Assembly: GCA_030834095.1 (NCBI GenBank)
Contig: JAURGA010000013.1
Coordinates: 1 to 37,265, forward strand
Origin: Candidatus Nanopelagicales bacterium
GTDB lineage: Bacteria > Actinomycetota > Actinomycetes > Nanopelagicales > Nanopelagicaceae
Direction of reading: 5' to 3'
DNA: 37,265 bases
Shown in pieces: positions 1-37,265 of the stretch. Made by a program: the position numbers and the translations under genes. How positions within the stretch are numbered: position 1 is the stretch's first letter; every line of letters begins with the position of its first letter. The notes under the pieces were generated by a model. It searched no databases, was not told the origin of the DNA, and saw only the letters and a list, made by a program, of their open reading frames with translations.

Positions 1-525
1 GGCTCGAGGTGGCGCAGTTTCAAGGATGGTGAATCGTAAGAGAAAGTTATTCTCGATTTCTCTAGAATTGCTTTTGAGAGCTGCTCGAGCAAATCTGATG
101 GATTTTCGAATCTATATTTAATTTGAAAATCCAAATCAAGTGCTGCTGGAATTCCGAGTGACTGAAGTTTACGAATTCCGGAATGAGCCGTCGGAGCTAA
201 GATCGAGTCGTTCCAGTAATTACTAGCTATCGACAACAGCGCTAGTTCACGGCCCGTCAGGTTTGGCACATTGAGTTCGTAGGACTTTTGTGGAATCCGA
301 TAGCCAGGCTCGTCTTCGAAGAAAACGTCGAGATCCCCAACTTCAATCTCAATACCAAGAGACCTCAAGTCATCCTTATCCCGTTCGAACATCCGCTCTT
401 TAGCTTCCTGAGTGCCTTCATATCCTTGGACGTTCGTGAGAATCTCGGACTTTTTTAGGTAGCGTTTCGTCGCAAGCAGAGCCAGAGTGAGGTTTATCAA
501 TCTCTCGGTTTTGCGGTCTGACACA
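1..525 (-). CDS. pafB: PafB-like WYL-domain transcriptional regulator, cut by window edge
   Basis: This gene runs off the left edge; 175 codons of its N-terminal part are present, from a GTG at 525. The start KTERLINLTLALLATKRYL followed by a KERMFERDKDDLRSLGIEIE-like helix is the winged-helix N-terminus of PafB. The next part (residues about 80-150) leads into the WYL domain, whose first strands (SRITFSYDSP) are at the break. In actinobacteria PafB pairs with PafC to activate LexA-independent DNA-damage genes, and it sits beside the Pup ligase pafA; trmI and an FKBP gene nearby fit that neighbourhood. No Shine-Dalgarno is visible; a TAGGGT box ends 5 bases before the GTG, so the mRNA may be leaderless. 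The family call is firm; I cannot see whether pafC follows. Confidence 0.85.
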
Positions 526-604
526 CTAAAACCCTAGTGGTTTGGTAATCTTCACGCACTATTAACACCAACAGATATCGATACAACTTTTAATCTGGAG
601 AGAT

Positions 605-1153
605 ATGAATCGTGTAAACACGCAGAACTTCCGGCCTTCAAAGCTAGTTAAAGGAGCGGGCATACTTTTTTTAATTGCAGCCCTTACTTCGTGCTCACTA
701 GATGGAGGAACACCACAGGCAGATTCAAATCAAACCCAAGAGGAGCAGAACATGGCTGATTCACAACGCGAATATCTCTCAGTTTCTAACAACCCTGGGG
801 TTGAACCAACACTCGGTAAGCCAATCGGTGATGCGCCTACCACTCTGATTTCAAGAGACATTATTGTTGGAAGTGGTGATGAAGTTGTTGCTACATCAAC
901 CTTGACGGTGCACTACCAGCTAATTTCTTGGAAAAGCGGTGAAGTTTTGCAATCATCTTGGCAATCTCAGCCAATTGATTTCCCTCTCGGTGGCGTTATC
1001 GCGGGATGGCAACAAGGGATGCCAGGTATGAAAGTTGGCGGTCGTCGACTACTAGTTATTCCACCAGAGCTTGCCTACGGAGCTAGTGGCAGTGGACCTA
1101 TAGGTCCTAACGAAACTCTTGCATTCGTTGTTGATCTAGTTGGTCTGCAGTAA
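605..1153 (+). CDS. FKBP-type peptidyl-prolyl isomerase, predicted lipoprotein
   Basis: The 182-residue product should catalyse cis-trans isomerisation of X-Pro bonds outside the membrane. Residues 1-30 look like a lipoprotein signal: basic start, hydrophobic stretch GILFLIAAL, then lipobox L27-T28-S29-C30. A Q/N/E-rich linker (31-50) follows, then an FKBP domain from about 80 to 182 with VHYQLI, VIAGWQQGMPGMKVGGRR, IPPELAYG and a final FVVDLVGL strand. A GGAG lies 4 bases before the ATG, and a TAATCT box ends 8 bases before it, so leadered or leaderless translation are both possible. An internal ATG at 752 has AGGAG 6 bases upstream and would give a cytosolic form without the signal. FKBP genes are common beside pafA/pafB in actinobacteria; the substrate is unknown. 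Confidence 0.88.
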   Translation: MNRVNTQNFRPSKLVKGAGILFLIAALTSCSLDGGTPQADSNQTQEEQNMADSQREYLSVSNNPGVEPTLGKPIGDAPTTLISRDIIVGSGDEVVATSTLTVHYQLISWKSGEVLQSSWQSQPIDFPLGGVIAGWQQGMPGMKVGGRRLLVIPPELAYGASGSGPIGPNETLAFVVDLVGLQ

Positions 1154-1161
1154 GTAAGAAA

Positions 1162-2010
1162 TCAACTCTCGATTTCATTAGTTCCATACGCGCCTTTAGA
1201 TGGGCGTCTGCGGCGAGCTGGCGCAACCGTGTTGGGTGCAAGCCTTCGAGCCATTATTAGAAAAGCGGTATGAGCAATCATCCGATGCTGCGGTCTTACC
1301 GCAAGACCTTCGTGGTGCCATCCTCGCACGATAGTTTCATTACTCTCTGGTTCAGTGAAATTTCCCGAAGCTTTTATAGCTTCAGCGGTCTGAGAAAGTT
1401 GAGTCGTGGTCGCTACGTAAGCGATGAATACGCCACCAGGCACAAGAGCTTTACTAGCCATTTCAACACATTCCCATGGTGCCAACATATCTAGAACCAC
1501 TCGATCGTATTCGCATTTGTGATCGAAATCTTGAACTGATCCCATGCTTAAATTCCAATTACTTGGTAACCCCCCAAAATATTGATTTACATTCTTCGAG
1601 GCGATAACCGCAAATTCTTCACGCTTTTCAAATGATTCAAGCTTCCCACTTGAACCAATTGCCCTTAGAAGGGATATTGATAAAGCGCCAGAGCCGACTC
1701 CTGCTTCTAATACTCGAGAACCCGGAGCAATATCTGCAAACCCCAGAATCATTGCAGCATCTTTAGGATAAACAATGGTCGCGCCTCTAGGCATAGCCAG
1801 CACGTAATCCGCTAACAAAGGTTTGAAGGCAAGGAATTTTAGCCCTCCAGTGGTTTCCACTACTGAGCCTTCGGGTAGGCCGATGACTTCATTGTGAACA
1901 AGCCAGCCATTATGCGTATGCCACTCTTGATTTAATTGAAGGGTAATCGTGTGCATTTTCCCCTTTGCATCAGTCAATTGCACCCGATCGCCAACTTGAA
2001 AATTCGACAT
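1162..2010 (-). CDS. trmI: tRNA (adenine(58)-N1)-methyltransferase TrmI
   Basis: Methylates N1 of A58 in the T-loop of tRNAs using S-adenosylmethionine. The N-terminal small domain (GDRVQLTDAKGKMHTITL, then HTHNGW and the GSVVETTGG turn) and the MPRGATIVYPKDAAMI segment are typical of actinobacterial TrmI. The Rossmann methyltransferase core has VLEAGVGSGALS as the SAM loop and VVLDMLAPWECVE as the catalytic-side motif. I chose ATG 2010 (282 aa); in-frame GTG 2016 and TTG 2019 just upstream are alternatives, since AGGAG lies 4-10 bases before them. It follows metH by 20 bases and probably shares its transcript. TrmI is often encoded next to the Pup/proteasome locus, which agrees with pafB nearby. 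Confidence 0.93.
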   Translation of the reverse strand: MSNFQVGDRVQLTDAKGKMHTITLQLNQEWHTHNGWLVHNEVIGLPEGSVVETTGGLKFLAFKPLLADYVLAMPRGATIVYPKDAAMILGFADIAPGSRVLEAGVGSGALSISLLRAIGSSGKLESFEKREEFAVIASKNVNQYFGGLPSNWNLSMGSVQDFDHKCEYDRVVLDMLAPWECVEMASKALVPGGVFIAYVATTTQLSQTAEAIKASGNFTEPESNETIVRGWHHEGLAVRPQHRMIAHTAFLIMARRLAPNTVAPARRRRPSKGAYGTNEIES

Positions 2011-2030
2011 CGACACCAAGCTCCTACAAT

Positions 2031-5000
2031 CTAGTTTGCATTGAAATATTTGGCTTCTGGATGATGAACAATAATCGCGGAAGTGGATTGCTCTGGATGT
2101 AATTGAAATTCCTCACTTAACTCGACGCCGATTCGCTCAGGCTCGAGTAATGCACAAAGTTGCAGTTGCTGTTCAAGGTCAGGACATGCTGGGTAGCCAA
2201 AGGAATATCTCGAACCTCGATAGCCCTGATCAAGAATTGCATCGATGTCTGAAGCGTCCTCGGCAGCAAATCCAAGTTCTTCTCGAATTCTTGCGTGCCA
2301 GTGTTCTGCGAGCGCTTCAGTAAGTTGGACGGATAAACCGTGTAACTCAAGATACTCACGATATTCGTTTGCGGCAAAGAGTTTGGCAGTGGCATCACTG
2401 ACGCTCTGTCCCATGGTTACAACATGAAAGGCTACGGTATCTATTTGCCCGCTCTCCTTGCTTCGGAAAAAATCACTTAAACACAATCGGCGATCACGAG
2501 ACTGTCTTGGAAAAGTGAATCTCGTGCGCTCGAGACCTTTATCCGGTCCTTCATGGTGCAGAATCACTAATTCGTTTCCCTCGCTATAACAAGGGAAATA
2601 TCCATACACGACAGCCGCGTTTAACCAACCATTAGATTGAACATCGTTTAACAAGGAGCGCAATCTTGGACGTCCTTCACTCTCAACCATTGCTTCATAC
2701 TCACCGCGTTTACCTTGAAGCCCCCATTGACCCACAAAAAGCGCTCTCTCGTCTAGCGCTCCAAGATAAGAAGCTAAGGCGACGCCTTTCACTATCCGTG
2801 AACCATAGAAAGGTGGCGTCGGAAGTTTGTTATCAGCATCAACATCGCTGCGATTAGTGTCGAGATTTGGCGCCCGATTAGCTCTCGTGTTTGGAGTTCG
2901 CCGCTCACGCAACGGAGGTAGCACTGCGCTCTCATCACCGCGCTTTATGGACATCAAGGTGTCCATCAAACTTAACCCTTCAAAAGCATCTTTTGCGTAG
3001 CGGACAGTTCCATCAAAAGAACCAGCAAGATCTTGTTCCACAAAACTTCTGGTTAAGGCCGCGCCGCCCAGAATAATTGGCCATTTCTCAGCAAGTCCAC
3101 GACTGGTCAGCTCCTCCAAATTTTCCTTCATAATAACCGTTGATTTAACAAGCAACCCAGACATACCAATAACATCAACATTCGAATCGGTTGCTGAATC
3201 GATGATCTGGTTAACGGTCTGTTTAATTCCGATGTTGACCGTCTTATATCCATTATTGGAAAGAATAATGTCCACCAAGTTCTTGCCGATATCGTGAACA
3301 TCGCCCTTGACTGTTGCAAGTAAAATCGTTCCCTTGCCCGCGTCCTCACTCTTCTCCATGTGTGGTTCTAGAAGCGCAACCGCCGCCTTCATTACCTCAG
3401 CAGATTGCAATACGAATGGCAATTGCATCTGTCCACTACCAAATAGCTCGCCAACTGTTTTCATCCCAGAGAGCAAATGCTCGTTGATAATAACTAACGG
3501 TTTGATGCCGCTAGCCAGAGCTTCTTGCAAGTCGGCTTCAAGGCCCACCTTCTCACCATCGATAATTCTTCGTTCTAAGCGTTCAATTAGAGGTAGTGCG
3601 GCTAGTTCAGCGGCTCGAGAAATCTTGCTGGATGTTGTCTCTACCCCATCAAACATATTCAAATAAATAGCTAATGGGTCGTAAGTGCAGTTTCCATCAC
3701 TATCGAATGTGCGTCGGTCATAGACCAAATCAAGAGCAACTTCGAGTTGCTTCGCATCAATTCGAGAAATCGGTGTGATCTTTGATGGATGCACAATTGC
3801 CGAGTCGAGTCCCATCTTTACCGCTTCGGCAAGAAAGACCGAGTTTAAGACTATGCGGGCGGCGGGATTCAAGCCGAAAGAAACATTTGATACACCTAGA
3901 GTTGTCTGGACATCAGGATATTTTTTCTTCAATTCTGAAATTGCATTAAGAGTTTCAATTCCATCGCGTCTAGTTTCCTCCTGGCCAGTCGCAATTGGGA
4001 AGGTGAGGCAATCAATCAAAATGTCGCTTGTCAGCATGCCCCAATTTTTAGTCAAGTCCTCGATCAGTCGAGAAGCGACAGAAACTTTCCATTCCTGGGT
4101 CCGCGCCTGGCCAGTTTCATCGATAGTCAATGCAACGACCGCTGCCCCATGTTCCTTAACCAAGGGCATAATTTTCGCAAATCGTGAAGTTGGACCATCG
4201 CCATCTTCATAATTGACCGAGTTAATAATTGATCTGCCACCTAAATGTTCAAGACCAGCTTTCAACACTGCAGGTTCAGTTGAATCCAGAACGATTGGTA
4301 GCGTTGAACTCGTTGCAAGGCGCGATGCAAGTTCGTGCATATCTGCGACACCATCTCGACCGACATAATCCACTGAGAGATCAAGCATGTGTGCGCCATC
4401 TCGAATTTGGTCGCGCGCGATTTCAATACAGCTCTGCCAATCCTCGGCTAGTAGTGCATCTCGAAATGCACGAGAGCCATTTGCATTCGCACGTTCTCCG
4501 ATTGCCATATATGCCTGATCCTGACGAAATGGAACAAACTGATAGAGCGAAGATGCGCCAATCTCTCTTGCAATTTTTCTGGCAACTAAATCGTGCTCGC
4601 CAATTTTATTTACGACAGCCTCCATATGAGCTGGTGTTGTGCCGCAACAGCCCCCAACAAGAGTTAACCCATAAGAATCAACAAAATTTTCCAGATACTC
4701 CGCTAATTCATCTGGTCCAAGTGGATAAGTTGCTCCATTAGGTCCCAATTGTGGAAGTCCAGCATTTGGCATTACTGAAATTCCTATCGTGCTGTTCTTT
4801 GCAAGAACGCGCAGGTGTTCACTCATCTCTGCCGGTCCAGTTGCGCAATTCAAGCCGATTAAATCGATGTTCAAAGGTTCAAGAGCATTTAAAGCTGCAC
4901 CAATTTCTGATCCCAGCAACATGGTTCCCGTCGCTTCTACAGTAACTTGAGCAATAAGCACGATGTCCCGGTCGCATTCATCAATGGCTTTACGAGCACC

Positions 5001-5519
5001 ATTTATGGCAGCTTTTGCTTGAAGCAAGTCTTGTGTAGTTTCGATCAAAAGCGCATCTACCCCGCCGTCGAGTAAACCTTTTGAGGCGGTGAAATAAGCG
5101 TCCTTCAATTTCAAATAATCGGTATGCATTAAGGTCGGGAGTTTCGTTCCTGGGCCAAGAGAGCCCAGAACCCAGCGAGGCTTTTTATCATTTGCAAATT
5201 CATCCGCAACTTCTCGCGCTAATTTTCCGCCGGCGAAAGCTAGCTCATAAATTCGGTCTTCAATTCCATACTCCGCCAAGTTAGCCCAATTTGCCCCAAA
5301 GGTATTTGTCTCAATCGCATCTACGCCAACTTCTAAATACTTGCGATGCACAGACTTCACAAGGTCTGGCTTAGAAATATTTAGTATTTCGTTGCAACCT
5401 TCGTGGCCCTGAAAATCAGCTAGCGAAGGATTTGCCTCTTGGAGCATCGTACCCATCGCTCCGTCAGCAATAATTACGCGTCCTGCCATGGCGCTACGAA
5501 GAGATGATGAAATTTTCAT
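2031..5519 (-). CDS. metH: Cobalamin-dependent methionine synthase
   Basis: Transfers the methyl group of 5-methyltetrahydrofolate to homocysteine through methylcobalamin. All four modules are visible in 1162 residues: a homocysteine-binding barrel (about 1-310) with zinc ligands C225 (GLNCATG) and C291/C292 (GGCCGTTP); a pterin-binding barrel (about 335-600, starting IGERANANGSR); the cobalamin cap and binding domains (about 620-860) with D740-V-H-D-I-G745, whose H742 coordinates cobalt; and a reactivation domain (about 890-1162) with YSFGYPACPDL. The length is normal for the family. The gene starts 16 bases after the mshC stop, too close for a cobalamin riboswitch, so it is likely expressed with mshC. 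The organism must make or import B12. Confidence 0.97.
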   Translation of the reverse strand: MKISSSLRSAMAGRVIIADGAMGTMLQEANPSLADFQGHEGCNEILNISKPDLVKSVHRKYLEVGVDAIETNTFGANWANLAEYGIEDRIYELAFAGGKLAREVADEFANDKKPRWVLGSLGPGTKLPTLMHTDYLKLKDAYFTASKGLLDGGVDALLIETTQDLLQAKAAINGARKAIDECDRDIVLIAQVTVEATGTMLLGSEIGAALNALEPLNIDLIGLNCATGPAEMSEHLRVLAKNSTIGISVMPNAGLPQLGPNGATYPLGPDELAEYLENFVDSYGLTLVGGCCGTTPAHMEAVVNKIGEHDLVARKIAREIGASSLYQFVPFRQDQAYMAIGERANANGSRAFRDALLAEDWQSCIEIARDQIRDGAHMLDLSVDYVGRDGVADMHELASRLATSSTLPIVLDSTEPAVLKAGLEHLGGRSIINSVNYEDGDGPTSRFAKIMPLVKEHGAAVVALTIDETGQARTQEWKVSVASRLIEDLTKNWGMLTSDILIDCLTFPIATGQEETRRDGIETLNAISELKKKYPDVQTTLGVSNVSFGLNPAARIVLNSVFLAEAVKMGLDSAIVHPSKITPISRIDAKQLEVALDLVYDRRTFDSDGNCTYDPLAIYLNMFDGVETTSSKISRAAELAALPLIERLERRIIDGEKVGLEADLQEALASGIKPLVIINEHLLSGMKTVGELFGSGQMQLPFVLQSAEVMKAAVALLEPHMEKSEDAGKGTILLATVKGDVHDIGKNLVDIILSNNGYKTVNIGIKQTVNQIIDSATDSNVDVIGMSGLLVKSTVIMKENLEELTSRGLAEKWPIILGGAALTRSFVEQDLAGSFDGTVRYAKDAFEGLSLMDTLMSIKRGDESAVLPPLRERRTPNTRANRAPNLDTNRSDVDADNKLPTPPFYGSRIVKGVALASYLGALDERALFVGQWGLQGKRGEYEAMVESEGRPRLRSLLNDVQSNGWLNAAVVYGYFPCYSEGNELVILHHEGPDKGLERTRFTFPRQSRDRRLCLSDFFRSKESGQIDTVAFHVVTMGQSVSDATAKLFAANEYREYLELHGLSVQLTEALAEHWHARIREELGFAAEDASDIDAILDQGYRGSRYSFGYPACPDLEQQLQLCALLEPERIGVELSEEFQLHPEQSTSAIIVHHPEAKYFNAN

Positions 5520-5535
5520 TTGGGAGTAGGTTACC

Positions 5536-6777
5536 TTAGAGCGCTAAACCGAGCGCGTTATCAATGAATCTTGAGAGCTCGCCTACTGACCCGCCACCTT
5601 GGCCATTTAGAGAATCAGATGCCCATTTATCTAGTAATTCAAGTGCAAGCGGCGTGTTTAAATCATCGGCAATACTCTGCGCAACAAGTTGTATGACTCC
5701 ATCCGTAGGAGCACATTCGATGCGAGATAGTGCGGATCTCAAATTAGCAACGCACTCTACTGATTTACTTAGGGTTTCTTCGCTCCACATTCTCTCCTCT
5801 GAATATCTCTCAGACAGGAGAGCATGGCGAAGGGTCATCGGATCGGTTCCTTGAGTTAACAACTTCGATACAAAGACTAAATTTCCTTTGCTCTTACTCA
5901 TCTTCTCACCATCGAGACCGACCATTTCGGAGTGGAGATAAGCATCAGCAAACTCATTGTTTGTTAATGCTTTAGCAAGAGCAGCACTCATGAAGTGATG
6001 TGGAAAAATTAGATCAGTACCACCCCCTTGCAAATTAATCGTTCTCGATTTCTCCAATCCCTTATCGAGATAATCGGGGCCAATTAGATTCTCCAGGGCA
6101 ATCACCGAACACTCAATATGCCAACCTGGTCGTCCGAAACCAATTTTGGAATTCCAACCTGGCTCGCCATCCTTATTAGCAATCCAAAGTATCGGATCAA
6201 GTGGGTGCTCTTTCCCTGCTCGCTCCGGGTCACCGCCACGCTCAGAGAATATTTTGATTGCACTTTCAAGAGATACTGGAAGTTCCTCTAGATAAGGCGT
6301 AATTCGGAAGTAGATATTTCCAGAGAGTTCATATGTGAATCCGTCATCTACTAACTGTTCAATTGCAAAAATAATCGAAGCCATCGCCTCGGTGACAGCA
6401 ACATAATTCTTCGGGGGTAGGACTCTCAGGCTTGCCATATCACTTTCAAAGAGCGCTACTTGAGCATCGCCAAGCTCTGACCAAGATTGGTTGTCTCGTT
6501 TAGCTCGCTCGAACAACGGATCATCGATATCTGTGATGTTCTCAACAAAATCTACATTGGTGCCTGCTAGGCGTAAGTATCGATTAATTATATCGAACGT
6601 TAGATATGTAGCCGCGTGTCCAAGGTGTGTTGCGTCGTATGGCGTAATCCCACATACATACATTTTGAAATCTGAATTCTCTCCAAAATTTTTGAGGATT
6701 CCTGACGTCGTCTTCACTTTCAATACCGGCAAGTCTCGATGCCATTTAGCTATTTCAATTTTAGGCCAATTACTCAC
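5536..6777 (-). CDS. mshC: Mycothiol cysteine ligase MshC
   Basis: MshC couples L-cysteine to GlcN-myo-inositol using ATP, the penultimate step of mycothiol synthesis. It is a CysS paralogue: YVCGITPYDATHLGHAATY holds zinc ligand C42 and the HLGH signature (51-54), ENITDIDDPL follows, WHIECSVIAL provides a further zinc ligand, and GEKMSKSKGN is the KMSKS loop. The form CGITPYDATHLGHA and the short 413-residue length (CysS is usually longer) favour MshC over CysS. The GTG at 6777 has no Shine-Dalgarno but a TATGAT box ends 6 bases upstream, so it probably starts its own leaderless transcript even though it follows the SCO1664-type gene on the same strand. metH lies 16 bases downstream. Confidence 0.93.
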   Translation of the reverse strand: MSNWPKIEIAKWHRDLPVLKVKTTSGILKNFGENSDFKMYVCGITPYDATHLGHAATYLTFDIINRYLRLAGTNVDFVENITDIDDPLFERAKRDNQSWSELGDAQVALFESDMASLRVLPPKNYVAVTEAMASIIFAIEQLVDDGFTYELSGNIYFRITPYLEELPVSLESAIKIFSERGGDPERAGKEHPLDPILWIANKDGEPGWNSKIGFGRPGWHIECSVIALENLIGPDYLDKGLEKSRTINLQGGGTDLIFPHHFMSAALAKALTNNEFADAYLHSEMVGLDGEKMSKSKGNLVFVSKLLTQGTDPMTLRHALLSERYSEERMWSEETLSKSVECVANLRSALSRIECAPTDGVIQLVAQSIADDLNTPLALELLDKWASDSLNGQGGGSVGELSRFIDNALGLAL

Positions 6778-6783
6778 TGCGTT

Positions 6784-6789
6784 ATCATA
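6784..6789 (-). promoter_or_regulatory. Predicted -10 box of mshC, leaderless arrangement
   Basis: On the minus strand TATGAT ends exactly 6 bases before the GTG start of mshC, so transcription would start at or very near the start codon. No convincing -35 is seen. The 69-base gap 6778-6846 holds nothing else I can identify. Confidence 0.5.
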
Positions 6790-6846
6790 GTTTACAAGAC
6801 CTTCTCAGTCCTCCCGCGTTATTCAAAACCAATTCCCAATCGATTC

Positions 6847-7533
6847 TTAATAGGGTGGCCAGGGCACGGCAGGCCAGTTTGGATTTGGACTACTGAACCT
6901 ACCAACCTGAAGGAGGTTTTTTGTTCGCTCAAAAATGGCATCGATCTCATCTTCGCTTAAATAGGTCGATAAATACTTGCGGTCGATTTGCGAGAGTAAC
7001 TCATTCAATTGTTCGACTTCAGCGGGCTGCAGTAGTTTCTCCGCAAATTGCCAGACAACAGTGCGCAATTTATTCTCTTTGTGCAAGCTAACTCCGTGAT
7101 CACATCCGAAAATCCGAAGCTCTGGCGTAATTAGGACATGACCAAACTTTCGATCTGCATTATTAATAACAATGTCAAAGAGCGCCATATTTCTCATTTG
7201 CGAATCATCACTCTGAGCCATTCTGATTACATCTGCTTCTTCTGAGGTTTCAATCCACTTCTGAATCGCACCAGTGCCAAAAGGACCTTCGCGCAGCACA
7301 GTCTTAGGAACTACCTTAAAATTTCCAATTTCGCTTATGTAGTAGGCGGCAACTTCACGGCTAGCAAGATTTCCATCTGGAAAGTCCCAGAGCGGCCGCT
7401 CACCAGCAATTGGCTTGTATATTACTTTTACGTTATCAGGCAGAGTGCAGAGTAAAGAAGCGTTTGATGCATCTACCAATCGGCCGATAACTTCCAACTC
7501 TCCTGACTGAAAGATTTTATCTTCGGTATCCAT
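6847..7533 (-). CDS. SCO1664-family kinase-like protein
   Basis: A 228-residue protein of the uncharacterised actinobacterial SCO1664 family, which resembles the catalytic core of PI3/PI4-kinase-like enzymes. Visible kinase-like elements from the chosen start: a beta-hairpin ending in VIYKPIAGERPL with candidate ATP lysine K40, E60 in LASREVAAYY, a catalytic-loop-like FDIVINNADRKFGH (N125, D127) and a metal-binding GCDHG (D145), equivalent to a DFG motif. The substrate is unknown. Start: ATG 7533, matching the usual family beginning just before GELEVIGRLVDASNA, with GAGGG upstream; an earlier in-frame GTG (7578) would overlap the previous gene by 62 bases. It overlaps the DUF3090 gene by 17 bases, suggesting coupled translation, and lies upstream of mshC. 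Confidence 0.82.
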   Translation of the reverse strand: MDTEDKIFQSGELEVIGRLVDASNASLLCTLPDNVKVIYKPIAGERPLWDFPDGNLASREVAAYYISEIGNFKVVPKTVLREGPFGTGAIQKWIETSEEADVIRMAQSDDSQMRNMALFDIVINNADRKFGHVLITPELRIFGCDHGVSLHKENKLRTVVWQFAEKLLQPAEVEQLNELLSQIDRKYLSTYLSEDEIDAIFERTKNLLQVGRFSSPNPNWPAVPWPPY

Positions 7534-8086
7534 TTGCCCTCGGACAGAGATGTCCCGTCGCATCAATTGGTAATCCACAGAAAGGACAGACTGGACGCCC
7601 CGATTGCAAAATACTTTCAGAGCGATTACAGAAACCTCTAACCTGGTTAAGTCGAATTGTTAAACGCAGTAGATCTGGTGGATCCTCTACCCCGGCCAAT
7701 TCATCATCGTTTGAGATTAACTCGGTGAATTCACCATCAGCGATGGATTGAATTTCTATCGAAACCCGCTGAGATTGTGGATCCCAAGATATGCCCATGA
7801 CGCCGGCTCTGAAATCTTCATCAATGGGAAATTCCAAAGTGTCGTTATCCACCGTGGCGGGTAGCGAAAGTTCATCTAAACTTGCCAATTTATTCCTGCG
7901 TACCTCGGTAATCAACTCCCGCAATCTTGCAGATAGAGCTGCCACTTGGCTTTTCTCGACCGCGACTGTTGTGGTTCCTGATATTGAAGTTGCTTGCAGG
8001 AAGAAGGCTCGCTCACCTGGCGCTCCAATAGTTCCAACAATAAAGCGATCTGCATCTTCGTGTTCGTAAATGATGCGCTCAGTCAC
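7517..8086 (-). CDS. DUF3090 family protein with C-terminal zinc ribbon
   Basis: A 189-residue protein of unknown function, nearly always next to the SCO1664-type gene in actinobacteria. The N-terminus (YEHEDADRFIVGTIGAPGERAFFLQA, shown only in part here: DRFIVGTIGAPGERAFFLQA) and a following VEKSQVAAL helix are family hallmarks. The C-terminus CPFCGLPIDATGHLCPRANG has a CxxC...C pattern typical of a small zinc knuckle. I chose GTG 8086 because it aligns with the usual short N-terminus; GTG 8095 is three codons earlier. It overlaps the phosphatase gene by 8 bases and the SCO1664-type gene by 17 bases, a tightly coupled three-gene unit. The role is unknown; constant linkage suggests it acts with its neighbours. 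Confidence 0.83.
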   Translation of the reverse strand: MTERIIYEHEDADRFIVGTIGAPGERAFFLQATSISGTTTVAVEKSQVAALSARLRELITEVRRNKLASLDELSLPATVDNDTLEFPIDEDFRAGVMGISWDPQSQRVSIEIQSIADGEFTELISNDDELAGVEDPPDLLRLTIRLNQVRGFCNRSESILQSGRPVCPFCGLPIDATGHLCPRANGYRR

Positions 8087-8759
8087 GTGCTGCACCGCCG
8101 CCGCCGCCGAGATTTAGTTTGCCACCACCGGTACCTGTGAACTTAAGTTCTTTCAAGTAGCTGGTGTCGTTCATTATGCGAAGACGTGCACCATCTTTTG
8201 TTAAATCAAGGACAGTTAAGGAGGCTGGATCGATGGACAAGCTCTGGAAATTATCTAAGTTCAACCCTAGAAAGCCCGCAACTATCGCCTTGATTACATC
8301 GCCGTGGGAACAGAGCAGAACGCTCTTTCCTGGAATCGAAATATTAGTCACAGCTTCCAAAGATCTACTCTGCATTTCCAGAAAACTTTCACCGTTTGGA
8401 AATCGGACGAGACTTGGACGATTTTGTATAGTTGCCCAAAGTTTATTCCGAGATAGGAGCGCCAGTTTTTTTCCTGACCAATCACCGTATTCCATTTCGA
8501 TCAATCCATCAGAGAGCTGGATTTCCTTCTTAAGTTCAGCAGCTAAAGGTTCTAAGGTTTGAACACATCTTGGGAGTGGGCTGCTATATATTTTTGCAAA
8601 TTTTCTACCAGATAACTCTGTCGCAACTGCTTTAGCCTGCTTCTCGCCCACTGAAGATAATCTGACACTGAAGTCCCGGCCGGCTAGAACTGATTTCGCG
8701 TTCGCAGTGGAATGACCATGGCGAAGCAGATAAATGACTGCAGGTTTATCGGCTGGCAT
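8079..8759 (-). CDS. Histidine phosphatase (phosphoglycerate mutase-like, MSMEG_4193 type)
   Basis: A 226-residue member of the histidine phosphatase superfamily. IYLLRHGHSTAN contains the RHG motif (R13-H14-G15; H14 would be phosphorylated) and LLCSHGDVIKAI carries the second catalytic histidine. The lineage is the actinobacterial MSMEG_4193-like 'putative phosphomutase' group usually found with DUF3090 and SCO1664-type genes, as here. The substrate is unknown; mutase activity is not implied. The C-terminus is glycine-rich (GTGGGKLNLGGGGGAARD), encoded by a CCG/CGG repeat that runs into the start of the next gene. A TAACCT box ends 7 bases before the ATG and no Shine-Dalgarno is evident. This is the first gene of the block reading down to trmI. 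Confidence 0.85.
   Translation of the reverse strand: MPADKPAVIYLLRHGHSTANAKSVLAGRDFSVRLSSVGEKQAKAVATELSGRKFAKIYSSPLPRCVQTLEPLAAELKKEIQLSDGLIEMEYGDWSGKKLALLSRNKLWATIQNRPSLVRFPNGESFLEMQSRSLEAVTNISIPGKSVLLCSHGDVIKAIVAGFLGLNLDNFQSLSIDPASLTVLDLTKDGARLRIMNDTSYLKELKFTGTGGGKLNLGGGGGAARD
8095..8109. repeat. CCG trinucleotide run (five units)
   Basis: Five perfect CCG units on the plus strand encode the GGGGG run at the C-terminus of the phosphatase and lie 9 bases before the chosen DUF3090 start. This is the most GC-rich short stretch I noticed in the window and could vary in length by slippage. Confidence 0.8.
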
Positions 8760-8766
8760 GGGGCCA

Positions 8767-8772
8767 AGGTTA
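8767..8772 (-). promoter_or_regulatory. Predicted -10 box of the histidine phosphatase gene
   Basis: TAACCT on the minus strand ends 7 bases before the ATG at 8759. With the oppositely directed box at 8797 it forms a divergent promoter pair in a 49-base gap. Confidence 0.35.
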
Positions 8773-8796
8773 CCGATTATTCAGCAGCCGTCTTGC

Positions 8797-8802
8797 TAGG
8801 GT
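8797..8802 (+). promoter_or_regulatory. Predicted -10 box of the aldo/keto reductase gene
   Basis: TAGGGT ends exactly 6 bases before the ATG at 8809, and no clear Shine-Dalgarno is present, so the mRNA is likely leaderless. Confidence 0.38.
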
Positions 8803-8808
8803 GGCATC

Positions 8809-9762
8809 ATGGAGAAACGGATACTCGGTAATTCTGGGCTACGTGTTTCCCGACTAGGTCTCGGCACAATGACTTGGGGACGCGATACCGACGAACATGA
8901 AGCTGCCGACCAGTTAAAAACCTTCTTGGATGCTGGCGGAAATCTCATTGATACCGCGGCGATGTATGGAGATGGCGATAGCGAACGCGTAATTGGTGGC
9001 TTTATTGGAACTCTTGCAAAGCGAGAAGATCTAGTAATCGCAACAAAGGCTGGCATATCTTTCACAGCAGGAGAACGAAGTGTAAATAACTCTAGAACAA
9101 ATCTACTTAGTGACCTCGATAAATCGTTGTCGAGACTTGGCGTGGAATATGTCGATCTATGGCAGATTCATACTTGGGATCCAATGGTTCCACTGGAAGA
9201 AACCCTCTCCGCAATCGACCAGGCGGTCTCTTCTGGTCGCGTGAGGTATGTAGGTGTCTCTAACTTCTCGGGATGGCAATTGGCTAGAGCAGCAACTCTT
9301 CAAAATCCAATCTTTGGAAAATCGCCTATCGTCTCGACACAAGTCGAATATTCATTACTTAATCGCGGAATCGAAGCTGAAGTTATTCCTGCGAGCATCG
9401 AGATGAACATAGGAGTCTTGGCTTGGTCACCAATCGGCCGAGGGGTCTTAACAGGCAAGTATCGAAATGGTTCTCCTTCCGATTCGCGTGGAGCAAGTCC
9501 GCATTTCAGCAGCTTCATCGCACCATATTTGGATGAACGATCTCGCAAAATCGTGGATGCGGTCTGTGTTGCTAGCGAAGGCTTAGGTTATTCGCCACTA
9601 GAAGTAGCGCTCTCTTGGGTTCGCGAGGGTTACGGTGTCACAAGCGCGATTGTTGGCGCGAGGACTGCAGCACAATTGCGTGGAATTCTTACCGTAGAAG
9701 AAATCACTTTGCCAGAGCAGGTTAGAACAGCTCTGGATGAAATCTCGGCAGACATAAATTAA
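8809..9762 (+). CDS. Aldo/keto reductase
   Basis: A 317-residue NADPH-dependent oxidoreductase of the aldo/keto reductase superfamily with a TIM-barrel fold. The catalytic tetrad is visible: D48 and Y53 in NLIDTAAMYGDGDSE, K80 in VIATKAG and H121 in LWQIHTWDP. VSNFSGWQL and the C-terminal AIVGARTAAQL cofactor loop are typical of the YajO/Tas-like group. The natural substrate cannot be read from the sequence. It is transcribed away from the phosphatase gene and ends facing the M20 peptidase gene: the two stop codons share TTAA (9759-9762). In other actinobacteria an aldo/keto reductase often sits beside this phosphatase cluster, so a functional link is possible but unproven. Confidence 0.92.
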   Translation: MEKRILGNSGLRVSRLGLGTMTWGRDTDEHEAADQLKTFLDAGGNLIDTAAMYGDGDSERVIGGFIGTLAKREDLVIATKAGISFTAGERSVNNSRTNLLSDLDKSLSRLGVEYVDLWQIHTWDPMVPLEETLSAIDQAVSSGRVRYVGVSNFSGWQLARAATLQNPIFGKSPIVSTQVEYSLLNRGIEAEVIPASIEMNIGVLAWSPIGRGVLTGKYRNGSPSDSRGASPHFSSFIAPYLDERSRKIVDAVCVASEGLGYSPLEVALSWVREGYGVTSAIVGARTAAQLRGILTVEEITLPEQVRTALDEISADIN

Positions 9763-11072
9763 CTGTTCTGAAGGAATTCATTTAAAACCTTAACGCCAAA
9801 TTTAAGACCATCGATCGGAATTCGTTCATCAACCCCATGGAAGAGTGCAAAGAAATCTAGATCCGGTGGCAATTTAACTGGGCTAAATCCATATCCAATT
9901 ATTCCTAAATCTGAGAGCGCTTTGTTATCCGTTCCACCACTCATTAAATATGGAACCGGAATCCCCTCTGGGTCAAACTTGGCAAGCGCTGCCTTCATGG
10001 CATCAACCAATGGTCCTTCAAAATCTACTTGTAAAGCTTTGTCACGAACCAGAACTTCAATTTCAATTTCATCGCCGGCCAGCCTTGAAATAGTCTCCAG
10101 CAATTCATCCTCATAACCAGGTAGGAAACGTCCGTCAACAACAGCTGTTGCTTGTTGTGGAATCACATTTGCCTTGTAGCCCGCATTTAACATTGTTGGA
10201 TTAGCGGTGTTCTGAATTGTTGCACCTAACATACGAGCCGCTTCTCCGATATGTTTTAAAAGCGGGCGAGGATTCTTTGGATCGTATTTCTCGCCAGTCA
10301 ATTCAGCGATCTTCGACCAGAATTTTGCACCAGTTTTCGTCTCAATCTGAGGCCACTCGTACGAACCAATTCGTGCTACCGCTGCCGCTAACTTGGTGAC
10401 CGCATTCTTTGGATTAATGAACGATCCATGCCCTGCTTCGCCCTTTGCTTTAAGTTGAAGCCAGTTAATTCCCTTTTGCGCACCCTCAATAAAATAGAGT
10501 CGGTGTCCTCCAGTAATTGTTACCGAAAATCCACCAACCTCCGAAATTGCCTCGTTATAACCTTTGAATATTTCAGGACGGTTCTTAACTAGATATCTAG
10601 AACCATATTCGCTGCCCGCCTCTTCATCTGCAAAGAAAACGAGAAGAATGTTTCTCGGCGGTTTATAGTTTGCGCGTTTCCAAGCCCGCACTGTTGCAAT
10701 GATCATTGCATCCATATCTTTCATATCTACAGCGCCGCGACCCCACAAATATCCATCTTTGATGACCCCGCCAAATGGGTCAACTGACCAGTCATCGGCA
10801 TTTGCTGGAACTACATCCAAATGGCCATGAACGACCAGACCTGGACGCGAGGTGTCGGCGCCGCCTATCTTCGCAACGACGTTTACGCGATTTTCACCCG
10901 TAACGATTAGCTCGCATGCAATTCCAACTTCATTCAGCTTCTCAGCAACGTAAGATGCGATAGCTCTTTCATCGCCAACACCTTCACCGTGATTAACACT
11001 GGGTATACGAATCATTTCCTGGCAGATAGAAATACATTCTGCTTCTAGAAGTGCAAGATCTATCGCTTCCAT
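9759..11072 (-). CDS. M20-family zinc metallopeptidase / deacylase
   Basis: A 437-residue M20 di-zinc hydrolase, related to ArgE/DapE and carboxypeptidase-like enzymes. Metal-binding motifs: VVHGHLDVVP (H84 as ligand, D86), GRGAVDMKD (bridging D116), FFADEEAGSEYG (general base E150 and ligand E151), ISEVGG further on, and the last histidine in LFHGVDERIP. A bacterial exopeptidase dimerisation domain lies between, with KGEAGHGSFINPKNA. Substrate not determined: a dipeptidase or amino-acid deacylase role is most likely. I chose ATG 11072; the frame stays open upstream to 11243 but that would run into the tRNA gene. The start has only a weak, distant AAGAGG. Confidence 0.88.
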   Translation of the reverse strand: MEAIDLALLEAECISICQEMIRIPSVNHGEGVGDERAIASYVAEKLNEVGIACELIVTGENRVNVVAKIGGADTSRPGLVVHGHLDVVPANADDWSVDPFGGVIKDGYLWGRGAVDMKDMDAMIIATVRAWKRANYKPPRNILLVFFADEEAGSEYGSRYLVKNRPEIFKGYNEAISEVGGFSVTITGGHRLYFIEGAQKGINWLQLKAKGEAGHGSFINPKNAVTKLAAAVARIGSYEWPQIETKTGAKFWSKIAELTGEKYDPKNPRPLLKHIGEAARMLGATIQNTANPTMLNAGYKANVIPQQATAVVDGRFLPGYEDELLETISRLAGDEIEIEVLVRDKALQVDFEGPLVDAMKAALAKFDPEGIPVPYLMSGGTDNKALSDLGIIGYGFSPVKLPPDLDFFALFHGVDERIPIDGLKFGVKVLNEFLQNS

Positions 11073-11131
11073 ACCATCCGAATCCTCTTGAGAGTTTCCC
11101 ACTCGCCTATCTTGCCTTAGTATCAACTCGA

Positions 11132-11161
11132 TTGTGATGATGTCCGCGTGATTGGTATCCT
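11132..11161 (+). promoter_or_regulatory. Candidate promoter of tRNA-Leu
   Basis: TTGTGA (11132-11137), an 18-base spacer and TATCCT (11156-11161) form a sigma-70-like promoter about 30 bases before the tRNA. It lies in the 118-base gap between the M20 gene and the tRNA, where I see nothing else. Confidence 0.35.
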
Positions 11162-11190
11162 TTCGCCAAGAAAAAGAGATTTTTACACTG

Positions 11191-11277
11191 GTCCGGGTGG
11201 CGGAATTGGCAGACGCGCTAGCTTGAGGTGTTAGTTCCCGCAAGGGATTAGGGGTTCAAGTCCCCTCTCGGACACCA
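11191..11277 (+). tRNA. tRNA-Leu, anticodon GAG
   Basis: An 87-base class II tRNA. The acceptor stem GTCCGGG pairs with CTCGGAC (one G-U pair), then discriminator A and an encoded CCA at 11275-11277. The anticodon stem CTAGC/GTTAG closes the loop TTGAGGT with anticodon GAG at 11225-11227, which reads CTC and CTT leucine codons. The long variable arm and the T arm with GGTTCAAGTC are visible. No terminator follows; the alcohol dehydrogenase start is only 40 bases downstream, so read-through is possible. Confidence 0.96.
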
Positions 11278-11317
11278 GAACTAATTTATAAAAATAGTGA
11301 TACCAGAGGAGCAAAAA

Positions 11318-12358
11318 ATGCAATCAAAGGGTTATGCCGTTCTCGAAGCATCGAAACCACTTGTTCCGTTTACCTTCTCTCGCCGCGATCTTCGCCCAGG
11401 AGACGTTGCACTTTCAGTCTCTTATGCTGGTATCTGCCACTCGGACATTCATCAAGCTCGGGAAGAATGGGGTCCCGCGCTCTTTCCAATGGTTCCAGGT
11501 CATGAAATCGCCGGCATCGTTACTTCAGTAGGGAGCAACGTAACAAAGTTCAAAATTGGCGACAGAATTGGTGTCGGGGTATTTATCGATTCCTGTCGTG
11601 AATGTTCATCATGTAAATCTGGGCTCGAGCAATATTGCCTTCAAGGCATGACTGGCACATACAACAATTATGAACGAGATGGAAAAACTCTTGCGCAAGG
11701 TGGATATGCAGATAGCTTTATAGTCGATCAAGATTATGCGGCTTCTATTCCTGACAATCTTGACCTGGCCGGAGTCGCGCCTTTGTTATGTGCTGGTATT
11801 ACTCTCTTCTCCCCTCTAAAAAATTGGGGCGCTGGTCCAGGAAAGAAAGTTGGAGTGATTGGACTTGGCGGTCTCGGTCATATGGGACTGAAGTTTTCTG
11901 CTGCGCTTGGAGCCCACACCACAGTCTTCTCTCATTCACCAAGCAAAGAGCAAGACGCCCGAAAAATGGGTGCTAACGATTTTGTGGTTACTAGCAATCC
12001 AAAGGAGCTATCAAAGCTGGATAGGGATTTTGATCTAATTTTAAATACGGTTTCTGCGGATATGGATCTAACCCCTTATCTGCAACTGTTGAAACTCGAC
12101 GGAACACTTGTGCTCATCGGATTACCAATAAATCCTTACACAATAAACACTCCAGTCCTCTTGGCTCAGCGACGTTCGATATCAGGATCAATGATTGGTG
12201 GCATCAAAGAGGTTCAAGAGATGCTTGATTTCTGTGGCAAGCACAATATTGTGAGCGAAGTTGAAGTTGTGGATCCGGAATACATAAACCAAGCCTACGA
12301 GAGGACTATTTCAAGTGATGTGAAATACCGCTTCGTAATTGACGCGAAGAAATTTTAG
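11318..12358 (+). CDS. Zinc-dependent NAD(P) alcohol dehydrogenase (CAD/YahK type)
   Basis: A 346-residue medium-chain dehydrogenase/reductase. Catalytic zinc ligands: C40 in YAGICHSDIH, H62-E63 in GHEIAG and the cysteine in PLLCAGIT. The structural zinc site has C93, C96, C99 and C107 (CRECSSCKSGLEQYC). The dinucleotide fold has GLGGLGHMGLKFSAALGA. The pattern matches the cinnamyl-alcohol dehydrogenase / YahK aldehyde reductase group, generally NADPH-dependent broad-range aldehyde reductases. Start: ATG 11318, with AGAGGAG placed well upstream; the frame is open to a GTG at 11297 but lacks a ribosome-binding site there. It lies 40 bases after tRNA-Leu and ends 4 bases from the convergent DUF554 gene. 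Confidence 0.9.
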   Translation: MQSKGYAVLEASKPLVPFTFSRRDLRPGDVALSVSYAGICHSDIHQAREEWGPALFPMVPGHEIAGIVTSVGSNVTKFKIGDRIGVGVFIDSCRECSSCKSGLEQYCLQGMTGTYNNYERDGKTLAQGGYADSFIVDQDYAASIPDNLDLAGVAPLLCAGITLFSPLKNWGAGPGKKVGVIGLGGLGHMGLKFSAALGAHTTVFSHSPSKEQDARKMGANDFVVTSNPKELSKLDRDFDLILNTVSADMDLTPYLQLLKLDGTLVLIGLPINPYTINTPVLLAQRRSISGSMIGGIKEVQEMLDFCGKHNIVSEVEVVDPEYINQAYERTISSDVKYRFVIDAKKF

Positions 12359-12362
12359 ATAC

Positions 12363-13097
12363 TTATTTAAATTGATGAAGCGCGCCGGCAATTAATGGGG
12401 CCAAGAAGAGAGCGGGCAGCAGATTCCCTACTGCAACCTGCTTGATCTTCATTACCCGAAGCGAAATTCCCAATAAGAGAATTCCACCGGTCGCCGTCAT
12501 AGCCAGGATTTGATAGTCAGGAAGAACTGTTCCCAGAAAGAGGCCGACCCCGGTCCAGGCAAATTGATAAATACCAACCGGGATACTGGAAACTGCAACT
12601 CCCCACCCCAAAGAAGCTGCAAATGGAATTGAAATCACGCCATCCAAAATGCTCTTCAAAACTAGTTGGTCAATTCCAGTTCCCATTCCATCACTGATAG
12701 ACCCCAGGATTGCCATCGGACCGATAACGAATAAAAGCGAAGCGGTGACGAAGCCATCGACAAATGGACTTGAACCGTTTGGATCAATTCTGGCCTTTAA
12801 TCTAACCCCAAATCTTTCAAGCCGATTCTCAATATCCAGAGCATTTCCGATTAAGGCACCAACAAGAAGAGCCGATAATATGGCGAAAATTGGCCAGCCC
12901 TGAGGCAGCTCTGAAACAAATTTTTGATTCCATAACTCTTTGATTGCATCCGCTGCTGCTAGCAAAGTTACAAAACCTAAAACCGTGATAATCAACTCTC
13001 GAGTGTGTTCTCGGAATTTAGCGCCAACAAAAATACCTAGCGCGGAGCCAAGGAGGATTGCTACGATATTTATTATCGTGCCTAGACCAACAAACAT
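12363..13097 (-). CDS. DUF554 family integral membrane protein
   Basis: A 244-residue membrane protein of the DUF554 (YqgA-like) family, function unknown. It begins with a hydrophobic helix (MFVGLGTIINIVAILLGSALG) which I give in part as GLGTIINIVAILLGSALG, and has about six or seven membrane segments; the glycine-rich IGPMAILGSISDGMG and the IENRLERFG loop are characteristic. The ATG at 13097 has an excellent GGAGGT ribosome-binding site. It is divergent from the YczE-like membrane gene with only 35 bases between, and convergent with the alcohol dehydrogenase. Transport is a fair guess for the fold but no substrate is known. Confidence 0.85.
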   Translation of the reverse strand: MFVGLGTIINIVAILLGSALGIFVGAKFREHTRELIITVLGFVTLLAAADAIKELWNQKFVSELPQGWPIFAILSALLVGALIGNALDIENRLERFGVRLKARIDPNGSSPFVDGFVTASLLFVIGPMAILGSISDGMGTGIDQLVLKSILDGVISIPFAASLGWGVAVSSIPVGIYQFAWTGVGLFLGTVLPDYQILAMTATGGILLLGISLRVMKIKQVAVGNLLPALFLAPLIAGALHQFK

Positions 13098-13126
13098 TGT
13101 TTACACCTCCGACTAATCGGTAGACT
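13097..13126 (+). promoter_or_regulatory. Predicted leaderless promoter of the YczE-like gene
   Basis: TTGTTT (13097-13102), an 18-base spacer and TAGACT (13121-13126); the -10 box ends 6 bases before GTG 13133, so the transcript would begin at the start codon. No Shine-Dalgarno is present. Confidence 0.45.
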
Positions 13127-13132
13127 CTAACA

Positions 13133-13822
13133 GTGAAACCCCAGGAAGTTTGTCAGAAAATCTGGCGCCTTCTCCAACCCGCAAAAACTATTCCACATAC
13201 CTCCTGGACTGCGAAGAACCGATGGTCTGTAACACCGAAAATATTCATTTTTTTGATAGTTGGACTATCTCTCTTCGGAATTGGAGAAGCGCTTTTAATA
13301 CAATCAACTCTTGGTAACTCACCTTGGTCGGTTTTTGCGCAAGGCCTCTCACTTCAAACTCCACTGAGTATTGGAGAAAGCACTGCGATAACAAGTTTGG
13401 CGGTCTTGGCTCTCTGGATACCACTTAGAGAAAAGCCTGGGTTCGGAACACTTGCCAACATCGCTGTAATTAGTATTTTTATTCAACTTGGCGTCGATCA
13501 TATTCCAACCGTAACTATGAACTTTCCACTTCAGATTCTCTATGTAGTTGTTGGCGTGGGGCTCGTAGGGTTTGGCTCTGCTATTTACATTACTTGTGGA
13601 CTTGGTCCGGGCCCGCGTGACGGACTTATGACTTCGTTGCACAAGAAAACCGGAGCTCGAATTTCAAGGGTTAGGTTGTCCATAGAAGTAACTGTCTTGA
13701 TCGCAGGCGCAGCACTCGGTGGATCTGTAGGACTAGGAACCGCAATCTTCGCCCTCTTTATTGGTATCTCAATTGCAACCAATCTCAACTTTGTGACTAA
13801 ATTATCCAATCGACTGGTTTGA
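13133..13822 (+). CDS. YczE/YyaS/YitT-like membrane protein
   Basis: A 229-residue polytopic membrane protein. After a charged N-terminal tail of about 40 residues there are five or so hydrophobic segments; IGEALLIQSTLGNSPWSVF and GLGPGPRDGLMTSLHKKTG match the YczE-like group of the YitT/YyaS superfamily (sulfate/anion-transporter-like by some annotations, function not proven). The GTG at 13133 is the only reasonable early start, and it sits directly downstream of a -10-like box. The 3' end overlaps the convergent ung gene by 26 bases. No operon partner. Confidence 0.8.
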   Translation: MKPQEVCQKIWRLLQPAKTIPHTSWTAKNRWSVTPKIFIFLIVGLSLFGIGEALLIQSTLGNSPWSVFAQGLSLQTPLSIGESTAITSLAVLALWIPLREKPGFGTLANIAVISIFIQLGVDHIPTVTMNFPLQILYVVVGVGLVGFGSAIYITCGLGPGPRDGLMTSLHKKTGARISRVRLSIEVTVLIAGAALGGSVGLGTAIFALFIGISIATNLNFVTKLSNRLV

Positions 13823-14426
13823 TCCCCAGTTCAATCAACCGATTATTCGCTTTCGTAAAAGGCCTAGATCCGAAGAAACCTCGATAAGCCGATAGCGGAC
13901 TTGGATGAGCACTTATTAAGGAATTACCATCGGGAATAAATCGTTGAAGTTCGGCAGCGTGCTTTCCCCACAAGATGAAAACTACGGATGAAGCGGCAAG
14001 ATACTTAACAACTTGGTTTGTAAAATCAATCCAGCCTACCTTTGCATGCCCCTGACTGGTGTTGGGGAGAGTCGTAAGTGATGTGTTCAAGAGCATCACT
14101 CCCCTAGATTGCCATCCTGTTAGATCTCCAGTTTTTGGCACAAAACCGATATCGCTCTCTAGCTCTTTGCAAATATTTTTCAGAGTTGGGGGTAATTTTT
14201 TGACAGTCGAAGGAACACTAAAGGCCAGACCCGTTGCATGATCTGGATTTGGATATGGGTCTTGGCCAACGATGCAGACCTTTACCTCAGAAATTGGTTG
14301 CTCGAAGGCAGCAAAGATTCGGTTCTGCTCTGGGATGTAAAGTTTGTTCAGTTCAATCTTGCTTAATAAATGTTTAGATGACGGTAGCGCCTCTTGCCAT
14401 TGTCGTGGCAGTGAATCAAAGAGCAT
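13797..14426 (-). CDS. ung: Uracil-DNA glycosylase (family 1)
   Basis: Removes uracil from DNA to start base excision repair. The water-activating motif GQDPYPNPDHATGLAFS has catalytic D56 (from the chosen start), with P replacing the enteric H after PY, as is common in actinobacteria; SAHPSPLSAYRGF is the minor-groove loop with the catalytic histidine; VVFILWGKHA is also typical. Three in-frame ATGs, 14450, 14438 and 14426, arise from a 12-base tandem repeat; none has a clear ribosome-binding site. I prefer 14426 (209 aa) because the family begins close to LPRQWQ. It overlaps the 3' end of the ABC ATPase gene by 11 bases (up to 35 if the first ATG is used), so translation is probably coupled. 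Confidence 0.93.
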   Translation of the reverse strand: MLFDSLPRQWQEALPSSKHLLSKIELNKLYIPEQNRIFAAFEQPISEVKVCIVGQDPYPNPDHATGLAFSVPSTVKKLPPTLKNICKELESDIGFVPKTGDLTGWQSRGVMLLNTSLTTLPNTSQGHAKVGWIDFTNQVVKYLAASSVVFILWGKHAAELQRFIPDGNSLISAHPSPLSAYRGFFGSRPFTKANNRLIELGIKPVDWII

Positions 14427-15222
14427 TGCCAACTGCATTGCCAACTGCATTGGCTGAGTAGCGATTATTAGCCATCGTTACGCTGATCTGCATATCATAG
14501 GCCAAACTCAAATTCTCAGATGTAATCACGCCACTGATAGGCCCACTACTAACAACGCTTCCATTCTTCAAAAGAAGCGCATGTGTAGAGCCCGCTGGAA
14601 TCTCCTCAATATGATGAGTAATTATTAGAGTTACGGGCGCATATGGATCTGTCGCAAGCAGATCGAAACGGTTCAATAAATCTTCTCGGCCACCTAAATC
14701 CAAACCGGATGCCGGCTCATCGAGTAACAAGATTTCAGGATCCGCCATTAGCGATCTAGATATTAGAACGCGCTTTTTCTCGCCCTCACTCAGAGTATTG
14801 AATCTGCGTTGCGCCAACCCGCGAACCCCAAGCGTGGTTAGTAGAGCCTGCGCTCGAGATTCATCCCATAGCTCATAGCTCTCATTCCATCTACCTAACA
14901 TGGCATACGCAGCAGTTAGGACGATATCAATTACCTTTTCGTCTTCGGGAAATAGATTTACAAGAGTTGATCCCATGAAACCTACTCTCGGTCTCAATTC
15001 GAAAACATCGACAGCTCCTAACTTGGATCCAAGAATTTCTGCGGAACCGGAAGTTGGATGAACTTGCGCGGAACAGATAGAGAATAAGGTTGATTTACCG
15101 GCGCCATTTGGCCCCAAAATAACCCACCGCTCGTTCTCGTTTACTTGCCAATCCAACGGCCCCAAAATAGTTTTACCATCGCGAACGACTGAAACTTTTT
15201 CTAGATTGAGAACTGGAATCAC
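14416..15222 (-). CDS. Stand-alone ABC transporter ATP-binding protein
   Basis: A 268-residue ABC ATPase of the iron-complex/molybdate-like import type. Walker A GPNGAGKST (37-45), signature LSEGEKKR, Walker B ILLLDEPASGLD and the switch histidine in IITHHIEE are intact, so it should hydrolyse ATP. No permease or binding-protein gene is adjacent, so its partner is unknown; similar orphan ATPases are found near serB in other actinobacteria. The start is GTG 15222; a TATCTT box ends 7 bases upstream and no Shine-Dalgarno is visible. The C-terminus has a small NAVGNAVGNA repeat from the tandem duplication shared with ung. Confidence 0.87.
   Translation of the reverse strand: MIPVLNLEKVSVVRDGKTILGPLDWQVNENERWVILGPNGAGKSTLFSICSAQVHPTSGSAEILGSKLGAVDVFELRPRVGFMGSTLVNLFPEDEKVIDIVLTAAYAMLGRWNESYELWDESRAQALLTTLGVRGLAQRRFNTLSEGEKKRVLISRSLMADPEILLLDEPASGLDLGGREDLLNRFDLLATDPYAPVTLIITHHIEEIPAGSTHALLLKNGSVVSSGPISGVITSENLSLAYDMQISVTMANNRYSANAVGNAVGNAL
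14423..14451. repeat. 12-base tandem repeat at the ABC ATPase / ung junction
   Basis: GCCAACTGCATT occurs twice in a row (14428-14439, 14440-14451), preceded by a partial GCATT at 14423-14427. The unit is a multiple of three, so both overlapping reading frames stay open: it adds NAVG repeats to the ABC protein's tail and MQLA repeats to possible Ung N-termini. Confidence 0.85.
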
Positions 15223-15229
15223 AGGCGTA

Positions 15230-15235
15230 AAGATA
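15230..15235 (-). promoter_or_regulatory. Predicted -10 box of the ABC ATPase gene
   Basis: TATCTT on the minus strand ends 7 bases before GTG 15222. It faces away from the serB box at 15270 in a 59-base divergent gap. Confidence 0.38.
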
Positions 15236-15269
15236 CCCGTAAGCGAGGCAAGTTAAGGTTATTAACCGC

Positions 15270-15275
15270 TAATCT
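15270..15275 (+). promoter_or_regulatory. Predicted -10 box of serB, leaderless arrangement
   Basis: TAATCT ends exactly 6 bases before GTG 15282. No ribosome-binding site separates them and the -35 is weak. Confidence 0.45.
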
Positions 15276-15281
15276 AGGCGG

Positions 15282-16487
15282 GTGAGCCAAATTAACACAG
15301 AACATACTGGCCTGATTCTAATTTCCGGAGTTGACGCCCCTGGGGTCACCCAAGCACTTTTCGCTGCACTTAACCCATTCTCAATAACAATATTGGATAT
15401 CGAACAGGTTGTAATCCGCGGAAGATTGATACTGACAACACTAATTTCTTTAGATCCTGCGCATGCTCAAGCCATAGAAACTGATCTATTAGGTGCTACC
15501 TCGAAGCTTGGCTTAGATCTAGCGATAGATTTTTCAGATCAGCCGAAGGGTGAAAGTAGAAATTCGAATCTTCATATTGTCGTTCTTTCAGAGAATCTTC
15601 GACCTGGCGGTATTGGTGCACTAGCCAGCAAAATTGCAGAACAAGGCGGAAATATTGACCGGATCCATAGAACCGCTTCATATCCACTTACGGCTATTGA
15701 GTTCGAGGTTTCGCTTAACTTAGATGATGATAAGTTGAAAATAGTTCAACGTGAACTCGCTGAAATTGCTCAGAACAGCGGCATTGATATCGCGGTAGAA
15801 CAGAGCGGTCTAGTCCGTCGTGCAAAGAGAATAGTTCTCCTAGATATGGATTCCACCTTGATCCAACAAGAAGTTATAGACCTTCTCGCCGAGAGATGTG
15901 GGGTCGGAGCTGAAGTTGCGGCAATTACGCAAGCCGCGATGCGCGGTGAACTTGATTTTACTGGGTCATTAACCGCGAGAGTGAAATTACTTGCCGGTGC
16001 TAACGCCGAGATTCTAGAGTCAGTCAAAGCGAGTATTACTTTGACGCCAGGAGCTAGAACGCTGATCCGCACTCTACACAAACTTGGTCACAAGGTAGGA
16101 GTAGTTTCTGGTGGATTTTTGGATGTAATCGAGCCACTATTAAAAGAGCTAGAGATTGATTTCTACCGCGCCAACAAATTGGAAATTACAGACGGGAAAC
16201 TAACCGGAAATGTTCTTGGTTCAATTGTCGATAAGAACGGCAAGGCTCTCGCGCTACGCGATTTCGCTTCGGCCGAGAACGTAAATCTCTCGCAGACAAT
16301 CGCTATCGGTGATGGGGCTAATGATTTAGGAATGCTCGAGCTCGCTGGATTGGGTATCGCCTTCAATGCAAAACCAGCGGTAAGAGCCGCAGCAAATAGT
16401 TCGATTAATTCGCCGTATCTAGATTCAGTTCTCTACCTAATGGGCATCACGAGAAATGAAATCGAAGACGCTGATCGGAATAATTAA
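15282..16487 (+). CDS. serB: Phosphoserine phosphatase
   Basis: Hydrolyses O-phosphoserine to serine, the last step of the phosphorylated serine pathway. Residues about 5-175 form two ACT-like regulatory domains (LILISGVDAPGVTQALF; LHIVVLSENLRPGGIGALA), expected to sense serine. The HAD domain starts with VLLDMDSTLIQQE (nucleophile D188, acid D190), followed by GVVSGGFLDVIEP and AIGDGANDLGML for magnesium. At 401 residues it is the standard actinobacterial two-ACT form. It starts with GTG 15282 directly after a -10-like box. It ends 3 bases before the convergent hisG stop codon. Confidence 0.95.
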   Translation: MSQINTEHTGLILISGVDAPGVTQALFAALNPFSITILDIEQVVIRGRLILTTLISLDPAHAQAIETDLLGATSKLGLDLAIDFSDQPKGESRNSNLHIVVLSENLRPGGIGALASKIAEQGGNIDRIHRTASYPLTAIEFEVSLNLDDDKLKIVQRELAEIAQNSGIDIAVEQSGLVRRAKRIVLLDMDSTLIQQEVIDLLAERCGVGAEVAAITQAAMRGELDFTGSLTARVKLLAGANAEILESVKASITLTPGARTLIRTLHKLGHKVGVVSGGFLDVIEPLLKELEIDFYRANKLEITDGKLTGNVLGSIVDKNGKALALRDFASAENVNLSQTIAIGDGANDLGMLELAGLGIAFNAKPAVRAAANSSINSPYLDSVLYLMGITRNEIEDADRNN

Positions 16488-16490
16488 GAA

Positions 16491-17339
16491 TTAAAGACGG
16501 CAGGCGTGGATATCTGTAACCAAGATTCCACGTGCCCCAACTTGCCAGAGTTCATCCATGATTCGATTTATATCGGAGCGCTTAACCATTGCTCGAACGG
16601 CATTCCAGTCACTCTTTTGTAGAGGTGAAATTGTTGGTGATTCAATACCCGGAGTAAGAGCGCAGGCACGCTCTAAATCAATACTCTTAACATCGTAGTC
16701 GACCAAGACATACTGTCTAGCGATAACTACGCCATTTAACCTACGGATTAAAGTTTCAATGGCTGGTGATATTGGAACACCATTGCGCGTAATTAGAATA
16801 GCTTCGCTCTCTAGCAAAACTTCACCGAAAATAGTTAAACCAGCCGCACGAAGAGTTCCACCAGTTGATACAACATCGGCAATCACATCGGCAACACCGA
16901 GGCGGATCGAGCTTTCAACCGCACCATCAAGACGAACTATCGAAGCCTTGATTTTCTTTGAGGCCAAGAAACTTTCAAGCAAGCCAGGATATGCCGTCGC
17001 GATTCGTTTATTCTGCAAATCAGCAAGCTCCATTTTTGCACCTGAAGTTGCAGCAAATCTAAATGTGCTTTTGCCAAAATCTAGTGGTAGAACTTCTGAG
17101 GCTCCTGCGCCAGAATCCAGAAGGAGATCTCTCCCGGTAATTCCAGCTTCCAGTTCCCCACTTCCCACATAAACCGCAATGTCTCTTGGGCGCAAATAAT
17201 AAAATTCAACATTGTTATCTGGATCTATGAATACTAGATCACGTAAATCATTCCGTTGACGGTAGCCCGCTTCCTTCAACATCAATGCTGAACTTTCAGA
17301 CAACGAACCCTTATTGGGAACAGCTATTTTAAGCGTCAA
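16491..17339 (-). CDS. hisG: ATP phosphoribosyltransferase (long form)
   Basis: Catalyses the first step of histidine synthesis, ATP + PRPP to phosphoribosyl-ATP. The 282-residue length and the C-terminal ACT/PII-like domain (KRSDINRIMDEL ... ARGILVTDIHAC) mark the long, histidine-inhibited form that works without HisZ. KIAVPNKGSLSE starts the catalytic part, and ADVIADVVSTGGTL is the PRPP-binding loop. The start is TTG 17339, supported by AGGAAG just upstream and by the usual position of the family N-terminus. It follows hisE by 12 bases; the rest of the histidine pathway is not in this window. Confidence 0.95.
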   Translation of the reverse strand: MTLKIAVPNKGSLSESSALMLKEAGYRQRNDLRDLVFIDPDNNVEFYYLRPRDIAVYVGSGELEAGITGRDLLLDSGAGASEVLPLDFGKSTFRFAATSGAKMELADLQNKRIATAYPGLLESFLASKKIKASIVRLDGAVESSIRLGVADVIADVVSTGGTLRAAGLTIFGEVLLESEAILITRNGVPISPAIETLIRRLNGVVIARQYVLVDYDVKSIDLERACALTPGIESPTISPLQKSDWNAVRAMVKRSDINRIMDELWQVGARGILVTDIHACRL

Positions 17340-17351
17340 TTCTCTTCCTAA

Positions 17352-17615
17352 CTATAGGTTCTTGTAGACGTCGTCTAATTTGATATTTCTAGCGATCATT
17401 AAAACTTGGAGATGGTAAATCAGTTGGCTTATCTCTAGCGCTAGTTCACTGTCACTCTGGTATTCGGCAGCTATCCAAACTTCGCCAGCTTCCTCGATTA
17501 TCTTCTTACCAATCGCATGAATTCCAGCGTCGAGCTCTCGAACTGTCCCTGAATCTTGTGGCCTTAATTGTGCGATCTGATTGAGTTCAACCCACAGCGA
17601 TTCAAAATTCTTCAT
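17352..17615 (-). CDS. hisE: Phosphoribosyl-ATP pyrophosphatase
   Basis: Converts phosphoribosyl-ATP to phosphoribosyl-AMP, step two of histidine synthesis. The 87-residue all-alpha MazG-like protein has [16 protein letters not shown], whose acidic residues bind magnesium, and [14 protein letters not shown]. It is a free-standing HisE, not fused to HisI, as in most actinobacteria. ATG 17615 has no Shine-Dalgarno but TAAAAT ends 6 bases before it. It lies 25 bases downstream of rpe and 12 bases upstream of hisG, an arrangement typical of actinobacteria. Confidence 0.94.
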
Positions 17616-17621
17616 GCTCGA

Positions 17622-17627
17622 ATTTTA
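17622..17627 (-). promoter_or_regulatory. Predicted -10 box of hisE, leaderless arrangement
   Basis: TAAAAT on the minus strand ends exactly 6 bases before ATG 17615. It would give hisE-hisG a transcript of their own within the long minus-strand block. Confidence 0.45.
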
Positions 17628-17640
17628 ACCTAGATGGAAG

Positions 17641-18309
17641 CTATCTTGCGCTTGATTTTAAGGCTAGCGCTCGCAATGCATCAACCATCGACCCCGGATT
17701 ATCTGAATTGAATACCGCACTTCCCGCTACAAAAGTATCTGCGCCAGATTCTGCAGCTTGAGCAATGGTCTCGAGCGAAACTCCCCCGTCAACTTGGAGC
17801 CAGATTTTTCCAAAGAATCGACTATCTATATCTTTTCTCGCTTGTTTCACCTTATCCATCATGTCGAGCATAAAACTCTGCCCGCCAAATCCTGGTTCAA
17901 CTGTCATTATCAACAGCATGTCTAGATGTTCCATCAATGAAGCGATCTCTTGGAAAGGTGTTGCAGGTTTCAAGGCAAGTCCAACCCTTGCACCTTCATC
18001 TTTAATCCTTGATATTGTCTGCATTGGATTTAAACTTGCCTCATAATGAAAAGTTACACTTGCGGAGCCAGCTTTCGCATAAAGATATGCCCGCTCATCA
18101 GGGTCAGCAATCATTAAATGGCTATCAACTGGGATAGGACATTCCTTAATTATTTTCTTACTCTGTTCGAAGGTGAAAGTGAAATTTGGAACAAATTCGT
18201 TGTCCATAACATCTAGATGCAAAAGATCCGATTGGCCAGAAATTCGAGCTATCTCGCTAGGTAAATTATCTCTATCGGCATTCAAGATGCTGGGGCAGAT
18301 TCGAATCAA
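17641..18309 (-). CDS. rpe: Ribulose-phosphate 3-epimerase
   Basis: Interconverts ribulose 5-phosphate and xylulose 5-phosphate in the pentose phosphate pathway; a TIM barrel of 222 residues. ICPSILNADRDNL, LLHLDVMDNEFVPNFTF (H31, D33), DSHLMIADP (H64), TVEPGFGGQSFM and QVDGGVSLET supply metal ligands, catalytic aspartates and the phosphate loop. The start is TTG 18309 with AGAGGGG upstream. It lies 49 bases after rsmB; that gap contains TTGAAT and an AATACT spaced 17 bases apart on the minus strand, a possible weak promoter. The neighbours rsmB upstream and his genes downstream are the usual actinobacterial order. Confidence 0.96.
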   Translation of the reverse strand: MIRICPSILNADRDNLPSEIARISGQSDLLHLDVMDNEFVPNFTFTFEQSKKIIKECPIPVDSHLMIADPDERAYLYAKAGSASVTFHYEASLNPMQTISRIKDEGARVGLALKPATPFQEIASLMEHLDMLLIMTVEPGFGGQSFMLDMMDKVKQARKDIDSRFFGKIWLQVDGGVSLETIAQAAESGADTFVAGSAVFNSDNPGSMVDALRALALKSSAR

Positions 18310-18358
18310 ATTGCACCCCTCTTAGTATTGGCTCTACGCAATCTTAATTCAACAGGTG

Positions 18359-19720
18359 TCAGGGCTTCTGAAGCAACGCCATAAACATTGAGTCTGAAGC
18401 ATCCAGGTGAGTCCAGAGTTGAAGAGAACCATCTGGATTAACCCCGGTGCTTCCGGCAGGTGAGAATTTTGCGATATCTAGAATTTTCAAATCTTTGTGT
18501 CGATATTTGGCATCCAGAACCTGACTCTTTGTTTCAGCCAACAAAGGTGAGCACGTAGCGAAACCAATGATGCCACCAGGATTCAACATTTCATAAGCTG
18601 AATCGATTAAGTCTCGCTGGAGTGGAAGTAATTCCTTTAAATCGTTTAAAGATCGGCGCCATCTAGCCTCTGGTCTCCGGCGTAAAGCTCCAAGACCCGA
18701 GCAAGGCGCATCAATAAGAATTCGATCGAATTTTTCGCCAAAACTCTCGAAGTCTCGACCATCTAAGGAAATCACTTTGCCCCTTGGAACAACTCTCGCA
18801 ACTAATTCAGCGCGATGTTCAGTTGGTTCATTCGCCAGGAAAGAATCACTCGGGTTCTCTGCCACTAACAAATTATGAAGAAGTGCGGCCTTACCACCTG
18901 GACCAGCGCAGAGATCCAACCATTTTGTAGCTTCGTCCCGCCTTGTCGCAAAGAAAATTTCAGCAATTAGTTGTGAGCCCATATCTTGAATTCCCGCACG
19001 CTTATCTTTAATTGCTGGATAGTCATTTGGACGTGCGTTCGATAAAACTGAAAAAGAGCCGATTGGAAGTTTTTCGCCACCAATATTTAAAATTTCTTCA
19101 ACGCTAGATTTACCAGGCCAAGCAACTATATGTGGAGCCACGGGAATATTATTTATGCGCAGTAATTCTTCAACCGAATCCCAATCCTTAAGCTGATCGA
19201 AGTAAGCGTTGATTATCCAGATGGGATGGGAGTGGAGAATAGATAATTTCTCAATAGCCGGGATCGAAGAATCGTTCGCTAGCACTTCATACACATCTAA
19301 ATCCGTCGAAATTGAACGCAATAAGGCATTTACATAACTTGCCTTCGATTCCCCTGCAACAGCCCTTGCAACCTCGACCGTCTCTCCAACTGCGGCATGA
19401 ATCGGAACCCGCATTTCAAAAATTTGGTGAACACCCATTCTTAAGAGATCGACAATTTTCTCATCGATTTCGTCGATAGGCCGATCGGCCTTCTTTGAAA
19501 TGGCAAAATCGTGTTTTCCTTGCATTCGTAGGGTTCCGTACGCAAGTTCAGTAACAAAAGATTTATCCCGTATATCTAAATCTGAATCTGAAAGCAGCTC
19601 AGGCAATCTAAGATTTGCATATGCACCACTGCGATTAACTTGACTTATCAAGTCATAGGCTAACAATCTTGCTTTGCCTGGTTTGGGTTTAGAGAAGGCC
19701 TTATTGTTCAAATTACTCAA
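18359..19720 (-). CDS. rsmB: 16S rRNA (cytosine(967)-C5)-methyltransferase
   Basis: Methylates C967 of 16S rRNA with S-adenosylmethionine. An N-terminal NusB-like RNA-binding domain (about 15-150: ARLLAYDLISQVNRSGAYAN, ELAYGTLR) precedes the methyltransferase domain with SAM loop LDLCAGPGGKAALL, DAPCSGLGALRRRPEARW and FATCSPLLAET, the last two holding the paired cysteines of this family. The start is uncertain: there is no ATG, and I favour TTG 19720, which overlaps the fmt stop by 8 bases (453 aa); TTG 19756 and TTG 19711 are alternatives. It is translated right after fmt, as in many bacteria. Confidence 0.93.
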   Translation of the reverse strand: MSNLNNKAFSKPKPGKARLLAYDLISQVNRSGAYANLRLPELLSDSDLDIRDKSFVTELAYGTLRMQGKHDFAISKKADRPIDEIDEKIVDLLRMGVHQIFEMRVPIHAAVGETVEVARAVAGESKASYVNALLRSISTDLDVYEVLANDSSIPAIEKLSILHSHPIWIINAYFDQLKDWDSVEELLRINNIPVAPHIVAWPGKSSVEEILNIGGEKLPIGSFSVLSNARPNDYPAIKDKRAGIQDMGSQLIAEIFFATRRDEATKWLDLCAGPGGKAALLHNLLVAENPSDSFLANEPTEHRAELVARVVPRGKVISLDGRDFESFGEKFDRILIDAPCSGLGALRRRPEARWRRSLNDLKELLPLQRDLIDSAYEMLNPGGIIGFATCSPLLAETKSQVLDAKYRHKDLKILDIAKFSPAGSTGVNPDGSLQLWTHLDASDSMFMALLQKP

Positions 19721-20630
19721 ATTTAGAACCTGAATCCAACCTTGCTCCTCTGGCAAAATCAGCTCCAGCCATGCGCTTCTTGCCCGATGGAGTTACTTCA
19801 GTTATTTCAACAACGCTATCCGAAGTTCTAACTAGAAGCTGATCACCGACAAGTTGGATGTCGCCAGGTGATTTTAGATCGTTGGCGATAAGAACTTCCT
19901 TCAAACCGTGAAGTGATATCCGCTCGCCATTAAACATGGACCAGATCCCAGGATTGTCAGAAAGTGCACGATCTTGGCGTAGGACTGTTTCTATCGGACT
20001 GTCCCAAACTATTCTCGCCATATCCTTTGAGATTTTTGGTGCCAGGGTCGCGCCAGATAGCGGTTGCGGTGTGGCTCTAGTCTTTCCAATTACCGAAATT
20101 AATTCCAGCAAGTCAGGTATCGCGAGTTCAGTAAGACGTTGTAGCAAGATTGGAGTTGTATCTTCATCAGAGATATTTACCTCTTTGGACAAATAGATGG
20201 GTCCGGTATCCATCCCCTTGTCCAACTTGAATATTGAAAACCCTGTACTGGTTTCACCATTCAAGATGGCCCACTGAACCGGGGCGGCTCCACGCAATTT
20301 AGGAAGCAATGAAAAATGCAAATTAATCCAACCAAATCTTGGGCCATGCAGCAGTTCGACTGGAATAATTCGCCCGTATGCGCAGGTAATAATTAACTGG
20401 GGTTGAGATGCGAGTAGATGGCGATTTAACTCCGAGGTATCTGCAGGCTTTGCAACTTCTAGACCTTTCTCCATTGCCCATTTAGCTAAATCATTGGGTT
20501 CTATTTTTTTACCACGACCAGTAGGTTTATCAGGATTGGTAATTATCGAACCGAGGGTGTGATCGCTCGCCAGAATAGCTTCAATTATTGGGATTGAGAT
20601 TAATGAAGATGATGCGATAGATAACTGCAT
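19713..20630 (-). CDS. fmt: Methionyl-tRNA formyltransferase
   Basis: Formylates initiator Met-tRNA using 10-formyltetrahydrofolate. GWINLHFSLLPKLRGAAPVQ contains catalytic N103 and H105, with D141 in KGMDTGPIY; NPDKPTGRG is also conserved, and the C-terminal OB-like domain binds tRNA. The N-terminus (MQLSIASSSLISIP) lacks the usual FAGTP loop, a small departure. It begins on the base after the def stop codon (...TAGATG...), so def and fmt are coupled, the normal pairing of adding and removing the formyl group. It overlaps rsmB at its 3' end. Confidence 0.95.
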   Translation of the reverse strand: MQLSIASSSLISIPIIEAILASDHTLGSIITNPDKPTGRGKKIEPNDLAKWAMEKGLEVAKPADTSELNRHLLASQPQLIITCAYGRIIPVELLHGPRFGWINLHFSLLPKLRGAAPVQWAILNGETSTGFSIFKLDKGMDTGPIYLSKEVNISDEDTTPILLQRLTELAIPDLLELISVIGKTRATPQPLSGATLAPKISKDMARIVWDSPIETVLRQDRALSDNPGIWSMFNGERISLHGLKEVLIANDLKSPGDIQLVGDQLLVRTSDSVVEITEVTPSGKKRMAGADFARGARLDSGSKFE

Positions 20631-21191
20631 CTATAGCGCCCGACCATTTGTCGGATGTGGACTGAGTTTGAATATAGGAGCCACTTGCTCAGGAGTTCGT
20701 TCACCGAACCAATCTGAATTTCGGATGTCAGCCATCGCCAGTTTCCGTTCCTCCAAGAGCAACCGATCGATGAAGACTATTCCATTGAGGTGATCGGTCT
20801 CGTGCTGTAAAACTCGCGCAAGGAGTTCAGTACCTTCAATAGTTACTGGTTCCCCATGCATATTGAAGCCCTTGGCTACTGCTCGGAAAGCGCGAGGTGT
20901 TTCATAGGTTAATCCCGGAAAGCTCAGGCAACCTTCTTCGCCATCTTGCAAATCTGCTGAAAGATCAAGAGTTGGATTGATTAAATGGCCATCACTTTCT
21001 TCAATATTCCATACGAAGACTTGTAACGAAACCCCGATTTGTGGAGCGGCTAGACCTGCGCCCGGAGCATCGAGCATCGTTTCGGTTAAATCTTTAACTA
21101 GATTTCGCAATTCCTTATCGAATGTTGTGACCGGACTCGCAGGAGTGGTTAATACCGGATCACCAAACAATCTTATTTCTTGAATTGACAC
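20631..21191 (-). CDS. def: Peptide deformylase
   Basis: Removes the formyl group from nascent proteins. The three family motifs are present: GAGLAAPQIG, EEGCLSFPG (metal ligand C) and QHETDHLNG (two histidine ligands and catalytic E). The 186-residue length is normal. GTG 21191 has no real Shine-Dalgarno, but TAGAAT ends 6 bases upstream, pointing to an independent leaderless transcript within the block. fmt follows with no gap; priA is 33 bases upstream. Confidence 0.96.
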   Translation of the reverse strand: MSIQEIRLFGDPVLTTPASPVTTFDKELRNLVKDLTETMLDAPGAGLAAPQIGVSLQVFVWNIEESDGHLINPTLDLSADLQDGEEGCLSFPGLTYETPRAFRAVAKGFNMHGEPVTIEGTELLARVLQHETDHLNGIVFIDRLLLEERKLAMADIRNSDWFGERTPEQVAPIFKLSPHPTNGRAL

Positions 21192-21197
21192 CTGAGA

Positions 21198-21203
21198 ATT
21201 CTA
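21198..21203 (-). promoter_or_regulatory. Predicted -10 box of def, leaderless arrangement
   Basis: TAGAAT on the minus strand ends exactly 6 bases before GTG 21191; a second overlapping TAGAAT lies 5 bases further upstream. Confidence 0.45.
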
Positions 21204-21224
21204 TTCTACGTTCAATCCAATTGC

Positions 21225-23096
21225 CTAAATTGAAAATGGGTCCATACGAAGTTGCAAGGGTGGAAGGCCCTTGATTCCTCGATAACGGGCTAAATCTCTG
21301 AAAAATTCCGAGAATTCTTGGGACCGAGCTATCTCACTTCGAATTATCAATTTTGATTTACCTTTATTTTCTGCCGTTCCATCACCTTTCTCTAGCACAG
21401 CAAGCGCAGAAAAAAGTTTATTGTCTTCCAAACTTCTAGCTAGTTGTCTAATTGCTGATGTGTCGCCTTGAAGTATTGCGATACGACAATAGGGTGGGAG
21501 ATTCAAGCTCTCTCGCTCTTTTATTTCAATCAGAGAATTAGCATAAGCATCATTTCTTAACAATCCTTGTGATAGCAAGTTATCACTACTGAGATCTAAA
21601 TACATGACTGAATCATTCAGATCCGCCACACGACCTCGGTTCTCGAATATCACTCTCCTGGCGTTCTCTAAGCTACGCAGATCAACGCGATTACTCAGAT
21701 TTTCAAGAGAACGCAGGATAACGGTATTGAAATCACCTAGCGGCTCACATCCGTAACTAGCCAGAACTAAAACGTTCTCTTTCAATTCAGATATGTCGTC
21801 AACCCTAGAACCACCTTTACTTAATATCACGCGATATCCAGGAACAGCCTTCGCGATCTCATCAGCTATCCGCGAAGAGCCCTTAGAGATTGATCTAATC
21901 GTCTTACCATCGCACCATGAACAAGCGAAATCTTTAGAGGTCTTCTCGCAGATTGCGCAGGTCAGGAGCGAACTCTTGCTCGGCAAAAACATTTTTCCGC
22001 CACATTCACAACGAGCCTGATTGCGACATTTCTGACAGGCAATTGCATTTATGTAACCTGTCTCGGCCATAACAACTAGAACATTTCCTTTTTTTAGTCC
22101 GGATTTCATCAGAGCAATATCTGACACGCTAGAGTTTGAAAAATGAATTGCCGTCTTAGATTTTGATGAAGTCTTCTCAGATTTCTTCGATTTTAGCCAC
22201 CCTAGCTCGGCCAGTCTTATCACTTCCAAACTTGGGCTAGCACCTATGAAATGGAGCGAGAATTCACCGCTGCGCAGCATCGCTATATCTCTAACATTCC
22301 AACTTGGAAATCGTCTCTCGTACATGGATTCATCGCCGTCATTAAAGATCAAAATTGTCGAATTCGGCACCAATGGGGTGAAGATTGAGCCCCGGTTCCC
22401 CACTATTAACTTTGATCGCAGAAACCTTGCATTTAAATAATTCTTATACCGATCGGATTTTGAACTATCTGAAGTTAATAGAACTGGTTCGGTATCAAAA
22501 TCAAAGGTGAGTAATTGTTTGATATCTCGCTCATCCGGGACAATTACAAGTAGCTGTTCATCTAACCTTAGTTTTCCAAGAATCTGATTTATCGTTCTTG
22601 GAAGATCCTCAAATCTTTTAGTCACAGATACTTGATGCTCTAGTTTCGGTTTGATGTCACTAATTTGTGGAATTGCTTGACCTAGAAATTCCGACTCAAC
22701 AGAAGCTGCTCGAGCGGGAATTGCGCTTCTAATAACGTCCCATGGCTTGCACGCGTAACGCTCGCAAGTGAGATTTACGATCTCTATCAGCTCTTCGGTT
22801 AGAAGTGGAATCGGTGAAATAACCTTGCTTAGAGCTTTCAGCGACTTTGAATCTAGAAGAGAAGGTTCTCTAGATTGGACATAACCCATAACTTCTTCCC
22901 TGCCGAATGGAATCTTTACAAATACGCCAAGTTGAACTTGGTCAGAAAGAACTTCCGGGACTAGGTAATCATAAGTATCTGGTAGATGAAAAACTCCAGT
23001 ATCCACACAAACTTGAACGATTGGATTCTCTGAGGCAACGGTTACTTTCTTTGGTGCCCGTTGCGCCTTCAAACGCAGTGGCTTTACCTGCGTCAC
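21225..23096 (-). CDS. priA: PriA-like primosome protein without helicase motifs
   Basis: A 623-residue homologue of the replication-restart protein PriA. The N-terminal DNA-binding domain (VCVDTGVFHLPDTYDYLVPE, GVFVKIPFGREE) and the zinc region with eight cysteines (C354, C357, C363, C365, C380, C383, C392, C395) are kept. The ATPase is not: the Walker A GxGKT expected near residues 170-185 is absent, and the DEEH box reads FNDGDES (251-257). Loss of these residues is known for actinobacterial PriA proteins, so this is probably a structural primosome factor, not a pseudogene; the frame is intact. GTG 23096 follows AGGT. metK ends 6 bases upstream. Confidence 0.88.
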   Translation of the reverse strand: MTQVKPLRLKAQRAPKKVTVASENPIVQVCVDTGVFHLPDTYDYLVPEVLSDQVQLGVFVKIPFGREEVMGYVQSREPSLLDSKSLKALSKVISPIPLLTEELIEIVNLTCERYACKPWDVIRSAIPARAASVESEFLGQAIPQISDIKPKLEHQVSVTKRFEDLPRTINQILGKLRLDEQLLVIVPDERDIKQLLTFDFDTEPVLLTSDSSKSDRYKNYLNARFLRSKLIVGNRGSIFTPLVPNSTILIFNDGDESMYERRFPSWNVRDIAMLRSGEFSLHFIGASPSLEVIRLAELGWLKSKKSEKTSSKSKTAIHFSNSSVSDIALMKSGLKKGNVLVVMAETGYINAIACQKCRNQARCECGGKMFLPSKSSLLTCAICEKTSKDFACSWCDGKTIRSISKGSSRIADEIAKAVPGYRVILSKGGSRVDDISELKENVLVLASYGCEPLGDFNTVILRSLENLSNRVDLRSLENARRVIFENRGRVADLNDSVMYLDLSSDNLLSQGLLRNDAYANSLIEIKERESLNLPPYCRIAILQGDTSAIRQLARSLEDNKLFSALAVLEKGDGTAENKGKSKLIIRSEIARSQEFSEFFRDLARYRGIKGLPPLQLRMDPFSI

Positions 23097-23102
23097 TTAC
23101 AT

Positions 23103-24296
23103 TTACCTAGAAGCTGCTTCTTTGAGTGCCGCTGCGCGATCGGTCTTCTCCCAAGTGAAGTTTGCGAGTTCGCGACCAAAGTGACCATAAGATGCTGTTG
23201 CTGAATAAATCGGACGAAGCAAATCCAGGTCACGAATAATTGCAGCAGGCCGCAGATCAAATGTAGCCATAACTGCATCAACAATCTTATTAGGTGCAAC
23301 TTTTTCGGTTCCGAAAGTTTCTATGAACAGTCCAACTGGCTGTGCTTTACCAATTGCATAAGCAACCTGAACCTCACAACGCGAAGCGAGTCCAGCTGCG
23401 ACAACATTCTTCGCAATCCAGCGCATTGCATAAGCGGCGCTGCGATCAACTTTGGATGGATCTTTTCCAGAGAAAGCCCCGCCACCATGACGGGCCATTC
23501 CACCATAAGTATCAACGATAATCTTGCGACCAGTTAAGCCAGCATCTCCCATTGGTCCACCGATAACGAAACGACCTGTTGGGTTGATGAGGATTCGAAC
23601 ATCTGAAGTATCTATCTTTAAGTCGCTAATAATCGGATCGACGACCAACTTCTTTAGATCTGGAGCCAATGTTTTTTCGAGATCGACAGAAGGTGCGTGT
23701 TGGGTAGAGATAACGATTGTGTTCAGTGCAACGGCGCGATCGCCGTCGTACTCAATTGTTACTTGGGTTTTTCCATCTGGGCGCAGATAATCAACTTTTC
23801 CAGCTTTACGAACCGCTGAAAGTTGAAGCGCGAGTTTGTGAGCTAAAGAAATTGGCAGAGGCATAAGCTCTGGGGTGTCATCACATGCATAACCAAACAT
23901 CAAGCCTTGGTCTCCTGCGCCTTGCAGATCTAGTGGATCTGCCGACGAAGAGATTCGCTTTTCAAATGCTGAATCTACGCCTTGAGCAATGTCGCTAGAT
24001 TGTTGGCCAATCGATAGTGAAACGCCACATGAGTTTCCATCGAAACCTTTTTCTGAAGAGTCATACCCGATATTCAAAACCGTGTCACGCACAATCGTCA
24101 TAACATCGGCGTAGCCATTAGTTGTTACTTCCCCTGCAACATGCACCTGCCCGGTTGTAATAAGTGTTTCAACTGCCACACGGCTCTTTGCATCTTGAGA
24201 AAGTAGTGAATCGAGAATCGCATCAGAAATCTGATCTGCCATCTTATCTGGGTGGCCTTCGGTTACTGATTCTGAAGTGAATAGTCGTTTAGTCAT
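23103..24296 (-). CDS. metK: S-adenosylmethionine synthetase
   Basis: Makes S-adenosylmethionine from methionine and [22 protein letters not shown] (catalytic H in GHPDK), [10 protein letters not shown] (methionine-binding loop), [14 protein letters not shown] and the phosphate-binding loop [19 protein letters not shown] are intact over 397 residues. It begins 4 bases after coaBC with AAGGT as ribosome-binding site; there is no room for a SAM riboswitch. Its product feeds TrmI, RsmB and the reactivation of MetH encoded in this window. Confidence 0.98.
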
Positions 24297-24300
24297 TGGG

Positions 24301-25500
24301 TTACCTTAACTTATTGAGAGCTCGATCTAGTAATAGATCGGCTAGCGTGTCCTTTGATTGGTTCTTACATTCAATACTTTCGCCATTGCTATCTATCAGA
24401 AGTCCAGCAGTTTCATCAGCGCCGAAGATCGCGCCTTCGCCAACATTATTTAGGTAGATTAAATCTGAACCTTTATGTTTCATCTTTGCCTTAGCAGCTT
24501 CGACCCTTTCGCTATTTAGGGGCAACGTTTCTGCAGCAAACGCTACAAGCACTTGATTGCCAGAACGCTTCTTCGAAATATTTGCGAGCAAGTCTGGATT
24601 GGCCTCTAGTTCAATGTTTTGATAATTGCTCTTCTTTATCTTGTCTGAAGAAAAACTCTTAGGTCTTGCATCTGCAACTGCCGCTGCCATAATCAGGATT
24701 TCACATGTCGAAAATTCTTTGTCGAGAGCATCTGCCATCTGTGCAGTCGACGAAACGCTAATCGTTCTGACACCAGGCAAATCATCAAGGCTCGAATTTG
24801 CTGCAATCAAAACAACATCTGCGCCTCGGTTCCTGGCAGCTTTTGCTACCGCATAACCTTGCTTGCCCGTTGAATGGTTAGCGATGAATCTCACCGGATC
24901 AATTGCTTCTCTGGTTCCGCCAGCAGTTACCAGAACCTTTCTTCCAAGAAGATCGGAGTTAATTTTCGCGAACTCTGAAATCTCAGTGATTATTCGTGAC
25001 ACCTCTGGATACCGGCCGACTCCGAAATCTTCACCAGTCATACGACCTTCATCTGGTTCGATCACTAAAAGACCGCGCCTGCGAAGTGTTGCGACATTCT
25101 CTTGATTTGCGGCGCTTAACCACATTTCAGGATGCATCGCTGGAACCAGAACTATCGGACAAGTCGCCGCACTAATAACATTTGTAAGCAAATCATCTGC
25201 AAGGCCGTTAGATATCTTTGCAATTAAGTCGGCAGTTGCTGGGGCGACGACTATTAAATTTGCTTCGCGCGCCTTCTTTATATGAGGAACCTCATGCACG
25301 TTGTTCCAGAGATTTTCATCAACGCTGCGACCCGATAGCGCTTCCCAAGTCGCTGAACCTACGAAGTTCAAGCTTGCCCGAGTTGGGATAACTGAAACCC
25401 CGAAACCTACGTCTTGCAACCTTCGTAACAGCTCAGCAGATTTGTAAGTCGAAATTCCACCGCCCACCCCAAGGATTATTTCCCTACCCAGGAGTGTCAT
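24301..25500 (-). CDS. coaBC: Bifunctional phosphopantothenoylcysteine decarboxylase / synthetase
   Basis: Carries out two coenzyme A steps: joining cysteine to 4'-phosphopantothenate (CoaB) and decarboxylating the product (CoaC). Residues about 1-185 are the flavoprotein CoaC half, with [22 protein letters not shown] (active-site H), [11 protein letters not shown] and PAMHPEMW. The usual ACGD loop reads [16 protein letters not shown] without a cysteine; as far as I recall, actinobacterial CoaBC shares this form. Residues about 190-399 are CoaB, with [28 protein letters not shown] and AAAVADARP. It starts 26 bases after rpoZ with an AAAGGT site and leads directly into metK. Confidence 0.96.
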
Positions 25501-25526
25501 TTTTTAGACCTTTAAATTACGAAGAT

Positions 25527-25805
25527 TTATTCGGCAACGCTTGCTTCAGGAGCGACTGGCTCCAAATTTTCAATAGTTAGAAGACCCTCGTTGATCTCGC
25601 GAAGAGCGATAGAAAGTGGCTTCTCGTGAACATAGGTTTCAACAAGTGGGCCAACATATTCAAGTAGACCTTCGCCAAGTTGTGAATAGTACGCATTGAT
25701 TTGGCGGGCACGCTTAGCTGCATATAGAACCAAGCTGTATTTTGAACCAGCTGCATCCAATAGTTGGTCGATTGGTGGGTTTGTAATGCCATCCATTGTT
25801 GTCAT
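25527..25805 (-). CDS. rpoZ: RNA polymerase omega subunit
   Basis: A 92-residue omega subunit, which helps assemble RNA polymerase. [27 protein letters not shown] holds the family core (DxLL, SKYxLVxxAAKRAR); I quote it in part as [27 protein letters not shown] segment and an acidic C-terminus follow. ATG 25805 has a good GGAAGG site. Its 118-base upstream gap contains a 16-base tandem repeat and a candidate promoter, so rpoZ may be transcribed separately from gmk, which it follows in the usual actinobacterial order. Confidence 0.96.
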
Positions 25806-25820
25806 GATGTGCCTTCCGTT

Positions 25821-25862
25821 AGTAATTCAAGAATCTAGTAATTCAAGAATCTAGTAATTCAA
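25821..25862. repeat. 16-base tandem repeat in the rpoZ leader
   Basis: AGTAATTCAAGAATCT occurs at 25821-25836 and 25837-25852, followed by a 10-base partial copy (25853-25862), between the rpoZ candidate promoter and its start codon. A perfect 12-base palindrome TATAGATCTATA lies next to it at 25876-25887. There are no spacers, so it is not a CRISPR array. Confidence 0.9.
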
Positions 25863-25888
25863 ATTCGATTCGCTATATAGATCTATAC

Positions 25889-25917
25889 AGATTAGGTCTA
25901 TATTTTGGTAGAAACAA
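25889..25917 (-). promoter_or_regulatory. Candidate rpoZ promoter
   Basis: On the minus strand TTGTTT (25912-25917), a 17-base spacer and TAATCT (25889-25894). Transcription would start inside the palindrome at 25876-25887 and yield a leader of about 75 bases carrying the tandem repeat. Confidence 0.45.
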
Positions 25918-25923
25918 AGAAGA

Positions 25924-26814
25924 CTAATCAAGCCCTTTGCTTCTAGAAGAGGCTAAGGATAGCAGTGCGGCAGCCACTTCCTCGACTCGATGATTTACCA
26001 GGATCTCATCGAACTCGCCTGAACAGGCCATTTCTTCCTCAGCTAAAGCCAGCCGAGCAGCACGACGTTCTGGCGAATCAGTCCCTCTGGACGTGAGCCT
26101 TTCTACCAACTCTTCCCAAGATGGCGGTGAAACAAAAACAAGAAGCGCATACGGGTCGGCCTTTCGAATCTGTCTAGCCCCTGCAATTTCAATCTCTAAG
26201 AGAACGTGCTTACCAAGATTCAGCGCCTCTGCAACTGCTTCGCGTGGAGTTCCGTAACGCGCACCAGCAAATTCGGCCCATTCAAGAAGAGCATTCTGCG
26301 CAATTAATTGATCAAACTTTTCCTCAGTTACAAAGTGATAATCGCGTCCATCTTTCTCATTGTCACGTGGTTCGCGAGTCGTAACCGAAACACTTACCCA
26401 GATTGCAGGATGGTCGCGAAGATACGAAGTGATTGTGCTTTTTCCAACACCGCCAGGTCCTGACATAACAATTAGCGTTCCAGGGTTTACTGGCACCTTA
26501 TTCAAAATCATCTCACTTCTTAGCTTTTGCAATTGATGTGAACCTAGTCCACCTATTCTACGCGTCTCAGAGATGCCAGCCTTTGCCATTAAAGTAAAAG
26601 TTCTCCTTGACCCGATACCAGGTGCCGCATCCAATAATTCGCGAACCCGCATTCGTTGTATCGACTCTCGACCATCATTGATGACATCGAATATTCCAAT
26701 TTCACCTGACGCTAGAAGAGCTTTCACTTGGGCTCGCTCGCGCCGGGATTCAACAGCCTTCAGTCCAGCTTCCGCTCGTGCTTGCGCACTTAGGATCGGC
26801 GGTTGCTTATTCAC
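25924..26814 (-). CDS. gmk: mIHF-guanylate kinase fusion protein
   Basis: One 296-residue frame combines two proteins usually encoded by adjacent genes. Residues about 5-103 match the actinobacterial integration host factor mIHF: RRERAQVKALL, then MRVRELLDAAPGIGSRR and ISETRRIGGLGSHQLQKL, a DNA-binding H2TH-like fold. Residues about 110-296 are guanylate kinase (GMP + ATP to GDP + ADP), with P-loop GPGGVGKST (119-127), SVSVTTREPR, GRDYHFV, AGARYGTP and LEIEIAGARQIRKADP. The linker between them is about 8 residues. The start is GTG 26814, 3 bases after pyrF. An internal ATG at 26511 (M102) with an AGAAGTGAG context could also yield kinase alone. The neighbours pyrF and rpoZ flank mihF-gmk in other actinobacteria. 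Confidence 0.93.
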   Translation of the reverse strand: MNKQPPILSAQARAEAGLKAVESRRERAQVKALLASGEIGIFDVINDGRESIQRMRVRELLDAAPGIGSRRTFTLMAKAGISETRRIGGLGSHQLQKLRSEMILNKVPVNPGTLIVMSGPGGVGKSTITSYLRDHPAIWVSVSVTTREPRDNEKDGRDYHFVTEEKFDQLIAQNALLEWAEFAGARYGTPREAVAEALNLGKHVLLEIEIAGARQIRKADPYALLVFVSPPSWEELVERLTSRGTDSPERRAARLALAEEEMACSGEFDEILVNHRVEEVAAALLSLASSRSKGLD

Positions 26815-26817
26815 AAT

Positions 26818-27513
26818 CTAATTCAAACTATCCAGAATGGATGCAGCAGTCTCTTTCATGCTGGTCAAAGATATCTTCGCCTGATCTGTAATCGGCCTAC
26901 CGATGACTAAGTAATTTGCTCCGGCTGTCACAGCCTCCTTCGGTGTCATCACTCGTTTTTGATCGCCGAGTTCGGCTCCTGTCGGCCGAACGCCGGGTGT
27001 AATTATCTCTAACTTCTCCCCTACAACAGCGCGGATTTCACTAGCCTCAAACGGTGAACAAACTATAGAACGTGCTCCATTTTCACTCGCCAACTTAGCC
27101 AGTGATGCAGCAGAACTTTTCGTGTTCTTTGCATAGCCAATCTCTACTAAATCCGAATCAGATAGGGATGTAAGAATCGTGACCGCCGTTATTGAAACAT
27201 TAGGTGCGGCATCACTCGCGGCCTTGATCATCGCTGCGCCTCCACTTGCATGGATGGTCAAAAACTTTGGCGCCAGGTCTGCAACGCTAGATACTGCCGC
27301 TGACACAGTATTTGGAATATCGTGAAGTTTTAAATCTAGAAAAGTTTTGAAGTCTCCGGCATCGGCCAATCTTCGTAAGCCATCGGCCCCAAATTTTAAA
27401 TAGAATTCTAGACCGACCTTATAAATACCTATTGATTCATTAGTTACTTCTATCCAACTCTTGGCCGTCTCCAGATCCTTAGTATCTAAGGCAAGAATTA
27501 TTGGTGAATTCAC
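26818..27513 (-). CDS. pyrF: Orotidine 5'-phosphate decarboxylase (type 1)
   Basis: Last step of UMP synthesis, decarboxylating OMP. The 231-residue barrel shows D10 in ILALDTKD, K32 in YKVGLEFY and the catalytic D60-x-K62-x-x-D65 of FLDLKLHDIPNT, plus a phosphate loop TPGVRP and VIGRPIT. This is the type 1 enzyme of Bacillus and E. coli; the longer type 2 form is what I remember from Mycobacterium and Streptomyces. GTG 27513 begins 2 bases after the pyrD stop, and the stop is 3 bases before the mIHF-gmk start. Confidence 0.96.
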   Translation of the reverse strand: MNSPIILALDTKDLETAKSWIEVTNESIGIYKVGLEFYLKFGADGLRRLADAGDFKTFLDLKLHDIPNTVSAAVSSVADLAPKFLTIHASGGAAMIKAASDAAPNVSITAVTILTSLSDSDLVEIGYAKNTKSSAASLAKLASENGARSIVCSPFEASEIRAVVGEKLEIITPGVRPTGAELGDQKRVMTPKEAVTAGANYLVIGRPITDQAKISLTSMKETAASILDSLN

Positions 27514-27515
27514 AA

Positions 27516-28451
27516 TTACAGATTCCCTTCGCTGCGATGTGCGTAACCAACGGCCTCGCGCAATGAATGAAAGCCGTGCTCGACAAGTTCGTTGCGAAGT
27601 TCTTCTTTGACCTTCATGGCAGCCATTGGATTTCCAAAGGTTGCGGTGCCGATAGAAACTGCGGAAGCTCCTGCAAGAATTAGTTCAAAAGCATCTTGAC
27701 CCGAAGCGACTCCGCCCATCCCCAATATTTTGACATGTGGCATAGCGGCATGAACTTGATAAATCGCACGCACGGCAATTGGTCTGATGGCTGGACCAGA
27801 GAGTCCACCGGTCTTTCCAGCAAGTTTTGGCCGCATGGTATTTGTATCAATAACCATTCCAAGAACAGTATTAATTAGCGCTAACGAATCTGCTCCCGCC
27901 GCAACAACTTCCTGCGCTATTTCAACGATACTTGTTACATCCGGAGTCAACTTTGCGATTATCGGCAACTCACCACCAATATTTCGCCTGACCGCCTGTA
28001 TCGCTGCGCGTGCAGTTTCAGGGTGACAAGCAAAGACTTGTCCGCGATTTTCAACATTAGGACATGAGATATTTACTTCGAGCGCAGAAATACCAGGGAC
28101 TGCTCTGATCTTTCGGGCAAGAACTGCGTAATCTTCAACGCTCTCCCCCGCAATACTTACGACAATTGTCGCGCCCTGATCTCGCAACCAAGGAACATCA
28201 TTTTCTAGAAAAAGATCAATTCCAGGACCCTGCAAACCAATTGAATTGAGCATGCCACTTGGCGTCTCTGCCATTCTTGGAGTTGCTCGACCTGATCTAG
28301 CTTTTAACATAATCGATTTGGTGACGACAGCGCCAAGTTGGCTGAGTTCAAAGAATTGACTTAACTCTTTACCAGATCCCGCACATCCGCTCGCAGTGAA
28401 TATTGGATTCTCGAATTCGGCCTGTCCCAATGTTGTTTGATAGTTAAACAT
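27516..28451 (-). CDS. pyrD: Dihydroorotate dehydrogenase, catalytic subunit (class 1B)
   Basis: Oxidises dihydroorotate to orotate in the cytosol, with PyrK passing electrons to NAD. The 311-residue FMN barrel has NPIFTASGCAG at the start, TKSIMLKARSG, NSIGLQGPG and EVNISCPNVENRGQ with catalytic C130 (a class 1 cysteine, where class 2 enzymes have serine). GGVASGQDAFELI and SIGTATF bind FMN phosphate. I chose ATG 28451, 2 bases after the pyrK stop; GTG 28466 would overlap pyrK. Adjacent pyrK supports class 1B. Confidence 0.95.
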   Translation of the reverse strand: MFNYQTTLGQAEFENPIFTASGCAGSGKELSQFFELSQLGAVVTKSIMLKARSGRATPRMAETPSGMLNSIGLQGPGIDLFLENDVPWLRDQGATIVVSIAGESVEDYAVLARKIRAVPGISALEVNISCPNVENRGQVFACHPETARAAIQAVRRNIGGELPIIAKLTPDVTSIVEIAQEVVAAGADSLALINTVLGMVIDTNTMRPKLAGKTGGLSGPAIRPIAVRAIYQVHAAMPHVKILGMGGVASGQDAFELILAGASAVSIGTATFGNPMAAMKVKEELRNELVEHGFHSLREAVGYAHRSEGNL

Positions 28452-28453
28452 TA

Positions 28454-29308
28454 CTAGGCGCCCCACGTTCCTTCAGGAATTGTGCGATTGGCCTTCCAGA
28501 TCACGTTCTCTCCAGCAACTACCGGGCCATCGATACATGAGCGGAGCATTCGAATAACCTCATCCTCGCCTTTAATGGGAAGAACGCAGGTCATGCAAAC
28601 ACCAATACCGCAGGCCATCGATTCTTCGATTGAACATTGATGCATCAAGTTAAATTCTTCAGCGATGTCATTGATCGCTTCTAGCATTCCCATCGGTCCA
28701 CACGAATAAATAATGTCGATCTCATTTGCTTCAATAATTTCACGCATTGCATCGGTAACTTTTCCAGTTTTCCCGGTCGAACCATCTTCGGTTGTTATCG
28801 TTAAGCTACTGACAGAACGCTTCCCATCTAACGGTGCAAATATTTTCATCGCAGTGCTTGCACCAAGAACCATATCTACGCGACATCCACGATTCTTCAG
28901 GACTTCTGAAAGCCCAAAGAGTGGGGCACTTCCGTAGCCGCCACCGACTAAGAGCGCTCGGACTGGTTCTGTTGGAATTCCGAATGCAGTTCCAAGTGGC
29001 GCAATTAAGTCAATCTTTGCACCTGGTTGTTGATTGGCTAACCAAGTGCTACCTGCACCATGCGGTGCAACAACAATTTCCAACAAACCAACGCTCTGGC
29101 CACGATCAAATGTTCGGTAGATTGCAAAGGCTCTCCGCAAAACTAACTGGCTAGACTCGCCACCAACAGATATCGCAACAAAATTTCCGGGTTTCGCTGA
29201 ATTAGCTAAATCACCAACCGCAAAGACCATATGGTGGTAAGCGCCAACCTTTTTATTGCTGACTATTTCGGCAAGAACCTGCTTAGCGCTGCTGTTGATT
29301 CCCATCAT
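28454..29308 (-). CDS. pyrK: Dihydroorotate dehydrogenase electron-transfer subunit
   Basis: An FAD- and [2Fe-2S]-containing partner of PyrD. An N-terminal FAD domain includes LRRAFAIY, and an NAD-binding domain has [13 protein letters not shown] and YSCGPMGML. The iron-sulfur cluster ligands are C233, C238, C241 ([12 protein letters not shown]) and C258 (RSCIDGPV), the standard spacing. Its ATG overlaps the carB stop (ATGA, 29305-29308), and pyrD begins just after its end, so the three genes are translationally coupled. Confidence 0.95.
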
Positions 29309-32300
29309 TCGACGATGGCCAACCAGTCCTGGATTGAACGAATACTAAAACTCTTCCCCTGAAGTTCAGATATTCCGGCAACCGCAGCCTTAAATCCGGC
29401 TATGGTTGTAATGCAAGGAACTCCTCTTTGAATTGCTGCCGTGCGAATCATCCACCCGTCCATACGTGTTCCCCGGCCAAGTGGTGTATTGATAACAAGA
29501 CCTACAACGCCTTCGGTGATCAGATCTACCGCAGTAAATTCCCCACCTGGACCGCGACCCTGTGAATGTTTGCGCACTAGTTCAGAATCCACACCATTCT
29601 GCTTAAGAAAATCATGGGTTCCCTGAGTGGTAAACAATTTAAATCCAAGTCCACTCAAAATTTGAGCCGGGTATAGTGACGCTTTCTTATCACGCTCGGA
29701 TAGCGATAGAAACACTGAACCAGCCATAGGAAGTGCACCAAACGCCGCAGTCTGACTCTTTGCATAGGCCTCGCCGAATGTTCCAGCAATTCCCATTACC
29801 TCACCAGTCGATCTCATCTCTGGTCCCAAGATTGAATCTACGCCGGTGCCATCGTTCCTACGGAATCTATTCCAAGGAAGCACGGCTTCCTTGACGGAAA
29901 TTCCATTAGCAACTCCATCTCCAGATTTCGGTAGCAAATTTTTGGCTCGGAGTTCAGAGATCTTAATTCCGGTTGCGATTAACGCAGCGCATTTTGCTAG
30001 TGGATTTCCTGTTGCCTTACTTACAAATGGAACAGTTCGCGAAGCTCTAGGATTGGCCTCAAGGACATAGAGTTTCTCTTGGGCTGTTGCATTTGCGACA
30101 ACTGCAAATTGAATGTTAATTAAGCCCCTAACTCCGATGCCACGAGCAAGTTTTTCAGTTGCAATTCGAATCTCCCGGGCAAGCGCGGATCCAATAGAGA
30201 AACTAGGAAGGACGCAAGCAGAATCACCCGAGTGCACACCAGCCTCTTCGATATGTTCCATCACGCCAGCTAAGTAAAGTTCTTCGCCATCGAAGAGCGC
30301 ATCAACATCTATTTCAACAGCATCATCCAAAAACTTATCAATCAATACTGGATGATTCGGAGTTATTTCCGTCGCCTTTTTTATGAAATCTGCAAGTGAT
30401 TCGTCATCGTAAACAATTTCCATACCACGTCCACCCAGAACGAATGAAGGACGGACCAAGACTGGATAAGTAATCTCGTGCGCAATCTTTAACGCTTCCT
30501 CGAAAGTATCCGCCATTCCAAATGTTGGGGCATCTAAAGAGTTAACTCGCAGCAGCTCACCGAACTGTCCTCGATCTTCCGCCAAATCAATCGCATCCGG
30601 CGAGGTTCCGAGAATCTTCACTCCTGCATCTTGTAGACCACGCGCAAGACCAAGTGGTGTCTGGCCGCCAAGCTGAGCAACAACACCTACAACTGGACCT
30701 GCTTGCTCTTCGGCGTATATAACTTCCAAAACATCTTCCAAAGTTAGCGGCTCGAAATAGAGTCGATCCGAAGTGTCGTAATCCGTTGACACAGTCTCAG
30801 GATTGCAGTTAATCATTATCGTTTCAAATCCCGCAGCCTTCAGCGCAAATGCAGCATGGACACAGGAATAATCAAATTCGACTCCTTGGCCAATTCGATT
30901 AGGACCACTGCCGAGGATAATTACTGCAGGTTTAGTTCTAGGAATAACTTCGCTTTCCAGGTCATAGCTGGAGTAATAATAAGGGGTGTGTGCTTCAAAT
31001 TCTGCAGCGCAAGTATCGACAGTTTTATAAACTGGCCGAAGACCAATTCGCGTTCTGATGGCCGAAATTTCAGCGAGTGATTTGCCAGTCAAATCTGCAA
31101 TCTGGGAATCCGAAAAACCATTGCTCTTAGCAAGGCGAAGGAGTTCTTCAGATAGATCAGTGCTTTGGGTTATCTGTTTAGCTATTGAATTGATTTCTAC
31201 GATCTGCGATAGAAACCAAGTATCAACTTTGGTCGCTGCATAAACTTCTTCAATTGTTGCACCCAAATACAATGCAAGTTGGACTTGTTGTAAACGATGT
31301 TCGGTTGGAATCGCCATAGCGGCGAGTAGATACTCTTTCGTTACGCCTCTTGTATTCCAGTGGAAACTCGTCCCCTTCTTTTCAACAGAGCGCAGCGCCT
31401 TCTGTAGAGCCTCTGCAAAGGAGCGACCAATCGCCATCGCTTCACCGACGCTCTTCATAGTGGTAGTCAGTCTGGTATCAGCCTCAGGAAATTTTTCGAA
31501 GGCAAACCTAGGAACCTTAACAACTATGTAATCTAAAGTCGGCTCGAAGGAAGCGGGCGTTACTTTCGTAATGTCATTCTGAATCTCATCAAGGGTGTAA
31601 CCAATTGCTAATTTTGTCGCGATTTTCGCTATCGGAAAGCCAGTCGCCTTCGAAGCTAGAGCTGAAGATCTAGAGACGCGAGGATTCATTTCGATAACAA
31701 TAATTCGGCCATCACTTGGATTTATTGCAAACTGGATGTTGCATCCGCCGGTAGCAACTCCAACCTCGCGAATGATATCTATCGATAGATTGCGGAGTTT
31801 TTGATATTCGACATCCGTTAACGTTAAAGCTGGGGCCACCGTGATTGAGTCTCCAGTGTGAACACCCATTGGATCAATATTTTCAATACTGCAAACGATC
31901 ACAACGTTATCCTTGTGATCCCGCATAACTTCTAACTCGAACTCTTTCCACCCAATTATTGATTCCTCAAGTAGAACTTCAGTTGTAGGACTGTGTCGCA
32001 GACCTGCTCCGGCGATAAGTTCTATATCACTCTGGTTGTAGGCAATTCCAGAGCCCAATCCCCCCATCGTAAATGAAGGTCTTACGACAACGGGATAGTT
32101 GAGAAATTCCGCTCCGGCTATACATTCCGCCATTGTGTGACAAATTACCGATTTTGCAGATGAGCCACCGATTTTTTCAACAATCTCTTTGAATGTTTCA
32201 CGATCTTCACCGCGTTTAATTGCTGGGATATCTGCGCCAATAAGTTTTACTCCCAACCTTTCGAGAGAACCACGCTCGTAAAGTTGCATTGCAGCATTTA

Positions 32301-32586
32301 GTGCAGTCTGCCCACCAAGTGTTGCCAGAATTGCAGTCGGCTTCTCTTTGATAATTATTTGCTCAATAATCTCTGGTGTTATGGGTTCAATATAAGTTGC
32401 GTCGGCAAACTCTGGATCTGTCATTATTGTTGCTGGATTTGAATTTATAAGAATTACTCGGATTCCTTCACTTCGCAGGACCCGACAGGCTTGGGTTCCT
32501 GAATAATCAAATTCACATGCTTGTCCAATAACTATCGGACCACTGCCGATAACCAGAACACTTTCAATCGAAGAATCTTTAGGCAT
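29305..32586 (-). CDS. carB: Carbamoyl-phosphate synthase large subunit
   Basis: Makes carbamoyl phosphate for pyrimidines and arginine. The 1093-residue protein has two homologous ATP-grasp halves: [20 protein letters not shown] begins the first and [20 protein letters not shown] the second; each has a grasp signature ([27 protein letters not shown]) and metal residues ([39 protein letters not shown]). The C-terminal MGS-like allosteric domain (about 950-1093) is complete. It overlaps carA by 8 bases and pyrK by 4 bases. Confidence 0.98.
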
Positions 32587-33712
32587 TAGCTACCTTCGCA
32601 TCCTTCATTAGATCAAGAAACTTATCGAACAAATAACTTGCATCGTGTGGGCCCGCAGCTGCCTCTGGATGATACTGAACGCTAAACGCTGGCGCTTCTA
32701 AAAGTTCTAGACCTTCGACGACACCATCATTTAAACAGAGATGACTTACAAAGCCTGCACCGTAAATAGTATTAAAGTTAACCTCGACTGGCGCTGCGAC
32801 AGCGAAACCATGATTGTGCGCTGTAATTTCGATACGCCCAGATTTTAAATTCTTAACCGGTTGATTGATTCCTCTATGCCCGAATGGCAATTTGTAGGTT
32901 TCAAAACCTAGCGCCCGACCCATTATTTGATGGCCAAAGCAAATTCCGAAGAGAGGTATCCGCGCACTTAAAATTTTCCGGACAAGCAGAATCATCTCCG
33001 TCATGGTTGCTGGATCACCAGGACCATTCGAGAGAAATACGCCATCAGGATTTAGGGCAACTATCTGCTCGAAGGTTGTGCGCGATGGAACAACGTGAAC
33101 TTCTATCCCTCGCTGGGACATGGCTCGTGGAGTCGCGCCTTTAATCCCCATATCGAGAGCGACAACAGTAAATTTTTTCTCGCCAATAGCAGGCACGACA
33201 TATGTATTATCTGTTGAAACGTCATCAGATAAAAACGCCCCGGTCATCGCCGGTGTTTTACGAACCTTTATCACCATTTCTTCCCGTGTTAATCCAGAGT
33301 TCGAAAAAATCCCTACCCGCATCGCCCCAAGATCTCTTAGGTGTCGCGTAATTGCTCGAGTATCAACGCCCCTAATTCCCACAACGCCATTGCTCTTTAG
33401 ATCATCTTCAAGAGTCCGCTCTGAGCGCCAATTACTCACAACTGGGGATGGATTTCTAACGACAAAACCACTTACCCAAATCTTCTTTGACTCTTCATCG
33501 GTTGTATTCATCCCGGTGTTTCCAATGTGCGGTGCAGTCATAACAACAACTTGCTTGTGATACGAGGGGTCGGTAAGAGTCTCTTGATAGCCGGTCATTC
33601 CAGTAGAAAATACCGCTTCACCAAATGTCTCACCTTCGCAGGCCCAACTCTCACCTTCAAAAATTGTTCCATCATCTAGAACTAGGAAAGCTTTACTCAA
33701 TTGCTCCCCCAT
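32579..33712 (-). CDS. carA: Carbamoyl-phosphate synthase small subunit
   Basis: The glutaminase subunit supplying ammonia to CarB. Residues about 1-150 form the CarA-specific domain ([27 protein letters not shown]); the class I amidotransferase domain has [11 protein letters not shown], nucleophile C in [13 protein letters not shown] and the catalytic pair H/E in SVQYHPEA. The 377-residue length is usual. ATG 33712 overlaps pyrC by 20 bases; a TTG four codons later (33700), preceded by GGGGGAG, would give the common MSKAFLVL start and is a fair alternative. Confidence 0.97.
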
Positions 33713-34988
33713 TCACAATCTCGCCATTACTCAGGACCTGTTTACCATTCAAGAATGTATGCACGACTCGTGATGGAAGTTGCATACCCTCGAAAGGAGT
33801 GTTCTTACTCTTCGAAGCCAGTCTATTGCGGTCAACAATCCAATTAGCATTGCTATCAATTATTGTTAAATTCGCCGTTGCGCCAACCTTCAAAATCTGA
33901 CCGTGATGTAAGTAACCCGCTATCTTTGCGGGCGCTATCGACATTCGATCGACCAAATCAGCCCAAGTCATCATCTTTGTTTCTATCATCGCCTTAACCA
34001 CAACTGAAAGCGCAGTTTCTAATCCAACCATGCCAAATGCGGCGCTCTGCCATTCACAATCCTTATCCTCTGTTGGATGTGGAGCGTGGTCCGTGCCAAC
34101 GATGTCAATAGTTCCATCGGCCAAGCCCTTACGAAGCGCGAGGACATCCCTTTCGGTTCGCAGCGGTGGATTAACTTTGTATACCGAATCGTAATCAGTA
34201 ACTAAATCATCAGTAAGAAGTAAGTGGTGCGGGGTAACTTCTGCCGTAACGTTAATACCGCGAGATTTAGCAAACCTGACTAAATCTACGCCGCCTGCGG
34301 TTGTGAGATGACAGATATGCAATCTGCTGCCAACATGTTCGGCCAATAAAATATCGCGCGCAATAATTGCTTCTTCCGCAACCGCCGGCCAACCAACAAG
34401 CCCTAATTTCGAAGAGACGATTCCTTCATTCATCTGGGAATCAACAGTAAGCGCTGGTTCCTGCGCATGCTGGGCGATGATTCCATTGAAAGTTTTTACA
34501 TATTCAAGCGCACGACGCATCAACAAAGGATCTGAGACGCATTTTCCATCATCGCTAAATATTCTAACTCTAGCTTTCGAATTAGCCATCGCACCAAGTT
34601 CTGCGAGAGATTTTCCGGCTAGCCCTTGAGTAACTGCACCGATTGGAAATACATCACAGAAACCTGCTTCCTGACCAAGCCGGTAAACCTGCTCTACAAC
34701 TCCTGCGGTATCCGCCACTGGAAAAGTATTTGCCATTGCAGAGATTGCAGTGAAACCACCTTTCGCCGCCGCCATACTTCCAGTAGCAACTGTTTCAGAA
34801 TCTTCACGTCCCGGTTCGCGTAGATGCGTGTGCAAATCAACCAAACCCGGAATCAATAGATTTTTTGCGGCGTCAATCTTCTCGCCTTTGTTCAAGCCGT
34901 TTCCGATTTCGGCTATAACGCCGCTCGACACGATCACGTCTACAACTTGGTCATCAATTAACCGGGCATTTGTGATTGTAAATTCCAT
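33693..34988 (-). CDS. pyrC: Dihydroorotase (class I)
   Basis: Cyclises carbamoyl-aspartate to dihydroorotate. The 431-residue amidohydrolase has zinc ligands H53 and H55 in [15 protein letters not shown], further histidines in IAQHAQEP and LHICHLTTA, and the catalytic aspartate in VGTDHAPHP. These mark the class I (Bacillus-type) enzyme. ATG 34988 directly abuts the pyrB stop codon (TAAATG), and its 3' end overlaps carA. Confidence 0.97.
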
Positions 34989-35942
34989 TTAGGCACTGAC
35001 CTCTCCGGTAAGCGTTGCGCCCCCAAGTAATTGATACAGAACAGCCATCCGAACTAAAACACCATTTGATACTTGATCTAGCACAACTGATCTATGAGAG
35101 TCTGCGCTCTCTGCAGATATTTCTAGCCCCCGATTCATTGGACCTGGGTGCATGACAATTGCATTTTTGCTTAGCGAATTTAGCCTTGTTATATCTAGCC
35201 CATAGCCTCGCGAGTATTCGCGCTCAGATGGGAAGAATGAATTAGCCATTCTTTCAGATTGGACTCGCAGCATCATTAACACATCAACTTCTTTGAGAAC
35301 ACTATCTAAATCATAGCCAACCTTCACCTTCCAATCGGCAACGCCAACCGGAATCAAGGTGGGAGGTGCAACCAAAGTAACGCTCGCCCCTAGTTTTGTT
35401 AGAAGTAAAACATTACTTCGAGCAACCCGTGAGTGCAAGATATCCCCCACGATTGCGACCCGCAATCCATCAAAGCTCTGATTAAATTGCGGAAACTTAC
35501 TTCTTATTGTGTAGGCATCTAAGAGCGCTTGGGTTGGATGTTCATGAGTTCCATCACCAGCATTGATTACTGAGGCACTTATCCATCCAGAATCCGCAAG
35601 CCGTTGTGCGGCGCCAGAGGCACCATGTCGAATTACAACTGCATCTGCGCCCATGGCTTGCAGCGTTTGTGCAGTGTCCTTAAGGGATTCACCTTTGCTA
35701 ACACTTGATCCCTTGGCTGAAAAATTAATAACATCGGCAGATAAACGTTTCGCAGCACTCTCAAAGGAGATACGAGTTCTAGTTGAATCTTCGAAGAAGA
35801 GATTAACTACAGTTCGACCACGCAGCGTTGGAAGCTTCTTCATAGGACCGTCAGAAATCTTTGCTAATTCACTTGCAGTGTTCAAAATTTCAAAGGCCTC
35901 GTCTGCACTTAAGTCGTTGATGGAAAGTAGATGCTTATTCAT
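34989..35942 (-). CDS. pyrB: Aspartate carbamoyltransferase catalytic subunit
   Basis: Joins carbamoyl phosphate and aspartate, the committed step of pyrimidine synthesis. Carbamoyl-phosphate-binding [13 protein letters not shown] and [14 protein letters not shown], the SKGES loop and HPGPMNRG near the C-terminus are intact across 317 residues. No pyrI regulatory subunit is encoded nearby, which agrees with control through PyrR. Its ATG follows the pyrR stop with no gap (TAGATG). Confidence 0.97.
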
Positions 35943-36470
35943 CTAAATACCTGCAACAATTTCTACACAGTCTTTACCATCGATCTCATCCAAGGAAACT
36001 TTCACCGATTCACTTGATGAGGTAGGAATATTCTTACCAACATAATCCGCCCTAATTGGAAGTTGGCGGTGCCCACGGTCTACCAAGACCGCTAGTTGAA
36101 CAGTCGCTGGGCGACCAATCTCGCCGATTGCATCTAGCGCTGCCCGAATAGTGCGGCCTGAGAAGAAAACATCATCAACAAGAACTATGTCTTTACCTTC
36201 AATTCCGCCACTTGGAATCAAGGTAGGCAACAAAGGCCTAGGCGGTCGCATCCGGAGATCATCACGGTGAAGCGTTATGTCTAGAGTTCCCACCGCTACC
36301 GGTGATTGGATTTCCTTGAGGAATTGAGCGATTCGCTCTCCTAGGAATGCGCCTCGCGTTGGAATGCCGAGCAAGACGACATTATCTAACCCTTGATTGT
36401 GTTCAATAATTTCATGCGCGATGCGCTTTAGCGCCCGACCAATTTCGCCGGCGTCCAGGACTATAGCCAT
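35943..36470 (-). CDS. pyrR: Pyrimidine operon regulator / uracil phosphoribosyltransferase PyrR
   Basis: An RNA-binding regulator with a phosphoribosyltransferase fold that senses UMP/UTP against PRPP; many PyrR proteins also convert uracil to UMP. In 175 residues, [13 protein letters not shown] and the PRPP loop [14 protein letters not shown] (94-107) are clear; [11 protein letters not shown] and [19 protein letters not shown] are the family's other conserved parts. ATG 36470 has AAGGAG just upstream. A PyrR-type RNA hairpin ends 1-2 bases before that site, so PyrR probably represses its own translation and that of the coupled pyr genes. Confidence 0.97.
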
Positions 36471-36483
36471 TTTCTCTCCTTCG

Positions 36484-36499
36484 CCGCCTCTCTGGACGG
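36484..36499 (-). promoter_or_regulatory. PyrR-binding RNA hairpin in the pyr leader
   Basis: The minus strand reads CCGTCCAGAGAGGCGG: a 5-base stem CCGUC/GGCGG (one U-G pair) closes the hexaloop CAGAGA, matching the PyrR-binding consensus UCCNGNGAGG with loop CNGNGA. The pyrR ribosome-binding site AAGGAG (36476-36481) starts within 2 bases of the stem, so bound PyrR would block ribosomes. Similar translational control is described for mycobacteria. Confidence 0.8.
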
Positions 36500-36535
36500 A
36501 TCGTTAAAGGAACTTCTTGCCTCTCGGGCGGGAAA

Positions 36536-36541
36536 AAGATA
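36536..36541 (-). promoter_or_regulatory. Candidate -10 box of the pyr operon
   Basis: TATCTT on the minus strand would start a transcript near 36529 and produce a leader of about 60 bases containing the PyrR hairpin. No good -35 is seen, so this is tentative. Confidence 0.3.
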
Positions 36542-36582
36542 CCACTTGTGGACAGCCAAATCCATTTAACCTTTCCCGTGTC

Positions 36583-36588
36583 TATTCT
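36583..36588 (+). promoter_or_regulatory. Predicted -10 box of the bldD-like gene, leaderless arrangement
   Basis: TATTCT ends exactly 6 bases before ATG 36595, with no Shine-Dalgarno between. It lies in the 124-base divergent gap shared with pyrR. Confidence 0.42.
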
Positions 36589-36594
36589 CGGCGC

Positions 36595-37080
36595 ATGATA
36601 ACTATCCCCGAGCGTTCGATCGAAGAGATTGCTGCAGCTATGAAGTCAGTCAGGAAGGCAAAGGGAATGACGCTTCGAGAGGTCGAAGCCAAATCCGGTG
36701 GGACCTGGAAAGCAGTAGTAATTGGTTCCTATGAAAGATGCGATCGCGCCCTTTCGATTAAAAAGGCAATAAGCCTCGCGAATTTTTATCAAGTCCCGCT
36801 AAATGAATTACTGGGTTTAACATCCGAATCAAAATCGCCTTCGCGCGAGAAAATAACCTTAGATATTCGAGCAGCATCCCACTTAACACACGGGGAATTT
36901 GACCTTGCAGCCCTTAAAAAATTCGCCTCCCTAATCTGCGCGAGACGTGATGATTGGAATGGCGAAGTCTTATCCATACGAGCTACAGACTTAGCGACAC
37001 TTTCAATTCTATTGAATCTAGATGAACTAGCAACATATGCCTGGTTATTTTCTAAAGGGTTGCTTCTCAACAAGCCCTAA
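36595..37080 (+). CDS. bldD: BldD-type transcriptional regulator with c-di-GMP signature
   Basis: A 161-residue homologue of Streptomyces BldD. Residues about 8-75 are an XRE-type helix-turn-helix (MTLREVEAKSGGTWKAVVIG, then SYERCDRALSIKKA), the GxWKAVVIGSYER segment being highly characteristic. The C-terminal domain carries R118-D119-D120, eight residues (WNGEVLSI) and R129-A-T-D132: the RxD-X8-RxxD motif through which BldD binds a c-di-GMP tetramer and dimerises. I chose ATG 36595; the frame is open to 36517 but the earlier part does not resemble the family. It is divergent from pyrR and convergent with nusB, 24 bases apart. Target genes are unknown; the organism shows no sign here of sporulation. 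Confidence 0.9.
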   Translation: MITIPERSIEEIAAAMKSVRKAKGMTLREVEAKSGGTWKAVVIGSYERCDRALSIKKAISLANFYQVPLNELLGLTSESKSPSREKITLDIRAASHLTHGEFDLAALKKFASLICARRDDWNGEVLSIRATDLATLSILLNLDELATYAWLFSKGLLLNKP

Positions 37081-37104
37081 TTAGAACGTAATTTTTTCGC
37101 AATA

Positions 37105-37265
37105 CTAGAGCGCGAAAGAGGGCTTTAAGATGATAATTCGACCCAGAATTCCGTTAATGTATTTAGCTGAATCTTCTGTTGAAAGCTCAGTAGCAATCTC
37201 TACCGCCTCTGAAGCAGCAATTTGATCATCTAGATCGTTCTTGAAAAGAATTTCAAAAAGCGAGA
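37105..37265 (-). CDS. nusB: Transcription antitermination factor NusB, C-terminal part, cut by window edge
   Basis: The last 53 codons of a minus-strand gene entering from the right edge; the stop TAG is at 37105-37107. The translation contains AASEAVEIATELSTEDSAKY followed by INGILGRI, the conserved C-terminal helices of NusB, which binds boxA RNA with NusE to prevent early termination of rRNA transcripts. The nusB-bldD-pyr neighbourhood is normal for actinobacteria. The start and full length lie outside the window. Confidence 0.85.
   Translation of the reverse strand, partial: SLFEILFKNDLDDQIAASEAVEIATELSTEDSAKYINGILGRIIILKPSFAL

Follow-up and report, generated by a model that had tools for sequence, protein, structure and literature searches.

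A single-frame gene joining a nucleoid-protein (mIHF) domain and a guanylate kinase in Nanopelagicaceae

Introduction

The nucleoid protein mIHF is essential in mycobacteria, and guanylate kinase (Gmk) is expected to be so in all organisms. The closest described systems consist of free proteins: (i) mIHF (Rv1388) of Mycobacterium tuberculosis and sIHF (SCO1480) of Streptomyces, of about 105 aa, and (ii) Gmk (Rv1389; PDB 1s4q, 1znw), of about 207 aa. In mycobacteria, mIHF ranks with the most abundant proteins (PMC3724605), and its binding to DNA is transient (PMC10028186). The M. tuberculosis locus has the order mihF-gmk-rpoZ (PMC6155035). In several bacterial phyla, Proteobacteria not among them, (p)ppGpp inhibits Gmk (PMC6783271).

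The stretch of DNA analysed here as a whole (the window) has 37,265 nucleotides and comes from a Candidatus Nanopelagicales bacterium. Its IHF part has the same operon position as Rv1388, i.e., before gmk and rpoZ (PMC6155035), but it forms the N-terminal half of a protein of 296 aa. Conversely, the kinase of the window carries at its N-terminus a predicted DNA-binding domain of 110 residues. The initial annotation knew of no description of such a fusion, and no paper describing an mIHF-guanylate kinase fusion was found in a literature search.

One frame with two complete domains

The gene and its two domains are located as follows.

25924..26814, minus strand: fused mihF-gmk gene, 296 aa (open frame, GTG start at 26814-26812)
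26512..26802, minus strand: actinobacterial IHF (mIHF/sIHF) domain, residues about 5-101 (NF041260, H2TH_5, PDB 4itq and 6tob)
25951..26481, minus strand: guanylate kinase domain, residues 112-288 (TIGR03263, 210.6 bits; 1s4q fold match)

The frame is uninterrupted from 26814 to 25924 on the minus strand (the initial annotation gave coordinates without strand). From the in-frame stop upstream to the mIHF domain, its GTG is the sole codon of the ATG/GTG/TTG type. Among NCBIfam models, actino_IHF (NF041260) matches residues 6-101 with 87.1 bits (curated cut-off 60; profile positions 3-100 of 102) and guanyl_kin (TIGR03263) matches residues 112-288 (curated cut-off 160.45). Both domains being above their curated cut-offs, the initial reading of a full mIHF and a full guanylate kinase joined by a short linker in one frame is confirmed; since they are also conserved across independent assemblies, chance is excluded. 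Pfam places H2TH_5 at 36-100 and Guanylate_kin at 113-285 of the 296-aa protein. Models of ribosomal protein S13 (Pfam/NCBIfam) give weak matches.

The whole IHF domain (residues 5-101) aligns with mIHF and sIHF; the E value with sIHF (PDB 4itq) is 4e-16, and mIHF (PDB 6tob) is also a solved relative. The kinase domain (residues 108-290) aligns end to end with Gmk Rv1389 and has all the usual motifs, and the fold search matches the kinase half with M. tuberculosis Gmk 1s4q (47% identical). The AlphaFold model of the fused protein, built with 32 fused relatives, has a mean pLDDT of 91.5 and a pTM of 0.83. Elsewhere in the window's genome, neither a second IHF domain nor a second guanylate kinase domain was found; this genome has one HU protein and one RelA/SpoT.

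Neighbouring genes and the ancestral operon

The neighbours of the fused gene are the following.

26818..27513, minus strand: pyrF, upstream neighbour (family knowledge and synteny; 3 bases between the pyrF stop and the GTG)
25527..25805, minus strand: rpoZ (RNA polymerase omega), downstream neighbour (order matches Tsukamurella)
24301..25500, minus strand: coaBC (dfp), downstream neighbour (synteny with Tsukamurella)

Downstream of the fused gene the order is rpoZ, coaBC, metK and priA; the adjacency to the gene for RNA polymerase omega was already pointed out in the initial annotation. In Tsukamurella the order is pyrF, mihF, gmk, rpoZ, coaBC and metK, with mihF and gmk separate and two extra genes after pyrF. 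As the neighbours in the window match the ancestral operon, adjacent genes have merged. In the split relatives mihF and gmk are adjacent or overlapping, and in three of them (L119, L120, L121) they are in frame with each other and only one stop codon separates them, i.e., they are one mutation away from fusion. A fusion would thus need only the loss of a stop or a small indel.

It must be noted that positions 25820-25862 of the window, between the fused gene and rpoZ, consist of 2.7 perfect tandem copies of the 16-bp unit TAGTAATTCAAGAATC.

Conservation in the family of the window

In the genus of the window a match was obtained for 26 of 27 genomes, the exception being a genome of 60% completeness. 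None of the 26 has a stop at the junction, which is read through in every one of them. Among the named loci 79/80 are fused, the other one being cut by its contig end. They include Candidatus Planktophila and Candidatus Nanopelagicaceae, and the fused gene is present on the closed chromosomes of the cultured strains IMCC19121, IMCC25003 and IMCC26103, which places the window in the freshwater acI lineage. At the level of the family (f1), representative loci of the order sample served to judge the state of each genus: 10 of 16 genera have an open junction (g1, g147, g148, g149, g150, g154, g155, g157, g159 and g161), and the genes are split in g151, g152, g153, g156, g158 and g160. The conservation of the two-domain length across a clade, which the initial annotation proposed to check, is therefore found in the whole matched genus and in most genera of the family. 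In-match stop codons, which hinted at split genes, proved in most cases to be the terminal stop once the sequences were examined.

The initial annotation also envisaged a stop or a frameshift near 26510 in the raw reads. The junction is open in the independent assemblies of relatives and in closed genomes. The probability that an assembly or sequencing error deleted a stop or a frameshift is practically negligible: no evidence supporting it was found, and the identical open junction recurs in dozens of independent assemblies as well as in the closed genomes.

Fused genes of the acI type also occur in public MAGs that bear the names Bifidobacterium breve and Streptomycetaceae (L186, L199, L197, L207); these MAGs look misnamed.

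Fusion in other families and number of origins

In a class-level sample of 297 genomes, unbroken matches over both domains were obtained beyond the window's family in two families, f81 and f79. The family-wide search gave both domains in one frame in 140/150 genomes of f81, the fused state covering nearly all of the 78 genera sampled, and in 7/59 genomes of f79. For f81, 30/30 fetched loci were confirmed by domain models. The statement of the initial annotation that mihF and gmk are separate neighbours in the actinobacteria known to it does not hold for f81 or for part of f79. We infer from the sequences that f81 corresponds to Microbacteriaceae. A Microbacterium protein, WP_223172673.1 (298 aa), has the same two-domain architecture as that of the window (actino_IHF, 69.6 bits; guanyl_kin, 208.9 bits) and its domains are 54-82% identical to those of f81. 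It is annotated only as guanylate kinase. Some Microbacteriaceae guanylate kinases are listed in Swiss-Prot at about 300 aa, which would fit the fusion. Annotation under the name of the enzyme hides the nucleoid protein, and surveys of gene presence can miss mIHF there.

Long frames of about 298 aa in another family (f17) were considered as fusions and rejected, the mihF region being read in another frame. Eight f81 genomes (G664, G738, G792, G666, G740, G794, G719, G774) match over the kinase only; they represent three genera, two with genomes of 1.3-1.7 Mb and one with genomes of 2.1-2.4 Mb, in which the mIHF part may have been lost or have diverged. In two f79 genomes (loci L261, L262), no mIHF was detected next to gmk.

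On the tree of both domains, a single origin of all fused genes is rejected (p-AU 0.001), and so is a common origin of the f1 and f81 fusions (p-AU 0.0013). Because the trees reject one origin, the fusion arose at least twice; by the same test the Microbacterium protein and that of the window have separate origins. The f79 fusions may have the same origin as those of f81. One clade for the f1 fused genes is rejected when L071 is included (p 0.004) and is not rejected when it is left out (p 0.21). At least two to three changes of state are needed within f1; these may be fissions.

These distributions bear on why the fusion persists. It is quite conceivable, though we lean slightly against it, that the fusion is a neutral by-product, i.e., that the stop between overlapping or adjacent operon genes was lost, that the loss was tolerated since each half continues to function and that the tether brings no benefit. 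The arrangement of the genes in split relatives (adjacent or overlapping, in several cases in phase and separated by one stop) and the mixed fused and split states in f1 and f79 are in favour of it. Nevertheless, the fusion has been kept in nearly the whole of f81 and in 10 genera of f1, a retention longer than expected were fission equally easy. This reading concerns persistence and is compatible with a protein that performs two functions.

Key residues, linker and selection

The segments considered here are the following.

26557..26562, minus strand: Arg85-Arg86 within the segment GISETRRIGGLG (fused relatives keep them; in alignment A1, R85 is invariant)
26434..26460, minus strand: P-loop GPGGVGKST, residues 119-127 (G119, P120 and G122-S126 invariant in A1)
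26482..26511, minus strand: linker, residues 102-111 (variable sequence)

In the 32 fused proteins the mIHF part has three invariant arginines (R24, R27, R85). The kinase part has K125, S126, R147, R150, Y159, E178, Y187, T189, R239, R243 and R254 invariant, which we take to be P-loop, GMP-binding and lid positions from knowledge of the family. The RRxR segment that precedes GLG is a basic DNA-contact segment in which these arginines are important. The window protein keeps the first two, and the third one is Gly, in contrast to mIHF/sIHF. Most fused proteins have another residue in place of this third arginine, and many split proteins are also devoid of it. Its loss as a consequence of the fusion, suggested by raw counts, is not significant on the tree. 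The DNA affinity of the fused proteins may differ owing to this replacement.

The median net charge of the mIHF part is +9. In close pairs with measurable dS, dN/dS ranges from 0.03 to 0.11 for mIHF and from 0.01 to 0.12 for the kinase, and one near-identical pair is at 0. Both halves are intact and under purifying selection. The conserved arginines, the positive charge and the purifying selection suggest that the mIHF part retains DNA binding. It is hardly probable that this part no longer acts on DNA and instead stabilises the kinase or binds RNA (H2TH, S13-like). In favour of it, the H2TH fold is common to ribosomal protein S13, with weak S13 matches, and most fused proteins lack the third arginine; against it, the score exceeds the actino_IHF cut-off, R85/R86 are kept, the positive charge is strong and the genome has no other mIHF.

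The linker between the domain ends has 8-13 residues in 57/58 fused genes and 23 in the remaining one, and its sequence is poorly conserved. This variability speaks for a flexible tether and against a rigid coupling that is conserved.

Function of the fused protein

It is likely, on the basis of the sequences, that the stop between mihF and gmk was lost in an ancestral operon pyrF-mihF-gmk-rpoZ, giving one bifunctional protein that would be both a nucleoid protein and the sole GMP kinase, with a flexible tether. The N-terminal mIHF module would still bind and bend DNA transiently, the C-terminal kinase would be the only GMP-to-GDP enzyme of the cell, and the tether of about 10 residues would allow both parts to work. 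The kinase is expected to be active because no other gmk was found in the window's genome. Provided that DNA binding by the mIHF part is retained, it follows that the kinase is tethered to DNA; the kinase pool would then sit on the nucleoid, and the DNA-binding and kinase activities would be made at a fixed 1:1 ratio. If the abundance and the transient DNA binding known for mycobacterial mIHF are valid here, the kinase and the nucleoid protein would be tied in number and place. A sensing or allosteric step is dispensable for explaining the data.

An improbable alternative is a nucleotide-controlled nucleoid protein, in which GMP, ATP or (p)ppGpp on the kinase alters DNA binding by mIHF, so that chromosome structure would be connected with both the guanine nucleotide pool and the stringent response. 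It would be consistent with the inhibition of GMK by (p)ppGpp in several phyla other than Proteobacteria (PMC6783271), the one RelA/SpoT of the window's genome, the fusion having arisen more than once and the pTM of the model, compatible with a preferred arrangement of the domains. However, the linker varies in length and sequence, and fission or repeated fusion inside f1 suggests that the coupling is dispensable. A slightly smaller chance still is given to the proposal that the attached kinase sets DNA binding through GMP, ATP or (p)ppGpp and that selection for this link explains the repeated fusion; if true, chromosome structure and transcription would be coupled directly to the supply of guanine nucleotides.

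In the preferred reading, i.e., the bifunctional protein, one polypeptide carries both functions in a large cultured family and in some freshwater bacteria that rank among the most abundant. Owing to the repeated fusion, a link between nucleoid protein and guanine nucleotide metabolism is directly testable in cultivable strains.

Translation starts

A start inside the linker had been proposed in the initial annotation.

26509..26511, minus strand: internal ATG (Met102), candidate alternative start (SD pairing -0.4 kcal/mol; not conserved)

The ATG at 26511 is indeed present, with almost no SD pairing; the best start signal of the window's linker is a TTG at -5.5 kcal/mol. Any ATG is present in the linker of 27/58 fused genes and absent from the other 31/58. 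With expected counts derived from synonymous recoding, and with related sequences whose counts are not independent, an in-frame linker start whose SD pairing is -5 kcal/mol or stronger is found in 25/34 genes of g1, g150 and g149 (11.3 expected), 6/22 of g147 and g148 (3.4 expected) and 0/16 of the f81/f79 fusions (2.2 expected). The linkers of g150 often carry ATG with AAGGAGG, and the split relatives L072 and L121 have AAGGAAG at the place equivalent to the linker SD.

It is rather unlikely that such a start, by retention of the ancestral gmk ribosome-binding site, yields free kinase besides the fusion. The excess in the three related genera g1, g150 and g149, the window's own among them, and the motifs of g150, L072 and L121 point to it; the weak signals of the window's own linker and the counts of g147/g148 and f81/f79, in sequences that are not independent, are against it. 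By clade, extra free kinase is possible in that of the window and improbable in the remaining ones. In several fused genes from cultured clades the linker has no ATG/GTG/TTG with SD pairing, so the kinase is there probably made only as the fusion.

The main starts of the fused genes are mostly devoid of a Shine-Dalgarno sequence, and TAGATT is often found a few bases upstream (e.g., L092, L098, L105), as if the transcript were leaderless.
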